Positions 1 through 64,000 of a stretch of DNA of 64,000 bases are shown in pieces. Position 1 is the stretch's first letter; each line of letters starts with the position of its first letter. Origin of the DNA: Pseudorhodoferax soli (GTDB lineage Bacteria > Pseudomonadota > Gammaproteobacteria > Burkholderiales > Burkholderiaceae_C); the NCBI RefSeq assembly GCF_003337555.1, contig NZ_QPJK01000016.1:1-64000 (forward strand), in the 5' to 3' direction. The notes beneath the pieces were generated by a model, which saw nothing but the letters and a program-made list of their open reading frames with translations, ran no database searches and was not told the DNA's origin. A program made the position numbers and the translations under genes.

Positions 1-783
1 GGCACCGCAGGGGTCTTCGGCATAGGCGACGACGCCTTGCATCTTGCGGCCCAGGCGGATGGCGTCCTGGAGGAGCCAGCCGCCGTTGGGGTCCAGCGTG
101 ACGCGCGCTTCCGGGAAGCGTTCGTGCAGGGCGGTGACAGCCTCGACCTCTTCGTCGCCACGCAGCACGCCGCCCTTGAGCTTGAAGTCCTGGAAGCCGT
201 AACGCTGTTGCGCCGCTTCGGCCAGGCGCACGATGGCCTCGGGGGTCATGGCCATCTCGTGGCGCAGGCGGAACCAGGCGTTGTCGGCCTCGGGCTCGCG
301 GCGGTAGGCCAGATCGGTCTTGTCACGGTCGCCGACGTAGAACAGGTAGCCCAGCATCTGCACGGCATCGCGCTGCTGGCCTTCGCCGAGCAGGGCGGCG
401 ACGGGCACTTCCAGGTGCTGGCCCAGCAGGTCGAGCAGCGCCGATTCGGCGGCCGTGACGGCGTGGATGGCCACGCGCAGGTCGAAGGTCTGCTGGCCGC
501 GGCCCCCGGCATCGCGCTCGGCGAACTGCGTGCGCATGGCGTTCAGCACGGCCTGGTGGTTGCCGATGGGCTGGCCGACGATGAGCGCGCGGGCGTCTTC
601 CAGCGTCTGGCGGATCTTCTCGCCCCCGGGCACCTCGCCCACGCCGGTGTGGCCGGCGTTGTCGGTCAGGATCAGCAGGTTGCGCGTGAAGTACGGGCCG
701 TGCGCGCCCGACAGGTTCATGAGCATGTCGTCGTGGCCCGCCACGGGCACGACGCGCAACTCGGTGACGACAGGGGTGGACAT
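1..783 (-). CDS. gudD: Glucarate dehydratase, partial (C-terminus off the left edge)
   Basis: Enolase-superfamily dehydratase that removes water from D-glucarate to give 5-dehydro-4-deoxyglucarate. The first 261 residues are in the window. They begin [18 protein letters not shown] and include the GudD-like stretches [31 protein letters not shown], the FKLKGG lysine motif and the DPNGGW metal-ligand strand. The ATG at 783 lies 23 bases after the small lipoprotein gene, so it is the last visible gene of the kdgD operon. Its product is the substrate of KdgD two genes upstream, which supports the assignment. The C-terminal part of the barrel cannot be checked. Confidence 0.93.
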
Positions 784-806
784 GCAGCTTCCTGGGAAAA
801 GGTGGT

Positions 807-1256
807 TCAGACCGGCGGACGCACGGCCTGGCGGGCCAGCAGTTTCCACTGTCCGCCCTGCTTTTGCCAGACGTGCAGGATCTTGATGTTGACCTTGCCC
901 GGCTTGCCAGCGTCGTTGGTGTCTGCGACCAGCGTGTGACGCACGATGGCGGCATCGCCCACGACCTTGACGGTCTGCTCGCTGATGGCGATGGTCACGA
1001 AGTCGGACTTGGCGTCCAGCAGGTCGGCGATGAAGCTGGCCTTGGTGTCGACCTTGCCGCCCGAGTGGCCGTAGCTCAGGTCGTCGGCCACCAGCGCGGA
1101 CAGGGCCTCGCGCGTGGGGTCGACCATGGCCACGCGCAGCTTCTCGGCTGCGGCGGCCACGGCCGCGGTGTCGTTCGCGCCGCTGCCCGAGGGCATGCCG
1201 GCGCAACCGGCGACCAGGGCGGCCGCAGCCGCCACGAGGAACAGTTTCTTGACCAT
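807..1256 (-). CDS. NTF2-like (DUF4440/SnoaL-type) lipoprotein
   Basis: A 149-residue protein with a lipoprotein signal: a KK-containing N-terminus, a hydrophobic Ala-rich core and a lipobox LVAGC with Cys18. The mature part looks like a cone-shaped NTF2-like fold (DUF4440): an N-terminal helix around [15 protein letters not shown], then LSYGHSGG, and a C-terminal strand pattern [22 protein letters not shown] typical of the family. The function is not known; such folds serve as small-molecule binders or enzymes. It lies between kdgD and gudD with short gaps (49 and 23 bases), so it is probably co-transcribed with glucarate catabolism, an odd place for a membrane-anchored protein. Confidence 0.85.
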
Positions 1257-1305
1257 GTGCGTGTCTCCTTGTTGTGTGTCGTTGTCTTGCGCGGTCGGGT
1301 CCGCC

Positions 1306-2217
1306 TTACTGCGGGCCGAGCTTCTTGATCAGCGCGGCCAGTTCTTCCATCTCATTGGGCTTCAGGTCGGACAGCGGTGCGCGCACCGGGCCGCCGTCGT
1401 GGCCGACGATCTTGGCGCCGGCCTTGATGATGGAGACCCCATAGCCTTCCACGCGGTTGCGGATGGCCAGGTAAGGCATGAAGAACTCCTTCAGCAGCTT
1501 GTGCTGTGTCGCCATGTCGTCGGTGGCCACGGCCTTGTAGAAGTCCATCGCCGTCTTCGGGATGAAGTTGAACACCGCCGACGAGTACACCGGCGTGCCC
1601 AGTGCCTTGTAGGCGGCGGCATAGACCTCGGCGGTGGGCAGGCCGCCCAGGTAGGCGAAGCGGTCGCCCAGCGCCATGAAGATCGAAGACATGGTCTCGA
1701 TGTTGCCCACGCCGTCCTTGAAGCCCACCAGGTTCGGGCAGCGCTCGGCCAGGGTGATCAGCGATTTCGGGGTGAGCTTGGTGCGGTCGCGGTTGTAGAC
1801 GATGACGCCGAACTTCACGCTCTTGCAGACCTGGGCCACGTGCTCGATCAGGCCTTCCTGGCCGGCTTCGGTCAGGTAGTGCGGCAGCAGCAGGATGCCG
1901 TGGGCGCCCAGGCGCTCGGCTTCCTGGGCATGGGCGATGGCGGTGCGGGTCGGGCCGCCGGCGCCGGCGATGATCGGCACCTTGCCGCGGCAGGTGTCCA
2001 CGGCGGTCTTGATGACCTGGCTGTATTCCTCACCGGCCAGCGAGAAATACTCGCCCGTGCCGCCGGCGGCGAACAGTGCGCTGGCGCCGTAGGGAGCCAG
2101 CCACTCCAGGCGCTCGATGTAGGTCTTGGGACGGAAGTTGCCCTGCTCGTCGAAGTCCGTGATCGGGAACGAGAGCAGGCCGGAGCCCATGATGGATTTG
2201 AGTTCTTGCGGGTTCAT
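1306..2217 (-). CDS. kdgD: 5-dehydro-4-deoxyglucarate dehydratase
   Basis: A 303-residue DapA-family aldolase-type enzyme that dehydrates and decarboxylates 5-dehydro-4-deoxyglucarate to 2,5-dioxopentanoate (2-oxoglutarate semialdehyde). It starts [20 protein letters not shown] and shows family landmarks: [15 protein letters not shown], the catalytic Tyr region VIVYNRD, and the Schiff-base lysine in VGFKDGVGN. The ATG at 2217 was chosen because the KdgD N-terminus starts there; the open frame continues upstream but overlaps the Bug gene. It follows the Bug gene by 29 bases and precedes a lipoprotein and gudD. The semialdehyde dehydrogenase that would complete the route is not in the window. 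Confidence 0.95.
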
Positions 2218-2246
2218 GTCGGTGTCCTGTTTGTAGGGGTCGAAAA

Positions 2247-3218
2247 TCAGTCGAGCTTGATGCCGGCGGCTTGCACCACGGATGCCCAGCGGGCACGCTC
2301 CTTGGCGAAGAACTGCTCTTCTTCGGCCGGTGCCATGGTCACCACCTCGGCGCCCTGCCCGGCCAGGCGTGAGCGGATGTCGGCCGAGCGGATCACGGTG
2401 ATGAGCTCCTTGTTCAGGCGCTGCACGATGGCGTCCGGCGTGCCACGCGCCACGCGGATGCCTTGCCAGGTGCCCGACTCGTAGCCCGGCACGCCCTGCT
2501 CGGCGATGGTCGGCGTCTCGCCCACCAGCGGCATGCGCGTGCCCTTGGACACGGCCAGCAGCTTCAGCTTGCCGCTCTGCACGTGCGGCAGCGTGGCGAG
2601 CATGCCGTTCATGAGCACCTGCGTCTGGCCGCCCACGGTGTCCTGGATGGCCTGCACGCCGCCCTTGTAGGGCACGTAGACCCACTTGGCACCGGTGGCG
2701 CGTTCCAGCGCCACGCCAGCCAGGTGCGGCGCGCTACCGGTGGCGGTCACGGCGAAGTTCAGGTCGGTGGTCTTGGACAGCGCGACCAGTTCCTTCAGGT
2801 TGTTGGCCTTCACGGACGGATGCACCACCAGCAGATGCGGCGAGTAGGCCAGCATGGTCACGCCGCGCAGGTCCTTGGACGGATCGAAAGGCAGCTTGGT
2901 GTAGACCGAGGGGCTGATCGCCAGCGCGCCGACGTCGCACAGCAGCAGCGTGTAGCCATCGGGTTGGGACTTGGCGACGAAGTCGGCGCCCAGGTTGCCG
3001 TTGGCACCAGCCTTGTTCTCCACGATGACGGTCTGCTTGAGCGCATCGGCCAGCGGCACGCTGATGGCGCGCGCGATGATGTCCGACGACCCACCCGGCG
3101 GGTACGGCACGATGATGCGGATGGGCTTGCTTGGCCAGGCGTCCTTGGTCTGCGCCAGGCCCGGCAGGGCGACGGTGGCGGCAGCGGCGGCCAGCAGTTC
3201 GCGGCGTTTCAGTTGCAT
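2247..3218 (-). CDS. Bug-family (tripartite tricarboxylate) substrate-binding protein
   Basis: A 323-residue periplasmic binding protein with a signal peptide (KRRELL, then an Ala-rich core ending near LPGLAQ). Family landmarks are [46 protein letters not shown] and WVYVPYKGG. No TctA/TctB membrane genes are adjacent, as is common for the expanded Bug family in Burkholderiales. As first gene of the kdgD-gudD operon it probably binds glucarate or another aldarate; this is inferred from position only. A copy of the inverted repeat found in front of the GntR gene lies 37-49 bases upstream of its start. Confidence 0.92.
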
Positions 3219-3254
3219 CGAGGTCTCCTCGGGTCGTGTGTTGCGATGAAGTCA

Positions 3255-3267
3255 GTCATCGTACAAC
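3255..3267. promoter_or_regulatory. Putative GntR operator of the glucarate operon
   Basis: GTCATCGTACAAC on the plus strand matches 11 of 13 positions of GTTGTCGTACAAC, the reverse complement of the palindrome in front of the GntR gene (4131-4143). It lies just upstream of the Bug-kdgD-gudD operon. The TTGT/ACAA core resembles known FadR-subfamily sites. Binding is inferred. Confidence 0.5.
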
Positions 3268-3305
3268 CAAAGACGAACTGCCGCCAGATTTTTTTGTGGC
3301 GAAGT

Positions 3306-4106
3306 TCAGTCGGCGGCGCCGGCCGAGCGCTGGGCAGCCTCCTGCGCCAGGCGCAGCCGTTCGCGGCTGTTGGTCAGGTGGATGCGCATGGCGGCGCGCG
3401 CCGAGTCGGGGTCGCGGCGCGCGATGGCGGCGTAGATCTCTTCGTGCTCGCGGTTCACGCGGACCAGGTACTCGCCGCGCCGGTCGTGGTTGCGGATCGC
3501 GCTCACGCGCGTGCGCGGGATCAGGCCCGTGCCCAGGTGGCCCATGATGTCGGCGAAGTACGGGTTGCCCGTGGCCTGGGCGATCTGCAGGTGGAAGCTG
3601 AAGTCGTGCGCCACGGTGTCGCCGCCGGCCGCCACATTGGCTTCGAACGCGTCGAGCGCGGCGCGCAGACCCTGCAATTGCTCTTCGCTGCGGCGCAAAG
3701 CAGCCAGGCCGGCCGACTCGGTCTCCAGGCTGATGCGCAGCTCCAGCACCGCCAGCACGTCGACCGTGGTGGCGATGTCCGAGCCCTCCAGCCGGAACAT
3801 GCCGGCCGCACGCGGCGGCAGCACGAAGGTGCCCACGCCGTGGTGGGTTTCCACCAGGCCGGAGGCCTGCAGCTTGGACAGCGCCTCGCGCACCACCGTA
3901 CGGCTGACGCCATAGGCCTGCATGATGGCCGACTCGGTCGGCAGCTTGTCGCCCGTGCGCAGCTGCTGGCTGCGGATCTTCTCGGACAGATCGTCCACCA
4001 ACCCGTGGGCCAGGCCGCGGCCACGCACGCGTGGAACGGCGGCCGCGAACGGCGCTGCGGCGGCGGTTTCGGGCGCGGTGGTCGGCCCGGATGACAGCGT
4101 GGACAT
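3306..4106 (-). CDS. FadR-subfamily GntR regulator (FCD domain)
   Basis: A 266-residue regulator with an N-terminal winged helix (about residues 30-100, including GDKLPTESAIMQAYGVSRTV and VREALSKLQASGLVETHHGVG) and a C-terminal FCD ligand-binding domain. Metal-binding type FCD residues are visible around AHDFSFHLQIAQATGNPYF and the later NREHEEIYAAI helix. It lies between the glucarate operon on the same strand and the divergent LacI gene. A clean palindrome sits 25 bases upstream of its start and a near copy lies upstream of the Bug gene, so it is probably an autoregulated repressor of the glucarate operon that responds to an aldarate intermediate. Confidence 0.92.
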   Translation of the reverse strand: MSTLSSGPTTAPETAAAAPFAAAVPRVRGRGLAHGLVDDLSEKIRSQQLRTGDKLPTESAIMQAYGVSRTVVREALSKLQASGLVETHHGVGTFVLPPRAAGMFRLEGSDIATTVDVLAVLELRISLETESAGLAALRRSEEQLQGLRAALDAFEANVAAGGDTVAHDFSFHLQIAQATGNPYFADIMGHLGTGLIPRTRVSAIRNHDRRGEYLVRVNREHEEIYAAIARRDPDSARAAMRIHLTNSRERLRLAQEAAQRSAGAAD

Positions 4107-4130
4107 GGGCTCATCATAGTTCTTCTAGCG

Positions 4131-4143
4131 GTTGTACGACAAC
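4131..4143. promoter_or_regulatory. Palindrome GTTGTACGACAAC, putative GntR operator
   Basis: A perfect inverted repeat of five-base arms (GTTGT/ACAAC) around ACG, between the divergent GntR and LacI starts. Its near copy at 3255-3267 lies before the glucarate operon. Shared occurrence makes it the likely site of the GntR protein. It could also affect the LacI promoter. Confidence 0.6.
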
Positions 4144-4226
4144 AGACCATGGGCCGATCCGCATTTCGCGCTGCTGTCCATCTGTGGCATGGTTCGCGCC
4201 CTGCCTCACTTACGGCCCATCCACCC

Positions 4227-5249
4227 ATGACTGTTCCGCGCAAGCGCGCCGCCACCATCCGCGACGTGGCCGAGGCCGCCCAGGTCTCCACCGCCACGGT
4301 GTCCAAGTTCGTCAACGGCAACCAGCGCTTCACGGCCGAGGTGGAGGCACGCATTGCGCAGGCCGTGCGCCAGCTGGGCTACTCGCTGAACCCGATGGCG
4401 CGCGGCATGATCACGGGCCAGACCGGCAACGTCGGCATCGTCATCCTGGACATCCGCAATCCCTATTTCACGAGCCTCGTGAAGGGCGCGGCGCGCCAGG
4501 CCGCCAGTGCCGGGCTCAACCTCATCATCGCGGACGCGGAAGAAAGCACCTCACCCGAGCTGGGGGTGCTGCAGTCGCTGCGCCGGCGCGTGGACGGGCT
4601 CATCGTCAGCGCGCGGCTGCCGGCGCCGGCCATCGAATCGCTGTTCGACAGCGGCACGCCCGTGGTGTTCTACGGCCGTCCCTCGCCCTACGAGAACAAC
4701 CACAACGTGGGCTGCGACAACTACGCCGCCGCGCTGATGCTGGGCCGCCACCTGCGCGAACTGGGACACCGGCGCATCAGCTACCTGGGTTTTTCGGGCG
4801 CGCGCTGGAGCTTCGAGCGCGAGCGCGGGCTCAAGGATGCCTTCAAGGGCGTGGACGCGCGCTTTCGCAGCTTCGACGCCCACGCCCCCTCGGCCGAGGA
4901 AGGCGAACGCCTGGCCTCCACCGTGCTGCTGTCGCAGGAACTGGACGACGCCATCGTCACCTACAACGACCTGCTCGCCATGGGCCTGCTGGTGGAAGCC
5001 AAGTCGCTGGGCATCCGCGTGCCCGAGCAGGTCTCGGTGGCGGGCTTCGACAACCTGGCCTACGGCCGGCTCGTGAGCCCGGCCCTCACCAGCGTGGACA
5101 TGATGGGCGAGGCCACGGGCGAACTGGCCATGCGCAAACTGGTCGGCGTGATCAAGGGCCAGCCCTCCGTGCACGAGGACGACGTGCTGCAGAGCCGCAT
5201 CGTCGCGCGCGAGTCCACCGGCCCGCGGCGGACTAGGGTAAACGATTAG
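4227..5249 (+). CDS. LacI-family transcriptional regulator
   Basis: A 340-residue regulator with the LacI helix-turn-helix at the N-terminus (ATIRDVAEAAQVSTATVSKF) and the hinge LGYSLNPMARGM, followed by a periplasmic-binding-like effector domain starting NVGIVILDIRNPYFTSL and ending near SVAGFDNLAYGR. The ATG at 4227 places the helix-turn-helix in the usual position; an upstream ATG at 4149 would add 26 residues lacking family character. It is divergent from the GntR gene and upstream of the uronate dehydrogenase cluster. TAAACG-type palindromes at 5239-5248 and 5330-5339 resemble LacI-family operators, so it probably controls that cluster. Confidence 0.93.
   Translation: MTVPRKRAATIRDVAEAAQVSTATVSKFVNGNQRFTAEVEARIAQAVRQLGYSLNPMARGMITGQTGNVGIVILDIRNPYFTSLVKGAARQAASAGLNLIIADAEESTSPELGVLQSLRRRVDGLIVSARLPAPAIESLFDSGTPVVFYGRPSPYENNHNVGCDNYAAALMLGRHLRELGHRRISYLGFSGARWSFERERGLKDAFKGVDARFRSFDAHAPSAEEGERLASTVLLSQELDDAIVTYNDLLAMGLLVEAKSLGIRVPEQVSVAGFDNLAYGRLVSPALTSVDMMGEATGELAMRKLVGVIKGQPSVHEDDVLQSRIVARESTGPRRTRVND
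5239..5248. promoter_or_regulatory. Degenerate LacI-type site TAAACGATTA
   Basis: Matches the palindrome TAAACGTTTA at 5330 in 9 of 10 positions and overlaps the LacI stop codon. Spacing between centres is 91 bases. It may be an auxiliary operator; support is only sequence similarity. Confidence 0.3.
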
Positions 5250-5298
5250 CTTGCGGGGATTGACGCCACCATGGCGCTGCAGGACGATCACCCCTGTT

Positions 5299-5319
5299 CG
5301 CCTGACGGCGTCTTTTTTT
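5299..5319 (+). terminator. Possible intrinsic terminator after the LacI gene
   Basis: A short hairpin CGCC-TGAC-GGCG is followed by TC and seven T residues. A wider alternative stem (GACGCC at 5262-5267 with GGCGTC at 5307-5312) ends at the same T tract. It would separate LacI transcription from the udh operon. The stem is short, so strength is uncertain. Confidence 0.5.
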
Positions 5320-5329
5320 CGAGACCAGT

Positions 5330-5339
5330 TAAACGTTTA
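5330..5339. promoter_or_regulatory. LacI-family operator-like palindrome TAAACGTTTA
   Basis: A perfect 10-base CG-centred palindrome, AT-rich against the local background, 86 bases upstream of the udh start. CG-centred palindromes are typical LacI-family sites. The flanks extend it imperfectly (GTTAAACGTTTACC). Confidence 0.55.
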
Positions 5340-5424
5340 CCTTGTTTCCTTGCGCTGGCGCAAGAAAACTTCTGGAAAGCCCGCACTGGTCGCCCGCTGA
5401 ATCCACGTCCAAACTTTTGCTGCC

Positions 5425-6252
5425 ATGTCCACTACGACTTCTTCCGATGCGCCCCGCCTGCAGCGCCTGCTCCTGACCGGTGCGGCTGGCGGCCTGGGCA
5501 AGGTGCTGCGCGAGCGCCTCGCCGGCCTGGCGCAGGTGCTGCGCGTCTCCGACATCGCAGCGCTCGGCGAGGCCCGCGGTGCGCACGAGGAAGTCGTGCC
5601 CTGCGACCTGTCCGACAAACAAGCCGTCGATGCGCTGCTGGCCGGCTGCGACGCCATCGTGCACCTGGGCGGCGTCTCGGTGGAACGGCCTTTCGAGGAG
5701 ATCCTCGAGGCCAACATCAAGGGCATCTTCAATGTCTACGAAGCCGCGCGCCGCCATGGCGTCAAGCGTGTGGTCTTCGCCAGCTCCAACCATGTGATCG
5801 GCTTCTACGAGCAGACGGAGAAGCTGGACGCGAACGTGCTGCGCCGGCCCGACGGCTACTACGGCCTGTCCAAGTCGTTCGGCGAGGACATGGCGCAGTT
5901 CTACTTCGACCGCTACGGCATCGAGACCGTCAGCATCCGCATCGGCTCCTCGTTCCCCGAGCCGCTGAACCGCCGCATGATGAGCACCTGGCTCAGCTAC
6001 GACGACCTGACCGCCTTGATCGAGAAGTCGCTGTTCACGCCGCAGGTGGGCCACGCCGTGGTCTACGGCGCCTCGGCCAACAAGGACGTCTGGTGGGACA
6101 ACCATGCCGCCGCCAAGCTCGGCTGGACGCCGAAGGACAGCTCCGAGGCGTTCCGCGCCAAGGTCGAGGCACAGCCACCCGTGGCGCCGACCGACCCGAA
6201 CGCGATCTACCAGGGCGGCGCCTTCACCGCCCAAGGCCCCTTCGGAGACTGA
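5425..6252 (+). CDS. udh: Uronate dehydrogenase
   Basis: A 275-residue NAD-dependent short-chain epimerase/dehydrogenase fold enzyme. It oxidises D-galacturonate or D-glucuronate to the aldaro-lactone. The nucleotide-binding GxxGxxG (GAAGGLG, residues 19-25), the catalytic Tyr146-x3-Lys150 in YYGLSKSFGEDM, and the Udh-like stretches VFASSNHVIGFY and RIGSSFPEP are visible. It is the first gene of a plus-strand cluster and is followed after one base by an SMP-30 lactonase, which would open the lactone product. The glucarate dehydratase operon nearby takes the next step. Confidence 0.93.
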   Translation: MSTTTSSDAPRLQRLLLTGAAGGLGKVLRERLAGLAQVLRVSDIAALGEARGAHEEVVPCDLSDKQAVDALLAGCDAIVHLGGVSVERPFEEILEANIKGIFNVYEAARRHGVKRVVFASSNHVIGFYEQTEKLDANVLRRPDGYYGLSKSFGEDMAQFYFDRYGIETVSIRIGSSFPEPLNRRMMSTWLSYDDLTALIEKSLFTPQVGHAVVYGASANKDVWWDNHAAAKLGWTPKDSSEAFRAKVEAQPPVAPTDPNAIYQGGAFTAQGPFGD

Positions 6253-6253
6253 A

Positions 6254-7141
6254 TTGAGCACCGCAGAACTGATCCTCGACGCACGCAACGGCACCGGCGA
6301 AAGCCCGGTCTGGCACGTGGGCGAGCAGGCGCTGTACTGGGTCGACATCCCGGGCAAGGCCATCCACCGCTGGTCGCCCGCGCAAGGCCACCGCCACTGG
6401 GCCACGGCCGAGATGCCGGCGTGCATCGCCGCCACGCCCACGCACGGCCGCTGGATCGCCGGCATGGAGACCGGCCTGTTCGCCTTGCAATTGCAGGACG
6501 ATGGTCAAGTCCATGCCGAGCGCCTGGCCGCCGTGCAGCACAGTGCGCCCGCGATGCGCTTCAACGACGGCCGCTGCGACCGCCAGGGCCGCTTCTGGGC
6601 CGGCACCATGTGCCTGGACATGGCGGCCGCCATCCGTGCCGGCGCCTGGTACCGCTACGGCACCGGGGACACCGCCCTGCCGACGCAGCTGACCGACTTC
6701 ATCGTGCCCAACGGCCTGGCCTTCAGCCCCGACGGCAAGACCATGTACCTGTCCGATTCGCATCCCCAGGTGCAGAGCATCTGGGCCTTCGATTACGACG
6801 TGGACAGCGGCACGCCATCCAACCGCCGCCTGTTCGTCGACATGAACGCCCTGCCCGGCCGCCCCGACGGCGCGGCCATCGACGTGGACGGCTGCTACTG
6901 GATCTGCGGCAACGACGCCGGGCTCGTGCACCGCTTCACGCCCGATGGCCGGCTCGACAAGTCCCTGGCCGTGCCCGTCAAGAAGCCCGCCATGTGCGCC
7001 TTCGGCGGCCCGCGGCTGGACACCTTGTACGTGACCTCGATCCGGCCGGGCGGCGACCTGTCGGACCAGCCGCTGGCCGGCGGCGTGTTTGCGCTGCGTC
7101 CGGGCGTGTGCGGATTGCCTGAACCCTCTTTCGCAGCATAG
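6254..7141 (+). CDS. SMP-30/gluconolactonase-family aldarolactonase
   Basis: A 295-residue six-bladed propeller lactonase. It begins at a TTG codon one base after the udh stop; no in-frame ATG lies between 6104 and the homologous region, and TTG gives the natural N-terminus STAELILDARNGTGESPVW, which carries the conserved metal-ligand Glu. Other family landmarks are RFNDGRCDRQGRFWAGTM, IVPNGLAFSPDGKTMYLSDS and RPDGAAIDVDGCYW. The likely role is hydrolysis of the galactaro- or glucaro-lactone made by Udh. The tight spacing suggests translational coupling. Confidence 0.9.
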   Translation: MSTAELILDARNGTGESPVWHVGEQALYWVDIPGKAIHRWSPAQGHRHWATAEMPACIAATPTHGRWIAGMETGLFALQLQDDGQVHAERLAAVQHSAPAMRFNDGRCDRQGRFWAGTMCLDMAAAIRAGAWYRYGTGDTALPTQLTDFIVPNGLAFSPDGKTMYLSDSHPQVQSIWAFDYDVDSGTPSNRRLFVDMNALPGRPDGAAIDVDGCYWICGNDAGLVHRFTPDGRLDKSLAVPVKKPAMCAFGGPRLDTLYVTSIRPGGDLSDQPLAGGVFALRPGVCGLPEPSFAA

Positions 7142-7180
7142 TTTTCATCCTGCCCCCCACCAACCCCTAGGAGACGACCC

Positions 7181-8161
7181 ATGACCTTCCGCCGCAACTT
7201 CATCGCCACCGCTGTGGCCGTTCTGGCCGCCACCGCCGGCCTGCAAGCCTCCGCACAGAACGTGCTGAAGGCTTCCGATACCCACCCGGCGGGCTATCCC
7301 ACCGTGGTGGCTGTCGAGAACCTCGGCAAGAAGCTCGATACGCAGACCAATGGGCGCATCAAGATGCGGATGTACCCCGGCGCGGTGTTGGGCGAAGAAA
7401 AGGAAACCGTCGAACAAACGCAGATCGGCGCGATCCAGATCAACCGCATCTCGCTGGGCGTGATCGGCCCGGTGGTACCGGAAGTCAACGTGTTCAACAT
7501 GCCCTTCGTGTTCCGCGACATCGCGCACATGCGCAAGGTGATCGACGGCCAGGTGGGCGATGACCTGCTCGCCAAGGTGACGGCCAGCCCGGCGCGCCTG
7601 GTGGCACTGGGCTGGATGGACGGCGGCGCACGCAGTCTGTACACCAAGAAGATGGTCAAGACCCCCGCCGACCTGAAAGGCGTGAAGGTCCGCATGATGG
7701 GCAACCCGCTGTTCGTGGACACCATGAACGCCATGGGTGGCAATGGCATTTCCATGTCCTACGGCGAAGTGTTCAGCGCGCTGCAGACCGGCGTGATCGA
7801 CGGCGCGGAGAACAACCCGCCCAGCATGTTCACCTCCAACCACTTCACCACCGGCGCCAAGTACTACGCGCAGACCAACCACCTGATCATTCCCGAGTTG
7901 CTGGTGATGTCCAAGGTGGCCTGGGACAAGCTCACGCCCGAAGACCAGGCGCTGATGAAAAAGCTGGGCCGCGAGGCGCAGATGGAGCAACGCGTGCTGT
8001 GGGACAAGAGCGTGGAAGACTACTCGGCCAAGCTCAAGGCCGCAGGCGTGGAGTTCGTGGCCGTCGACCAGAAGATGTTCTACGACGCCACCGCACCGGT
8101 GCGCGCCAAGTACGGTGCCAACTTCACCGACCTGATGAAGCGCATCTCCGACGTCAAGTAA
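7181..8161 (+). CDS. TRAP transporter solute-binding protein (DctP family)
   Basis: A 326-residue periplasmic binding protein with a signal peptide (TFRRNFIATAVAVLA to LQASAQ). DctP-family features include LGKKLDTQTNGRIKMRMYPG, the strand LKGVKVRMMGNPLF with the carboxylate-binding Arg, and the NNPPSMF region. An AGGAG Shine-Dalgarno precedes the ATG. It is followed by the small and large TRAP membrane subunits. Placement after udh and a lactonase suggests uronate or aldarate uptake; the substrate is inferred from context. Confidence 0.94.
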   Translation: MTFRRNFIATAVAVLAATAGLQASAQNVLKASDTHPAGYPTVVAVENLGKKLDTQTNGRIKMRMYPGAVLGEEKETVEQTQIGAIQINRISLGVIGPVVPEVNVFNMPFVFRDIAHMRKVIDGQVGDDLLAKVTASPARLVALGWMDGGARSLYTKKMVKTPADLKGVKVRMMGNPLFVDTMNAMGGNGISMSYGEVFSALQTGVIDGAENNPPSMFTSNHFTTGAKYYAQTNHLIIPELLVMSKVAWDKLTPEDQALMKKLGREAQMEQRVLWDKSVEDYSAKLKAAGVEFVAVDQKMFYDATAPVRAKYGANFTDLMKRISDVK

Positions 8162-8199
8162 GCGCCGCGTTCGTCAGTACAACGCTCCACTAGCAGATG

Positions 8200-8232
8200 C
8201 CCAGGGGCTGCCGACCATGGCAAGCCCCGGGG
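8200..8232 (+). promoter_or_regulatory. Intercistronic stem-loop between TRAP binding-protein and permease genes
   Basis: GGGGCTGCC (8204-8212) pairs with GGC plus AGCCCC (8219-8228) with one bulged A, extended by CCC/GGG after a mismatch. No T tract follows. Such hairpins commonly protect the upstream binding-protein mRNA and lower expression of the permease genes. The pairing is seen; the effect is inferred. Confidence 0.55.
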
Positions 8233-8251
8233 GTCAGGCCGGGCCAATAAC

Positions 8252-8782
8252 ATGAAACAACTTACCCTGCGCTTCAACGACCAGCTGTACCTCGCGTGCA
8301 TCTGGATCGCAGGCCTTTCGATCTTCGTGATGACGCTGATCATCCCCTGGGGCATTTTCACGCGCTATGTCCTGGGCACGGGATCACAGTGGCCCGAACC
8401 GATCGCCATCCTCCTGATGGTGGTGTTCACCTTCTTCGGCGCGGCGGCTGGCTACCGCGCCCAGGCACACATCTCCGTGGCCATGGTGACAGACCGGTTG
8501 CCGGCGGCCATCCGTCCGCCCCTCGCCTGGTGCATGAACGTGCTGATGCTGCTGATCGCTTTGTTCATGGTCTGGTATGGCGCCAAGCTCTGCATGGGAA
8601 CCTGGCACCAGAGCATCGGCCAGCTGCCCTGGATGCCGGTCGGCGCGACCTACCTGCCCGTCCCGCTGGGCGGCGTGATCACTGCGCTGTTTGTCCTGGA
8701 GAACCTGATCCTGGGCCAGCAGCATCACCGCGATGTGGTCACCTACGACCACGAGAAGAACATCGAACCCGAGGCACTCTGA
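8252..8782 (+). CDS. TRAP transporter small permease (DctQ family)
   Basis: A 176-residue four-helix membrane protein. The hydrophobic segments lie around residues 12-34, 47-68, 90-110 and 130-152, with the DctQ-type motif GTGSQWPEPIAILLMV after the first helix. It lies 90 bases after the binding-protein gene and one base before the large-subunit start. It should form the membrane complex with the DctM-type protein. Confidence 0.93.
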   Translation: MKQLTLRFNDQLYLACIWIAGLSIFVMTLIIPWGIFTRYVLGTGSQWPEPIAILLMVVFTFFGAAAGYRAQAHISVAMVTDRLPAAIRPPLAWCMNVLMLLIALFMVWYGAKLCMGTWHQSIGQLPWMPVGATYLPVPLGGVITALFVLENLILGQQHHRDVVTYDHEKNIEPEAL

Positions 8783-8783
8783 C

Positions 8784-10070
8784 ATGGATGCGTTCGTTTT
8801 GCTGGGCTCGTTTCTGGGCCTCATGATCCTCGGGCTGCCCGTCGCCTATGCGCTGGGCCTGGCGGCCCTCGTCGGTGCCTGGTGGATCGACATTCCGCTC
8901 GACGCCGTGATGATCGCCATCTCCAGCGGCGTCAACAAGTTCTCGCTGCTGGCCATTCCCTTCTTCGTGCTGGCCGGCGCCATCATGGCCGAAGGCGGCA
9001 TGTCGCGGCGGCTTGTCGCGTTCGCCAGTGTGCTGGTGGGCTTCGTGCGGGGCGGCCTGTCCCTCGTCAACATCCTGGCGTCGACCTTCTTCGGCGCGAT
9101 CTCCGGCTCGTCCATGGCCGACACCGCCTCCATCGGTTCGGTGCTGATTCCCGAGATGGAGAAGAAGGGCTATCCGCGCGACTTCGCCACGGCCGTCACG
9201 GTCAGCGGATCGGTGCAGGCCATCCTGATCCCGCCAAGCCACAACGCGGTGATCTATTCGCTGGCTGCCGGTGGCGGCGTGTCCATCGCCGCACTGTTCC
9301 TGGCCGGCGTGCTGCCCGGCCTGATCCTGGGGCTGACGCTGGCGATCATGTGCCTGTTCATCGCCCGCAAGCGCGACTTTCCCAAAGGCGAGCGCATCCC
9401 GATGGCGCAGGCACTGCGCATCGCGGCCGATGCCCTGTGGGGGTTGATGACCATGGTGATCATCCTGGGTGGCATCCTGTCCGGCGTGTTCACCGCCACG
9501 GAGTCCGCGGCCATCGCCGTGCTCTGGGCGTTCTTCGTGACCATGTTCATCTACCGCGACTACAAGTGGAACGAGTTGCCCAAGCTGGTGCACCGCACGG
9601 TCAAGACGCTGTCCATCGTGATGATCCTGATCGCGTTCGCCGCAGCCTTCGGCTACGTCATGACGCTGATGCAGATTCCGCAGCAGATCACCGAACTGTT
9701 CACCAGCGTTTCCAGCAACAAGTACGTCGTGCTGTTGATGATCAACATCCTGTTGCTGGTCCTGGGCACCTTGATGGACATGGCGCCGCTGATCCTGATC
9801 ATGACGCCGATCCTGTTGCCGGTGGTGACGCAGCTGGGCGTCGACCCCGTGCACTTCGGCATGATCATGATGGTCAACCTGGGCATGGGCCTGATCACGC
9901 CACCCGTGGGCGGGGTGCTGTTTGTCGGCGCGGCCGTGGCCAAACTGCCGATCGAGCGTGTGATCAAGGCGCTGTATCCCTTCTTCGGTGCGCTGTTCCT
10001 GGTGCTGCTCGCGGTGACCTACATCCCCGCGCTGTCCCTGTGGCTGCCGGGGCTGCTACTCGGGAAGTGA
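8784..10070 (+). CDS. TRAP transporter large permease (DctM family)
   Basis: A 428-residue membrane protein with about 11-12 hydrophobic segments. DctM motifs such as LAIPFFVLAGAIMAEGGMSRR, FGAISGSSMADTASIGSVL and GLITPPVGGVLFV are clear. The ATG at 8784 follows the small-permease stop by one base; an upstream in-frame ATG at 8733 overlaps that gene and adds 17 non-family residues. It is the sodium-coupled translocator of the TRAP system. Confidence 0.95.
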   Translation: MDAFVLLGSFLGLMILGLPVAYALGLAALVGAWWIDIPLDAVMIAISSGVNKFSLLAIPFFVLAGAIMAEGGMSRRLVAFASVLVGFVRGGLSLVNILASTFFGAISGSSMADTASIGSVLIPEMEKKGYPRDFATAVTVSGSVQAILIPPSHNAVIYSLAAGGGVSIAALFLAGVLPGLILGLTLAIMCLFIARKRDFPKGERIPMAQALRIAADALWGLMTMVIILGGILSGVFTATESAAIAVLWAFFVTMFIYRDYKWNELPKLVHRTVKTLSIVMILIAFAAAFGYVMTLMQIPQQITELFTSVSSNKYVVLLMINILLLVLGTLMDMAPLILIMTPILLPVVTQLGVDPVHFGMIMMVNLGMGLITPPVGGVLFVGAAVAKLPIERVIKALYPFFGALFLVLLAVTYIPALSLWLPGLLLGK

Positions 10071-10151
10071 TGCGTGGCGCAACGCGCCCACCACGCAGGG
10101 CGCCTACCCTTTGTCCTCGGACCTGACATACCAAGCCACGAAAGGCACGAC

Positions 10152-10916
10152 ATGCAAGACCTCAAAGGCAAGACCGCGCTCGTGACGGGCGCCAGCACCG
10201 GCATCGGCGCCGCCGTGGCGGCTGCGCTCGGCGCGCAGGGCTGCAAGGTGGTGGTGCACTACAACCAGAGCGAAGGCCCGGCGCAAGCCGTCGTCGCGCA
10301 GATCGTGCAGGGCGGCGGCCAAGCCGTCGCGCTGCGCGCCGACGTGCGCGACAGCGCAGCCATCAAGGCCTGCGTGGCCGCCACGGTGCAGGCCTTCGGC
10401 AGCGTCGACATCCTCGTCAACAACGCGGGCAGCCTGGTGCAGCGCGCGCCCATCGCCGAGTTCACCGACGCGCTGTTCGACGAGGTGCTGCACGTCAACG
10501 CGCTGTCGGCGCTGGTGTTCTGCCGCGAGGTGGTGCCGCTGATGCGCCAGCAGGGCCGCGGCGGCAGCATCATCAACGTGACCTCGGTGGCCGCGCGCAA
10601 TGGCGGCGGCCCCGGCGCCTACCTGTACGCCGGCTCCAAGGGCTTCATCAGCACGGCCACGCGCGGCCTGGCCAAGGAACTGGTGCCCGACCGCATCCGC
10701 GTCAACGCGGTCGCGCCGGGCGTGATCGCCACGCCGTTCCAGGACCGCTTCTCCACGGCCCAGATGCTGGAGAACTTCAAGGCCAGCATTCCCATGGGGC
10801 GGCTCGGCACCGCCGAGGAATGCGTGGGCGCCTTCCTGTACCTCGCTTCGGACCAACTCTCGGGCTACGTGACCGGCCAGATTCTGGAAGTCAACGGCGG
10901 CCAGTACATGCCGTGA
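10152..10916 (+). CDS. SDR-family oxidoreductase
   Basis: A 254-residue classical short-chain dehydrogenase/reductase. It has the cofactor motif TGASTGIG near the N-terminus, NNAG, the catalytic Ser/Tyr/Lys set (NVTSVAA and YAGSK) and the C-terminal YVTGQILEVNGG. The residue after the second strand (HYNQSE) suggests use of NADP rather than NAD, but this is weak. It overlaps the next gene by one base (TGATG), so the two are co-translated. The substrate is unknown; a sugar or sugar acid is likely from context. Confidence 0.92.
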   Translation: MQDLKGKTALVTGASTGIGAAVAAALGAQGCKVVVHYNQSEGPAQAVVAQIVQGGGQAVALRADVRDSAAIKACVAATVQAFGSVDILVNNAGSLVQRAPIAEFTDALFDEVLHVNALSALVFCREVVPLMRQQGRGGSIINVTSVAARNGGGPGAYLYAGSKGFISTATRGLAKELVPDRIRVNAVAPGVIATPFQDRFSTAQMLENFKASIPMGRLGTAEECVGAFLYLASDQLSGYVTGQILEVNGGQYMP

Positions 10917-11926
10917 TGCGCGTCGCCATCATCGGCGCCGGCGTGGCCGCGCCCCCGCACTTGCGCAGCCTGCACGACCTGCGCGACCGGGCCGAGGTGG
11001 CCTGGGCCTGGGGCCGCGACCTGCAACGCCTGGCAGCGGCCGGCTTGCCGGCCGGCACGCGCACGACGACGCGGCTGGAGGACGTGCTGGAGGACCAGAG
11101 CGTCGGCGCCGCCCTCGTGCTGACACCGCCCCACACCCACCTGGAGATCGTGGAACGGCTGGCCGCCGCGGGCAAGCATGTGCTGGTCGAGAAGCCGGTG
11201 GAACTCACGCTGGCCCGCGCCGAGGCGCTGGTCGCCGCCTGCGCACGGCATGGCGTACGCCTGGCCGTGATGCTGCAACACCGTGCCAGCCCCGCCGCGC
11301 TGCAACTGGCCGATCTGATCCGCAGCGGCAGCCTCGGCGCGCTGACGGGCGCCAGCGCTACGGTGCGCTGGTGGCGCCCGCAGAGCTACTACGACCAGCC
11401 CGGCCGCGGCACCATGGCGCGCGACGGCGGCGGCGTGCTCATGACCCAGGCCATCCACACGCTGGACCTGCTGCTGCACCTGGTCGGCACGCCGCAGCGC
11501 GTGCTGGGCCTGGCCGCCACCTCGCCCGTGCACCGCATGGAGACCGAGGACCAGGCCGCGGCCCTGCTGCACTGGGAGAACGGTGCCATCGGCGTGCTCG
11601 ACGCGACCACGGCCGCCTACCCCGGCTACCCGGAGCGCATCGCGCTCAACTTCACGCAGGGCACGGCGACGCTGGAAGCCGGCGCGCTGGTCGTGGAACA
11701 GCCCGGCGCCGAGACGCTGCGCGTGGGCCAGGCCCAGGCCTCGGGTTCGGGCGCCAACCTCATGGGCTTCGACCATGCCGGCCACCGCGCCGTGATCGCG
11801 GACTTCCTGGACGCCATCGCCGAACGCCGTGCGCCGCTCACGGACGGCGCTTCGGCCCTGGCCGTGCAGCGGCTCATCGAGGCCGTGCTGCGCTCGTCGA
11901 CCGAGGGCGTCGCGGTCCGCTGGTAG
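10916..11926 (+). CDS. Gfo/Idh/MocA-family oxidoreductase
   Basis: A 336-residue dehydrogenase with an N-terminal Rossmann fold (MRVAIIGAGVAAPPHLRSL), the family motif EKPVEL near residue 95, and a C-terminal alpha/beta dimer domain with ASATVRWWRPQSYYDQPGRG and GGGVLMTQAIHTLDLLL containing the usual catalytic-region His. The start overlaps the SDR stop by one base. Members oxidise sugars or inositols or act on sugar-nucleotides; the substrate here is not known. Confidence 0.92.
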   Translation: MRVAIIGAGVAAPPHLRSLHDLRDRAEVAWAWGRDLQRLAAAGLPAGTRTTTRLEDVLEDQSVGAALVLTPPHTHLEIVERLAAAGKHVLVEKPVELTLARAEALVAACARHGVRLAVMLQHRASPAALQLADLIRSGSLGALTGASATVRWWRPQSYYDQPGRGTMARDGGGVLMTQAIHTLDLLLHLVGTPQRVLGLAATSPVHRMETEDQAAALLHWENGAIGVLDATTAAYPGYPERIALNFTQGTATLEAGALVVEQPGAETLRVGQAQASGSGANLMGFDHAGHRAVIADFLDAIAERRAPLTDGASALAVQRLIEAVLRSSTEGVAVRW

Positions 11927-12025
11927 GGCGTCATTCCTGCGGGGCATGGCGGTGGTGCCGCAATGCCATTGGTCAAGGAGGCCGGCGGTGCCTAGAGTCG
12001 CCGCATCTGCCACCAACCGACCGGA

Positions 12026-14757
<2,732 letters not shown>

Positions 14758-14759
14758 GC

Positions 14760-15929
14760 ATGCAGATCCTGATCGCCCCCGACTCGTTCAAGGAAAGTCT
14801 CAGCGCGCTCGCGGTGGCGCAGGCCATCGAGGCCGGCTTCCGCGAGATCTTCCCCGAGGCGCGCTACCGCCTCCTGCCCATGGCCGATGGCGGCGAGGGC
14901 ACGGTGCAGGCGCTCGTCGATGCCACGGGCGGCCGGCTGCGCGAGGCCATGGTCACGGGCGCCACGGGCCGGCGCATCGCGGCCGGCTACGGCCTGGCGG
15001 CCGACAGCAACCTGGCCGTCATCGAGATGGCAGCCGCCAGCGGGCTCGAAGCCGTGCCGCCGGCCGAGCGCGACCCGCGCGGCGCCACCAGCTACGGCAC
15101 CGGCGAGCTGATCGCCGACGCGCTCGATGCCGGCGCACGGCGCTTCGTGATCGGCCTGGGCGGCAGTGCCACCAACGACGGCGGCGCCGGCATGTTGCAG
15201 GCCCTGGGCGTGCGCCTCGTCGATGCCGACGGCCGGGATCTTCCCCGCGGCGGCGCGGCGCTCGCGCGGCTGCACCGCATCGACGCCAGCGGCCTGGACG
15301 CGCGCATCGCGCAGTGCCGCATCGACGTGGCCTGCGACGTGACCAACCCGCTGCTGGGCCCGCGCGGGGCCTCGGCGGTGTTCGGCCCGCAGAAGGGCGC
15401 CACGCCGGCCATGGTGGCCGAGCTCGACGGCTGTCTGCGGCGGCTGGCCGAGGCGCTGCGCCGCGACCTGGGCCAGGACGTGGCGGAGGTGCCCGGCACC
15501 GGCGCGGCCGGCGGCATGGGCGCGGCCCTGCTCGCGGTGCTGGGCGCCAAGCTGCGCCCGGGCAGCGAGGTCGTGGCCGACGCGCTGGGCCTGGACGCCG
15601 CAGTGCGCGAGGCCGACCTCGTCATCACCGGCGAAGGCCGCACCGACGGCCAGACCATCCACGGCAAGGCGCCCATCGGCGTGGCCCGCGTGGCGGCGCG
15701 CCACGGCGTGCCCGTGATCGGCCTGTCCGGTGCGCTGACGCCCGATTCGAGTGCGGTGCACGCGCACGGCATCGCGGCCGTGTTCAGCGCCGTGCGCAGC
15801 GTCTGCACCTTGGAAGAAGCGCTGCAAGACGCCGCGGCCAATGTGCGCGCCACCGCGCGCAACATCGCCATGGCGCTGCGGCTGGGCCAGCGCCTGGCTA
15901 GGCCTGCACCGCCGACGGCCAGACGCTGA
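14760..15929 (+). CDS. Glycerate 2-kinase (GarK/GlxK family)
   Basis: A 389-residue class II glycerate kinase that makes 2-phosphoglycerate. It starts MQILIAPDSFKESLSA and carries MADGGEGTVQ, the glycine-rich GLGGSATNDGGAGM, GPQKGATP and GEGRTDGQTIHGKAP, all diagnostic. The ATG at 14760 is two bases after the enolase stop. Its product is the enolase substrate, so kinase, enolase and pyruvate kinase form a continuous route from glycerate to pyruvate. The last 32 bases overlap the convergent LysR gene; the C-terminal Ala/Pro/Arg tail is therefore of uncertain relevance. Confidence 0.94.
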   Translation: MQILIAPDSFKESLSALAVAQAIEAGFREIFPEARYRLLPMADGGEGTVQALVDATGGRLREAMVTGATGRRIAAGYGLAADSNLAVIEMAAASGLEAVPPAERDPRGATSYGTGELIADALDAGARRFVIGLGGSATNDGGAGMLQALGVRLVDADGRDLPRGGAALARLHRIDASGLDARIAQCRIDVACDVTNPLLGPRGASAVFGPQKGATPAMVAELDGCLRRLAEALRRDLGQDVAEVPGTGAAGGMGAALLAVLGAKLRPGSEVVADALGLDAAVREADLVITGEGRTDGQTIHGKAPIGVARVAARHGVPVIGLSGALTPDSSAVHAHGIAAVFSAVRSVCTLEEALQDAAANVRATARNIAMALRLGQRLARPAPPTARR

Positions 15930-16788
15930 AGACGCGCTCGCGCAGCGCGGCCTGCAAGGGCCGCGCCGCGTCCTCGGCCCGCATGAGCAGCGACAGCGGG
16001 CAGGCGATGCGCTCGCCGTCCCAGGCGACGAGGCGGCCGGTGGCCAGCAGGTCCTGCACGCGCCGTTCGCGCGCCAGGCACAGGCCCACGCCGGCCTGCA
16101 CCAGATCGAGCATGGAGGACTCCTGGTCGGCCTCGGCCACGGTCTGGCGCGAGAGGCCCTGCTGGCGCAGCAGCCGCTCCATGATCACGGTCTGCGAACT
16201 GCCGCGCACCGTGCCGATCCAGGGCAGTGCCGCGAGCGCCGCCCAGTCCTGGCCCATCACGCGCGGCGCCCAGGCCGGCGGCAGCACCACGGCATACGAC
16301 TCCACGCCCAGCGCGATGGCCGAGACCTCGGCATCGTCCACCTCGCCCAGGAAGAAGCAGGCATCGATCTCACCGGCCTTGAGTTGCTGCAACACCGTGC
16401 CCGAGATGCCGTGCGCCAGCCGCACGTCCACCTGCGGGCAGTGCTGCTGCATCTCGCTGAGCAGCTCGCCCAGCCGGATCGAGGCCGGATCGACGATGGT
16501 GCCCAGGCGCAGGGTGCCCGTCAGCTGGCCCTGCAGTTGCCGCGCGGCCGTGGCCAGCTCGCCCGCGGCCTCCAGCGTGCGCTGGGCCAGCGGCAGCAGG
16601 CGCCGGCCGATGGCGCTGGGGGCCATGCCGGTCGTGGTACGGTCGAACAGCGGGCCGCCCAATTCTTCCTCGAGCGCCTTGAGCTGCTTGGACACCGCCG
16701 ACTGCGTCAGGTGCAGTTGCTCGGCCGCACGCGTCACATGGCCGACACGGGCGACAGCGACGAAGGCGCGCAGTTGGTAGATTTCCAT
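15898..16788 (-). CDS. LysR-family transcriptional regulator
   Basis: A 296-residue regulator with an N-terminal winged helix (MEIYQLRAFVAVARVGHVTRA, LTQSAVSKQLKALEEELG) and a LysR effector domain starting LTGTLRLGTIVDPASIRLGE. The ATG at 16788 is the conventional LysR start; an upstream in-frame start would add 38 residues. It is divergent from the TPP enzyme gene with 83 bases between the starts, the usual layout for a LysR regulator and its target. Its 3' end overlaps glycerate kinase by 32 bases in the convergent direction. Confidence 0.93.
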   Translation of the reverse strand: MEIYQLRAFVAVARVGHVTRAAEQLHLTQSAVSKQLKALEEELGGPLFDRTTTGMAPSAIGRRLLPLAQRTLEAAGELATAARQLQGQLTGTLRLGTIVDPASIRLGELLSEMQQHCPQVDVRLAHGISGTVLQQLKAGEIDACFFLGEVDDAEVSAIALGVESYAVVLPPAWAPRVMGQDWAALAALPWIGTVRGSSQTVIMERLLRQQGLSRQTVAEADQESSMLDLVQAGVGLCLARERRVQDLLATGRLVAWDGERIACPLSLLMRAEDAARPLQAALRERVFSVWPSAVQA

Positions 16789-16871
16789 GTTCCGGGGGTC
16801 TGGGCTTGCCGTGGCAGTTTGACACACGGCCCCCCCGCTCTTTCCCATCCATCCACACAAGGAGTTCGCCG

Positions 16872-18416
16872 ATGAACGGTGCCCACAGCCTGGTCCACAC
16901 ATTGCTCGCCGCCGGTGTCGACACCTGCTTCGCCAACCCCGGCACCAGCGAGATGCACTTCGTCGCCGCGCTGGACCAGATTCCCGGCATGGACTGCGTG
17001 CTGGGCCTGCAGGAGAACGTGGTCACGGGCATGGCCGACGGCTACTGGCGCATCGCGCGCAAGCCGGCCTGCACGCTGCTGCACTGCGGCCCGGGCCTGG
17101 CGAACGGCCTGGCCAACCTGCACAACGCACGACGCGCCCACGCCGGCATCGTCAACATCGTGGGCGACCAGGCCACTTACCACCGTCCGCACGATGCGCC
17201 GCTGACAGCCGACACCGAGGCCCTGGCGCGCACCGTCTCGCACTGGGTGCGCACCAGCAGCCGCGCCGAGGACGTGGGCCGCGACGCGGCCGCCGCCGTG
17301 CAGGCCGCGCGCAGCGGGCCGGGCCAGGTGGCCACGCTGATCCTGCCGTCCGACGCGTCGTGGAACGAAGGCGCGGCCGCGGCCGAACCGCTGGCGGTGC
17401 CCGCGCTTGCAGCGCTCGATCCGTTCGCCGTCGACAACGCCGCGCGCGTGCTGCGCGCGGCCGGCCGCGACACGCTGATCCTGCTGGCCGACAGCGCCGT
17501 GCGCGGCCCCGCCCAGGCGCTGGCCTGGCGCGTGGCCCAGGCCACCGGCGCCACGCTGCTGGCCGACTTCATGAATGCGCATGTGGAGCGCGGCCGCGGC
17601 CGCCTGCCGCTCGAGCGCGTGCCCTATGTGACCGACCTGGCCATCAAGACGCTGGCGCGTTTCAAGCACATCGTGCTGGTCGGCGCCAAGCCGCCCGTGG
17701 GCTTCTTCGCCTACCCGGGCAAGCCCTCCACGCAGTACGCACCCGAGGCGCAACTGCACCGGCTTTCGCGCCTGGACCAGGACCCGGCCGCCGCACTGCG
17801 CGCCCTGGTGGAGGCGCTCGGCGCGCCCGAAGCCGCGTTGCCCGATCCCGGCCCGCGGCCCGAGCCCGCGCGCGGCAAGCCCACGCCCGAGGGCCTGGCC
17901 CAGACGGTGGCCGCGCTGATGCCCGACCGGGCCATCGTCTCCGACGAGAGCGTGTCCTTCGGCCGCGGCTTCTACGCCCACACGCAGGCAGCACCGGCGC
18001 ACGACTGGCTGCACCTGGCCGGCGGCGCCATCGGCGATGGCCTGCCCGTGGCCACCGGCGCGGCCATCGGTGCCAAGCGCCAGCGCCGCGTGATCAGCCT
18101 GCAGGCCGACGGCTCGGCCATGTACTCGCTGCAATCGCTGTGGACGCAGGCGCGCGAGCAACTGCCCTGCACCACCATCATCCTGTCCAACCGCAAGTAC
18201 AACATCCTGATCGGCGAGTACGCGGGCGTGGGCGCCACGCCCGGCGCCACCGCCATGCGCATGCTGGACCTTGGCAACCCCGACATCGACTGGGTGCGCC
18301 TGGCCGGCGGCATGGGCGTGGAGGCCGCGCGCGCCGAGACGCTGGAGCAGTGCGCCGACCTCATGCGCGCGAGCTTTCAGCGCGCCGGTCCGTTCCTGAT
18401 CGAGCTGATGGTCTGA
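16872..18416 (+). CDS. Thiamine-diphosphate enzyme, acetolactate-synthase-like
   Basis: A 514-residue enzyme with the three-domain decarboxylase/carboligase architecture. The cofactor-activating Glu lies in LGLQENVVTGMADGY near residue 50. The C-terminal cofactor motif reads ADGSAMYSLQSLWT followed by LSNRKYN, so the usual GDG is ADG. A strong AAGGAG lies 8 bases before the ATG. It is shorter than true acetolactate synthase and no small regulatory subunit is adjacent. It may be a 2-oxoacid decarboxylase or carboligase (benzoylformate decarboxylase-like or acting on glyoxylate-derived compounds). The reaction cannot be settled from sequence. Confidence 0.88.
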   Translation: MNGAHSLVHTLLAAGVDTCFANPGTSEMHFVAALDQIPGMDCVLGLQENVVTGMADGYWRIARKPACTLLHCGPGLANGLANLHNARRAHAGIVNIVGDQATYHRPHDAPLTADTEALARTVSHWVRTSSRAEDVGRDAAAAVQAARSGPGQVATLILPSDASWNEGAAAAEPLAVPALAALDPFAVDNAARVLRAAGRDTLILLADSAVRGPAQALAWRVAQATGATLLADFMNAHVERGRGRLPLERVPYVTDLAIKTLARFKHIVLVGAKPPVGFFAYPGKPSTQYAPEAQLHRLSRLDQDPAAALRALVEALGAPEAALPDPGPRPEPARGKPTPEGLAQTVAALMPDRAIVSDESVSFGRGFYAHTQAAPAHDWLHLAGGAIGDGLPVATGAAIGAKRQRRVISLQADGSAMYSLQSLWTQAREQLPCTTIILSNRKYNILIGEYAGVGATPGATAMRMLDLGNPDIDWVRLAGGMGVEAARAETLEQCADLMRASFQRAGPFLIELMV

Positions 18417-18419
18417 GGA

Positions 18420-19667
18420 TCACAGGGTGGCGAACATCGCCACCACCGTCGCGCCCATCACCGCCGTGGCCAGCCAGCCGGTCGCCCGCAGGCGCGGCCC
18501 GATCACGTAGGGGCCCATCACCGCAGGGCGCGACGCCAGCAGCATCATCACGGCCATGATGGGCACCGAGATCACGCCGTTGAGCACGGCGGCCCAGAAC
18601 AGCTCGCGCACCGCGTCCATGGGCGTGAAGCACAGCAGCACGCCGCCCAGCGTGGCCGCGGCGATCACGCCGTAGAAGCCGCGGCCCTCGCCACGGTCGA
18701 GCCGTGCGCTCAGCGTGCCGTTCCAGCCCGCGGCCTCGGCCACCGCATAGCCGGCAGAGCCTGCCAGCACCGGCACGGCCAGCAGGCCGGTGCCGATGAT
18801 GCCCAGGCTGAACAGCCCAAACGTGAATTCGCCCGCCAGCGGCCGCAGCGCCTCGGCCGCCTGCGCGGAGGTCTGGATGTCGGTCACGCCGGCCGCGTGC
18901 AAAGTGGCCGCCGTGCTCAGGATGATGAAGAACGCGATCAGGTTGGAAAAGCCCATGCCGACCAGCGTGTCGAGCTTGATGCGGCGCAGGTGCCGGCGCA
19001 CGTCGGCCGGCCCCTGCGGCGGGCCGTCGCGCGCGTCTTCCATCTCCTGCGCGGCCTGCCAGAAGAACAGATAGGGGCTGATGGTGGTGCCGAAGAGCGC
19101 CACCACCATCAGCAGCAGGTCGTGGTCCAGCGCCAGCTGCGGCCGTGCGGCGCTGCGCAGCACGGCCCACCAGTCGAGGTGCAGCGAGAACGCCACCGCC
19201 ACGTAGGCCAGCAAAGCCAGCGTGAGCCACTTGAGCCAGCGCACGTAGGTCTGGTAGGGCAGGAACACCTGCAGCACCAGGCTCGCCAGGCCGAAGGTGA
19301 CGGCATAGACATGGGACGAGCCGCCCAGCAGCAGGCGCAGCGCCTCGGCCATGGCGGCGATGTCGGCCGCGATGTTGAGCGTGTTGGCCACCACCAGCAG
19401 GCCGACAACGGCCAGCAGCACCCAGCGCGGAAACGCATCGCGGATGTTGGCCGCCAGCCCGCGCCGCGTGACATGGCCGATGCGCGCGCTGACCACCTGC
19501 ACGGCGGCCATCAGCGGCAGCGTGACCACCGCCGTCCACAGCATGCCGTAGCCGAACTGGGCGCCGGCCTGCGAATAGGTGGCGATGCCGCTCGGGTCGT
19601 CGTCGGCCGCTCCGGTGATCAGGCCGGGACCCAGTTGGCGCAGGCCGCGCCATGCCTTCTGTTGCAT
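18420..19667 (-). CDS. NRAMP-family divalent metal transporter, non-canonical
   Basis: A 415-residue membrane protein with about 11 hydrophobic segments and clear NRAMP character (LGPGLITGAADDDPSGIATY at the first helix). The canonical metal-binding DPGN of helix 1 reads DPSG (residues 24-27), and the helix-6 MPH motif is absent; that region reads LIAFFIILSTAATLHAAG. Manganese/iron NRAMPs use those residues, so substrate choice may differ, for example magnesium or another ion. The gene is convergent with the TPP enzyme gene, three bases between stops. Its leader holds two strong hairpins, the second masking the Shine-Dalgarno sequence. Confidence 0.9.
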   Translation of the reverse strand: MQQKAWRGLRQLGPGLITGAADDDPSGIATYSQAGAQFGYGMLWTAVVTLPLMAAVQVVSARIGHVTRRGLAANIRDAFPRWVLLAVVGLLVVANTLNIAADIAAMAEALRLLLGGSSHVYAVTFGLASLVLQVFLPYQTYVRWLKWLTLALLAYVAVAFSLHLDWWAVLRSAARPQLALDHDLLLMVVALFGTTISPYLFFWQAAQEMEDARDGPPQGPADVRRHLRRIKLDTLVGMGFSNLIAFFIILSTAATLHAAGVTDIQTSAQAAEALRPLAGEFTFGLFSLGIIGTGLLAVPVLAGSAGYAVAEAAGWNGTLSARLDRGEGRGFYGVIAAATLGGVLLCFTPMDAVRELFWAAVLNGVISVPIMAVMMLLASRPAVMGPYVIGPRLRATGWLATAVMGATVVAMFATL

Positions 19668-19766
19668 CGCCTGCCTCCGCCGGCGTCAAACGCGGTGCGG
19701 AGAACCGGCCGCCACCTGTCCCACGTTCGCCCTGCCATCCAGGGCATGGGCGACGTGGTGGCGGCC
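19668..19766 (-). promoter_or_regulatory. Structured leader of the NRAMP gene, candidate riboswitch or RNA regulator
   Basis: Read on the minus strand, a 10-bp perfect stem (GGCCGCCACC with GGTGGCGGCC, 19757-19766 and 19707-19716) encloses ACGT/ACGT, CGCCC/GGGCG and TGCC/GGCA helices in one extended arm. It is followed by a second hairpin, CTCCGC/GCGGAG (19697-19702 with 19675-19680), whose 3' side contains the GGAGG ribosome site (19674-19678) six bases before the ATG. The layout resembles a translational switch. No known riboswitch consensus was recognised. Confidence 0.45.
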
Positions 19767-20029
19767 AGAGTGCACGCGAGCGACGGAAAGGGGCGAAATG
19801 GTCTTGCGCATGGGCGACTCCCTGGTGCCGCAGGCAACGGCTTGCGGCCAGTTGGTTCCGCGCTGCCCTCGCAGTGCGGATGCGCCAGTGTCGGGCGCCA
19901 CCGTTGCGCCAAGGTTTGCGCGCCAGCCGCTTGTGTTACTGCTGCAACGCGCTGTGGAACACGCATTCGCATCGCCGCCAGTGCCGATAATGCCGGGCGC
20001 GGCTTCGACGGCCCCACCTACCCCACGCC
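19767..20029. other. Divergent intergenic region, NRAMP to TetR
   Basis: The rest of the 362-base gap between the divergent NRAMP and TetR starts. No convincing coding frame, terminator or promoter pair was seen. Both promoters must lie here or in the adjoining leader. Confidence 0.5.
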
Positions 20030-20731
20030 ATGCCCGCCAAAGCCCCTCTTGCAGCTCCCTCCGAAGCAACGCCAGCCGGCAGTTGCGACGACGCAGACCA
20101 CGCCGACCACGCGGCGCCCACCAGGAGGAGCTACCACCATGGCAACCTGCGTGACGAACTCGTGCGCCAGGGCATGGCGCTGCTGGAAGCGCAGGGCATG
20201 GCCAGGCTCAGCATGCGCGAGGTGGCACGCCAGATCGGCGTGGCGCAGACCGCGCCGCTGCACCATTTCGAGGGCAAGACGGGCCTGCTCGCGGCCATCG
20301 CTGCGCAAGGCTTCCGCGAGCTGTTCGCGTTCCGCATGCAGGCGCTGCAGCACAAGCGCGATCCCGAGGAGCGGCTGGTCGCGGTGATGCTGGCCTTCGT
20401 GGAATTCGCGCGTTCGCGCCCGGCGCTGTTCCAGCTCATGCACGGCCCCGAGATTCCCGACAAGAGTTTGTTCCCGGAACTGGACGAAGCCGCCACGCGC
20501 TCGTATGCCTTGCTGGAAACCTGCGTGGCCGACCACCTGCAGGCCACCGATGGCTCCATCGACCGCAGCCGCGAGGCCACGCTGGCGGCCTGGACCGCCT
20601 GCAGCGGCCTGGCCACCATCCTCACCAACCCGCAGAACACGCCGCGTTCGGTGCTGCGCAAGGACCCGATGGGCATCGCGCGCACCATCGTCGGCATGTT
20701 CCTGCGCGGTCTGAGCGAGCGGCCGGGCTGA
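20030..20731 (+). CDS. TetR/AcrR-family regulator (WHG-domain type)
   Basis: A 233-residue regulator. After a low-complexity N-terminal stretch of about 30 residues, YHHGNLRDELVRQGMALLEA begins the TetR helix-turn-helix, continuing LSMREVARQIGVAQTAPLHHF. The YHHGNL start is typical of TetR proteins with a WHG C-terminal domain. The true start might be internal to the low-complexity tail, but no better ATG is seen. It is convergent with the CoA-ligase operon, 182 bases from its end, and divergent from NRAMP; either may be a target. Confidence 0.88.
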   Translation: MPAKAPLAAPSEATPAGSCDDADHADHAAPTRRSYHHGNLRDELVRQGMALLEAQGMARLSMREVARQIGVAQTAPLHHFEGKTGLLAAIAAQGFRELFAFRMQALQHKRDPEERLVAVMLAFVEFARSRPALFQLMHGPEIPDKSLFPELDEAATRSYALLETCVADHLQATDGSIDRSREATLAAWTACSGLATILTNPQNTPRSVLRKDPMGIARTIVGMFLRGLSERPG

Positions 20732-20913
20732 AGATCGGCGCCCCTCGGGAGTGAGAGGTCCGAGCACCACGTTGTTCGCCTCGGTGCTGCGATGCCGGCA
20801 CGCTGGGCCGCATGGCGCGGCACGTGGGCGCCACGCGTGGCATGTGCCTGGCGTTCAGGGCGCCGTGACAGGCCCGGCCGAAGGACGTGCGGGCATGGGA
20901 ATCGGTGGCTACC

Positions 20914-22344
20914 TCATGCCCGAACGGCATCCGCGGGCAGCGGTGTGGCGCGACCCGCGAGATGGAGGGCGAAGCCCGCGATCTCTGCCACCGCCTCGGC
21001 CTCGCCACGGAACACGGGGAAGCCCTGCTGCGCAAAGCCCGAGCGCACATGCGCATGGGGGCTGAACAGCCACAGGCTCTTGCCCTCGGCCTCCACGGCG
21101 GCGCGGCAGTCGCGCGCGAAGCGGGCGATGTCGTAACTCGGCCCGCCCATCGCCAGCAAGCCCAGCACCACGGTATCCACCGCCGGGTCGGCCAGCGCGC
21201 AGGCCACCACGTCGCCCAGCAGTCCGGGCTGCCCCAGCAGCGCGGCGGTCAGGTCGAGCGGATTGCGGTTCAGCGAGAACGCAGGCAGCAACGCACCCAT
21301 TCGCGCGCAGCTGGCGTCCGACAGCCGGGCCAGCGGCAGGCCGACGCGGCTGGCCTGGTCCGCGGCGAGGACGCAGTAGGCGCCCGAGTTGCTGACCACG
21401 GCCAGCCGTGGCTTGGCGGGCAAGCGCACACGCATGGCAGCCTGCGCGCGCTGCAGGTAGCCGGGCACGCAGCGCAGCAGGGCGTCCAGATCGGCCACGC
21501 TGCGGCAACCGGCACCGTCGAACAGCGCATCCAGGGCCGGCATGCCCGCACCCTGCGCCCCCGTGTGCAGGCCGGCCGAACGGCGGCCGTGCTCGGAGGC
21601 ACCGGCGCGCACGGCCACCACCTGCACGCCGCACTCGCGCGCCAGCACGAGCGCGGCACGCATGCGCTCGGGGTCGCGCACGTTCTCCAGGTACAGCAGC
21701 ACCAGGTGCACGCCGGGCCGTTGCGCCAGCGCAGCGATGAAGTCGGCGGTGTCGAGATCGGCCTCGTTGCCGGTGGCGGCCACGCAGCGCACGCCCACGC
21801 CGCGCTCGCGCAGCAGCGCGTAGAGCGACACGCCGAACGCACCGCTCTGCGAGACGATGGCCACGGGCCCGTCCTGCGGCGCGCAGTCGGCGTAGATCGA
21901 GGCGAACGACAGCACGGCGCCGCTGTCGAAGGAAGCGACGCCGATGCTGTTCGGACCGAGCAGCCGCACGCCGGCGCGCTGGCAGATCCGCTGCAAGTGC
22001 TGCTGGCGCTCCCGCCCTGCGCTGCCGGTCTCGGCATAGCCCGACGCGAACAGCACCACGGCCTTCACGCCCAGCCGTCCGCAGGCGACGAGCTGCTCTT
22101 CCACACCCTCCGAGGCGATGCAGACGACGACGGCGTCGGGCACCTCCGGCAGCGCCTCCAAGGACGGGTAGGCGCGCAGGCCCTGGACCGTGGCCGCACG
22201 CGGGTTCACCGGGTACACGCGGCCGCGAAAGCCCTGCTGCGCGAGGTACTGCAGCGGCCGGCCACCGACCTTGTGGATGTTGTCGGACGCGCCGACGACG
22301 GCGACCGCCGCGGGCGCCAGCAGCGCTTGCAGCGGCCCAGTCAT
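20914..22344 (-). CDS. CoA-binding / ADP-forming acyl-CoA synthetase alpha-type protein
   Basis: A 476-residue protein with an N-terminal CoA-binding Rossmann domain (AVVGASDNIHKVGGRPLQYL, YPVNP) and two succinyl-CoA-ligase-like domains. The phosphorylatable His is visible in LHTGAQGAGMPALDALFDGAG, and the VAIVSQSGAFG motif is intact. The ATP-grasp (beta) domain of the usual 700-residue enzymes is missing and no separate beta gene is adjacent. Its ATG overlaps the stop of the AMP-forming ligase (ATGA), so the two are coupled. It may need an ATP-grasp partner encoded elsewhere. Confidence 0.87.
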   Translation of the reverse strand: MTGPLQALLAPAAVAVVGASDNIHKVGGRPLQYLAQQGFRGRVYPVNPRAATVQGLRAYPSLEALPEVPDAVVVCIASEGVEEQLVACGRLGVKAVVLFASGYAETGSAGRERQQHLQRICQRAGVRLLGPNSIGVASFDSGAVLSFASIYADCAPQDGPVAIVSQSGAFGVSLYALLRERGVGVRCVAATGNEADLDTADFIAALAQRPGVHLVLLYLENVRDPERMRAALVLARECGVQVVAVRAGASEHGRRSAGLHTGAQGAGMPALDALFDGAGCRSVADLDALLRCVPGYLQRAQAAMRVRLPAKPRLAVVSNSGAYCVLAADQASRVGLPLARLSDASCARMGALLPAFSLNRNPLDLTAALLGQPGLLGDVVACALADPAVDTVVLGLLAMGGPSYDIARFARDCRAAVEAEGKSLWLFSPHAHVRSGFAQQGFPVFRGEAEAVAEIAGFALHLAGRATPLPADAVRA

Positions 22345-23894
22345 GGCGCCGCCTCTTGCGCCTGCGTGCCCTGGTTCGCCAGCGCCTTGAGCTGCGCCTT
22401 GAGCAGCTTGCCCGTGCTCGACGCCGGCAACTGTGCCTGGCAGACGATGGCGCTGGGCAGCTTGTAGGGTGCCAGCCGTTCGCGCAGGAAGGCCAGCAGG
22501 CGGCCAGCATCGACGCTGCGCCCGGCGACTGGCTCCACATAGGCCACCACCTCCTCGTCGCCCGGCACGCGGCGGCCGACAACGGCACATTGCGCGACGT
22601 CGGGAAACGCGGCGATGGCCTTCTCGACCTCGGCCGGGTACACGTTGAAGCCACCGCGGATGATCATCTCCTTGCTGCGCCCGGCGATGGACAGGTCGCC
22701 TTCGGGGCCGAAGAAGCCGATGTCGCCCGTGTGCAGCCAGCCGCGCGCATCAACGGCTGCCGCCGTCTGCACCGGATCGCGGAAGTAGCCCTTCATGACG
22801 TTGGGCCCGCGGATGCAGACCTCGCCGCGTTCGCCATCGGGCAAGCGCGCGCCAGCGCCGTCCTGCACCTCCACCTCGATGCCGGGGATCGGCCAGCCCG
22901 CCGTGATGCCGCTGGGCGGCGGATGCCCGATGGTGCGCGTGGCGGCCGGCGCCGATTCGGTCAAGCCGTAGCCGTGGTGCAGGCGCACGCCGAGCAGGGC
23001 CTCGGTCTGGGCCTTGCGCGTGGCGTCGATCAGCGAGCCACCGATGTAGGCCAGGCGCAGCCGGTTCGGCACCAGTGCGCGGCCGCTCTGCTGCGCCCAC
23101 TCGTGCAGGCGCGTGTACATCGCCGGCACGCCTTGAAACACCGTGACACCGCCCAGGATGGCATCTGCCAGCTTGGCCGCAGAGAAGCGCTCCACCAGCC
23201 GGAACGTGACGCCGGCGCGCAGGCCGTACAGCAATGCAGAGATCAGCCCGAAGGAGTGCGAGATCGGCAAGGCATGGAACACCACGTCCTGCGGCTGCAC
23301 CATCTGCTGCGCGAGCGCGCAGCGCGTGACGAAGTCCAGATTGCCGTGCGTCAGCATCACGCCCTTGGGCGTGCCGGTGCTGCCCGAGGTGTAGACCATC
23401 AGCGCCACATCGTCGGCCGAACCGTTGTCGCTGCCGTCGGCGGCGGTGCCCGCACCCTCGCATTGCAGCAGTTGCCCGCCGGCCAGTTCTGCTGGTGCGG
23501 CGCCGGCCCGCAGCCGCTGCGCATGGGCCGCCGCCTCGGCCGAGGCGGAGGACGCGAAATAGACCAGCCGCGGTTCGCAATGGGCGCAAATGCCGTCGAT
23601 CTCGCCCGGCGCCATGCGTGCGTTCAGCGGCACGGCCCAGCCGCCGGCCTGGATGGCGGCCAGCAGAACGACCACCATGTCCAGGCTGTTCTCGCCGACC
23701 ATCACCATGCGCTGGCCGCGCTGCAGGCCAGCGCGGCGCAGCAGGCCCGCAGCCTGCGCGATGCGCTGCGCAAGGTCGGCGTAGGTCAGCGTGCGGCCAT
23801 CCTCCAGCAACAGCGCGGGATGGGCGCCGCGCCCGCTGTCCACGACCTGCTGCACGATGGTGTCGATCCTCGGCGTCATGTCGGCGCGGCTCAT
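22341..23894 (-). CDS. AMP-dependent acyl-CoA synthetase/ligase
   Basis: A 517-residue adenylate-forming ligase that activates a carboxylic acid to its CoA thioester. The P-loop-like YTSGSTGTPKGVMLTHGNL, the YGLTESAP motif, GWLHTGDIGFFGPEGDL, the hinge GRSKEMIIRGGFNVYPAEVE and the C-terminal lysine in STGKLLKAQLK are present. The ATG at 23894 overlaps the Bug stop (ATGA). A longer open frame runs upstream through the Bug gene but that part is a shadow. The substrate is unknown. Confidence 0.94.
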   Translation of the reverse strand: MSRADMTPRIDTIVQQVVDSGRGAHPALLLEDGRTLTYADLAQRIAQAAGLLRRAGLQRGQRMVMVGENSLDMVVVLLAAIQAGGWAVPLNARMAPGEIDGICAHCEPRLVYFASSASAEAAAHAQRLRAGAAPAELAGGQLLQCEGAGTAADGSDNGSADDVALMVYTSGSTGTPKGVMLTHGNLDFVTRCALAQQMVQPQDVVFHALPISHSFGLISALLYGLRAGVTFRLVERFSAAKLADAILGGVTVFQGVPAMYTRLHEWAQQSGRALVPNRLRLAYIGGSLIDATRKAQTEALLGVRLHHGYGLTESAPAATRTIGHPPPSGITAGWPIPGIEVEVQDGAGARLPDGERGEVCIRGPNVMKGYFRDPVQTAAAVDARGWLHTGDIGFFGPEGDLSIAGRSKEMIIRGGFNVYPAEVEKAIAAFPDVAQCAVVGRRVPGDEEVVAYVEPVAGRSVDAGRLLAFLRERLAPYKLPSAIVCQAQLPASSTGKLLKAQLKALANQGTQAQEAAP

Positions 23895-24883
23895 TCGATG
23901 CGGATGTTCTTGGCCTGGATCAGCGGGCCCCAGACGGCGCGCTCGGCCTGCATGTAGTCGTTGAACGCGGCCGGCTTGAGCGGCGGCGGGATGACCAGGC
24001 CAAGGGCCTCGAACTGCTCGCGGAACGGCTTTTCGGCCTGGGCCTGGACGATGGCCTGGTTGAGCCGCTCCACCACCGCGGCAGGCGTGCCGGCCGGCGC
24101 CAGCACGCCATACCAGGTCGAGACGTTGTAGCCTGCCACGCCGCTCTCGGCCACCGTGGGCACCTGCGGCAGCACGGCCACGCGCTCGCGGGTGGTGACG
24201 GCGATCGGGCGCAGCTTGCCGCCCTTGATCAAGGCGGCGGTGCTCGCAACGGAGTCGATGGACGCCTGCGTGTCGCCGGCCAGCACCGAATTCATGCTGG
24301 GTGCGCTGCCGGCAAAGGGCACGTGGATCATCGAGATCCCGGCCTCCGCGAGCAGTATCTCCATCGCCAGGTGCGTGGAACTGCCGGTGCCGGGCGAGGC
24401 ATAGGCCAGCTTGCCCGGCTCGGCCTTGGCCAGGCGCACCAGGTCGGCCAGCGTCTGGACGGGGCCGTTGGCGTTGACCGTCAGCACCAGCGGCGTGACG
24501 GCGACATTGGCCACCGCCGTGAAGTCCGTCGCCGGGTTGTAGCGCAGGTTGGGGATCAGCATGGGGTTCAGCACCGCGGTGCCCGCCGTCGCCAGCAGCA
24601 GGGTGTAGCCGTCGGCCGGCGCGCTGGCCACCTGGATGGCGCCGATGGCGGTGTTGGCGCCGGGCTTGTTCTCCACCACCACCGGCTGGTGCAGGCTGTT
24701 GCGCAGCGCATCGGCCAGGCGCCGCGCCAGCGTGTCGGCGATGCCGCCGGGCGCATACGGCACGACGAGCCGGATGGGTTTGTCGGGGTAGCCCTGCGCC
24801 CCTGCCGGGCCGGTGCCTGCCAGAACCAGGGCCGGAGCCAGTGCGGCGGCCGCACCCCATCGTGAAAAGCTGCGTCTGTCCAT
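23891..24883 (-). CDS. Bug-family (tripartite tricarboxylate) substrate-binding protein
   Basis: A 330-residue periplasmic binding protein with a signal peptide (DRRSFSRWGAAAALAPALVL, cleaved near GAQG). Landmarks are YPDKPIRLVVPYAPGGIAD, VVVENKPGANTAIGAIQVA and APADGYTLLLATAGT. It heads a three-gene operon in which every junction is an ATGA overlap. Together they suggest capture of a carboxylic acid and its activation to a CoA ester. A 13-base inverted repeat lies upstream. Confidence 0.93.
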   Translation of the reverse strand: MDRRSFSRWGAAAALAPALVLAGTGPAGAQGYPDKPIRLVVPYAPGGIADTLARRLADALRNSLHQPVVVENKPGANTAIGAIQVASAPADGYTLLLATAGTAVLNPMLIPNLRYNPATDFTAVANVAVTPLVLTVNANGPVQTLADLVRLAKAEPGKLAYASPGTGSSTHLAMEILLAEAGISMIHVPFAGSAPSMNSVLAGDTQASIDSVASTAALIKGGKLRPIAVTTRERVAVLPQVPTVAESGVAGYNVSTWYGVLAPAGTPAAVVERLNQAIVQAQAEKPFREQFEALGLVIPPPLKPAAFNDYMQAERAVWGPLIQAKNIRIE

Positions 24884-25196
24884 GTCTCGACTCCTTGCGT
24901 TGACATACCGGCCGCTGTCTCGGTCCGGTTATTTGATCGGTGATCAGATAGTAAGTCGAGCGAACAACAGAAACGAGAGGGTGAATACCCTATAGCTACC
25001 GGTCACCCATACGTCAAAACCTGATCGATGCTCACATTGCAGCGCCAGACGATGCGTGACGGCGTCGGTTGCGCGCCGGCGGTTTCGATCCGGCTTCGCC
25101 GCGTCGTTCATCCTTTTTGAATCCAGGAGGCGATTTGATTGAAACTCCCCGCACTGGGCCGACTCTAGGATCGGGCCAACAACAAAGTGCGGCTTC
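24884..25196. other. Divergent intergenic region, Bug operon to cytochrome b561
   Basis: A 313-base gap between divergent starts, visibly more AT-rich than the genes. It holds the inverted repeat at 24934-24946. No sigma-70 promoter with normal spacing could be assigned with confidence and no RNA gene was recognised. Confidence 0.5.
24934..24946. promoter_or_regulatory. Inverted repeat TGATCGGTGATCA
   Basis: Perfect five-base arms TGATC/GATCA around GGT, 51-63 bases upstream of the Bug start. The size suits a GntR, MarR or TetR-type dimer site. The binding protein is not known; the TetR product of 20030-20731 is one candidate. Confidence 0.4.
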
Positions 25197-25769
25197 GTGC
25201 CGCCCCAACACATGTCTCCACCCCCTGCCGCCCGTTACGGCGCCACGGCGATCGCCCTCCACTGGCTGCTGGCCCTTGCCCTGGTCGGAATCTTCGCCGT
25301 GGGCCTGTACATGACCAGCCTGCCGTTCTCCCCGGCGCGGCTGAAGCTCTACAACTGGCACAAGTGGGCCGGCGTGACGATCCTGGCGCTGTCGGCGCTG
25401 CGGCTGCTGTGGCGCCTCACGCACCGGCCGCCTGCACTGCCGGCGGCGGTGCAGGCCGGCATGCCACGCTGGCAGCAGGTCGCCCACCACGCCACGCACC
25501 ACCTGCTCTACCTGCTGTTCTTCGCCGTGCCGCTGATCGGCTGGGCCTACAGCTCGGCCGCGGGCTTTCCGATCGTGTTCCTGGGCCTGGTACCGTTGCC
25601 GAGCTTCGTGCCGGCCAATCCGGAACTTGCCGAACTGATCAAGCCGTGGCATGAGATCAGCGCCTATGCCCTGGCCGCGTTGGTCGTGTTGCACGTGGCA
25701 GCCGCACTGAAGCACCATTTCATCGACCGCGACGGCCTGCTCTCGCGCATGCTGCCGGGCCGCGGTTGA
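25197..25769 (+). CDS. Cytochrome b561
   Basis: A 190-residue four-helix di-heme membrane cytochrome. Candidate heme ligands are the His residues in AIALHWLLALAL, YNWHKWAG, VAHHATHHLLYLLFF and VVLHVAAALKHHF. A second in-frame ATG at 25212 (MSPPPAARYG) would remove five residues. It is followed by two YceI-family genes, a common partnership thought to concern quinone or isoprenoid redox chemistry at the inner membrane. The gap to the first YceI gene is 26 bases. Confidence 0.93.
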   Translation: MPPQHMSPPPAARYGATAIALHWLLALALVGIFAVGLYMTSLPFSPARLKLYNWHKWAGVTILALSALRLLWRLTHRPPALPAAVQAGMPRWQQVAHHATHHLLYLLFFAVPLIGWAYSSAAGFPIVFLGLVPLPSFVPANPELAELIKPWHEISAYALAALVVLHVAAALKHHFIDRDGLLSRMLPGRG

Positions 25770-25795
25770 CCCCTCCTCTTTCCTTCGGAGTTCCC

Positions 25796-26350
25796 ATGAA
25801 GCTTGTCACCACCTTCGCCGGCCTGATGCTGGCCGCCACCGCCGCGCTGGCGCAACAGGCCCTGGTGCCCGCGCAGAGCGAGATCGCCTTCGTCAGCAAG
25901 CAGATGGGCGTGCCCGTCGAGGGGCGCTTCAAGAAGTTCGACGCCCAGGTCGCTTTCGACCCCGCCAAGCTGGCGACCAGCAAGGTGGCCTTCACGGTCG
26001 ACATGGGCAGCGCCTCGCTCAGCAAGGAAGCCGATGCCGAACTGGTCAAGCCGGTCTGGTTCAACACGCCGAAGTTTCCGCAGGCCAAGTTCGAGTCCAC
26101 CGCCATCAAGGCGCTCGGCGGGGGCAAGTACGAGGTCGCCGGCAAGCTGGACATCAAGGGCAACGCCCAGGATGTGGTGGTGCCGGTGACGCTCACGCAA
26201 AGCGGTGCCACCACCGTGGCCGCGGGCAGCTTCACGATCAAGCGCCTTGCCTTCAAGATCGGCGAGAACGAATGGACCGACACGTCCATGGTGGCCGACG
26301 ACGTGCAGGTCAAGCTCAAGCTGGCCCTGACCGGCGTGCCCAAGCTCTGA
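25796..26350 (+). CDS. YceI-family periplasmic protein (first copy)
   Basis: A 184-residue secreted lipocalin-like protein with a signal peptide (MKLVTTFAGLMLAATAALA). The mature part shows QSEIAFVSKQMGVPVEGRFKK, FNTPKFPQAKFESTAIK and a final KLKLALTGV strand typical of YceI. The fold binds polyisoprenoid lipids. It sits between cytochrome b561 and a second YceI gene. The two copies are clearly diverged, so they probably bind different ligands or partners. Confidence 0.93.
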   Translation: MKLVTTFAGLMLAATAALAQQALVPAQSEIAFVSKQMGVPVEGRFKKFDAQVAFDPAKLATSKVAFTVDMGSASLSKEADAELVKPVWFNTPKFPQAKFESTAIKALGGGKYEVAGKLDIKGNAQDVVVPVTLTQSGATTVAAGSFTIKRLAFKIGENEWTDTSMVADDVQVKLKLALTGVPKL

Positions 26351-26403
26351 CTCCCTCTTTCCCTCCCCTCAACCACACCCTTTTCCCAACTGGAGATTCC
26401 TGG

Positions 26404-26991
26404 ATGCAACGTCTCGCACTGACTGCCCTGGCCACGGCCGCCGCTTCGATCCTTCTGGCCGCCGGCAGCGCCCACGCGCAGAGCGCCACCTACGTGGTCG
26501 AACCGACGCACACCTTCGCCACCTTCGAGATCAGCCACTTCGGTGCTGCCGTGAACCGCGGCCGCTTCGAGAAGAAGGAAGGCCAGATCACGCTGGACAA
26601 GGCGGCCAAGACCGGCAAGGTCGAGATCACCTTCCAGATCGGCTCCATCAGCACCGGCACGCCGCCGTTCGACAAGCACCTGCAAAGCGCCGACATCTTC
26701 GACGCCGCCCAGTTCCCCACCGCCACCTTCGTGGGCGACAAGTTCACGTTCAACGGCGACAAGGTCAGCGAAGTGGCCGGCACGCTCACGCTCAAGGGCA
26801 AGAGCCAGCCCGTGACCTTCAAGGCCAAGCAGTTCAACTGCTACGAGAGCCCGATGCTCAAGCGCGAAGTCTGCGGCGGCGATTTCGAAACCACCATCGA
26901 CCGCACCGCCTTCGGCGTGGACTACGGCATCAAGTTCGGCATCCCCAAGGAAGTGCGCATCGTGGCCCAGATCGAGGCCATCCAGCAGTAA
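26404..26991 (+). CDS. YceI-family periplasmic protein (second copy)
   Basis: A 195-residue secreted protein with a signal peptide (MQRLALTALATAAASILLA to AHAQ). YceI landmarks are ATYVVEPTHTFATFEISHFG, LDKAAKTGKVEITFQIG, FDAAQFPTATFVGDKF and the FGVDYGIKF region. It has two cysteines (CYESPMLKREVC) not present in the first copy, which could form a disulfide. It lies 53 bases after the first YceI gene and closes the b561-YceI-YceI group. Confidence 0.93.
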   Translation: MQRLALTALATAAASILLAAGSAHAQSATYVVEPTHTFATFEISHFGAAVNRGRFEKKEGQITLDKAAKTGKVEITFQIGSISTGTPPFDKHLQSADIFDAAQFPTATFVGDKFTFNGDKVSEVAGTLTLKGKSQPVTFKAKQFNCYESPMLKREVCGGDFETTIDRTAFGVDYGIKFGIPKEVRIVAQIEAIQQ

Positions 26992-27046
26992 GCGCCTCCC
27001 CTACACTCCTCCCACCCAGAATCGATCACAACAGGGGGGAGTGAAC

Positions 27047-27952
27047 ATGACGTACATCCTGCCGCGCCTCGTCGCGGCTTTTTTGATGGCGTGCGCCCTT
27101 GGCGCCCAGGCTGCCGGCACCGACATGCCATCGCCGCGGCAGGCCGAGCTCGACGCGGCCTACAAAGCCGCGCAGGACACGCACCTGCCCGGCCCGGCCG
27201 ACATCGCCATGCGCGACCAGGCGCACCTCAAGCTGCCCGCCGGGTATCTGTGGATTCCGCAGCCGGCCGCCGGAAAGCTCATGCAGGCCATGGGCAACAC
27301 GGTCGACGACAGCTTCGTCGGCGCCATCTTTCCTGCCGGCGACGGCGACTGGTTCGTCGTTGTCAAGTTCGTCAAAGAGGGCTACATCCGCGACGACGAC
27401 GCCAAGGAATGGAACGCCGACGAGCTGCTGACCAGCCTGCGCGAAGGGACGGAAGCCGCCAACGAGGAACGCGCCAAGCGCGGCATCGGCGCCATCGAGG
27501 TGGTGGGTTGGGCCCAGAAGCCGCAGTACGACAGCGCCACGCACCGGCTCGCCTGGTCGGCACTGACACGCAGCAAGGGCGACACCAGCGGCGAACAGGG
27601 CGTGAACTACAACACCTACGCGCTCGGCCGCGAGGGCTATGTGAGCCTCAACATGGTGACGGCAGCCCACGCGCTGGAGAAATACAAGCCGGAAGCCCTG
27701 GCGCTTCTGGGCGCGCTGCAGTACGACGAGGGCAAGCGCTACGCCGACTTCAATGGCAGCACCGACAAGGTCGCGGCCTACGGGCTGACGGCCCTGGTCG
27801 CAGGGGCCGCCGCCAAGAAGCTGGGGCTGCTGGCGGTGATCGCCGCCTTCCTGGCCAAATTCGCCAAGGTGGCCATCGTGGCCGGTGGCGCGGCGGTCTG
27901 GGGCTTTGCCAAGCTGTTCGGCAAGAACAAATCCGAGGGCCCGAAGGCCTAG
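27047..27952 (+). CDS. DUF2167-family membrane-anchored protein
   Basis: A 301-residue protein with a signal peptide (TYILPRLVAAFLMACALGAQA), a periplasmic DUF2167-like domain (GDWFVVVKFVKEGYIRDDDA, EVVGWAQKPQYDSATHRLAW, YNTYALGREGYVSLNMV) and a C-terminal membrane segment near residues 245-290 (LLAVIAAFLAKFAKVAIVAGG), followed by a basic tail. A purine-rich GGGGGAG lies just before the ATG at 27047; a GTG six bases earlier is possible but less likely. Function is unknown in the family. Confidence 0.9.
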   Translation: MTYILPRLVAAFLMACALGAQAAGTDMPSPRQAELDAAYKAAQDTHLPGPADIAMRDQAHLKLPAGYLWIPQPAAGKLMQAMGNTVDDSFVGAIFPAGDGDWFVVVKFVKEGYIRDDDAKEWNADELLTSLREGTEAANEERAKRGIGAIEVVGWAQKPQYDSATHRLAWSALTRSKGDTSGEQGVNYNTYALGREGYVSLNMVTAAHALEKYKPEALALLGALQYDEGKRYADFNGSTDKVAAYGLTALVAGAAAKKLGLLAVIAAFLAKFAKVAIVAGGAAVWGFAKLFGKNKSEGPKA

Positions 27953-28040
27953 CCAGTGAAGGTGCTCCTGCCGCGCCTCAGGTGCTCAAGGCCTGGCGCT
28001 ACGACCCCGCGGCGCCGGAGAACCGCAGCGACTACGCGGT

Positions 28041-28145
28041 GTGGCCGAAACCCGCCTGACCTATGCGCTTTACGACCTTGGGTTGCTGGCGTTCCTGGCA
28101 GTCATGGCCCAAGACACGCACGAGATGCTGGGCGCCCTGCGCTGA
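28041..28145 (+). pseudogene. Possible coding remnant with a hydrophobic segment
   Basis: Between the DUF2167 and nucleotidyltransferase genes two short frames look protein-like: one ends RYDPAAPENRSDYAVWPKPA (stop near 28060) and a second, in another frame, reads TRLTYALYDLGLLAFLAVMA and ends at 28145. Neither has a good ribosome site. They could be the two sides of a frameshifted gene remnant, or chance in G+C-rich DNA. No family was recognised. Confidence 0.25.
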
Positions 28146-28151
28146 CGCGGT

Positions 28152-28742
28152 TCACACGCGCAGCGCAGGCGGGTCCACCGGCACGATGCGCAACCACGGC
28201 CAGCGGGCCTGGTAGCTCTCGGCCTTGCGCAGGAACAGCGCAGGCGCAGGGTGCCAGGGGTTCATGCGCAGGACTCCAGCCTCGAGCTCCTCCAGCCCAT
28301 GCGGCGCATACAGCGCGCCGCTGGCCAGTTCCAGGCCCACGCAGGTGCAGGCCACGAGGTAGCGGTCGATGCCGTCGCGGGCGCTGCGCAACTGCGGATA
28401 GTCCATGCCGAAGCGCTGGCGATACCACAGGTGCACGCGCGCCTGGTTCTTGACTTCGACCTCCACGCCCAAGTCGGCCGTGGCCGCGTGCACGGCACGG
28501 ATCACGACGTCCTCGGCCTCCCAGGACAGGTCGCGCGCATCGAAGTAGAAGACGTCGTAATCCTTGACACCCCAGCCGGGCGCGTGGCCGCCCTGCCGGT
28601 TCCAGACCGACTGGTACAGGCAGCCTGCAACCACGTGGCCCTGTGGCAGGTGCATCCGCGCCAGGCGCTCGACGAGCGCGGCGTTGACCGGGTTGGCCAG
28701 CGCGCCCGCGACCAGGCCTTGCGGCGTGAGCGGCACGCTCAC
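28152..28742 (-). CDS. Nucleotidyltransferase-family protein (NTP_transf_6 type)
   Basis: A 196-residue protein starting at a GTG that overlaps the isochorismatase stop (GTGA). The motifs GCLYQSVWNRQGGHAPGWG and VKDYDVFYFDARDLSWEAED match the DxD-type catalytic region of the small nucleotidyltransferase family formerly DUF925; RVHLWYRQRFG and the C-terminal MNPWHPAPALF are also family-like. The substrate is unknown. Translational coupling with an isochorismatase-type hydrolase suggests a shared, uncharacterised role. Confidence 0.85.
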   Translation of the reverse strand: MSVPLTPQGLVAGALANPVNAALVERLARMHLPQGHVVAGCLYQSVWNRQGGHAPGWGVKDYDVFYFDARDLSWEAEDVVIRAVHAATADLGVEVEVKNQARVHLWYRQRFGMDYPQLRSARDGIDRYLVACTCVGLELASGALYAPHGLEELEAGVLRMNPWHPAPALFLRKAESYQARWPWLRIVPVDPPALRV

Positions 28743-29335
28743 TTGATCAGCGCATGCACGGCCTTGAAGTCGGGATGCTCGGCCGTCTCCAGCCACTCGA
28801 ACAGCACCATTTCCGTGGTCACGAGTTCGGCGCCGGCACCGGCCAGGCGGTCGAAGGCGGCGTCGCGGTTGCGCTCGGTGCGCGAGCCGCAGGCGTCGGT
28901 GACGACCCAGACCTCCATCTCGTCCTCGAGCAGTTCGAGCGCGGTCTGCAGCAGGCACACATGGGCCTCGCATCCGGCGATCACGATGCTGCCACGCTCC
29001 GCTTCGGCGGGCTTTTGCAGGTGCTTGGGCAGGCTGCGCGCGTTGCCTCCGGCGGGCTTCGCGGGCGGCTGCAGCCATTCGCCCAGGCCTTCGGCCACGG
29101 CGCTGAAGTGCATCTTGGCCAGCGTGCGCTGGCACAGCGCGCGCAGCTCGGGCAGGTTGGGCCCCAGCTTGGAGGGGTTCTGCTCCGTACCCCAGACGGG
29201 CACCTGCAGCAGCTGCGCAGCCTGGGCCAGCCGCAGCGCATTGGCCGCCACCTCGGCATGGCCGGCAATGACCGGCATGAGCTTTTGCTGGTAGTCGACC
29301 AGCACGAGTTGGGAGGCGGAGGCTTGCAGCAGCAT
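28739..29335 (-). CDS. Isochorismatase-family cysteine hydrolase
   Basis: A 198-residue alpha/beta hydrolase of the isochorismatase/nicotinamidase superfamily. The catalytic Asp is in LVLVDYQQKLMP, the Lys region in TEQNPSKLG, and the nucleophilic Cys in IAGCEAHVCLLQTA. The spacing is that of YcaC-like hydrolases. It is the first gene of a two-gene unit with the nucleotidyltransferase. Substrate cannot be read from the sequence. Confidence 0.92.
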   Translation of the reverse strand: MLLQASASQLVLVDYQQKLMPVIAGHAEVAANALRLAQAAQLLQVPVWGTEQNPSKLGPNLPELRALCQRTLAKMHFSAVAEGLGEWLQPPAKPAGGNARSLPKHLQKPAEAERGSIVIAGCEAHVCLLQTALELLEDEMEVWVVTDACGSRTERNRDAAFDRLAGAGAELVTTEMVLFEWLETAEHPDFKAVHALIK

Positions 29336-29404
29336 GGATCGGACGGTCTTGGGGAAAGCCGCCCATGATAGGTGGGCGGCCGCGGCCCTTGCGCCGCCCG
29401 GACG

Positions 29405-29430
29405 TAAAAAAGCCCCGCCTGGGCGGGGCT
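29405..29430 (-). terminator. Intrinsic terminator after the PEP-CTERM gene
   Basis: On the minus strand AGCCCCGC-CCAG-GCGGGGCT forms an 8-bp G+C-rich hairpin followed by five to six T residues. It lies about 25 bases after the PEP-CTERM stop. This is the cleanest minus-strand terminator in the window. Confidence 0.85.
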
Positions 29431-29454
29431 CCGGGGGGAGGGGACGACGGGCCT

Positions 29455-30372
29455 TCAGCTGCCGCGGCGCTGGCCTGCACGCCCGCGGCGCCGCGCGGCA
29501 CCCAGGGCGACCAGCGCCAGGCCAGCCAAGGTCAGCGTGCCCGGTTCCGGTACGTCGTTGCGCGACTGGAACAGGTAACCAGCGATGGCCAGTTCATCGA
29601 AGCCAGGATCCATGTCGCGCAGCGACATCTGGATCACGATGGAGTCGCTCGGCAGGAAACCGCCGTCGTACAGGTTGAAGGTCGGGAAGACCGCGAAGTA
29701 GTCGGGCTTGCCGCTGCCGCTGGTCTGCCACTTGTACGTGTTGGCGCTCGGCGTGAGGATGTTGCAGTCGCCCAGAGGCAGGTCCGGGTTGGCGCCCACC
29801 GTGGGACTGCCGCACGAGGTGACGCGGGCGTTGACGTCGTAGGAACCATTGGCCACCGTGTCCAGCGCGAACTCCTGCAACAGGGTGGCGCCCCGGTAGA
29901 CCGCCACGCGGCCGGAGATCAGCAGGTTCGGGCTCTGCTGGTTCTCGTTGTGGTCGAACACAAACAAGGGCTGGTAGGCCGTGCCGCCGATGGTCAGCAG
30001 GGTGCGCAGCGCATTGATGGTGCCTGCCGCGCCCATGCCCCAGGTGCCATCAAAATCGCCGCTCCCGCCCGCGTTCATGGGCTGCTGGAAGGGCGACGGA
30101 TTGGCCACGCCGTTGTTGGAGTACACGATGAGGCCCAGCGTGCCAGAGCCGACCGCGAAATCGAAGACGCTGTTGTTGCCGGGGATGAGGCCGGCGGCTT
30201 TCTGCTGGGCCAGCAAGGAGGAGGAATAGACCAGGGCCTGGTCGAACTGCTGGGGTCCGATGCCGTCGATCGGCGAGGTCGGCAAGGTGATGGTGGCTAT
30301 GGCATGGGCCGAGTGCACGGCGCCGAACGCCAGTGCTGTTGCAATCAAACCTGAACGAATGGATCGGGACAT
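29455..30372 (-). CDS. PEP-CTERM sorting-domain surface protein
   Basis: A 305-residue exported protein. It has an N-terminal signal peptide (SRSIRSGLIATALAFGAVHS to AHA), a mature region rich in Gly, Ser, Asn and Thr, and a C-terminal VPEPGTLTLAGLALVALGAA followed by an RRRGR cluster: the PEP-CTERM signal recognised by exosortase. Two cysteines (SCGSP, GDCNIL) could form a disulfide. The ATG at 30372 follows a GGAGG site. No exosortase gene is in the window. A predicted sigma-54 promoter lies just upstream, in line with reports that PEP-CTERM genes in related bacteria depend on RpoN. The protein probably works at the cell surface or in extracellular matrix. Confidence 0.9.
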   Translation of the reverse strand: MSRSIRSGLIATALAFGAVHSAHAIATITLPTSPIDGIGPQQFDQALVYSSSLLAQQKAAGLIPGNNSVFDFAVGSGTLGLIVYSNNGVANPSPFQQPMNAGGSGDFDGTWGMGAAGTINALRTLLTIGGTAYQPLFVFDHNENQQSPNLLISGRVAVYRGATLLQEFALDTVANGSYDVNARVTSCGSPTVGANPDLPLGDCNILTPSANTYKWQTSGSGKPDYFAVFPTFNLYDGGFLPSDSIVIQMSLRDMDPGFDELAIAGYLFQSRNDVPEPGTLTLAGLALVALGAARRRGRAGQRRGS

Positions 30373-30394
30373 GGTGCCTCCGGTTCTTTGTGTA

Positions 30395-30409
30395 GTGTGG
30401 GGACCACAC
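30395..30409. promoter_or_regulatory. Inverted repeat GTGTGG-GGA-CCACAC in the PEP-CTERM leader
   Basis: Perfect six-base arms around three bases, 23-37 bases before the PEP-CTERM start. It overlaps or closely follows the start point predicted from the sigma-54 promoter, so it could act as an operator or as an RNA hairpin. Confidence 0.4.
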
Positions 30410-30413
30410 GATC

Positions 30414-30429
30414 CGCATAAACCGGGCCA
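30414..30429 (-). promoter_or_regulatory. Predicted sigma-54 promoter of the PEP-CTERM gene
   Basis: On the minus strand TGGCCCGGTTTATGCG matches the -24/-12 consensus TGGCACG-N4-TTGCW at the invariant GG and GC and at most other positions, with exact spacing. A start about 12 bases after the GC gives a leader of roughly 30 bases ending in a good Shine-Dalgarno site. Confidence 0.6.
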
Positions 30430-30449
30430 TGTGCATACGATTTGCACAT
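30429..30449. promoter_or_regulatory. Inverted repeat ATGTGCA-N7-TGCACAT
   Basis: Perfect seven-base arms with a seven-base spacer, directly abutting the -24 element of the PEP-CTERM promoter. It may bind a regulator that competes with or assists sigma-54 polymerase. Confidence 0.45.
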
Positions 30450-30560
30450 TTCTCCTCTGAACTACCTATGCACGCCGTGTCATAAGTCACGCGCAACCCA
30501 TTTGTTCTGCAAGCAATATCGACACCGCCCGGGCCGGCATCTGCGCGGTTTGCTGTCGAA

Positions 30561-31724
30561 TCAGGAATCGCCCGGCACCAAGCGCAACAACTGGCCGTTG
30601 CTGGCATCGGTCAGCACATAGAGCAGGCCATCCGGCCCCTGGCGCACGTCGCGCACGCGCTGGTCCACCTCTGCCAGCAGTTGCTGCTCGCGCGCCACCC
30701 GGCCGTCGGCGTCCAGTTCCAGCCGGTAGAGCCGGCCGAACTTGAGCGAGCCGACGAACAGGCTGCCCTGCCAGGCCTTGCCATAACGCCCGCTCGTCAG
30801 GAAGGCCATGCCCGAGGGCGCGATGGAGGGCACCCAGTAGTGCAGCGGCTGCTCCATGCCGGCCTTCGCGGTCAAGCCCTCGCCGATGCGGGCGCCACCG
30901 TAGTTCACGCCATGGGTGATGACCGGCCAGCCATGGTTGCGACCGGGCTGCGGCAGGTTGATTTCGTCACCGCCCTGGGCACCATGCTCGTGGGTCCAGA
31001 GCCGGCCGTCCGGCGCCAGTGCGGCGCCCTGCAGATTGCGGTGGCCGTAGCTCCAGATCTCGGGCAGCGCGCCGGCACGGCCGGCAAAGGGGTTGTCCCT
31101 GGGCACGCTGCCGTCCTTGCCCACGCGCACGACCTTGCCGTGGTGGTTGTCCAGGGTTTGCGCGTCGGCCATGCGGCTGTAGCGGTCGCCCAGTGTGAGG
31201 AACAGCGTGCCGTCCGGCTTGCCGCCGACACGGCGCTCGACGATGCGGCAGCCGAAATGCGCGCTGCTGGAGACCTTGGGCTTCTGGCTGAAGATCACCC
31301 GCAGTTCTTCCAGGCGGCTGCGGTCGTCCGACAGCCTGGCCCGGGCCAAGGCCGTGCTGTTGGCGCGGCCGTCCCCTGCCGGCTCGCTGTAGCAGAAGTA
31401 GAGCGTGCGGTTGTCGGCGAAGCCGCTGTCCACCACCACGTCCAGCAGGCCGCCCTGGCCGCCCGCCGCGATCTCGGGCAGGCCGGCCAGCGGAGCACCG
31501 AGCTTGCCATCGGCTTCCACCACACGCATGCGGCCAGGTCGCTCGGTCACCAGGAAGCGGCCTTCGGGCAGGAAGGCCAGCCCCCAGGGGTTCTGCAACC
31601 CGGCGGCCACCGCCTGCACGCGCGCTGGCGTCTGGGCCGTTGCGGGCCACGCGAGCACAAGGCCGAGGCCAGCCAGCACGAGGCCAATGCGCCGCGCGGA
31701 GGGGACGAAAGGGAACAGGGGCAT
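30561..31724 (-). CDS. PQQ-dependent soluble aldose sugar dehydrogenase-like protein (YliI/Asd type)
   Basis: A 387-residue exported six-bladed propeller. After a signal peptide (residues 1-30, ending PATAQ) come NPWGLAFLPEGRFLVTERPG, AAGGQGGLLDVVVD, FLTLGDRYS, SYGHRNLQG and THEHGAQGGDEINLPQPGRN, all typical of the glucose/sorbosone dehydrogenase fold of E. coli YliI. It would oxidise aldoses in the periplasm with PQQ. No PQQ synthesis genes are in the window, so cofactor supply is unknown. It is divergent from the NlpC/P60 gene. Confidence 0.92.
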   Translation of the reverse strand: MPLFPFVPSARRIGLVLAGLGLVLAWPATAQTPARVQAVAAGLQNPWGLAFLPEGRFLVTERPGRMRVVEADGKLGAPLAGLPEIAAGGQGGLLDVVVDSGFADNRTLYFCYSEPAGDGRANSTALARARLSDDRSRLEELRVIFSQKPKVSSSAHFGCRIVERRVGGKPDGTLFLTLGDRYSRMADAQTLDNHHGKVVRVGKDGSVPRDNPFAGRAGALPEIWSYGHRNLQGAALAPDGRLWTHEHGAQGGDEINLPQPGRNHGWPVITHGVNYGGARIGEGLTAKAGMEQPLHYWVPSIAPSGMAFLTSGRYGKAWQGSLFVGSLKFGRLYRLELDADGRVAREQQLLAEVDQRVRDVRQGPDGLLYVLTDASNGQLLRLVPGDS

Positions 31725-31852
31725 GCGTCAGATCCTGGAAAACGGCAGTGCATGGCAGGCACAGCGCCAGCATTCGCACGCCGCTTGGAGCAATGCGGCG
31801 CGCGATTCGTTCGGCCTCGATTTCATCCGTTTGTAGGAGCACACCCCTTGTT

Positions 31853-31865
31853 TTTGTCCGACAAA
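31853..31865. promoter_or_regulatory. Inverted repeat TTTGTCCGACAAA
   Basis: Perfect six-base arms around one C, in the AT-rich region between the divergent PQQ-dehydrogenase and NlpC/P60 genes. A second palindrome follows 11 bases later. Likely a regulator site; the protein is unknown. Confidence 0.45.
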
Positions 31866-31876
31866 GGGGGTCGCTG

Positions 31877-31895
31877 TTACAAATTTAATTTGTAA
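31877..31895. promoter_or_regulatory. 19-base palindrome TTACAAATTTAATTTGTAA
   Basis: Perfect nine-base arms around one T, almost without G or C in a G+C-rich genome. A TACAAT -10-like hexamer lies at 31916-31921 on the plus strand, so the palindrome would cover the upstream part of the promoter of the NlpC/P60 gene. Confidence 0.55.
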
Positions 31896-31970
31896 AACAT
31901 TACGAATCAAACACTTACAATCCAATCCTCGCTTGACGCCTCAATAGCGCAGGCTTTACTCTCCCGCCCC

Positions 31971-32588
31971 ATGCCTCGCTGGACCGCCGTTTTCATCCTC
32001 GCCTGCTGCGTCGCCAGCGCCGCCCAAGCCGCCCCCCCGGAGTCTTCCCTGCCGGCCGCATCGCCCGAGATGCCGGCCGACATGCAGCGCGCGCTGGCCG
32101 AGCGCGGCCTGGTCCGGCAAACCCTGGGCCACATCGAGCAGGTTGGCCAGACCATGCGCGACACCACCTCCGACCTGGTCGGCACGGCCATGGGCTTCCT
32201 GGGCGTGCCCTACCGGCGTGGCGGCAACTCGGCGGAATCGGGCTTCGACTGCAGCGGTTTCGTGCGGGCCGTCTATTCGCAGACCGTGGGCCTGGTGCTG
32301 CCGCGCCGCGCCAACGAGCAGGCCGCCGCCACCGACACCATCGAGAAGCGCGACCTGCAACCAGGCGACCTGGTGTTCTTCAACACCATGCGCCGCACCT
32401 TCAGCCACGTGGGCATCTACGTGGGCGATGGCAAGTTCGTGCACGCACCGCGCAGCGGCGCCAAGGTGCGCGTCGAAGACATGGACAGCAGCTACTGGAA
32501 GCGCCGCTTCGATGGTGCCCGCCGTGTCGAGACCGACACGCCGCTGGACGCCAGCGCGCTGACCAAGCTGGGCGCCGGCGGCAACTGA
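31971..32588 (+). CDS. C40-family NlpC/P60 peptidase
   Basis: A 205-residue exported peptidoglycan hydrolase. A signal peptide (residues 1-20, ending near QAAPP) precedes a linker and an NlpC/P60 domain: FLGVPYRRGGNSAESGFDCSG contains the catalytic Cys, and HVGIYVGDGKFVHAPRSG contains the two catalytic-type His residues. It should cleave stem peptides in the cell wall. It lies alone on the plus strand, convergent with the LysR gene by a 22-base gap. Confidence 0.93.
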   Translation: MPRWTAVFILACCVASAAQAAPPESSLPAASPEMPADMQRALAERGLVRQTLGHIEQVGQTMRDTTSDLVGTAMGFLGVPYRRGGNSAESGFDCSGFVRAVYSQTVGLVLPRRANEQAAATDTIEKRDLQPGDLVFFNTMRRTFSHVGIYVGDGKFVHAPRSGAKVRVEDMDSSYWKRRFDGARRVETDTPLDASALTKLGAGGN

Positions 32589-32610
32589 GCCGCCGCCCGC
32601 CGCTTCCCTC

Positions 32611-33528
32611 TCATTCGCCGAACTCCTGCGCCGCCAGCTGGCGCATGCGCTGCACGGCCGGCTTGCTGCTGCCGGGCCGGTAGGCCAGCGCGAGTGCGAC
32701 CAAGGCCTGGTCCGCCAGGTCGCGCAGCGGCCGGAACACCAGCTGCGCGTTCGGCAGCTCGGCCATCATGGATGGCACCAGCGCGATGCCCAGCCCGGTC
32801 TGCACCAGGGCCAGCACGGTCTGGATCTGGATCGCCTCCTGCGCCGCCCGCGGCACGAAGCCGGCGCGCTGGCACAGCAGCATGCACACGCTGCGCATGC
32901 CTTCGGCCTGCGTGCGGTCGTAGAGGATGAAGTTCTCGCCCTGCAGGTCGGCCAGCACGAGGCTGCGCCGGCGCGCCAGCGGATGGCCCTGCGGCAGCGC
33001 GGCCACCAGGGTCTGGCGCTGCAGCGTCAGGAACTCCGCGCCCATGGCGTCGAGCACCGGCGTCCAGAGCAGGCCGATGTCGATGCTCTCTTCGGCCAGG
33101 CCGCGCAGGATCTGCATCGAGGAGCTGTCGCGCAGCAGCAGCTCGACCTGTGGATGCTCGGCCCGAAAGCGCGGGATCAGCCGCTGCAACAGCCCGTGCG
33201 TGGCCGAACCGACGAAGCCCACGCGCAGCAGCCCGGCCATGCCGCTCTGGGCCAGCGCGGCCATCTCGGAGAACGCGGCGGCGTGGTGCAGCATCTGGCG
33301 GGCCGCGTCCAGCGCGGCCTCGCCGCTGGGCGTCAGGCGCACGCCCTTGGCGCTGCGCTCGAACAGCCGCACGCCGAGTTCGGTCTCCAGCTTCTGGATC
33401 GACACCGTGAGCGGCGGCTGCGTCATGTGCAGCAACTGGGCGGCACGGTGGAAGTTCAGCGTCTCGGCCAGCACCACGAAGTGGCGGATGCGGCGCAGGT
33501 CCACGCCGCGCAGGGCCGCCACCGTCAT
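32611..33528 (-). CDS. LysR-family regulator, translationally coupled to a response regulator
   Basis: A 305-residue LysR regulator: helix-turn-helix in residues 10-65 (IRHFVVLAETLNFHRAAQLL, MTQPPLTVSIQKLETELG), effector domain from GLLRVGFVGSATHGLLQ. The sequence resembles the CatR/BenM group, whose ligands are often aromatic-degradation intermediates; this is a loose resemblance. Its ATG overlaps the stop of the OmpR-type response regulator gene (ATGA), an uncommon pairing. No obvious target is next to it on the other side. Confidence 0.92.
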   Translation of the reverse strand: MTVAALRGVDLRRIRHFVVLAETLNFHRAAQLLHMTQPPLTVSIQKLETELGVRLFERSAKGVRLTPSGEAALDAARQMLHHAAAFSEMAALAQSGMAGLLRVGFVGSATHGLLQRLIPRFRAEHPQVELLLRDSSSMQILRGLAEESIDIGLLWTPVLDAMGAEFLTLQRQTLVAALPQGHPLARRRSLVLADLQGENFILYDRTQAEGMRSVCMLLCQRAGFVPRAAQEAIQIQTVLALVQTGLGIALVPSMMAELPNAQLVFRPLRDLADQALVALALAYRPGSSKPAVQRMRQLAAQEFGE

Positions 33529-34274
33529 GCCAGCCGGTCCACGCGCGCGTGGAAGATGTAGCCCGCGCCGCGCTCGGTGCGGATCAGCCGCGGCGTGGCC
33601 GGGTCGGCCTCGATCTTGCGGCGCAGCCGCAGGATCTGCACGTCGATCGAGCGGTCATAGACCTCGGCGCCGTGCAGGCGCGAGAGCTCCAGCAACTGCT
33701 CGCGCGAGAGCACGCGCTGCGGCGCCTCGCACAGGGCCTGCAGCAGGTTGAATTCGCCGTTGCTGAGGGCCACCGCCTGGCCCTGCGGATCGGTCAGGTG
33801 GCGCCCCTGGACGTGGAGCTCCCAGCCCTCGAACCGGTAGGCGCGTACGCGCGTCGGCGCGGCCGGCGATGCGGCCGGCACCTGGGCCTGCGTGCGCCGC
33901 AGCACGGCGCGGATGCGCGCGAGGATCTCGCGGTTGCTGAAGGGCTTGGTCACGTAGTCGTCGGCGGCCAGCTCCAGGCCCATCACGCGGTCGGCCTCCT
34001 CGTCGCGGCCGGTCAGGATGATCACCGGGATGGCGCTGTGCTCGCGCAGTTCGCGCGCGAGCTGCATGCCGTCCTCGCCATCGAGCCGCAGGTCCATGAG
34101 CACGAGGTCGATGACCTGGGCGGCCAGCACGGCGCGCATCGCGGCGCCCGAGGCGGCGCCGCTCACGCGCAGCGCGTGCCCGCCCAGGTAGTCGCCGAGC
34201 AGCTCGCGCAGGGCGGGATCGTCATCGACGACGAGAATGTGCGGGGAGTGCGCCATGGTGGCGGCATGCGTCAT
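33525..34274 (-). CDS. OmpR-family response regulator
   Basis: A 249-residue two-domain regulator. The receiver has the acidic cluster VVDDDP, phospho-acceptor Asp61 in LVLMDLRLDG, the Thr in ILTGRDEEADRV and Lys in DDYVTKPFSNREIL. A linker leads to the winged-helix effector domain (LSNGEFNLLQALCEAPQRVLSR to LRRKIEADP, RTERGAGYIF). A second ATG at 34256 would give 243 residues. It is divergent from a hybrid histidine kinase by 60 bases, its probable partner, and its stop overlaps the LysR start. Confidence 0.94.
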   Translation of the reverse strand: MTHAATMAHSPHILVVDDDPALRELLGDYLGGHALRVSGAASGAAMRAVLAAQVIDLVLMDLRLDGEDGMQLARELREHSAIPVIILTGRDEEADRVMGLELAADDYVTKPFSNREILARIRAVLRRTQAQVPAASPAAPTRVRAYRFEGWELHVQGRHLTDPQGQAVALSNGEFNLLQALCEAPQRVLSREQLLELSRLHGAEVYDRSIDVQILRLRRKIEADPATPRLIRTERGAGYIFHARVDRLA

Positions 34275-34334
34275 GGAGATTGCGGAAATTCGGCCCGAGG
34301 CCCACTGTTTCGACTGTAGCCGGGGCGAGGCCCC

Positions 34335-36470
34335 ATGAAGCCCGCCGCACGCCTGCGTAGCGGCATCGTGGCCGGCGGCCTGGTGCTGGTCGCGGCCTTC
34401 GCGGGCTCGGCCGCCTGGGACGGCTGGCGCCTGCACCAGCAGGTGCTGGACCTCAACGCGCGCGAGATGGGAAACCTGGCCCGTGCGCTGGCCGGCGAGG
34501 CCGCCCGCAACCTGCAGGCCGTGGACGTGCTGCTGCGCGACACCGCGATCTGGTACGAGGCCCTGCCCCGCACGGCCGACGCACTGGCCGTCAACAGCAG
34601 CCTGGACGCGCGCGCCGCCGGAGCACCGCAGGTCAGCGTGCTGGCCATCGTTGCGGCCGACGGGCAGCAGACGCACCGCTCGCGCGCCGCCGGCCGGCCA
34701 CTGACCGACACCTCTGCCCGCGCCTATTTCCGCCGCCAGCGCGAGGATGCGCAGGCAGGGCTCGTCATCGACGGCCCGCTGCTCGCGCGCACCGAGGGCC
34801 AGGCCGCGGTCGTGGTCTCGCGCCGGCTGGCCCGTCCCGATGGCGGCTTCGACGGTGTGGTGGCCGCCACCGTGCGCCTGGATGCGCTGCAGCAGGCCTA
34901 CGCGGCCATCGCACTCGGCGCGGGCAGCCGGCTGCTGCTGGCCCAGCCGGACGGCAGTGTGCTCGTGCAGCTGCCCGGCGATGCGGCCGGCCAGCGCATG
35001 CCGGACTCTCTGGCGCGGCTGCAAGGCCCCGCCGTCCAGCCCTGGACCGACCCGGCCGACGGCCGCCTGCAACTGGCGGCCGTGGTGCCGGTCGGCCCCC
35101 TGCCCCTGCGTCTGGCCATCACCCGCGAGCGCGACACCGCCCTGCAGCCCTGGCGCCAGGAAATGCGCAGCGCCGCCGCGCGCGTGCTGGCCGTGGGCCT
35201 GCTGGTCGCCCTGGCCGCCACTGTGCTGCTGCGCCAGTTGCGCCAGCGCGATGAGGCAGCGCGCGAACGTGAACGTCTCGAACAGCGCCTGCAGCAGACG
35301 GCGCGCATGGAGGCCCTGGGCCAGCTGGCCGGCGGCATCGCGCACGACTTCAACAACATCCTGAGCGCCATCTTGGGTTTCGGCGACATGGCGCAGCAGG
35401 AAGCGCCGCCCGGCAGCGCGCTGCGCCGCCACATCGACCGCGTGCTCGAAGGCGGCCAGCGCGCGCGCCTGCTCGTGCAGGGCATCCTGGACTTCAGCCG
35501 CAGCGGCGTGGCCGAGCCGCTGCCCGTGCATGTGCAAAGCCTGCTGGCCGAACTGGCGGCGTTGCTGGCCGAGGCGGCACCGCCCGGCGTGCAGGTGCAG
35601 GTGCGGTTGCAGGCCGGCGACAGCGCCGTGCTGGGCGACGCCACGCAGATCTACCGCGTGGCCATGAACCTGTGCAGCAACGCCATCCAGGCCGTGGCGG
35701 ATGGTGGCGAGGGTGCCGGCACCGTGGCGCTCACGCTCGAGCGGCTGGAACTGCCCCAGCCGCGCGAGCTCTCGCATGGCGAACTGCGCGCCGGCGCGCA
35801 CGTGTGCCTCACGGTGCAGGACGACGGGCCCGGCATCCCGCCCGAGGTGCAGGCGCGCATGTTCGAACCCTTCTTCACGACCAGGCGGCCCGGCCAGGGC
35901 ACGGGCCTGGGCCTGGCCGTCGCGCACGGCATCGTGCTGGGCATGGGCGGCGCGATCGACGTGCAGTCGGCGCCCGGCGCCGGCACGCGCATCGCGGTCT
36001 GGCTGCCGTCACCCGGCCATTGCGCAGCGCCGACGCCCACGCCCGCCGCCGAACCGGCCGACGGCCAGGGCCGCTGCATCATGGTCGTCGACGACGAGCG
36101 CGCGCTGGTCGAACTGGCCGAGGAGACGCTGGCCGGCCTGGGCTACGAGCCGGTCGGCTACGCAAGCGCCGAGCACGCACTTGAAGCCTTCGCCGCCGCG
36201 CCCGATCGCTTCGACGCGGTGCTCAGCGACGAGACGCTGCCCGGCCTGTCGGGCAGCGTGCTGGCCCAGCGCTTGCGCGCGCAGCGGCCCGGCCTGCCGG
36301 TGCTGCTCATGAGCGGCCAGGCCGACGCCGCGCTGGCGCAGCGCGCGCGGGTGGCTGGCGTGCATGCCGTGCTGCCCAAACCCTTGGCCCGGCACACACT
36401 GGCGGCGGCGCTGGCCAGCGCGTTGCGCAAGGACGCCCGACCATCCATGCCGGACACCCGGCGCCGCTGA
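34335..36470 (+). CDS. Hybrid sensor histidine kinase with C-terminal receiver
   Basis: A 711-residue membrane kinase. One transmembrane helix (about residues 9-30), a periplasmic double-Cache-like sensor (about 31-280, including TDTSARAYFRRQREDAQAGL), a second helix (about 284-303), a short coiled coil, a HisKA domain with phospho-acceptor His337 in GGIAHDFNNILSAILGF, a HATPase domain (NLCSNAIQAV, DDGPGIPPEV, GTGLGLAVAHGIV), and a receiver with Asp632 in AVLSDETLPG. The Cache-like fold often senses small organic acids or amines. It is divergent from the OmpR/LysR pair. Confidence 0.93.
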   Translation: MKPAARLRSGIVAGGLVLVAAFAGSAAWDGWRLHQQVLDLNAREMGNLARALAGEAARNLQAVDVLLRDTAIWYEALPRTADALAVNSSLDARAAGAPQVSVLAIVAADGQQTHRSRAAGRPLTDTSARAYFRRQREDAQAGLVIDGPLLARTEGQAAVVVSRRLARPDGGFDGVVAATVRLDALQQAYAAIALGAGSRLLLAQPDGSVLVQLPGDAAGQRMPDSLARLQGPAVQPWTDPADGRLQLAAVVPVGPLPLRLAITRERDTALQPWRQEMRSAAARVLAVGLLVALAATVLLRQLRQRDEAARERERLEQRLQQTARMEALGQLAGGIAHDFNNILSAILGFGDMAQQEAPPGSALRRHIDRVLEGGQRARLLVQGILDFSRSGVAEPLPVHVQSLLAELAALLAEAAPPGVQVQVRLQAGDSAVLGDATQIYRVAMNLCSNAIQAVADGGEGAGTVALTLERLELPQPRELSHGELRAGAHVCLTVQDDGPGIPPEVQARMFEPFFTTRRPGQGTGLGLAVAHGIVLGMGGAIDVQSAPGAGTRIAVWLPSPGHCAAPTPTPAAEPADGQGRCIMVVDDERALVELAEETLAGLGYEPVGYASAEHALEAFAAAPDRFDAVLSDETLPGLSGSVLAQRLRAQRPGLPVLLMSGQADAALAQRARVAGVHAVLPKPLARHTLAAALASALRKDARPSMPDTRRR

Positions 36471-36477
36471 AGGCCGG

Positions 36478-37836
36478 CTACCGCGCCGCCGCACCCGCAG
36501 GTGGGACCTGCCCCGGGCCCAGTGCCGCCAGGCGCGCGGCCAGCTGGCGCGCGCCCCGGGCGGTGGCGCCCTTGCCCGTGATCGCCAGCGCGGGCGCATG
36601 GGCCAGCATGCGCTGGAAGACGGCGCGCACTTCGTCTGCGCCGATGTCCTCGATGATCGCCAGCGCCTGGGCCATCGGCATCACCGCGCCGCTGGCCTGC
36701 AGTTCTTCCACGGCCTGCTCCATCGTGGCGTAGGTGCGTTCAGCGGCGCGCACGCGCGACACGGTCAGCTGGTTCTTGGCGCGCTCCAGGTGCACGGGGT
36801 CGATCGCAGCCGCCTGTGCACGCAGCAGGTCGCCCGTGGCTGCGACCAGCGCCTCCAGCTTGTCGGGCGTCGTCACGGCATTCACGACAAAGTTGGCCCA
36901 CACGTCCCCCTTGTCGATCGTGGCATCGGCCGTATAGGCCAGGCCGAGCTTCTCCCGGATGGTGTCGACCAGCGGCGACGACATCCCGCCGCCGAACAGG
37001 TTGGCCGCCACCGACGCCACCAGGCGCCAGCGCTGCTGCGACACGGCATCCAGTTGCGCCGGCGCCACCGGGTAGGCGATGTTCAGGAACACCTGGGAGA
37101 CCTGGGTGAAGCGCCGCGCCACGGCCTGCCCCACATAGGTGGCAGGCGCCGGTGGCTCGACCACCGAGGGATCGTGCGCCGCCGGCATCGCGCCGAACAG
37201 CTCCCCGGCCAACGCCATCCAGGCCGCGACATCGAAATTGCCCGCTGCGGCGACGACCGTCTTCTGTGCAACGTAGTGCGACTGCACGTGGCGCACGAGG
37301 TCGCTGCGCGAGAAGCCTTCGATGTTGCCGAGGGTGCCGATCACGGGCATGCCCATGGATGCGTCGCCCCAGATGGCACGGTCGAGCAGGTCGTCGGCGC
37401 TGTCCTGCGGATCCTCGTCGTACTCGATGGCCTCCTGCCGGATCACTTCCAGCTCGCGGCGCAACTCGTGCTCGGGAAAGCTGCTGTTCAACACGATGTC
37501 GGCCGTCATGCGCAGCAACTGGTCGGCATGCCGGCCCAGGCCCGTCATGAAGTAGCCCGTGGCGTCCTTGCCGGTGAACGCGTTGACATCGGCGCCGAGC
37601 CGCTCGGCGTCCAGGTTGATCGCCTGGACGGAGCGGGTGGCCGTGCCTTTGAACGCCATGTGCTCCAGGACATGGCTGATGCCATTGGTGGCCGGCGTCT
37701 CGTCGCGGGAACCGACCCGCAGGAAGACGCCCACGCTGACGCTCTGCACATGCGGCATCGGCACGGCCAGCAGCCTCACGCCGTTGGCCAGCGTGCGAAG
37801 CGCCGCGGCGCTCCCTCCGTCCGGGTGATGGGCCAT
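36478..37836 (-). CDS. M16-family zinc peptidase
   Basis: A 452-residue peptidase of the mitochondrial-processing-peptidase type. The inverted zinc motif HVLEH (His55, Glu58, His59) is intact and the third ligand Glu135 lies 76 residues downstream, as expected. The C-terminal half (LFGGGMSSPLVDTIREKLGLAY) is a second M16 fold. No signal peptide is seen, so it should be cytoplasmic. It is preceded by a small HTH gene with a 3-base gap. Its single-chain length suggests a homodimer. Three bases and a short gap separate it from the convergent kinase gene. Confidence 0.93.
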   Translation of the reverse strand: MAHHPDGGSAAALRTLANGVRLLAVPMPHVQSVSVGVFLRVGSRDETPATNGISHVLEHMAFKGTATRSVQAINLDAERLGADVNAFTGKDATGYFMTGLGRHADQLLRMTADIVLNSSFPEHELRRELEVIRQEAIEYDEDPQDSADDLLDRAIWGDASMGMPVIGTLGNIEGFSRSDLVRHVQSHYVAQKTVVAAAGNFDVAAWMALAGELFGAMPAAHDPSVVEPPAPATYVGQAVARRFTQVSQVFLNIAYPVAPAQLDAVSQQRWRLVASVAANLFGGGMSSPLVDTIREKLGLAYTADATIDKGDVWANFVVNAVTTPDKLEALVAATGDLLRAQAAAIDPVHLERAKNQLTVSRVRAAERTYATMEQAVEELQASGAVMPMAQALAIIEDIGADEVRAVFQRMLAHAPALAITGKGATARGARQLAARLAALGPGQVPPAGAAAR

Positions 37837-37839
37837 GGC

Positions 37840-38097
37840 TCAACGCTCCTGCGGCTGCTGCGGCTGGAGCCCGACGCCGTAGAGCGCCAGCAGGCCGACC
37901 ATGTGCCCGATGGACACGCCGGGCTCGCCCGCTTCGACGCGGCCGATGGTCTGCACATGCACGCCCAGGCGCGCGGCCGCCGCGGCCTGGCCTTCGCCTG
38001 CCGCCAGCCGCGCCGCCTTGGCGGCCGCGCCCAGGGCGCGGATGGTCTGCAAGGCGTCCTCGCCGATGTCTGTGGAAATGCGCTTGCCTTGGGTCAT
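37840..38097 (-). CDS. Small XRE-type helix-turn-helix protein (HipB-like)
   Basis: An 85-residue DNA-binding protein. The helix-turn-helix reads GQAAAAARLGVHVQTIGRVE, followed by EAGEPGVSIGHMVGLLALYG, a layout like HipB-type antitoxins and Cro/CI regulators. The ATG at 38097 was chosen because the preceding frame lacks protein character. It lies three bases before the M16 peptidase start, so they form one unit. No HipA kinase follows. It may autoregulate the pair; whether it is a substrate of the peptidase is speculation. Confidence 0.82.
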   Translation of the reverse strand: MTQGKRISTDIGEDALQTIRALGAAAKAARLAAGEGQAAAAARLGVHVQTIGRVEAGEPGVSIGHMVGLLALYGVGLQPQQPQER

Positions 38098-38549
38098 CGG
38101 CGGATTGTCGCCGCGCCGCAGCGGGCCGCTTGTGCGGCGGCGCCACCCGGGCACCGGCCCATGCGGCCCCGGCAACCGCGGCTGGCCGCCTTGCAGGCGG
38201 GCCGGCCGAGCCGACGGTTACAGCTGAAATCCACGCCCCTGCGCTGAAATCGGGCCGACATCCGGCGCGGCGAGCATTGCGGCCGCGACAGCGCCCGCTC
38301 GAACGGGCCCGCGCCCCCAGGCCGGCAGCCCCATGTGCCCCAGGCCGGCATCGATTCCTGTCCGCACCGGCCACCAGGCCGCTGCGGAGGCCGACGCTCT
38401 GCGGGCGCGGCCCGCCTCGGCGCGCGCACCCACGAAGAGAACGCCAGGAGCAGCATGCACCATCCCCACCCAGCCCCGTGCGGCGACGCGCGCGCACGCA
38501 CAGCGCCCCCTCGCCCCGCCCACCGTCCGCAGCCCGAGGCACGATCCGC
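38098..38549. other. Divergent intergenic region, HTH gene to cytochrome c
   Basis: A 452-base gap between divergent starts. It is very G+C-rich and all long frames in it look like shadows. It holds a direct repeat at 38223-38251. No RNA gene or clear promoter was recognised. Confidence 0.45.
38223..38251. repeat. Direct repeat GCTGAAATC, two copies 20 bases apart
   Basis: Identical nine-base copies at 38223-38231 and 38243-38251. A two-helical-turn spacing suits tandem binding of a response regulator or similar protein. It could be chance. Confidence 0.35.
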
Positions 38550-39950
38550 ATGCCGCTGAACCGGACCGCAGCCGCCCTGCTGCTGGTGCTGGCCGGCGGC
38601 CCTGCCCTTGCCGCCGACACCGCGCCCGCCACCAACCCGCTCGTCGAGCGCGGCCGCCAGCTCTCCATCGCGGCCGATTGCGTGGCTTGCCACACCGCCC
38701 CCAACGGCGGCGCGCCGTTCGCGGGTGGCTATGCCATCGATTCGCCGATGGGGCCGATCTTCTCGACCAACATCACGCCCTCGAAGACGCACGGCATCGG
38801 CAACTACACGCTGGAGCAGTTCAGCCGCGCGCTGCGCCAGGGCGTGCGGCCCGACGGTGCCCACCTGTACCCGGCCATGCCCTACACGGCCTACACGCAG
38901 ATCAGCGATGCGGACACCGAGGCGCTGTACAGCTACTTCATGCACGGCGTGCAGCCCGCGGACCAGCCCACGCCGGCCACGCAGCTGCCCTTCCCTTTCA
39001 GCGTGCGCGCTTCGATGGCGGCGTGGAACGCACTGTTCCTCCAGGACCAACGCTTCACGCCCGACGCCGCCAAGACCACCGAGGTCAACCGCGGTGCCTA
39101 CCTGGCCGAGGCCCTGGCCCACTGCAGCACCTGCCACACGCCACGCAACGCGCTGATGGCCGAACGACTGGGCGACCGCCACCTGGCCGGCGGCGCAGTC
39201 GGCCCCTGGTACGCGCCCAACATCACGTCCGACCCGCAGCACGGCATCGGCGGCTGGACCGAGGCGGAACTGGTGCAGTACCTGCGCACGGGCCACATCG
39301 ACCACAAGGCCCAGGCCGCCGGCCCCATGGCCGAGGCCATCGAGCACAGCCTGCAGCACTTGCCTGCGTCGGACCTGAAGGCCATCGCCGCCTACCTGAA
39401 GCAGACCCCACCCATCGGCGCCGAGCAGGCCGGCGCGCCGACGCGCTTCGACCGCGGCCAGGCGTCGCGCAGCGAATTCGACCTGCGTGGCCAGGCCACG
39501 GTCGATGCCGGCTGGCGCATCTTCAGCGGCAGCTGCGCGGCCTGCCACCAGGCCAACGGCACGGGCACCGGAAACGGCGCCTACCCGGCGCTGTTCCACA
39601 ACTCGGTGACCGGCGCCGACCGCGCCGACAACCTGATCGCGACCATCCTGCACGGCGTGAGCCGCACGGTGGACGGCAAGCCGCAGTTCATGCCGGCCTT
39701 CGGCGACGCGGCCGCGTTCACCGACCGGCTCAGCGACCAGGAGATCGCCGAGCTCAGCAACTACGTGCTGGCGCAGTACGGCGGCAGCGCCCTGCGCGTG
39801 GATGCGGAACAGGTGCGCGTGGCGCGCGCCGGTGGCGAGAAGCCGCTGCTCGCGAAGGCGCAGCCCTTCATGCTCCCCGCCCTCATGGTGCTGGCTTTGC
39901 TGGTGCTGGTGGCCCTGGTGGCCCTCGTGCTGCGCCGGCGCGCCCGCTGA
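38550..39950 (+). CDS. Triheme cytochrome c subunit of a membrane-bound FAD dehydrogenase
   Basis: A 466-residue exported cytochrome with a signal peptide (PLNRTAAALLLVLAGG to ALAAD) and three CxxCH heme sites: CVACH, CSTCH and CAACH. A C-terminal hydrophobic helix (LPALMVLALLVLVALVALVL) anchors it in the inner membrane with a basic end. It matches the cytochrome subunit of alcohol, gluconate and glucose dehydrogenase complexes. Electrons from the FAD subunit two genes downstream would pass through it to ubiquinone. It is followed after 17 bases by the small subunit. Confidence 0.94.
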   Translation: MPLNRTAAALLLVLAGGPALAADTAPATNPLVERGRQLSIAADCVACHTAPNGGAPFAGGYAIDSPMGPIFSTNITPSKTHGIGNYTLEQFSRALRQGVRPDGAHLYPAMPYTAYTQISDADTEALYSYFMHGVQPADQPTPATQLPFPFSVRASMAAWNALFLQDQRFTPDAAKTTEVNRGAYLAEALAHCSTCHTPRNALMAERLGDRHLAGGAVGPWYAPNITSDPQHGIGGWTEAELVQYLRTGHIDHKAQAAGPMAEAIEHSLQHLPASDLKAIAAYLKQTPPIGAEQAGAPTRFDRGQASRSEFDLRGQATVDAGWRIFSGSCAACHQANGTGTGNGAYPALFHNSVTGADRADNLIATILHGVSRTVDGKPQFMPAFGDAAAFTDRLSDQEIAELSNYVLAQYGGSALRVDAEQVRVARAGGEKPLLAKAQPFMLPALMVLALLVLVALVALVLRRRAR

Positions 39951-39967
39951 CCCCAAGAAAGAACCCC

Positions 39968-40513
39968 ATGACCCAAGAACAAGCCATCCACGGGCCGCTG
40001 CTGTCGCGGCGCGCCCTGCTCGAAACCGCTGCCGCAGCCGGCGTCGCGCTGGGCCTGGCTGCGGTGTCCATGCCCGCCGCGCTGGCGCAGGCGCAGCCAC
40101 CCGCAGGCGGCCTGGCCGCGGCCGACTTCCATCGCCTGTCGCAGTTCCTCACAGGCGGCGAGCCGCTGGACGCGGCGCTGGCCGCCCGCTACCAGGCCGT
40201 GCTGCGCAAGCGTGACCCGGCCTTCGACCAGGCCGCGCAGGACCTGCTGCGCCTGGTGGACGGCAGCCAGGCCGCGCATGTCGACGCCCTGCTGCAGCAG
40301 CCGCAACTGGCCGAGGGCCCGCTGCACGACACGCTCAAGCGCATCGTCTCGGCCTGGTACCTGGGCATCGTGGGCGACGACAACGGCACCGAACTGGTGG
40401 CGTATGCCAACGCACTGATGTACCGCCCCACGCGCGGCATCCTGGACATCCCCAGCTATGGCTCCGGGCCCGACACCTGGGGCCAAAAGCCGCAGACCGA
40501 AAGCACGACATGA
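39968..40513 (+). CDS. Small Tat-exported subunit of the FAD dehydrogenase (sorbitol-dehydrogenase type)
   Basis: A 181-residue protein with a twin-arginine-like signal (LLSRRALLETAAAAGVALGL to ALAQA) and a helical mature domain with LKRIVSAWYLGIVGDD and YRPTRGILDIPSYG typical of gamma/hitch-hiker subunits. In related glucose and fructose dehydrogenases this subunit carries the folded catalytic subunit through the Tat system. Its stop overlaps the catalytic-subunit ATG (ATGA). Confidence 0.92.
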   Translation: MTQEQAIHGPLLSRRALLETAAAAGVALGLAAVSMPAALAQAQPPAGGLAAADFHRLSQFLTGGEPLDAALAARYQAVLRKRDPAFDQAAQDLLRLVDGSQAAHVDALLQQPQLAEGPLHDTLKRIVSAWYLGIVGDDNGTELVAYANALMYRPTRGILDIPSYGSGPDTWGQKPQTESTT

Positions 40514-42147
40514 ACAACAGCAGCCAATTCGACGCCGACCTCATCGTCATCGGCTCGGGCGTGATGGGCGGCCTGATCGCCACGCGCCTGGCCAAGGCCG
40601 GCAAGTCGGTCATCATCCTGGAGGCCGGCCCGCGCGTGAAGCGTGCCGACATCGTCGAAACCTACCGCAACGCGCCGGTCAAGCTCTCGCTGGCCAACAT
40701 GAAGGCCCAGGGCAGCGGCTCGCCCTTCCCGAACCCGCCGCACATCCCGTCGACCTACGGCGACTACCTGCAGCAGGTCGGCCCCGTGAAGTACCCGACC
40801 AAGTATTTGCGCGTGGTGGGCGGCACCACCTGGCATTTCGGCTCGGCGCTGTGGCGCATGATCCCGAACGACTTCAAGCTGCGCACGCTGTACGGCCGCG
40901 GCCGCGACTGGCCCATCGGCTACGACGAACTGGAGCACTACTACAACGAGGCCGAGGCCGAACTCGGCGTCTCGGGCGTGGACGGCCAGGACGAGAGCGG
41001 CCATGGCGGCGCGGCGCATCCGCCGCGCTCCAAGCCCTTCCCGATGAAGGGCCTGAACGAGCCCTACTTCATGCAGCGCGTGGCCGAGATGCTGAAACCC
41101 GGGGGCTACAACCCCGTGATCGAGCCGCACGGCCGCGCCAGCCGCCCCTACGGCAACCGGCCGGTCTGCGCCGGCAACAACAACTGCAACCCGGTCTGCC
41201 CCATCGGCGCCAAGTACGACGGCTCCATGCACATCGACGCGGCCGAGCGCCATGGCGCCAAGCTGCTGGACAACGCCGTGGTGCACAAGATCGAGGCAGG
41301 TGACGACGGCAAGATCACGGCCGTGCAGTACACCCGCCCCGACGGCAGCACGCACCGGCTGACGGCGCGCCATTTCGTGCTGGCCGCCTATGGCATCGAG
41401 AGCCCCAAGCTGCTGCTGATGTCGACCTCGGAGAAGTACCCGAACGGCATCGCCAATTCGTCCGACCAGGTGGGCCGCAACCTGATGGGCCACACCGGCA
41501 TCAGCATGAACATCATGATGGGCGAGGACGTGTGGCCGGGCCAGGGGCCGACCGAACTGCTGGTCTACCTGAACTGGCGCGACGGGCCGTTCCGCAAGGA
41601 CATCCCGAGCTACAAGACCAAGTTCCGCAACACCGTGCCGACCTCGCAGATCGCTTCCGGCCTGATCGAGAAGGGCGTGTTCGGCAGCCGGCTCGACGCC
41701 GAGATCCGGCGGCAGTCGGCGCGCTCGCTGAACGTGGCCGTGGACTTCGAGACCGAGGCGCTGCCGCAGAACCGCATCGTGCCGAGCAAGACCAAACGCG
41801 ACGCCATCGGCATTCCCTTGCCCGAGATCTACTACAGCGTGAACGACTACTGGAACGCGGGCCGCGACTTCGGCGTGACGGATTTGAAGCGCATGGCCGC
41901 GCTCATGAACGCCGAGATCCTCAAGATGGACACCAGCCACCAGGACCGCCAGCACATCATGGGCACGACCATCATGGGCGACGACCCGAAGGATTCAGTG
42001 GTCGACCGCGACTGCCGCACGCACGACCACCCGAACCTCTTCATCGCGGGCACCAGCGTGATGCCGTCGGCCTCGTGCATGAACCCGACGCTGACGGGCG
42101 CCGCGCTGAGCGTGCGCATTGCCGACCAACTGCTCAAGGAGATCTGA
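40510..42147 (+). CDS. GMC-family FAD-dependent dehydrogenase, catalytic subunit
   Basis: A 545-residue GMC oxidoreductase. The FAD-binding motif IVIGSGVMGGLIATRLAKAG is at the N-terminus, RVVGGTTWHFGS follows, and the C-terminal catalytic region has the His in MGTTIMGDDPKDS and the Asn in ASCMNPTLTGAAL. Cys220, Cys226 and Cys230 (CAGNNNCNPVC) match the C-x5-C-x3-C cluster that holds the [3Fe-4S] centre in Burkholderia FAD-glucose dehydrogenase. The complex should oxidise a sugar or sugar acid in the periplasm. The substrate (glucose, gluconate, 2-ketogluconate or a polyol) is not decided by sequence. Confidence 0.93.
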   Translation: MNNSSQFDADLIVIGSGVMGGLIATRLAKAGKSVIILEAGPRVKRADIVETYRNAPVKLSLANMKAQGSGSPFPNPPHIPSTYGDYLQQVGPVKYPTKYLRVVGGTTWHFGSALWRMIPNDFKLRTLYGRGRDWPIGYDELEHYYNEAEAELGVSGVDGQDESGHGGAAHPPRSKPFPMKGLNEPYFMQRVAEMLKPGGYNPVIEPHGRASRPYGNRPVCAGNNNCNPVCPIGAKYDGSMHIDAAERHGAKLLDNAVVHKIEAGDDGKITAVQYTRPDGSTHRLTARHFVLAAYGIESPKLLLMSTSEKYPNGIANSSDQVGRNLMGHTGISMNIMMGEDVWPGQGPTELLVYLNWRDGPFRKDIPSYKTKFRNTVPTSQIASGLIEKGVFGSRLDAEIRRQSARSLNVAVDFETEALPQNRIVPSKTKRDAIGIPLPEIYYSVNDYWNAGRDFGVTDLKRMAALMNAEILKMDTSHQDRQHIMGTTIMGDDPKDSVVDRDCRTHDHPNLFIAGTSVMPSASCMNPTLTGAALSVRIADQLLKEI

Positions 42148-42198
42148 GCGGCGCGCGGGCCTGATTCGAAACCCGTATCAGGCCGGCGCAAATCGGTA

Positions 42199-42228
42199 TT
42201 GGACGACCTATCGACGCGGCGGTAAGGT
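42199..42228 (+). promoter_or_regulatory. Possible sigma-70 promoter of the Bug-CaiB operon
   Basis: TTGGAC and TAAGGT separated by 18 bases, placing a start near 42235 and a leader of about 25 bases before the Bug ATG at 42260. The hexamers are imperfect, so this is tentative. Confidence 0.3.
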
Positions 42229-42259
42229 CGGCTCCATCAACAACGATGGAGACACGCGC

Positions 42260-43228
42260 ATGCTGCACCGCCGCGCCCTGCTGGCCCTGGCCGCCGCGTC
42301 CTCCCTGGCCGGCGCCCTGCCGGCCCAGGCCCAGGACTTCCCGCACAAGCCGATCAAGTTCGTCGTGCCCTTCCCACCGGGCAGCGGCACCGACACCTCG
42401 GCCCGCTACTTCGGCAAGAAGCTCTCGGAGCTGACCGGCCAGCCGGTGGTGGTCGAGAACAAGGCCGGTGCCAACGGCTTCCTCGCGGTGCAGGCCGTGC
42501 TGGCCGCGCCGGCCGATGGCTACACCGTGTTCGTCGGCAGCAACTCGACGCTGGCCGTCAACGTGGCGCTGTTCAAGTCGCTGCCCTACGACCCCGTGGT
42601 CGATTTCGCGCCGCTCACCATGATGATGCGTTCGCCGGCGTTGCTGATCGTGCCGGGCAACTCCCCTCACAAGACGCTGCCCGAACTGATCGCCGCGGCC
42701 AAGGCCAAGCCGACCGCGCTGAACTGCGGCGCCGGCTCCGCGGGCTACCAGCTCATGGCCGAACTGTTCAACGACGCGGCCAAGGTGCAGCTCACGCACG
42801 TGCCCTTCAAGGGCGCGAACGAGGCCGTGGCCGCGGTGGCGGCCGGCACGGTGGAGATGGCCTTCGCCGAGATGACGAGCGCGCAGGAGATGGTCAAGGG
42901 CGGACGCATCCGCGCGCTGGCCGTGGCATCGGACAAGCGCACGGTCGCGCTGCCCGAGGTCACGACCGCGGCCGAGGCCGGCCTGCCCGGCTTCACGGCC
43001 TACACCTGGGTCGGCGCCATGGTCTCGGCCAAGACGCCGAAGGCCGAGGCCGACAAGCTGGCCGCGCTGCTGACGCAGATCGAACGTCTGCCCGAGACGC
43101 GCGCCTTCTACGAGCGCATCGGCGCCGAGGTCATGCAAGGCGGCCCGCAGGAGATGCGCGCCTTCCAGGCCGAGGAGATCCGGCTGTGGAAGCGCATTGC
43201 CACGCAGGCCAAGGTGGAGCTGCAATGA
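42260..43228 (+). CDS. Bug-family (tripartite tricarboxylate) substrate-binding protein
   Basis: A 322-residue periplasmic binding protein with a signal peptide ([20 protein letters not shown] to AQAQD). Landmarks are [37 protein letters not shown] and [21 protein letters not shown]-type ribosome site precedes the ATG. It heads a five-gene acyl-CoA operon and its stop overlaps the CaiB start (ATGA), so the ligand is probably the acid that is activated by that operon. Confidence 0.93.
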
Positions 43229-44460
43229 CGGCACCCGAGGGCGCCTTGAGCGGCATCCGCGTGCTGGACCTTTCGCGCGTGCTGGCCGGCCCCTGGGCCG
43301 CGCAGCTGCTCGGCGACCTGGGCGCAGAAGTCATCAAGGTCGAACGCCCCGGCGCTGGCGACGACACGCGCACCTGGGGACCGCCCTTCGTGCGCGACGG
43401 CGCGGGCGAGCCGACCACGGACGCCGCCTACTACCTCTGCACCAACCGCAACAAGCGCTCGATCACGGTGGACATGCAGACGCCCGAAGGCCAGCGCTTG
43501 CTGCAGGAACTGGCGCGCCAGAGCGACGTGGTGGTGGAGAACTTCAGGACGGGCAGCCTGGCGCAATACGGGCTGGACTACGCCACGCTGTCCGCGCTGA
43601 ACCCGCGTTTGGTCTACTGCTCGATCACGGGCTTTGGCCAGACCGGACCCTACGCGCAGCGCGCGGGCTACGACTTCCTGATCCAGGGCATGGGCGGTCT
43701 CATGAGCATCACGGGCCAGCCCGATGGCGCGCCCGGCGCCGGGCCCATGAAGGTGGGCGTGGCGCTGACCGACATCCTGACCGGCCTGTACGCGGCCAAC
43801 GCGATCCAGGCCGCACTGCATGCCCGCGCGCGCACCGGCCGCGGCCAGTACATCGACCTGGCTTTGCTCGACGTGGGCGTGGCCTGCCTGGGCAACCAGG
43901 CCATGAACTACCTGCACAGCGGCACAGCGCCGCAGCGCATGGGCAACGCCCACCCCAACACAGTGCCCTACCAGGACTTTCCGACGGCCGACGGCCACAT
44001 GATCCTGGCCACGGGCAACGACGGGCAGTACGCACGCTTTTGCGAGGCCGCGGGCCACCCCGAATGGGCGAGCGACCCGCGCTTCGCGCGCAACACCGGC
44101 CGGCTGCAGCACCGCGACGTGCTGATCCCCCTGCTGCGCTCGGCCACGGTGCAGCGCACCACCGCCGACTGGATCGCGCTGCTGGAGAAGGCCGGCGTGC
44201 CCTGCGGCCCGATCAACAGCATCGCCGACGTGTTCGCCGACCCGCAGGTGCGCGCACGCGGCCTGCAGATGGCGATGCCGCACGCGGGCGGCGCCGATGT
44301 GGCGCTGGTGGCCAACCCGATCCGCCTGTCGGACACCCCCGTGCAATACCGCGAGGCCCCGCCGCAGCTGGGTCAGCACACGCGCGCGGTGCTGCACGAC
44401 ATCCTGAAGATGAACGACGAGGACATCGATGCATTGCAAAGCAAAGGAGCACTCGGATGA
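43225..44460 (+). CDS. CaiB/BaiF-family (class III) CoA transferase
   Basis: A 411-residue enzyme that moves CoA between carboxylic acids. Motifs are LSGIRVLDLSRVLAGPWA, LGDLGAEVIKVERP, the catalytic Asp in QYIDLALLDVGVA, and TGFGQTGPYAQRAGYD. Both flanking junctions are ATGA overlaps. With two acyl-CoA dehydrogenases and a crotonase downstream it would activate the acid before beta-oxidation-like steps. The CoA donor is unknown; succinyl-CoA is common in the family. Confidence 0.94.
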   Translation: MTAPEGALSGIRVLDLSRVLAGPWAAQLLGDLGAEVIKVERPGAGDDTRTWGPPFVRDGAGEPTTDAAYYLCTNRNKRSITVDMQTPEGQRLLQELARQSDVVVENFRTGSLAQYGLDYATLSALNPRLVYCSITGFGQTGPYAQRAGYDFLIQGMGGLMSITGQPDGAPGAGPMKVGVALTDILTGLYAANAIQAALHARARTGRGQYIDLALLDVGVACLGNQAMNYLHSGTAPQRMGNAHPNTVPYQDFPTADGHMILATGNDGQYARFCEAAGHPEWASDPRFARNTGRLQHRDVLIPLLRSATVQRTTADWIALLEKAGVPCGPINSIADVFADPQVRARGLQMAMPHAGGADVALVANPIRLSDTPVQYREAPPQLGQHTRAVLHDILKMNDEDIDALQSKGALG

Positions 44461-45614
44461 GCGCGCTTGATTCACTCGCCCTGACCGCGATACCGCCCGA
44501 GGACGAGGCCCTGCGCGCACCCGTGCGCGCCTTCCTGGCCGAGGCCCTGAAAGACGTGCCCGCGCATGTGCGCGCCAAATCGTGGAGCGGCTACGACCCG
44601 GAATTCAGCCGCAAGCTCGGCGCCCAGGGCTGGCTCGGCATCACGCTGCCGCCGGCCTATGGCGGCGGCGGCCGCAGCGCGTTCGCGCGTTACGTGCTGG
44701 TCGAGGAGTTCCTGAACTGGGGCGCGCCCGTGGGCTCGCACTGGATCGCCGACCGCCAGAGCGCGCCGCTGATCCTGCGCTTCGGCACCGAGGCCCAGAA
44801 GCAGCGCTACGTGCCGCCGATCTGCCGCGGCGAGTCGTACTTCTGCATCGGCATGAGCGAGCCGGGCGCCGGCTCGGACCTGGCCAGCGTGCGCACCCGC
44901 GCCACGCCGAACGAGGCCGGCTGGCTGCTCAACGGCCAGAAGATCTGGACCACCAACGCCCACCACTGCAGCCACATGATCGCGCTGGTGCGCACCTCGG
45001 GCACCACCGAGGACCGGCAGAAGGGCCTGTCGCAGCTGATCGTCGACCTGAAGCTGCCGGGCGTGCGCGTGCGGCCCATCACCGACCAGTCAGGCGACGC
45101 GCACTTCTGCGAGGTGTTCTTCGACAACGTGCAGCTGGACCACGACGCGCTGGTCGGCGCCGAGGGCAAGGGCTGGGAGCAGGTCAACGCCGAGCTGGCC
45201 TTCGAGCGCAGCGGGCCGGAACGGCTGTTCTCCAGCATCGTGCTGTTCGACCAATGGGCCGCGTGGGCGCGCACGCCGGCAGGCCGCACGCCGCAGGCCG
45301 AACGCCTGGCCGGCCGCATCGTCTGCGCGCTGGCGCCGCTGCGTGCGATGTCGGTGGCCGTGACGGAGAAGCTCACGCGCGGCGAGAGCCCGCTGGTCGA
45401 GGCGGCGCTGGTGAAGGACCTGGGCACCGGCGTGGAGCAACTGGTTCCATCGGCCATCGCCGACGACCTGTTCTCGCGGGAGGGCGGCAGCGTGCCTTTG
45501 GAATTGCTGCACACGCTCGACTACGTGACCCAGGTCGCGCCCTCGTTCTCGCTGCGTGGCGGCACGCGCGAGATCTTGCGCGGCATGATCGCGCGCGGCC
45601 TGGGCCTGCGCTGA
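44457..45614 (+). CDS. Acyl-CoA dehydrogenase, larger subunit of a pair
   Basis: A 385-residue flavoprotein dehydrogenase. Landmarks are LGAQGWLGITLPPAYGGGG, the flavin-contact motif CIGMSEPGAGSDLASVRTRA, WTTNAHH, and the C-terminal FSLRGGTREILRGMIARGLG. Its ATG overlaps the CaiB stop. A shorter, more divergent acyl-CoA dehydrogenase follows after 16 bases. Such adjacent pairs usually form heterotetramers, as in pimelate or sterol side-chain degradation. Confidence 0.93.
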   Translation: MSALDSLALTAIPPEDEALRAPVRAFLAEALKDVPAHVRAKSWSGYDPEFSRKLGAQGWLGITLPPAYGGGGRSAFARYVLVEEFLNWGAPVGSHWIADRQSAPLILRFGTEAQKQRYVPPICRGESYFCIGMSEPGAGSDLASVRTRATPNEAGWLLNGQKIWTTNAHHCSHMIALVRTSGTTEDRQKGLSQLIVDLKLPGVRVRPITDQSGDAHFCEVFFDNVQLDHDALVGAEGKGWEQVNAELAFERSGPERLFSSIVLFDQWAAWARTPAGRTPQAERLAGRIVCALAPLRAMSVAVTEKLTRGESPLVEAALVKDLGTGVEQLVPSAIADDLFSREGGSVPLELLHTLDYVTQVAPSFSLRGGTREILRGMIARGLGLR

Positions 45615-45630
45615 AAAAGGACCAGACACC

Positions 45631-46629
45631 ATGGACGATCTGTTTTCCGACGCGGTCGCGCAACTGCTGCGCGACCTTTCCACCCCCGACGCCGTGCGCG
45701 CCATCGAGGCCGGCGGCGAGCACCGCACGCTCTGGCAGGCCATCGAGGACGCCGGCTTTGCCGACGCGCTCGTGCCCGAGGCCCAGGGCGGCGCGGGCCT
45801 CGCGCTGCACGAGGTCTTCGGCGTGCTGAGCCTGTGCGGCACGCATGCCGTGCCCGTGCCGCTCGGCGAGACCGTGCTCGCGCGGGGCTGGCTGGCGCGC
45901 GCTGGCGTGGCCGTGCCGAAAGGCAGCACCGTGTTCGCCGAGGCCGAAGCCACGACGGACGCGGTCATCTGCCCGCTCGTGCGCACGGGCCGTGTGGCCG
46001 ACCAGGTGCTGGTCGCGCGCGGGGGCACGCTGCGCTTGCTGCCCGCCGCCACGGCACAGGCCACGCCGGCCGGCTTCGTGCTCGACGTGGCGCTGCGCTG
46101 GACGGCGCAGGCCTGGGAGGCCGGCACGCCAGTGACTGGCGATGCGCAGGAACTGCGCTTGCTGCAGGCCGCCCTGTACGCAGCCCAGTTGGCCGGTGCG
46201 CTGCGCGCGGCCTTCGACCGCACCCTGGCCTATGCCAACGAGCGTCAGCAGTTCGGCCGGCCGATCGGCAAGTTCCAGGCGATCCAGCACCAGTTGGCCC
46301 AGATGGCGGAGCACGTCTTCGCCGCGCGCACCGCTGCGCAACTCGGCTGCCGCGCCGAGGGCCTCGTGCCGCAGGCGCTGCAGGTGGCCATCGCCAAGGC
46401 CCGCACCAGCGAGGCCGCGCTCGAAGTGGCCGGCATGGCCCACGCCATCCACGGCGCCATCGGGTTCACAGCCGAGTTCGACCTGCAGATCTTCACGCGC
46501 CGGCTGCACGCCTGGCGCCAGGCTGCGGGCAGCGAGTCGTACTGGCACGGCGTGGCCGGCCGTCACCACCTGGACAGCGGCAACGCCCTGGTGCTCGATA
46601 CGATCCGCGCCGCCACCACCGTCCACTGA
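45631..46629 (+). CDS. Acyl-CoA dehydrogenase-family protein, smaller subunit of a pair
   Basis: A 332-residue acyl-CoA dehydrogenase-like protein. The N-terminal helices and C-terminal helical bundle (ANERQQFGRPIGKFQAIQHQ, MAHAIHGAIGFTAEFDLQIF) are typical, but the EPGAGSD flavin motif of the middle domain is missing. This fits a partner subunit that completes the flavin or substrate site of the preceding protein. It should not be annotated as an independent dehydrogenase. Confidence 0.9.
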   Translation: MDDLFSDAVAQLLRDLSTPDAVRAIEAGGEHRTLWQAIEDAGFADALVPEAQGGAGLALHEVFGVLSLCGTHAVPVPLGETVLARGWLARAGVAVPKGSTVFAEAEATTDAVICPLVRTGRVADQVLVARGGTLRLLPAATAQATPAGFVLDVALRWTAQAWEAGTPVTGDAQELRLLQAALYAAQLAGALRAAFDRTLAYANERQQFGRPIGKFQAIQHQLAQMAEHVFAARTAAQLGCRAEGLVPQALQVAIAKARTSEAALEVAGMAHAIHGAIGFTAEFDLQIFTRRLHAWRQAAGSESYWHGVAGRHHLDSGNALVLDTIRAATTVH

Positions 46630-46644
46630 ACCGCGAGAACACCC

Positions 46645-47433
46645 ATGAGCTTTCTGACCACCGAGCGCGATGGCGCCATCCTCACCCTGACCATGAACCA
46701 GCCGGAGACGCGCAACGCGCTGACCGGCAACACGGCTGTCGACGAGTTCGTACAGGCTTGCGAAGCGATCCGCCGGGACACCTCGGTGCGCGCCGTGATC
46801 ATCACGGGCACTGGCCCCGTGTTCAGCTCGGGCGGCAACGTCAAGGACATGCAGCGCTTCTTTGGCGACACCTTGTCGCCCGAGGTGATCCGCGAGGAGT
46901 ACCGCAACGGCATCCAGCGCATTCCCAAGGCGCTCTACAACCTGGACGTGCCCACGATCTGTGCCATCAACGGCCCGGCCATCGGCGCCGGGCTGGACCT
47001 GACCTGCATGTGCGACATCCGCATCGCCTCGGAGAACGCCACCTTCGCCGAGAGCTTCGTGAAGGTCGGCATCGTGCCCGGCGATGGCGGCGCCTGGCTG
47101 CTGCCGCGCGCAGTCGGCATGTCCAAGGCCGCCGAGATGGCGTTCACGGGCGAGGCGCTCAATGCGCAGCAGGCGCTGGCCTGCGGCCTGGTGTCGCGCG
47201 TGGTGCCCGCCGAGGCGCTGATGGCCGAGGCGCGCACGCTGGCGGCCAAGATCGCAGTGAATCCGGGCGGCGTGCTGCGCATGACCAAGCGGTTGCTGCG
47301 CGAAGGCCAGAACAGCACGCTGGAATCGCTGCTGGAGATGTCTGCCGGCTACCAGGCCATCGCGCACAAGACGGCCGACCACGAGGAAGCCGTGCGCGCC
47401 TTCATGGAAAAGCGCGCGCCCAAGTTCAGCTGA
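46645..47433 (+). CDS. Enoyl-CoA hydratase/isomerase (crotonase) family protein
   Basis: A 262-residue crotonase. Landmarks are LTMNQPETRNALTGN, the oxyanion-hole segment FSSGGNVKDMQRFFGD, NGPAIGAGLDLTCMCDIRIA and the catalytic-region SFVKVGIVPGDGGAW. It follows the dehydrogenase pair by 15 bases and is the last gene of the Bug-CaiB operon. Its stop abuts the convergent ogt stop with no gap. Confidence 0.94.
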   Translation: MSFLTTERDGAILTLTMNQPETRNALTGNTAVDEFVQACEAIRRDTSVRAVIITGTGPVFSSGGNVKDMQRFFGDTLSPEVIREEYRNGIQRIPKALYNLDVPTICAINGPAIGAGLDLTCMCDIRIASENATFAESFVKVGIVPGDGGAWLLPRAVGMSKAAEMAFTGEALNAQQALACGLVSRVVPAEALMAEARTLAAKIAVNPGGVLRMTKRLLREGQNSTLESLLEMSAGYQAIAHKTADHEEAVRAFMEKRAPKFS

Positions 47434-47970
47434 TCAGTCGAACAGGCCGGGCGCGCCGAACGCGGCGTGCTCGGCCAGCAGCATGCGCAGCTTGGTGTCC
47501 ACGCCGCCGGGCGCCGAGAAGCCGCCCGAGCGCGCGCCCGCCGCCAGGATGCGGTGGCATGGCACGATGGGCGCGAAGGGGTTGAGGCCCAGCGCCTGGC
47601 CGACCGCACGCGCGGCGCCGGGGTCGCCGATGTCGGCCGCCAGTTCGCCGTAGGTGATGGTGCGGCCCGGCGGAATGGCCCGGGCACGCGCGTAGACGCG
47701 CTGGTGGAAGAGCGCGATGCCGTGCATGTCGAGAGCCACGTCCAGCAGGCCATCGTGCGCGCCTTCGAGCAGGGCGATGGTGCGGTCGGCCGCGCGGCGC
47801 ACGGCGTCGGGCGGCGTGGCGATCTGTGCGCCGGGCAGGCGCTGCTGCAGCCGGGCCAGCAGCCGCGCATCGCTGTGGTCGGGCAATTGCACCGACGCGA
47901 TGCCGCGCACGGACCAACCCATGCCACAGCGGCCGATGGACGTGTCGAACAGGTACAGGCCGGTGGTCAC
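47434..47970 (-). CDS. ogt: Methylated-DNA--protein-cysteine methyltransferase
   Basis: A 178-residue suicide repair protein that removes alkyl groups from O6-alkylguanine. The active site PCHRI has Cys138, preceded by the helix-turn-helix-like IPPGRTITYGELAADIGDPGAARAVG region that contacts DNA. The N-terminal domain is of the Ogt type rather than Ada. It is likely an independent gene; the histidine phosphatase gene lies 24 bases upstream on the same strand. Confidence 0.94.
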   Translation of the reverse strand: MTTGLYLFDTSIGRCGMGWSVRGIASVQLPDHSDARLLARLQQRLPGAQIATPPDAVRRAADRTIALLEGAHDGLLDVALDMHGIALFHQRVYARARAIPPGRTITYGELAADIGDPGAARAVGQALGLNPFAPIVPCHRILAAGARSGGFSAPGGVDTKLRMLLAEHAAFGAPGLFD

Positions 47971-47994
47971 GTCGCCATGGCCTGGCGCACAGGC

Positions 47995-48654
47995 TCAGGC
48001 GAGGTTCGGCGCGGCGTCTGCCACGGCGGCAGTGCCGAGCCGGGTGACGGTCCAGCCCGCGCCTGCACGGTCGAAGCGCAGCGGCGTGGCGTTTGAAAGC
48101 AGTGCCGCATCGAGCACGACGCCCAGCGCGCTGGCCAGCACATGCAGGGTGCCGCCATGGGCGACGACCACGACGGGCGCCGGATGCGCCACGGCGTCGC
48201 CCAGCGCGGCCAGGGTGCGCTCCACGAACTGGTCGAGCGTCTCGCCGCCCTCGGGCGCACAGTCCCAATCGATGTTGGCCGACGACGAGCCGATCAGCGC
48301 GCCGAAGTGGCGCTCGCGCAGGCCGGCGTGCAGACGCTCTTCGCGGGCCAGCCGGCGCGCGACGGTGCGGGCGGTGGTCAGCGCGCGCGGTGCATCGCTG
48401 CAGACGATGTGCACGCCCTCCTCATGGCCCGCCAGTTCTTCGGCCAGCAAGGCAGCAGCCTGCTCGGCCTGGGCCAGGCCGGTCTCATTCAACGGTTCGT
48501 CGATGCTCTGGAAGATGCGCAGCGCGTTGCGCGCGGTCTGCCCGTGGCGCAGGAAGTAGAAGCGCTGCAAGCCCTCGGGCAGCTTGCAGCCTGCGGCGCA
48601 CAGCACCGGCAGGCGCTCCAGGCCACGGCTCACGTGGAGCGGTGCAGTTGCCAT
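47995..48654 (-). CDS. Histidine phosphatase-family protein (phosphoglycerate-mutase-like)
   Basis: A 219-residue member of the histidine phosphatase superfamily. The phospho-His motif RHG is in FYFLRHGQTARNALRIFQS and the second His is in VVVVAHGGTLHVLAS. The N-terminal 25 residues are an extension before the fold. The substrate is unknown; members dephosphorylate sugars, nucleotides or cobalamin precursors. It is 8 bases after accA on the same strand. Confidence 0.92.
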   Translation of the reverse strand: MATAPLHVSRGLERLPVLCAAGCKLPEGLQRFYFLRHGQTARNALRIFQSIDEPLNETGLAQAEQAAALLAEELAGHEEGVHIVCSDAPRALTTARTVARRLAREERLHAGLRERHFGALIGSSSANIDWDCAPEGGETLDQFVERTLAALGDAVAHPAPVVVVAHGGTLHVLASALGVVLDAALLSNATPLRFDRAGAGWTVTRLGTAAVADAAPNLA

Positions 48655-48662
48655 GGCGCGGC

Positions 48663-49637
48663 CTACTTCTCGGCCTTGGTGTCGTTGAAGCGGCCGTAGC
48701 TCTGCAGCCGCTCATAACGCCGATCGGTCAGTTCCTTGACCTTGAGGTCGCTGACCTGGCGGAACGCGTCGTTGAGGCCGCGCTTGAGGAAGGCGGCCAT
48801 CTGCTTGTGGTCGCGGTGCGCGCCGCCCACCGGCTCGTTGACGATCTTGTCGATCAGGCCCAAGGCCTTGAGCCGGTGCGCGGTGATGCCCAGTGCATCT
48901 GCAGCGTCCTGCGCGCGGTCGGAGGTCTTCCAGAGGATGGAAGCGCAGCCTTCGGGGCTGATCACCGAGTAGATCGAGTACTGCAGCATCAGCACCTGGT
49001 CGGCCACGGCGATGGCCAGCGCACCGCCGGAGCCGCCCTCGCCGATGATGGTGGTGATGATGGGCACCTCGAGCTGCGCCATCTCGAAGATGTTGCGGCC
49101 GATGGCTTCGGACTGGCCGCGCTCTTCGGCGTCGATGCCGGGGTAGGCGCCCGGCGTGTCGACGAAGGTGAACACCGGCAGCTTGAACTTTTCGGCCGTC
49201 TTCATGAGCCGCAGCGCCTTGCGGTAGCCCTCGGGCTTGGTCATGCCGAAGTTGCGCAGCGCACGTTCCTTGGTGTCGCGGCCCTTCTGGTGGCCCAGCA
49301 CCATGCAGGCATGGCCGTTGAAGCGCGCCAGGCCGCCGACGATGGACAGGTCGTCGGAGAAATGCCGGTCGCCGTGCATCTCGACGAAGTCGGTGAAGAT
49401 CTCGTTCACGTAGTCGAGCGTGTAAGGCCGCTCGGCATGGCGCGCGATCTTGGTGATCTGCCACGGCGACAGCACGCCGTAGATGTCCTTGGTCAGCTGC
49501 AGGCTCTTCTTGCCGAGCTGGTCGATCTCGGCCGAGATGTCGACCGCGGATTCGGTCTGCACATAGCGCAACTCTTCGATCTTGGATTCGAGGTCCGCAA
49601 TGGGCTGTTCGAAATCGAGGAAGGTTCTTTTGGGCAA
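48663..49637 (-). CDS. accA: Acetyl-CoA carboxylase carboxyltransferase alpha subunit
   Basis: A 324-residue subunit that, with AccD, transfers carboxyl from biotin to acetyl-CoA for fatty-acid synthesis. The start is a TTG at 49637, five bases after a GGAG site; it gives the usual N-terminus [20 protein letters not shown], whereas the first ATG at 49703 adds 22 residues and overlaps the glycosylase gene. Landmarks are [38 protein letters not shown] and [12 protein letters not shown]. It is the third gene of a cysS-glycosylase-accA unit. Confidence 0.96.
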
Positions 49638-49657
49638 AGCCGCTCCTTCAGTGTTCT

Positions 49658-50323
49658 TCAGTACCCGACCGGCAGCGGGTCGAGCGATCGCCAAATATAC
49701 CAAGTGGCCACGCTGGCAAAGGGGGCCCAGGCGGCCGCCACTTCACGCAGATCGCTGCGGCTCACCGGGTCTCCGGAAAAGTAGTTCTGGCTCACGCCGT
49801 TGATGAGCCCGATGTCGTCCAGCGGCAGCACGTTGGGCCGCATGAGGTGGAAGATCAGGAACATCTCGGCGGTCCAGCGGCCGATGCCGCGGATCGCGAC
49901 GAGCTCGGCGATGATGGCTTCGTCCTCCATCGCGTGCCAGTCGCGCACGTGCAGCGCACCGGATTCGAAGTGCAGCGCCAGGTCGACCAGGTACTCCACC
50001 TTGCGCGCCGACAGGCCGGCCGCACGCATGTCGTCGACCTTGAGCTTGAGCACGCTGGCCGGCGTCAACTCGCTGGGCAGCAGTGCGAAGCGGTCCCACA
50101 CGGTCTGCGCAGCCTTGACCGAGATCTGCTGGCCGATGATGCTGCGCGCCAGCGTGATGAAGGCGTCGCCGCGCGTCTCCAGGCAGGCGTCGCCGAACTG
50201 CGGGATCAGCCGCTTCATGACGCGGTCCTTGCGCACCAGGTGGCGGCAGGCGTCCTGCCAGTACTCCGGCGTGTAGACCTGAACCACGGGCATGTCGGCC
50301 ATCTTGCGTGCCCTAGCCGCCAT
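49658..50323 (-). CDS. DNA-3-methyladenine glycosylase II-like (AlkA family)
   Basis: A 221-residue base-excision glycosylase. The helix-hairpin-helix [18 protein letters not shown] and the catalytic Asp in [13 protein letters not shown] define the HhH-GPD superfamily; no iron-sulfur cysteine cluster is present, which excludes EndoIII/MutY. A later ATG would trim up to ten residues. It lies between cysS and accA, an order kept in many Burkholderiales. Confidence 0.93.
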
Positions 50324-50368
50324 GGGCCATCCTCGCCGCGCCAGCGCGCGGCGCCTGGGGAGCCTGTA

Positions 50369-51772
50369 TCACTGCGCGGCCTCCCAGGTGGTACCGGTCG
50401 GGCTGTCCTTCAGCACCACGCCCTGCGCCAGCAGGCTCTTGCGGATGCGGTCGGCTTCGGCGAAGTCCTTGGCAGCCTTGGCGGCTGCGCGTGCGGTGAT
50501 GGCTGCGGCGATGGCGTCGGGCGACAGGCCCGCGGCCGCGTCGGAGGAAGCCTCCGCGGCGCGCCATTGCTTGAACGCCACGGGGTCGCCCTGCAGCAGG
50601 CCCAGCGTGCCAGCCAATGCCTTGAGCAGCCCGGCGGTCTCGACCGAGCGCGTGCGGTTGACCTCGGCTGCAAGGTCGAACAGCACGGCCACGGCCTCGG
50701 GTGTGCCGAAGTCCTCGTCCATCGCGGCCTTGAAGCGGGCGGCTTGCGGCTGGGCCCAGTCGATCGCCACAGTCGCAGGCGCCACAGACTCGAGCGCCGT
50801 GTACAGGCGGCGCAGCGCACTGCGGGCGTCGTCCAGATGGGCATCGCTGTAGTTCAGCGGGCTGCGGTAGTGCGTGCGCACCATGAAGAAGCGCAGCGTC
50901 TCGGCGTCGTACTTCTTGAGCACCTCGCGGATGGTGAAGAAGTTTCCGAGGCTCTTGGACATCTTCTCGTTGTCCACGCGCACGAAGCCGTTGTGCACCC
51001 AGAAACGCGCCAGCAGCTTGCCGCTCGCGCCCTCGCTCTGGGCGATCTCGTTCTCGTGGTGGGGGAACTGCAGGTCGGCACCGCCGCCATGCAGGTCGAA
51101 GCTCTCACCGAGCAACGCGCAGCTCATGGCCGAGCATTCGATGTGCCAGCCAGGCCGGCCCCGGCCGAACGGGCCGTCCCACTGCGCATCGGCCGGCTCC
51201 TCGGGCTTGGCGGCCTTCCACAGCACGAAGTCGAGCGGGTCGTCCTTGCCATCGAGCACGGCCACGCGCTCGCCGGCCCGCAACTCGTCCAACGACTTGC
51301 CCGACAGCTTGCCGTAGCCGGGGAACTTGCGCACCGCAAAGTTCACGTCGCCGCTGCTGGCACGGTACGCCAGGGCCTTGCCCTCCAGCGTCTCGATCAG
51401 GCTCAGCATCTGCGGCACGTATTCGGTGGCACGCGGCTCGTGCGTGGGCGGCTCGATGCCCAGCGCGCCGATGTCCTGGTGCATGGCCGCCGTCATCTCG
51501 TCGGTCAACGCGCGGATGGTGATGCCGCGCTCGACGGCGCGGCGGATGATCTTGTCGTCGATGTCGGTGATGTTGCGCACATACGTCACGCGCAGGCCGC
51601 TGCACTTGAGCCAGCGCTGCACCACGTCGAACGCCATCATCATGCGGGCATGGCCCACATGGCACAGGTCGTAGATCGTCATGCCGCAGACGTACATGCG
51701 GACATGGCCGGGCTCGATCGGCGAAAAAACGTCCAAAGCACGCGTCAGCGTGTTGTAGATGCGCAAACTCAT
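50369..51772 (-). CDS. cysS: Cysteinyl-tRNA synthetase
   Basis: A 467-residue class I aminoacyl-tRNA synthetase. It shows the [18 protein letters not shown] region with the HIGH-type signature (HVGH) and zinc-ligand Cys, [20 protein letters not shown], and KMSKS in [14 protein letters not shown]. The ATG at 51772 gives the usual MSLRIYNTL start. The length is close to that of E. coli (461). It is the first gene of the unit that continues into the glycosylase and accA. Confidence 0.97.
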
Positions 51773-51956
51773 GGAATCCGGGGAAAACACAGGACTGCTC
51801 GAAGACATCCTGGGGGTCGACCGGGCCGTCAAGGCCCGCTTTCACGAGGGTGGCTGCACTGGCGCTGCGCCTGGCCGCACACCCCCCTCGGCTAGAATCG
51901 CCGGCATTCTATAGCCGCGTGCGCAGGCTGTCTTTACGTATTCCGCAAGAGGTTCT

Positions 51957-52532
51957 ATGAAGCAAGCGCTGTCCCGCATCCTGCCCCGTACGCGCATGTT
52001 GGTGGCACGCGTGCTGGTGCTCGCCGGTGCGGCGTGCGCCGGCCAGGCCGCCATCGCGCAGGCCGATCCCTACGCCGAAGTGGGCCAACTCGTGCGCACC
52101 GGCAAGCTGGCCGAGGCCAGCACCAAGGTCGAGCAGTACCTGGCCGGCAAGCCGCGCGATCCTCAGATGCGCTTCCTCAAAAGCGTGGTGCAGACCGAGC
52201 AGGGCAAGCCCGACGAAGCGGTCGAGACGCTCACGCAGATCACGCAGGAATTCCCGGAGCTGCCCGAGCCGTACAACAACCTCGCCGTGCTCTACGCAGG
52301 CCAGAACCAGTACGACAAGGCGCGCACGGCGCTGGAGATGGCGATCCGCCTGAACCCGAACTACGCCACCGCGCACGAGAACCTGGGGGATGTCTACGCC
52401 AAGCTGGCCAGCCAGTCCTATGGCCGCTCTTTGCAACTGCAGGCCAACAACCCGCAGGCCACGCAGAAGGTCGCGGCACTTGCCACGATGCTGGCACCCC
52501 AGGCCGCCAAGCCGCGCGCGCCCAGCAAGTAA
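51957..52532 (+). CDS. Tetratricopeptide-repeat secreted protein
   Basis: A 191-residue exported protein with a signal peptide (residues 1-36, ending AAIAQA) and about three TPR units, including VVQTEQGKPDEAVETLTQI, PYNNLAVLYAGQNQYDKARTA and ATAHENLGDVYAKLASQSY. The C-terminus is Ala/Pro/Lys-rich. TPRs mediate protein contacts; a partner is not visible. It is divergent from cysS and precedes the cyclophilin genes by 70 bases, an arrangement common in this bacterial order. Confidence 0.92.
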   Translation: MKQALSRILPRTRMLVARVLVLAGAACAGQAAIAQADPYAEVGQLVRTGKLAEASTKVEQYLAGKPRDPQMRFLKSVVQTEQGKPDEAVETLTQITQEFPELPEPYNNLAVLYAGQNQYDKARTALEMAIRLNPNYATAHENLGDVYAKLASQSYGRSLQLQANNPQATQKVAALATMLAPQAAKPRAPSK

Positions 52533-52602
52533 GTTCGTGCTCCGCCGCGCCGGGCCGCAAGGCTGCAGCGCGCATTGTTTTGTCCAACCACCTAGTCGCT
52601 CC

Positions 52603-53193
52603 ATGACCGCTCGCCTGTTTCCGTTGTCGCGCCGCGCCCTCGTGTTGGCCGCCGGCCTTGCCCTCGCCCCGCTGACCCAGGCCGCCGATGCACCGCGCGT
52701 GCTGTTCAAGACCAGCGTGGGCAGCTTCACGGTCGAGGTCTACCCTGACAAAGCGCCCAAGACGGTGGAGAACTTCCTGCAGTACGTGCGCGAGAAGCAC
52801 TACGACGGCACCATCTTCCACCGCGTGATTCCCAACTTCATGGCCCAGGGCGGCGGCTACGACCAGAACTACAAGGAAAAGCCGACGCGCGCGCCCGTCA
52901 CCAATGAAGCCAGCAATGGCCTGAAGAACGACACCTACACCATCGCGATGGCGCGCACGGGCGAGCCGCATTCGGCCACCTCGCAGTTCTTCATCAACGT
53001 CAACGACAACGCCTTCCTGAACCACACCGCCCCCACGCCGCGGGGCTGGGGTTACACGGTGTTCGGCAAGGTCGTCGCCGGCATGGACGTGGTACAAAAG
53101 ATCAAGGCCGTGCCGACCGGCCCGGGCGGCCCCTTCCCGACGGATGTGCCGCAAACGCCCATCCTCATCCAATCCGCAACACTGGTGAAATGA
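52603..53193 (+). CDS. ppiA: Peptidyl-prolyl cis-trans isomerase, periplasmic cyclophilin
   Basis: A 196-residue cyclophilin with a signal peptide ([17 protein letters not shown] to QAAD). The catalytic [29 protein letters not shown] and [17 protein letters not shown] are intact. It would speed proline isomerisation during periplasmic protein folding. The cytoplasmic paralogue starts one base after its stop. Confidence 0.95.
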
Positions 53194-53194
53194 C

Positions 53195-53701
53195 ATGAGC
53201 CAACCCCAAGTCGAACTGCACATTGCCAACTACGGCGTCATCACGCTGGAACTGGACGCCGAGAAGGCGCCCAAGTCGGCAGAGAACTTCCTGGCCTATG
53301 TGAAGAAGGGCCACTACGACAACACCATCTTCCACCGCGTGATCCCGGGCTTCATGGTCCAGGGCGGTGGCTTCGAACCGGGCATGAAGCAGAAGAGTTC
53401 CGACGCGCCGATCAACAACGAGGCCAACAACGGCCTGAAGAACGACAAGTACACGGTCGCAATGGCTCGTACCAACGACCCGCACTCGGCCACGGCCCAG
53501 TTCTTCATCAACGTGGTCGACAACGCATTTCTGAACCACACCGCGCCCTCGGCCCAGGGTTGGGGCTATGCCGTGTTCGGCAAGGTCGTCGGCGGCACCG
53601 AGATCGTCGACAAGCTCAAGGCGGTGAAGACGGGCCGCAAGGGTTTCCACGACGACGTGCCCGTCGAAGACCTGGTCATCGAAAAGGCAGTCGCACTCTG
53701 A
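53195..53701 (+). CDS. ppiB: Peptidyl-prolyl cis-trans isomerase, cytoplasmic cyclophilin
   Basis: A 168-residue cyclophilin without a signal peptide. It has [35 protein letters not shown] and [18 protein letters not shown]. It is closely related to the preceding periplasmic copy. Its TGA overlaps the lpxH ATG by one base, so the downstream gene is probably translationally coupled. Confidence 0.95.
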
Positions 53702-54513
53702 TGCAGCCGCAGCCGGCCCTGCCGACGTTCGCCGAGCTCGTCGCGCCGGGCGACTGGCGCAGCATCGAACTGCTGTCCGATGTGCATTTGCGTCCTGAGG
53801 AGCCGGCCACGTTCGCCGCCTGGCAGCAGGCCATCACGCAGAGCCGAGCCGATGCGCTGTTCATGCTCGGTGATCTGTTCGAGGTTTGGGTCGGCGACGA
53901 CGCACTGGACCCGGCCATGGGCGACGACAGCCCGCTCGGGCAGTTCGAACGCCAGTGCGCCGAAGTGATTCGGTCCGTGTCGGCGCAGCGGCCCGTGTAC
54001 TTCATGCACGGCAACCGCGATTTCCTGTTCGGCCCCGCGGGGCTGGCCGCCACCGGCATGCAGTTGCTGCAGGACCCCACGGTGCTGGTTTTCGGTGGCC
54101 GCCGGTGGCTGCTGAGCCATGGCGACGCGCTGTGCCTGGACGACGTGGCCTACCAGCAGTTCCGCCTGCAGGTGCAGAACCCGGCCTGGCAGAAGGCCTC
54201 GCTGCAGCATCCGCTGGCCATGCGCCGGCAGATGGCGCGGCAGATCCGCCAGGCCAGCGAGCAGCGCAAGGACCAGGGGCTGGGCTATGCCGACGTCGAT
54301 ACCGGCGCGGCCCGTGCCTGGCTGCACGCCGCGCAGAGCGGCACACTCATCCACGGCCACACCCACATGCCGGCCGACCACGATCTCGGCGAAGGCCTTC
54401 AGCGCATCGTGATGAGCGACTGGGAAGCCACCGCCCGACCGCCGCGGCTGGAGTTGCTGCGGCTGGCCATCGACGCCCCGCACCGGCGCATTGCCGTCAC
54501 GCCCGCCGCATGA
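53701..54513 (+). CDS. lpxH: UDP-2,3-diacylglucosamine diphosphatase
   Basis: A 270-residue calcineurin-type metallophosphatase that converts UDP-2,3-diacylglucosamine to lipid X in lipid A synthesis. The five metal motifs are visible: LLSDVHL, MLGDLFEVWVGDD, MHGNRDFL, LSHGDALC and IHGHTHMP. It overlaps ppiB by one base and mtfA by four (ATGA). Confidence 0.95.
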   Translation: MQPQPALPTFAELVAPGDWRSIELLSDVHLRPEEPATFAAWQQAITQSRADALFMLGDLFEVWVGDDALDPAMGDDSPLGQFERQCAEVIRSVSAQRPVYFMHGNRDFLFGPAGLAATGMQLLQDPTVLVFGGRRWLLSHGDALCLDDVAYQQFRLQVQNPAWQKASLQHPLAMRRQMARQIRQASEQRKDQGLGYADVDTGAARAWLHAAQSGTLIHGHTHMPADHDLGEGLQRIVMSDWEATARPPRLELLRLAIDAPHRRIAVTPAA

Positions 54514-55343
54514 GCGGCGGCTGGGGCCGACTGCTGCGCTGGTGGCAGCGCGCACCACGGGCCATCCCCGATCCGCTGTGGCAAGCCGTGCTGGCCGACT
54601 ACGGCTTTCTGCAAACCCTCTCCCCCGACGAACAGCAAGGCTTGCGCGCCCTCTGCACCGAATTCCTTGCGGAGAAGGAATTCCACGGCGCTGGCGGCTT
54701 GCAGGTCACGGATCCCATGGCGATCGCCATCGCGGCGCAGGCCTGCCTGCCCTTGCTGCACCTCACCGCCCGCCCGGATGGAGGCACGCCTGGCCGCGGC
54801 TCCGTGCTGCGCTGGTACGCCGACTTCGTCGGCATCGTGGTACAGCCAGGCGAAGTCGTTGCGCGCCGAGAGTCTATCGACGAGACCGGCGTGGTTCATG
54901 CCTACGATGAAGTGCTGGCCGGCGAGGCCATGGAGCAGGGCCCGATCATGCTGAGCTGGCAAGCCGTGCGCGAGGCTGGCGACAGCGCGGACGCGGGCTA
55001 CAACGTGGTCATCCACGAGTTCGCGCACAAGCTGGACATGGCCGACGGCGCGCCGGATGGTTGCCCGCCCTTGCCGCCTGGCTTCATGGGCGCGCGCAGC
55101 GCCACGCAGGCGCGACGGCAGTGGCTTGAGGTCTGGGAGGGAGCCTATGCGCAGTTCTGCGACCAGGTCGTGGTCGCGGAGCGCTTCGGCGGGGAGATGC
55201 CCTGGCTGGACAGCTATGGAAGCCAAAGCCTGGATGAATTCTTCGCGGTGGCTTGCGAGGCCTACTTCGTGAACCGTCCGCGCTTCAGCGCGGACTTCGC
55301 CAACTTGCTGCCGTTGCTCGACGCGTTCTTCCGTCCGGCTTGA
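54510..55343 (+). CDS. mtfA: M90-family zinc metallopeptidase (MtfA-like)
   Basis: A 277-residue zinc-dependent aminopeptidase homologue. The zinc motif HEFAH (His169, Glu170, His173) sits in YNVVIHEFAHKLDMADG, and the third-ligand region is ESLDEFFAVACEAYF-like (QSLDEFFAVACEAYFVNRP). E. coli MtfA binds the regulator Mlc. Its start overlaps the lpxH stop (ATGA). It faces the convergent LysR gene with adjoining stops. Confidence 0.93.
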   Translation: MSGGWGRLLRWWQRAPRAIPDPLWQAVLADYGFLQTLSPDEQQGLRALCTEFLAEKEFHGAGGLQVTDPMAIAIAAQACLPLLHLTARPDGGTPGRGSVLRWYADFVGIVVQPGEVVARRESIDETGVVHAYDEVLAGEAMEQGPIMLSWQAVREAGDSADAGYNVVIHEFAHKLDMADGAPDGCPPLPPGFMGARSATQARRQWLEVWEGAYAQFCDQVVVAERFGGEMPWLDSYGSQSLDEFFAVACEAYFVNRPRFSADFANLLPLLDAFFRPA

Positions 55344-56243
55344 TCAACGGTCCCACAGGGGCGTGTTGCCCAGGCGCTGCGTCAGGAAATCGAGCAGCGT
55401 GCGCAGGCTCGCGGGCTGGTGGCGGCGCGAGATGTAGAACGCATAGATGCCGAGCTCGTCGGCATGCCAGTCGGGCAGCACGCTGACCAGTTCGCCGTCG
55501 CGCAGCATTGGCGCCACCACGTAATTCGGCAGCACGGCCAAGCCACCGCCGGCACGCACCGCCTCCACCAGGCTCATGGTGTCGTTGGCACTGAAGCTGC
55601 CCGAGACCTGCACCAGGCATTCCTCACCCTGGCGCGAAAAGCTCCATTGGCTCTTTTCCACGCGCGAATGGGACAGGCAATTGTGCTGGGTGAGATCGTC
55701 TGGCGTCTTGGGCGCATCGTTCTTTTCCAGATAGACCGGCGTGCAGCAGAGCACGGCGCGGCAGGTGCTCAACTTCTTGGCGATCAGTGCGGGATCCAAC
55801 TCGTTGGTCATGCGGATCGCCAGGTCGATGCGCTCATCGACAAGATTGAGCGGCTGGTCGCTGAGCACCAGATCGATCTTGGTGCGCGGGTACCGGGCCA
55901 GATAGTCGACCAGGATGGCGGACAGGTACGCTTGGCCGAATGCAGGACTGCACTGCACGCGGATCTGGCCGTGCGGCTCGGTGTCGCGCTGGCCGACCAC
56001 CTGCTCCACATCGTTGACAAGTTCGAGCAACTGGCGGCTACGCACCACGCAGGCTTCGCCAGCCTCTGTCAGCGACAGCCGGCGCGTGGAGCGCTGCAAC
56101 AGGCGCGCGCCCAGCCAGCGCTCCAGTTCACCGATATGCCGGGTCACCATGGCCCGGGACATGCCCAAGGTGTTGGCGGCCGCCGTGAAGCTGCCACGCG
56201 TCACCACTTCACTGAACACACGCATCGCGGAAATTCGGTCCAT
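55344..56243 (-). CDS. LysR-family transcriptional regulator
   Basis: A 299-residue LysR regulator of the CrgA/DmlR-like group (MDRISAMRVFSEVVTRGSFT, LGMSRAMVTRHIGELERWLG, STRRLSLTEAGEACV). The effector domain begins GQIRVQCSPAFGQAYLSAIL. No divergent partner gene is close upstream: the aminotransferase lies 209 bases away on the same strand. Its target is unknown. Confidence 0.93.
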   Translation of the reverse strand: MDRISAMRVFSEVVTRGSFTAAANTLGMSRAMVTRHIGELERWLGARLLQRSTRRLSLTEAGEACVVRSRQLLELVNDVEQVVGQRDTEPHGQIRVQCSPAFGQAYLSAILVDYLARYPRTKIDLVLSDQPLNLVDERIDLAIRMTNELDPALIAKKLSTCRAVLCCTPVYLEKNDAPKTPDDLTQHNCLSHSRVEKSQWSFSRQGEECLVQVSGSFSANDTMSLVEAVRAGGGLAVLPNYVVAPMLRDGELVSVLPDWHADELGIYAFYISRRHQPASLRTLLDFLTQRLGNTPLWDR

Positions 56244-56390
56244 CGCACACCTGTAGGAAACAACTTGCTCGGCTCAGCTCGGAAAACCCGATTCGGCACT
56301 AGAGTGAGCAAATCTTAAGGGGGCAAGCTGTAACGCAGTACACAACAAAATCACGTTTCCGGATGAATACACCTGGTTTTGTGACCAAAC

Positions 56391-56410
56391 AAAAAGGTTT
56401 TGCCTTTTTT
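56391..56410. terminator. AT-rich hairpin, possible bidirectional terminator
   Basis: AAAAAGG-TTTTG-CC-TTTTTT forms a seven-base stem with A and T arms on both strands. It lies about 40 bases after the aminotransferase stop (minus strand). The stem is mostly A-T, so efficiency is doubtful. Confidence 0.45.
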
Positions 56411-56452
56411 ATGTATGCAATTATATGCAAATCGGTAGGTATGCAGCGGCTG

Positions 56453-57616
56453 TCAGGCAGAAGGATTGCGAAGCCAGCGATCCAGTCGCTCGGCCCCCTG
56501 CACCAATCGCTGCAGATCGCGGGACGCGAAGCACCAGCGCAGCCAGCCTTGCGCCTGCGGCGCGAACGCCGACCCCGGGGCCAGGCCCAGGCCAGCTTCC
56601 CGTACCAGGCGCTTGGCCACGGCCAGTGAATCGTCGACCCCTTCCAGGCGGAAGAAGGCGTACATCCCGCCCTGCGCAGCCGATACGCGCACTCGCGGCA
56701 TGGCGGCCAGCAAAGGCACCAGCGTGTCGCGGCACTGGCGCAGATGCGCCACCACGCGCGGCGTGACCTCGCTGCGGCCCGCCAGTGCGGCCAGGGCCGC
56801 GCGCTGTGTGAACACGCTGGCACAGGAAGTGTTGAATTCGATGAGCTTGCCCATCGCCTGCGTCAGCGTGGCGGGCATGACCAGCCAGCCAAGCCGCCAG
56901 CCCGTCATCAAGAAGCTCTTGGAGAAACTGTGCACCACCACCAGCCGGTCTTGCGGCTGCGCTTGGTCGAGGAAGCTTGGCGCGCAGGCCCGTGGCGAGG
57001 GCGCGTAGTACAGGCGCTCATAGACCTCGTCGGCCAGGATCCAGGTGCCGGTGCGGCGGCAATGCGCAAGCAGTGCAGCCTGCTCTTCGGCGCTCAGCGT
57101 CCAACCGGTGGGGTTGTTCGGGGCATTGACGATCAACAGCCGGGTGGTCGGTGTGATGGCGGCCAGCAACGCGTCCAGATCCAGCGTCCACCGCCCCTCC
57201 CCTGGCCGCAGCGGCACGCAGCGCAGGCGCGCGCCGAGAACGATGGGCTGGGCCGTGAGGTTGGGCCACACGGGTGTCACGGCCACCACCTCGTCGCCTG
57301 GATCGACCAGGCACTGGACGGCCAGCATCAAGGCATTGACGCCGCCTGAAGTGACAGCGATGCGGTCCGCCGCCACCGGTCCATGCAACTCCGACATGTA
57401 GCCGGCGATGGATTCGCGCAGTTCGGGCAGGCCCAGGTTGTGGCTGTAGAAGGTCTCGCCCCGCTGCAGCGAGGCGATGGCGGCGTCGCGGATGAACGCC
57501 GGCGTCACCTCGTCGCTTTCACCGAACCAGAACGGCAGCACGTCGTCGCGGCCGATACCGGCATTGGCCACCTCGCGGATCTGGGATTCGGCGAGGTCCT
57601 GGATGGCTTTTCTCAT
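56453..57616 (-). CDS. Pyridoxal-phosphate aminotransferase (class I/II)
   Basis: A 387-residue fold-type I aminotransferase. It has the NAPNNPTGW motif, DEVYERLYY, the PLP-lysine in SFSKSFLMTGWRLGW and the C-terminal substrate Arg in LRWCFASRDLQR. The ATG at 57616 gives a natural start; a longer frame adds 30 residues without family character. Substrates of this subgroup range over aspartate and aromatic amino acids and cannot be fixed here. Confidence 0.92.
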   Translation of the reverse strand: MRKAIQDLAESQIREVANAGIGRDDVLPFWFGESDEVTPAFIRDAAIASLQRGETFYSHNLGLPELRESIAGYMSELHGPVAADRIAVTSGGVNALMLAVQCLVDPGDEVVAVTPVWPNLTAQPIVLGARLRCVPLRPGEGRWTLDLDALLAAITPTTRLLIVNAPNNPTGWTLSAEEQAALLAHCRRTGTWILADEVYERLYYAPSPRACAPSFLDQAQPQDRLVVVHSFSKSFLMTGWRLGWLVMPATLTQAMGKLIEFNTSCASVFTQRAALAALAGRSEVTPRVVAHLRQCRDTLVPLLAAMPRVRVSAAQGGMYAFFRLEGVDDSLAVAKRLVREAGLGLAPGSAFAPQAQGWLRWCFASRDLQRLVQGAERLDRWLRNPSA

Positions 57617-57700
57617 GGATTCGGGCAAAGGTTCACGCGGCGGCCCATGGTAGCGGCCGCTCGCCCGCCAGACACTGCTGTGTCCTCGGGAGAAACCATC

Positions 57701-57931
57701 ATGCACATGTCCATGCCCCTGTCCGCTGCGTGCCTCGCGCTGAGCCTGCTGACCACCCTGCCAGCCATTGGCGCCAAGGCCCAGGACGCCACCGCGGCCA
57801 AGAAGAAGACCGCCGCACCCAAGTTCATTCCCAACAGTTCGCAGGAGAGCGCGCGCGAACGCGAACGCCGGCTGCTGCGTGAATGCAAGGGCCGCCCCAA
57901 CGCCGGCGCCTGTGCTGGCTACGCCAGCTGA
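57701..57931 (+). CDS. Small secreted hypothetical protein
   Basis: A 76-residue protein with a signal peptide (PLSAACLALSLLTTLPAIGA), a Lys/Ala segment (ATAAKKKTAAPK), and a basic, charged tail with two cysteines (ECKGRPNAGACAGY). A GGGAGA site lies about ten bases before the ATG. It is divergent from the aminotransferase. No family was recognised; the pattern suggests a small periplasmic protein. Confidence 0.7.
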   Translation: MHMSMPLSAACLALSLLTTLPAIGAKAQDATAAKKKTAAPKFIPNSSQESARERERRLLRECKGRPNAGACAGYAS

Positions 57932-57934
57932 GCT

Positions 57935-59209
57935 TCAAGCCCCTGGCCGCACCATCTGGCAACTGGTTGGCATCTCGGCGCGAGCGGCCGCCACCTGCTT
58001 GATCACGCGGAAGCCGTAGCCCGAGCCTTCCACGTCGAATTTGACGCCCGGTGCGCCCTGCCGGTCCATCACGCCCACAACCAGGGTCTGCTGGAACTGG
58101 TGGTCGGATGCCCGCATGCGGCCGGTCTGCCCGTACAGGGTCACATGGGCCTGCTCCAGCGCCGCGCCCACCTTCACGGCATCCAGGCTGTCTGCCTTCT
58201 CGATGGCCTGGGCCAGGGCCTCGACCATGAGCTGCATGCGCATGTGGACGTAGTCGTCCGCTGGCTTGGAATAGCGCTGGCGAAAGGCCTGGTAGAAGGT
58301 CTCGCTCGGCGCGGTCTGCAGGTTGGGCAGCCAGTCGGCCACCGCGATCACCTTGCCGATGCCGGCATCGCCCAGCGCCGCCGGCGCGCCCAGCGCGTTG
58401 CCGTAGAAGGTGTAGAACTTGCCCTCGAAACCGGATTCGCGCGCGGCCTTGACGAGGAGCGTGAGGTCGTTGCCCCAGTTGCCGGTGATGACGGCGCCGG
58501 CGCCGCTGGCCTTGATCTTGGCGGCGTAGGGCAGGAAGTCCTTCACGCGGCCCATGGGATGCAGTTCATCGCCGACGATGGCCACGTCGGGCCGCTGCGC
58601 CTGCAGCTGCCGCCGCGCCTCGCGCAGCACCGCCTGGCCGAAGCTGTAGTCCTGGCCGATCAGGTAGGCGCTCTTGACCGTCTCGTCCTCGCGCAGCACC
58701 TCCATGAGCGCAGCCATGCGCATGTCGGCATGGGCGTCGAAGCGGAAGTGCCAGAAGCTGCAGCGCTCGTTGGTCAGGATGGGGTCGACCGCCGAGTAGT
58801 TCAGGTACAGCGCGCGGCGCTTGGGCTCGCGCTCGTTGTGCTTGTTCAGTGCATCGAGCAGGGCCGCCGCCGTCGCGGACGAGTTGCCCTGGGCCACGAA
58901 GCCCACCCCATCGTCGATGGCCGAGCGCAATGCGCTCAGTGCTTCCTCGTTCTGGCCCTTGCTGTCATAGCGCGCGATGGCCAGCGGACGCGCGCCGCCG
59001 GACAGCTTGATACCGCCGCGTGCATTCACGCGTTCGGCCGCCCACACGAGGTTGCGGAACACCGCCTCACCGGTATTGGCGAAAGGGCCGCTCAGAGTCT
59101 CGATCATGGCCAGGCGCACCGGCGCCGGCTGCGCCGCCACAAATGGAAAGGCCGTCACAGATAGCGCTGCTGCGGCGCTTTTCAAGACCCGTCGACGTGG
59201 TACGTGCAT
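57935..59209 (-). CDS. ABC transporter substrate-binding protein (LivJ/branched-chain type)
   Basis: A 424-residue type I periplasmic binding protein with an Arg-rich signal peptide (MHVPRRRVLKSAAAALSVTA). The mature part shows LAMIETLSGPFANTGEAVFRN, GVGFVAQGNSSATAAALLDAL and VKSAYLIGQDYSFGQAVLRE, typical of the family. No permease or ATPase genes are adjacent, so it is an orphan that may share a membrane system encoded elsewhere. Its ligand is unknown. Confidence 0.92.
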   Translation of the reverse strand: MHVPRRRVLKSAAAALSVTAFPFVAAQPAPVRLAMIETLSGPFANTGEAVFRNLVWAAERVNARGGIKLSGGARPLAIARYDSKGQNEEALSALRSAIDDGVGFVAQGNSSATAAALLDALNKHNEREPKRRALYLNYSAVDPILTNERCSFWHFRFDAHADMRMAALMEVLREDETVKSAYLIGQDYSFGQAVLREARRQLQAQRPDVAIVGDELHPMGRVKDFLPYAAKIKASGAGAVITGNWGNDLTLLVKAARESGFEGKFYTFYGNALGAPAALGDAGIGKVIAVADWLPNLQTAPSETFYQAFRQRYSKPADDYVHMRMQLMVEALAQAIEKADSLDAVKVGAALEQAHVTLYGQTGRMRASDHQFQQTLVVGVMDRQGAPGVKFDVEGSGYGFRVIKQVAAARAEMPTSCQMVRPGA

Positions 59210-59308
59210 TCAAAAAATCCTCTTGAAAATCAAAGCGATGCACGCAGATTGGAAGCATGCGGCGCTCACGGTGAGAGCCGCGGAGTGTAAAGAGACCAGG
59301 AGTCCCTC

Positions 59309-59695
59309 ATGTTCTTCGCCCCCGTCATCCGTCAGGCCAACTACAGCCCCGCCGTACGTTCGCTGGACCGCAGCTTCGAGCGCTTCTTCAACGACGTCGC
59401 CTACGTGCGCCAAAGCGGCACCAAAGGCCACAGCCTGAGCCAGGACGACAGCAGCTGGACGCTGTCCGTCGACCTGCCCGGCGTGGCAAAGGACCAGCTC
59501 AACATCGGCATCGAAGGCGCCGTGGTGCGCATCGAAAGCACCGAGGCAGCGAGCCGCAAGGTCAAAGCCGCCTACGAGTTGCCACTGGAGATCGACGCCA
59601 CCGCGAGCACGGCCACGCTGGAGAACGGCGTGCTGATGCTCAAGCTGGCCAAGAAGCTGCCACAGAGCAACGTCACCGCGCTGTCCATCCAGTAA
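59309..59695 (+). CDS. Small heat-shock protein (Hsp20/alpha-crystallin)
   Basis: A 128-residue holdase-type chaperone. The alpha-crystallin domain is seen from WTLSVDLPGVAKDQLNIGIEG to LENGVLMLKLAKKLP. The N-terminal arm is short (about 45 residues) and the C-terminal tail is reduced to ALSIQ, without a clear IxI motif, so oligomer size may be small. An AGGAG ribosome site lies before the ATG. No CIRCE or classical heat-shock element was recognised upstream. Confidence 0.92.
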   Translation: MFFAPVIRQANYSPAVRSLDRSFERFFNDVAYVRQSGTKGHSLSQDDSSWTLSVDLPGVAKDQLNIGIEGAVVRIESTEAASRKVKAAYELPLEIDATASTATLENGVLMLKLAKKLPQSNVTALSIQ

Positions 59696-59735
59696 GCCCG
59701 CTCCGCGCTCCGCACCGCCCGGCGCCGTCTGGTTT

Positions 59736-60764
59736 TCAGATGGCGTCGAGCGGCCAGCGTGGCTTCACGTCGAAGGCATAGCGCTTGTCGGCCTGTTGCA
59801 CGCCCGCCTGCATGCGCATGGCCGCAGCCATGGCGATCATGGCGCCGTTGTCGGTGCACAGCGCCAGCTCCGGGTAATGCACCCGCAGCCTTCTCTTCGC
59901 GCACGCAACATCGAGCTGCGCACGCAATTCCCGGTTCGCCCCCACCCCACCCGCCACGACCAGGCGCTGCAGACCGCTCTCCTTGAGCGCGGCCAGCGAC
60001 TTGCGCACCAGCACCTCGACGATGGCCGCCTGGGTGGAGGCCGCCAGGTCGGCACTGCGCGCCGGCAGCGTCTCGCCCAGCTTCTTGGCCTGGGTCAGCA
60101 CGGCGGTCTTCAACCCCGCGAATGAAAAATCCAGGTCGCCGCTGTGCAGCAGAGGCCGCGGCAACGCGAAAGCCTTGGCATCGCCCTGCTCGGCCAAGCG
60201 CGCCAGCGCCGGCCCGCCCGGATAGCCCAGGCCCATCAACTTGGCCGACTTGTCGAAGGCCTCGCCGGCCGCGTCGTCGATGGTCTCGCCCAGCATGGCG
60301 TAGCGGCCCACGCCGTCCACGCGCATGAGCTGCGTGTGGCCACCGGACACCAGCAGCACCACGAATGGAAACTCCGGCGGATCGGCACCCATGAAGGGCG
60401 AGAGCAGGTGCCCCTCCAGGTGGTGCACGCCCAGCACGGGCTTGTCCAGTGCCGCGCCCAGCGCGCAAGCCACGCCGGCACCCACTAACAGCGCACCGGC
60501 CAGGCCCGGGCCGCGCGTGTAAGCCACGACATCGACCTCTGCGACACTGCGGCCCGCCTCGCGCAACACGGTCTCGGCCAGCGGCAGCGCGCGGCGGATG
60601 TGGTCGCGACTGGCGAGTTCGGGCACCACGCCGCCGTAGTCGGCGTGCATGCGCACCTGGCTGTGCAGCGCATGCGCCAGCAGCCGCGGCAGCCGCGTGC
60701 CCTCGGACTGCACCAGCGCAACACCCGTTTCGTCGCAGGAAGATTCGAATCCCAATACCAGCAT
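59736..60764 (-). CDS. tsaD: tRNA N6-adenosine threonylcarbamoyltransferase
   Basis: A 342-residue ASKHA-fold enzyme that, with TsaB and TsaE, transfers threonylcarbamate to A37 of ANN-decoding tRNAs. It starts [18 protein letters not shown] and has the metal-binding [13 protein letters not shown] (His-x3-His), [31 protein letters not shown] and [12 protein letters not shown]. The length fits the family. It is divergent from the nasR-like gene by 54 bases. Confidence 0.97.
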
Positions 60765-60818
60765 GGGGCGCGAGTGTAGTGAGCCGGCAGGCGCGGCACG
60801 GTTGTTGCTCTGAATTCC

Positions 60819-62048
60819 ATGGCCACTACGATGAAATCTGGACTGCATTTTTTGATTGCCGCGCGCGAATGCGAGATCGGCGACCTCGAACAGCTCACCC
60901 TCACCGGCGAGCTGGTGGGTGTGATCGGCCAGCTGGTGCACGCGCTGCAGCGCGAGCGGGGGCTGTCCAACCTGCTGCTCGGCTCGCGCGGCACGCGCTT
61001 CGCACAGGCACGCGAGCACCAGCTGCGCGAATGCGATGCCGCGGCCTTGCAGCTGCGCCAGCATTTCGACGCCATGGACACGCAAGGCACGGCGGTGCGC
61101 AACGGCGCGAGGCTGTTCGGCCGCATCGCCACGGTGTTGCAGGCGCTGGACGGATTGCCGGCGCTGCGCAGCGACATCGCCGCCCTGGCGGTCACGCCGC
61201 AGGCGGCCACGGCCGCTTTCGTGCGGCTTGTGGCCGGGCTGCTCCAGGTGGTGTTCGAGGCCGCCGACAGCGCCACCGACCCGCAGATCTCGCGTGCGCT
61301 CGTGGCCTTGTTCAACTTCATGCAGGGCAAGGAGTTCGCTGGACAGGAGCGTGCCTTCGGCGGCACCTGCTTCGCCGAAGGCCAGATGGAGAGCAGCCGC
61401 GCCCAGCAATGGCTGGAACTCATCGAATCGCAGGAGCGGTGCTTTCTCATCGCGCTCGACTTTTCCGACACGGCCGTGCAGGCCGCCTGGCGCGGCGCCG
61501 TCGACACGCGCACCCAGGCCGACCTCGAACGGCTGCGCCGCATCGGCTGCACGCTGCGCGCCGACGGCCTGCTCGACCCGGAACTGGCCCAGGGCTGGTA
61601 TGACTGCTGCACCCAGCGCATCGACGCGATGCGCGGCGTCGAGGAACTGCAGGCCGCCCAGCTGTTGCAGCTGTGCGCCTCGCGCATCGCTAAGGCGCGC
61701 GACGAACTGCGCAACCACGAGGCCATCCGCGACGCGCTGGTGCGCACGGCCGGAACGAGCGACGCGGGCGAACAGGTGCCGAACTACGGCCCGCACCTGG
61801 AGCGCTCCATCCTCGACCTGGTGCAGGACCAGGCACGCCGGCTGCAGCAGATGGCCGACGAGCTGGACACCGTGCGCGCCTCGCTCAACGAGCGCAAGAT
61901 CATCGAGCGTGCCAAGGGCCTGCTCATGGCCACGCGCAAGCTCAGCGAGGCCGACGCGCACAAGATGCTGCGCCAGACCGCAATGAACCAGAACCGCAAG
62001 CTGCTGGACGTGGCGCAGTCGGTGCTGGCGCTGTCCGACTACCTCTGA
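60819..62048 (+). CDS. nasR: Nitrate-responsive antiterminator (NIT-ANTAR protein, NasR type)
   Basis: A 409-residue regulator. The N-terminal two-thirds is an all-helical nitrate/nitrite-sensing (NIT) domain ([20 protein letters not shown] at the start, with the conserved Arg pair that binds nitrate). The last 60 residues form an ANTAR RNA-binding domain ([42 protein letters not shown]). In Klebsiella NasR, nitrate binding lets ANTAR hold a two-hairpin RNA and prevent termination in the nasF leader. The 325-base region that follows contains exactly such elements before a nitrate-type ABC gene. Confidence 0.93.
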
Positions 62049-62065
62049 ACGGTGCGTGCCGCGCC

Positions 62066-62080
62066 GCACGAGTTTTGTGC
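62066..62080. promoter_or_regulatory. NtrC-type enhancer site GCAC-N7-GTGC
   Basis: GCACGAGTTTTGTGC matches the NtrC core GCAC-N7-GTGC. It is centred about 130 bases upstream of the sigma-54 -24 element, a normal enhancer distance. Further GCACC half sites occur at 62095, 62112 and 62182. Confidence 0.55.
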
Positions 62081-62200
62081 CCGGGCCACGGCGCGCACCA
62101 TCTTCGCCCATGCACCATGCCAGCGGCACGCCATCAACAATCCACCACAAGCTGTTGATTTGTATGGGAAGCATGCGCTGAGCACCGTCATCAACCAGGC

Positions 62201-62216
62201 TGGCACGCGACCTGCA
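62201..62216 (+). promoter_or_regulatory. Predicted sigma-54 promoter of the nitrate operon
   Basis: TGGCACGCGACCTGCA matches TGGCACG-N4-TTGCW at all but one fixed position, with exact spacing. Transcription would begin about 12 bases after the GC, near 62227, just before the first leader hairpin. Confidence 0.75.
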
Positions 62217-62230
62217 TAGCACCAGCACAC

Positions 62231-62286
62231 CCGAGCCAACGGCGGCCTGGGTTCAAGGCTTCAGGGCCACAAGGACAACGGCGTCC
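62231..62286 (+). ncRNA. ANTAR-type two-hairpin antiterminator element
   Basis: Hairpin P1 (62231-62250) has a seven-base-pair stem CCGAGCC/GGCCTGG with one A-C mismatch and one G-U pair, closing the six-base loop AACGGC. After 22 bases, hairpin P2 (62273-62286) has stem GGAC/GTCC closing the same loop AACGGC. A at loop position 1 and G at position 4 are the hallmark of RNAs bound by ANTAR domains. P2 shares its bases with the 5' arm of the following terminator, so the two structures exclude each other. Confidence 0.8.
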
Positions 62287-62339
62287 ATTTCTCGAACCGC
62301 GACATGTCGCGGTCAGGAAATGGACGCCGTTTTTGTTTT
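62277..62339 (+). terminator. Leader intrinsic terminator of the nitrate operon
   Basis: A 14- to 15-base perfect stem (62277-62291 with 62317-62331; ACGGCGTCCATTTC with GAAATGGACGCCGT) encloses a second hairpin from the palindrome ACCGCGACATGTCGCGGT (62296-62313) and is followed by TTTTTGTTTT. It lies before the ATG at 62374 and so would stop transcription unless the ANTAR element forms. Confidence 0.88.
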
Positions 62340-62373
62340 CCAGCTTCCCTTCTGTTCCATCCCAGGAGTTCGC

Positions 62374-63630
62374 ATGACCCTACACGCTCCCTCCCGCCCG
62401 GCCCCGGCACGGCGCGACTTCATCCGCAAAGCCGGCGCCGTCGCGACCACCGCCCTGCTGGGCGACCTGGTCACGCGCGGCGCCTGGGCCGCGGGCTCCG
62501 ATGCGCCCGAAAAGAAGGAAGTGAAGATCGGCTTCATCCCGTTGACCGACTGCGCCAGCGTGGTCATGGCCTCGGTGCTGGGCATCGACCAGAAATACGG
62601 CGTCAAGATCATCCCGAGCAAGGAAGCCAGCTGGGCCGGCGTGCGCGACAAGCTCACCAACGGCGAGCTGGACATGGCCCACGTGCTGTACGGCCTGGTC
62701 TACGGCGTGCACGTCGGCGTCGGTGGCCCCAAGAAGGACATGGCCGTGCTGATGGGGCTGAACCGCAACGGCCAGGCCATCACGTTGTCCAAGCAGCTGG
62801 CCGACAAGGGTGCGGTGGACGGCCCGTCGCTGGCCAAGCTGATGGCCAAGGAAAAGCGCACCTACACCTTCGCCGGCACCTTCCCCACCAGCACGCACAC
62901 CATGTGGCTGAACTACTGGATGGCGTCCGCAGGCATCAGCCCCGTGGCGGACGCCAAGGTCATCGTGGTGCCGCCGCCGCAGATGGTGGCCAACATGCGC
63001 GTGGGCAACATGGACGGCTTCTGCGTGGGTGAGCCCTGGAACCAGCGCGCCATCATCGACAAGATCGGCGTGACCGCGATCACCACCCAGGACATCTGGA
63101 AGGACCATCCCGAGAAGGTCCTCGGCACGCAGGCCGACTACGTCAAGGCCAACCCGAACACCTGCCGCGCCGTGATGATGGCCGTGATGGAGGCCGGCAA
63201 GTGGATCGACGCCAACTTGCAGAACAAGGCCAAGATGGCCGACGTGGTGGCCGAGAAGTCCTTCATCAACACCAGCGCCGACGCCATCAACCAGCGCATC
63301 CTGGGCCGCTACGACAACGGCATGGGCAAGACCTGGGACGACCCCAACCACATGAAGTTCTTCGACGACGGCGCGGTGAACTTCCCCTACCTGTCCGACG
63401 GCATGTGGTTCCTGACCCAGCACAAGCGCTGGGGGCTGCTGAAGGAGCACCCCGACTATCTGGCGGTTGCCAAGCAGATCAACCAGATCGACCTCTACAA
63501 GGAAGCCGCCAGCGCGCTGAAGGTCAGCGTGCCCAAGGACCCGATGCGCTCCAGCAAGCTGCTGGACGGCGTGGTCTGGGACGGCAAGGACCCCGCCAAG
63601 TACGCCGACGGTTTCAAGGTCAAGGCCTGA
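62374..63630 (+). CDS. Nitrate ABC transporter substrate-binding protein (CmpA/NrtA family)
   Basis: A 418-residue exported binding protein with a Tat-type signal (PARRDFIRKAGAVATTALLG). CmpA/NrtA landmarks are VKIGFIPLTDCASVVMASVLG, the GVRDKLTNGELDMAHVLYGL ligand-loop region and MRVGNMDGFCVGEPWNQRA. An AGGAG site lies five bases before the ATG at 62374; an upstream in-frame ATG at 62320 lies inside the terminator and is unlikely. It is the first gene after the NasR-controlled leader, and the permease follows by 20 bases. Confidence 0.93.
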   Translation: MTLHAPSRPAPARRDFIRKAGAVATTALLGDLVTRGAWAAGSDAPEKKEVKIGFIPLTDCASVVMASVLGIDQKYGVKIIPSKEASWAGVRDKLTNGELDMAHVLYGLVYGVHVGVGGPKKDMAVLMGLNRNGQAITLSKQLADKGAVDGPSLAKLMAKEKRTYTFAGTFPTSTHTMWLNYWMASAGISPVADAKVIVVPPPQMVANMRVGNMDGFCVGEPWNQRAIIDKIGVTAITTQDIWKDHPEKVLGTQADYVKANPNTCRAVMMAVMEAGKWIDANLQNKAKMADVVAEKSFINTSADAINQRILGRYDNGMGKTWDDPNHMKFFDDGAVNFPYLSDGMWFLTQHKRWGLLKEHPDYLAVAKQINQIDLYKEAASALKVSVPKDPMRSSKLLDGVVWDGKDPAKYADGFKVKA

Positions 63631-63650
63631 GCGCCAGAAAGGAGCACCCC

Positions 63651-64000
63651 ATGGTTTCCGCTGTCTTCCATTCCCCCATCGAGGCCATCGCGCCCGATGC
63701 CGCGCCGCGCGACCTCAAGGTCGTGCCCAAGGCCGCCGCCAACGACGCGCCTTCTGCTGCTGCCCCTGCCCCCGTGCGCAAGCTGCCCTTCGACTGGCGC
63801 GGCCTGTGGCTGCGCGTGCTGCCGCCGCTGGCCGGGCTGGGCCTGCTGGTGGTGCTGTGGGAGATCGTCTCGGTCACCACGGCCGGCAGCATCCCGACGC
63901 CGCGCGACACCTGGGCGCAGGCCGTCGACGTGTTCAGCAACCCCTTCTACAGCAACGGCCCGAACGACCAGGGCGTGGGCTGGAACGTGCTGTCCTCGCT
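63651..64000 (+). CDS. Nitrate ABC transporter permease, partial (C-terminus off the right edge)
   Basis: The first 116 residues are in the window. A soluble, Ala/Pro-rich N-terminal extension (about 45 residues) precedes the first membrane helix (LWLRVLPPLAGLGLLVVLWE) and the segment TPRDTWAQAVDVFSNPFYSN, which resembles NrtB/NtrB permeases. A GAAAGGAG site lies before the ATG. The transmembrane domain and EAA loop are beyond the edge. Confidence 0.88.
   Translation, partial: MVSAVFHSPIEAIAPDAAPRDLKVVPKAAANDAPSAAAPAPVRKLPFDWRGLWLRVLPPLAGLGLLVVLWEIVSVTTAGSIPTPRDTWAQAVDVFSNPFYSNGPNDQGVGWNVLSS

Follow-up and report, generated by a model that had tools for sequence, protein, structure and literature searches.

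The interval between nasR and nrtA in Pseudorhodoferax soli raises the question of whether its 325 bases (62049-62373) carry a control region for nitrate uptake and, if so, which signals that region would join. An initial annotation, made from the letters alone, had read it as a complete NtrC / sigma-54 / NasR antitermination region. The window analyzed was a stretch of 64,000 nucleotides (contig NZ_QPJK01000016.1, positions 1 to 64,000, forward strand), and the features at and around the interval are listed below by their positions in it.

60819-62048, plus strand: nasR, encoding a NIT-ANTAR nitrate-responsive antiterminator of 409 amino acids, with the stop at 62048
62066-62080, no strand assigned: putative NtrC enhancer site GCAC-N7-GTGC, GCACGAGTTTTGTGC, read directly
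62201-62216, plus strand: sigma-54-type (-24/-12) promoter TGGCACG-N4-CTGCA, with a predicted start near 62227
62229-62252, plus strand: hairpin 1 (P1), with the hexaloop AACGGC (A at position 1 and G at position 4, A1/G4), read directly
62257-62268, plus strand: linker hairpin (P-mid) GGC-TTCAGG-GCC, its loop not of the A1/G4 type, from progressive folding
62273-62286, plus strand: hairpin 2 (P2, the antiterminator) GGAC-AACGGC-GTCC, with an A1/G4 loop, read directly
62277-62339, plus strand: intrinsic terminator, with a 15-bp stem (62277-62291/62317-62331)
62296-62313, plus strand: apical hairpin inside the terminator
62330-62339, plus strand: T-rich tail of the terminator, read directly
62374-63630, plus strand: nrtA-type gene for a nitrate ABC transporter substrate-binding protein of 418 amino acids, with the ATG at 62374
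63640-64000, plus strand: 5' part of an nrtB-type ABC permease gene, cut by the window end, start approximate

The elements that the initial annotation had named, which are the GCAC-N7-GTGC site, the -24/-12 promoter, the two AACGGC hairpins, and a terminator sharing bases with the second, were all read at the places it gave. Its stem estimate of 14-15 bp agrees with the 15 pairs counted, and its assignment of the upstream gene as NIT-ANTAR was confirmed by Pfam matches to NIT (1e-51) and ANTAR (1.7e-19). The NasR protein also matched the 'nitrate regulatory protein' of PDB entry 4AKK (4.4e-48), and nasR was the sole ANTAR gene found in the 8.16-Mb genome of this strain (one PF03861 match). 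The nrtA-type protein matched NMT1_2 (PF13379, 5.7e-99), and its start (RRDFIRK) appeared twin-arginine-like by eye. For the nrtB-type part inside the window no Pfam match was found, while BPD_transp_1 was identified in the longer contig reading (L146:1202-2575). Beyond the window, the contig encodes, in order, an ABC permease, an ABC ATPase, a stretch of about 0.96 kb in which neither of two tested open reading frames had a Pfam match, and a molybdopterin oxidoreductase of 1047 amino acids that carries a BFD domain, followed by an open reading frame with Glycos_trans_3N and tetrapyrrole methylase domains. At the level of gene order, a NIT-ANTAR regulator gene adjoins a nitrate assimilation operon, as it does in the NasR / nasF system. 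On the minus strand, a long open reading frame (59736-62228) runs antisense through nasR with a C-terminal part that is TsaD-like by eye; the real TsaD-like gene is probably shorter than this frame and divergent from nasR.

Conservation was assessed in 106 stretches downstream of nasR, comprising the window, 78 of 80 named loci (all but L054 and L072, where the sequence stops short), and 27 of 30 loci collected family-wide, where L002-L004 were left out as the window itself and two contigs already counted. The hairpin-2 anchor was found after nasR in 103 of the 106, and removal of seven exact duplicates gave 96 distinct leaders, which are still related to one another; the shuffle controls used throughout leave this relatedness in place. 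The nearest named relatives belong to Pseudorhodoferax, with NasR identities of 91-94%. One contig labelled Variovorax boronicumulans (NZ_VEDO01000027.1) carries a Pseudorhodoferax-type nasR (92%), and its label may be wrong.

Upstream of the hairpins, the promoter pattern occurred once in the window with 0.16 expected, while a looser pattern occurred once with 0.82 expected, which is not above chance. Among the 96 distinct leaders, all had a GG-N10-GC promoter matching 9-11 of 11 consensus positions, compared with 1.4% of shuffled segments, and it was located 63-90 nt upstream of hairpin 2. No sigma-70-like site was found in 62040-62400. The pattern GCAC-N7-GTGC, which we take to be the consensus of NtrC sites, was counted four times in the window with 5.8 expected; the site in the window was thus rejected as evidence taken alone, and it was kept through its conservation only. 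Specifically, 60 of the 96 leaders, the window included, had a perfect match no more than 200 bp before the promoter, versus 0.9% of shuffles, the scan being shorter where nasR was nearer. A search for sigma-54 activators with PF00158 gave 24 matches in the genome of this strain and does not single out NtrC, because all 14 control genomes had matches as well. The arrangement of the NasR / nasF system, a sigma-54 promoter with an upstream NtrC site before the leader, is indicated here by sequence and conservation.

Downstream of the promoter, the stem of hairpin 1 consists of 3 bp, a 2-nt mismatch, and four more pairs, while the terminator reuses the loop and the 3' arm of hairpin 2, the common bases being 62277-62286. 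In progressive minimum-energy folding, hairpin 1, the linker hairpin, and hairpin 2 formed in this order, the last complete at 62286, and the terminator displaced hairpin 2 between 62322 and 62326, as given by minimum-energy folding of growing transcripts and not by kinetics. The RNA of 62220-62380 folded 4.7 standard deviations below its shuffles, and the terminator stem with the apical hairpin alone reached -37.2 kcal/mol. The parts of the leader were individually unremarkable, and the composite exceeded chance: CG-closed A1/G4 hexaloop hairpins numbered 82 on the plus strand of the window compared with a mean of 82.65 in shuffles, while two such A1/G4 hairpins with an overlapping terminator were found once on the plus strand, not on the minus strand, and in none of 60 shuffled windows (one strand each). 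The properties expected of an ANTAR target were found in two respects. There are two hairpins of at least 3 bp with A1 and G4 in their hexaloops, which are kept in relatives, and hairpin 2 is mutually exclusive with the terminator, as judged from the common bases, the folding, and a covarying terminator.

Among the 96 distinct leaders, hairpin 1 had at least three contiguous pairs in 94 and the terminator stem at least seven in 91, which together with the promoter in all 96 supports the antitermination reading of the initial annotation. In the two exceptions for hairpin 1 (L039 and L064, the latter with the same leader as L015), it had two contiguous pairs, and the other elements were present with small mismatches. 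Loss of the hexaloops or the terminator in relatives that keep nasR, named in the initial annotation as the observation that would count against it, was not the rule. Of the three stretches in which the anchor was missed, L053 has its leader about 1.3 kb further on, and L030 belongs to a genome (G022) with four leader matches at E below 1e-3. The third, L077 of Ramlibacter alkalitolerans, keeps nasR in a genome that has only a degenerate leader match (19.5 bits). By eye, the gene after this nasR starts like nirB; it has a sigma-54-type site but lacks the hexaloops, and the degenerate match (L150) precedes the start of a formate/nitrite transporter-like gene, also by eye. In genome G022, the four leaders are on two contigs (L149, L151, L152, and L153) and precede genes that by eye resemble nrtA, nirB, an unassigned gene, and narK.

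The distinct leaders were divided into group A, with 47 window-like leaders (alignment A1), and group B, with 49 Variovorax-type leaders. In group A, changes on both sides were observed in 7 of the 9 pairs of hairpin 1 (84.4% of cells paired) and in 5 of the 15 pairs of the terminator (96.2%). For the two elements combined, 91.7% of cells paired, compared with at most 45.8% when the alignment was slid, and 119 cells carried double changes across the 47 sequences. All four pairs of hairpin 2 were invariant in these leaders, partly because hairpin 2 served as the alignment anchor; since it showed no variation in alignments A1 or A3, covariation speaks neither for nor against it.

The known system closest in design is the NasR / nasF leader of Klebsiella (Chai and Stewart, 1998, 1999, as cited in PMC3369936 and PMC7496416, both available in part). 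The yardstick here was the K. pneumoniae record CP125156.1 and not the K. oxytoca sequence of those papers, and sigma-54 sites in Klebsiella and Pantoea were read by eye. The parallel with nasF drawn in the initial annotation held, as both loci have the order nasR, leader, nrtA-type gene, permease, and ATPase, and the Klebsiella leader includes a sigma-54 site (TGGCATCCCGTTTGC), a P1 loop AATGGC, and a P2 loop AAAGGC. The composite terminator, proposed there as a departure from Klebsiella, was ruled out as a difference, because the Klebsiella terminator is also composite with its own apical hairpin, and its stem begins in the loop of P2. The contrast in linker length stood, at 33 nt from loop to loop with a linker hairpin in the window and 19 nt without one in Klebsiella, although the linker itself is 20 nt (62253-62272) rather than about 22. 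Additional differences are the P2 stem, which is GGAT/GTCC with a T-G closing pair in Klebsiella and GGAC/GTCC in the window, and the NasR proteins, which are 35.2% identical over 75% of the query. The Klebsiella leader scored 14.2 bits with R1, the covariance model described below, and GCAC-N7-GTGC was not found in the scanned stretch of the Klebsiella record.

Residues that K. oxytoca NasR needs for RNA binding include R340, K345, K347, W362, R366, and N373, according to the available text of PMC7496416, which also reports that the K345R variant behaves like the wild type. In NasR of the window, R340, K347, R366, and N373 are identical, K345 is R, and W362 is H, a replacement absent from the variants described in that text. 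On the NIT side of the autoinhibitory pairs, Q194 is unchanged, whereas E191, R193, D201, and Q204 are replaced by S, A, E, and E. The coupling between NIT and ANTAR may differ from that of K. oxytoca, because W362 and several NIT contact residues have changed. The same text reports that RNA binding by NasR required nitrate or nitrite, and that read-through at nasF in vitro rose from 5% to 52% when nitrate was supplied.

Other ANTAR systems share parts of this design, as described in the available portions of their reports. The EutV / eutP leaders of Enterococcus faecalis (Ramesh, 2012; PMC3369931) also have two A1/G4 hexaloop hairpins of which the second overlaps a terminator, but they serve another sensor; for such leaders, the ANTAR dimer is stated to bind both P1 and P2 (PMC3369931, PMC3369936), a model with which the folding order of the window's leader agrees. 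NasS-NasT (PMC3795266, PMC6759348) likewise controls nitrate genes by ANTAR-type antitermination, although sensing falls to a separate protein, NasS, and not to a NIT domain within the ANTAR protein. The PPE1-5' RNA of M. tuberculosis is an ANTAR-binding RNA with three predicted hairpins, but it sequesters PdtaR, and neither a terminator switch nor a sigma-54 element is described for it in the available part of PMC8131098.

We consider it very probable that the leader in the window is a nasF-like, NasR-type transcription-attenuation leader of the nrtABC / nitrate reductase cluster; it would represent a mechanism already known, carried by an RNA of variant structure, with its function assigned by homology. 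Under nitrogen limitation, phosphorylated NtrC bound at 62066-62080 would activate sigma-54 RNA polymerase at 62201-62216, and transcription would start near 62227. Hairpin 1, the linker hairpin, and hairpin 2 would fold as each emerges. Once the 3' arm is made (at about 62326), the terminator would replace hairpin 2, and the polymerase would stop in the T tract. With nitrate or nitrite bound to its NIT domain, NasR would instead use its ANTAR dimer to grip the A1/G4 loops of both hairpin 1 and hairpin 2, and retention of hairpin 2 would permit read-through into nrtA, by analogy with nasF. Nitrate uptake would in this way be placed behind a gate with two inputs, nitrogen shortage and nitrate. 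The Klebsiella mechanism would thereby extend to Comamonadaceae and further Burkholderiales, as a conserved cassette in which nitrate uptake would require both the nitrogen status and the nitrate signal.

A covariance model, R1, was built from alignment A1 without Rfam. In the genome of P. soli it identified one strong site (119 bits), and a second, weak signal (17.2 bits), from the leader's opposite strand, was taken to be the palindromic terminator. The searches with R1, for ANTAR genes, and with the Rfam narK RNA covered the same 300 order genomes, judged from the genome handles. R1 matched 88 of them, and an ANTAR gene was present in 85 of these 88 compared with 63 of the other 212, a comparison uncorrected for relatedness; in total, 148 of the 300 had an ANTAR gene, 63 of them without an R1 match. 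The window itself scored 27.4 bits with both the narK RNA (RF03032) and P11 (RF00625), below the gathering thresholds of 43.2 and 70, respectively. The narK RNA matched 34 of the 300 genomes at E <= 0.001, three of them above the cut-off; all 34 had an ANTAR gene, and 29 overlapped the R1 matches. P11 matched 19 of the 300 with none above the cut-off, and 12 of 369 class genomes with one above it (126 bits), where 11 of the 12 had an ANTAR gene. R1 in turn matched 14 of 15 P11-derived loci, the exception being L166. The strong P11 locus L155 (1511-1667), read along its whole length, has TTGGCACAGCTTCTGC, the loops AACGTG and AAAGGC, and an overlapping terminator, and by eye its downstream gene has a nirB-like start. 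The P11-derived loci L143-L145 and L156-L165 similarly resemble a sigma-54 promoter followed by A1/G4 hexaloops and an overlapping terminator.

The narK RNA model begins with a -24/-12-like sequence and continues with a CCAACGGCGG hairpin and a second A1/G4 sequence, although hairpin 2 is left unpaired as printed, while the P11 model shows only the terminator at the place of hairpin 2. Both families may be sigma-54-driven ANTAR leaders, a sequence-based reading limited by the weak matches and the common promoter sequence. P11, which Rfam lists as a gene and which the available text of PMC12080996 describes as an sRNA regulating the nitrogen assimilation operon, is probably an attenuator leader. 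A literature search within which PMC5737381 and PMC11387622 were beyond reach found no paper with both 'ANTAR' and 'narK RNA'. If the overlap holds, the narK RNA and P11 would gain a protein partner and a mechanism, which would also touch on the role discussed for the P11 RNA in worm behaviour.

The strength of the terminator by itself, along with the chance frequency of isolated A1/G4 hexaloop hairpins, would suit a simpler account, in which the structure only ends nasR transcripts or attenuates constitutively and the hexaloops are incidental. We regard this as very unlikely. A sigma-54-type site stands between nasR and the hairpins in every distinct leader, the loop-bearing hairpin 1 covaries, the leader co-occurs with ANTAR genes, and the leaders in G022 precede gene starts that by eye are nirB-like and narK-like. 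A terminated leader could also work mainly in trans instead of attenuating in cis, either as a P11-like small RNA or as a NasR decoy. The filing of the related P11 as a gene in Rfam and its description as an sRNA in the part of PMC12080996 available agree with this, as do RNAs that titrate ANTAR regulators in trans in Listeria and Enterococcus and the three-hairpin PdtaR-binding RNA of M. tuberculosis (PMC8131098, in part). However, the overlap of hexaloop and terminator and the place directly before the operon point to control in cis, and only a single strong leader was found in the genome. Attenuation would itself yield a terminated RNA, which could act additionally, and a role mainly in trans is given little credence here.

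The putative attenuation leader of the window departs from those of Klebsiella and eut in its linker. Published eut linkers are 5-12 nt, and linker length matters, as a 14-nt linker in a eutP construct drastically cut induction (PMC3369931, in part). The 20-nt linker of the window exceeds both; it contains a 12-nt hairpin and is reduced to 8 nt if this hairpin is discounted. In group A, the loop-to-loop distance was 32-38 nt in 42 of 47 leaders and the linker folded in 41, while in group B the distance was 21-25 nt in 48 of 49 and the linker folded in 15. A linker hexaloop with a C-G or G-C closing pair was found in 29 of the 47 group A leaders compared with 20% of shuffles, and none of these 29 was of the A1/G4 type.

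It is about evenly balanced whether the linker hairpin restores the spacing, so that the effective distance between P1 and P2 would be about 8 unpaired nt and not 20 nt, and we think it possible, somewhat short of an even chance, that the hairpin is instead a by-product of GC-rich sequence with no spacing role. The linkers of group A were more stable than their shuffles (mean -4.46 versus -2.27 kcal/mol in 45 of 47 sequences), which speaks against a by-product. So does an alignment of 36 of the 47 leaders, from which 11 with short or divergent linkers had been excluded beforehand: each of the five pairs had both-side changes in one or more sequences, and pairing was seen in 78.7% of cells compared with at most 39.6% when slid, with 30 sequences counting. 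The remaining six rows, including those of the window and its four nearest relatives, are gapped at this place, and the covariation hence speaks for the relatives and not for the window's own letters. RNAalifold gave no consensus structure on the 36-sequence alignment, in favour of the by-product.

Linker energies were also sought in 48 further loci, of which 40 could be resolved and several are from the window's own family. Among these, 11 leaders, mostly from other families, with distances of 32-40 nt hardly differed from shuffles (mean -6.2 versus -5.8), and since length alone favours folding, a spacer role is plausible at most. Ten leaders with distances over 40 nt were more stable than shuffles (-14.5 versus -9.8), although some of their linkers contain another hexaloop. 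Within neither group did the loop-to-loop distances become more uniform once the linker hairpin was subtracted, in part since a freely folding linker also takes up bases of the hairpin arms: the standard deviation was 3.3 raw and 5.67 effective in group A, and 4.04 and 5.01 in group B, while only the pooled spread fell, from 6.49 to 5.36. The spacer idea is for this reason a suggestion and not a result; it is testable, because a linker of 14 nt is already too long in eutP.

In group B, an additional hairpin upstream of P1 was found in 47 of 49 leaders, and some such hairpin appeared in 73% of shuffles. Its position was more regular, with the loop starting 33-37 nt from the promoter TGG in 40 of 49, and P1 of the window stands at 37 nt. 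The usual stem was GACC/GGTC or a covarying version, with both-side changes in 3 of 5 pairs and 91.3% of cells paired (47 of 49 sequences). Three A1/G4 loops on stems of at least 4 bp were found in 3 of the 96 leaders, namely L063, L071, and L093.

The R1 and P11 searches provided 44 further leaders, mostly from other families, of which 37 were usable, as six had no hairpin-2 anchor and one had no promoter. Seven of the 37 had two A1/G4 hexaloops, with 5 bp or more in their stems, ahead of hairpin 2, giving three in all (L120, L124, L133, L135, L136, L140, and L145), while one or more hexaloop hairpins of that kind occurred in 0.46% of their shuffles. These seven span five families by taxon codes, and the binomial value of the excess, 4e-10, ignores relatedness. 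Among the matches listed in a literature search, no report of nitrate leaders with three hexaloops was found.

A joint reading, which we hold tentatively and at slightly under even confidence, is that the nitrate ANTAR leaders of Burkholderiales, the Rfam narK RNA and P11 included, are three-hairpin arrays positioned relative to the promoter. The hairpin overlapping the terminator would carry a recognition loop. The partner loop would be in the first hairpin in window-type leaders, where the middle one is reduced to a spacer; in the middle hairpin in Variovorax-type leaders, where the first is plain; or in both, as in the seven leaders with three A1/G4 hexaloops. A hairpin without a recognition loop would hold the gripped pair at a working distance, a third loop would provide an alternative way of forming the binding site, and P11 would be the terminated product made when nitrate is absent. 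The linker hairpin and the three-loop leaders would form a natural series for testing how the distance between two RNA hairpins is gauged by an ANTAR dimer. In Burkholderia pyrrocinia, a leader at 4040-4130 of locus L177 has AACAGC as its second hexaloop, with A at position 4, and a linker that holds a hairpin of at least 7 bp.
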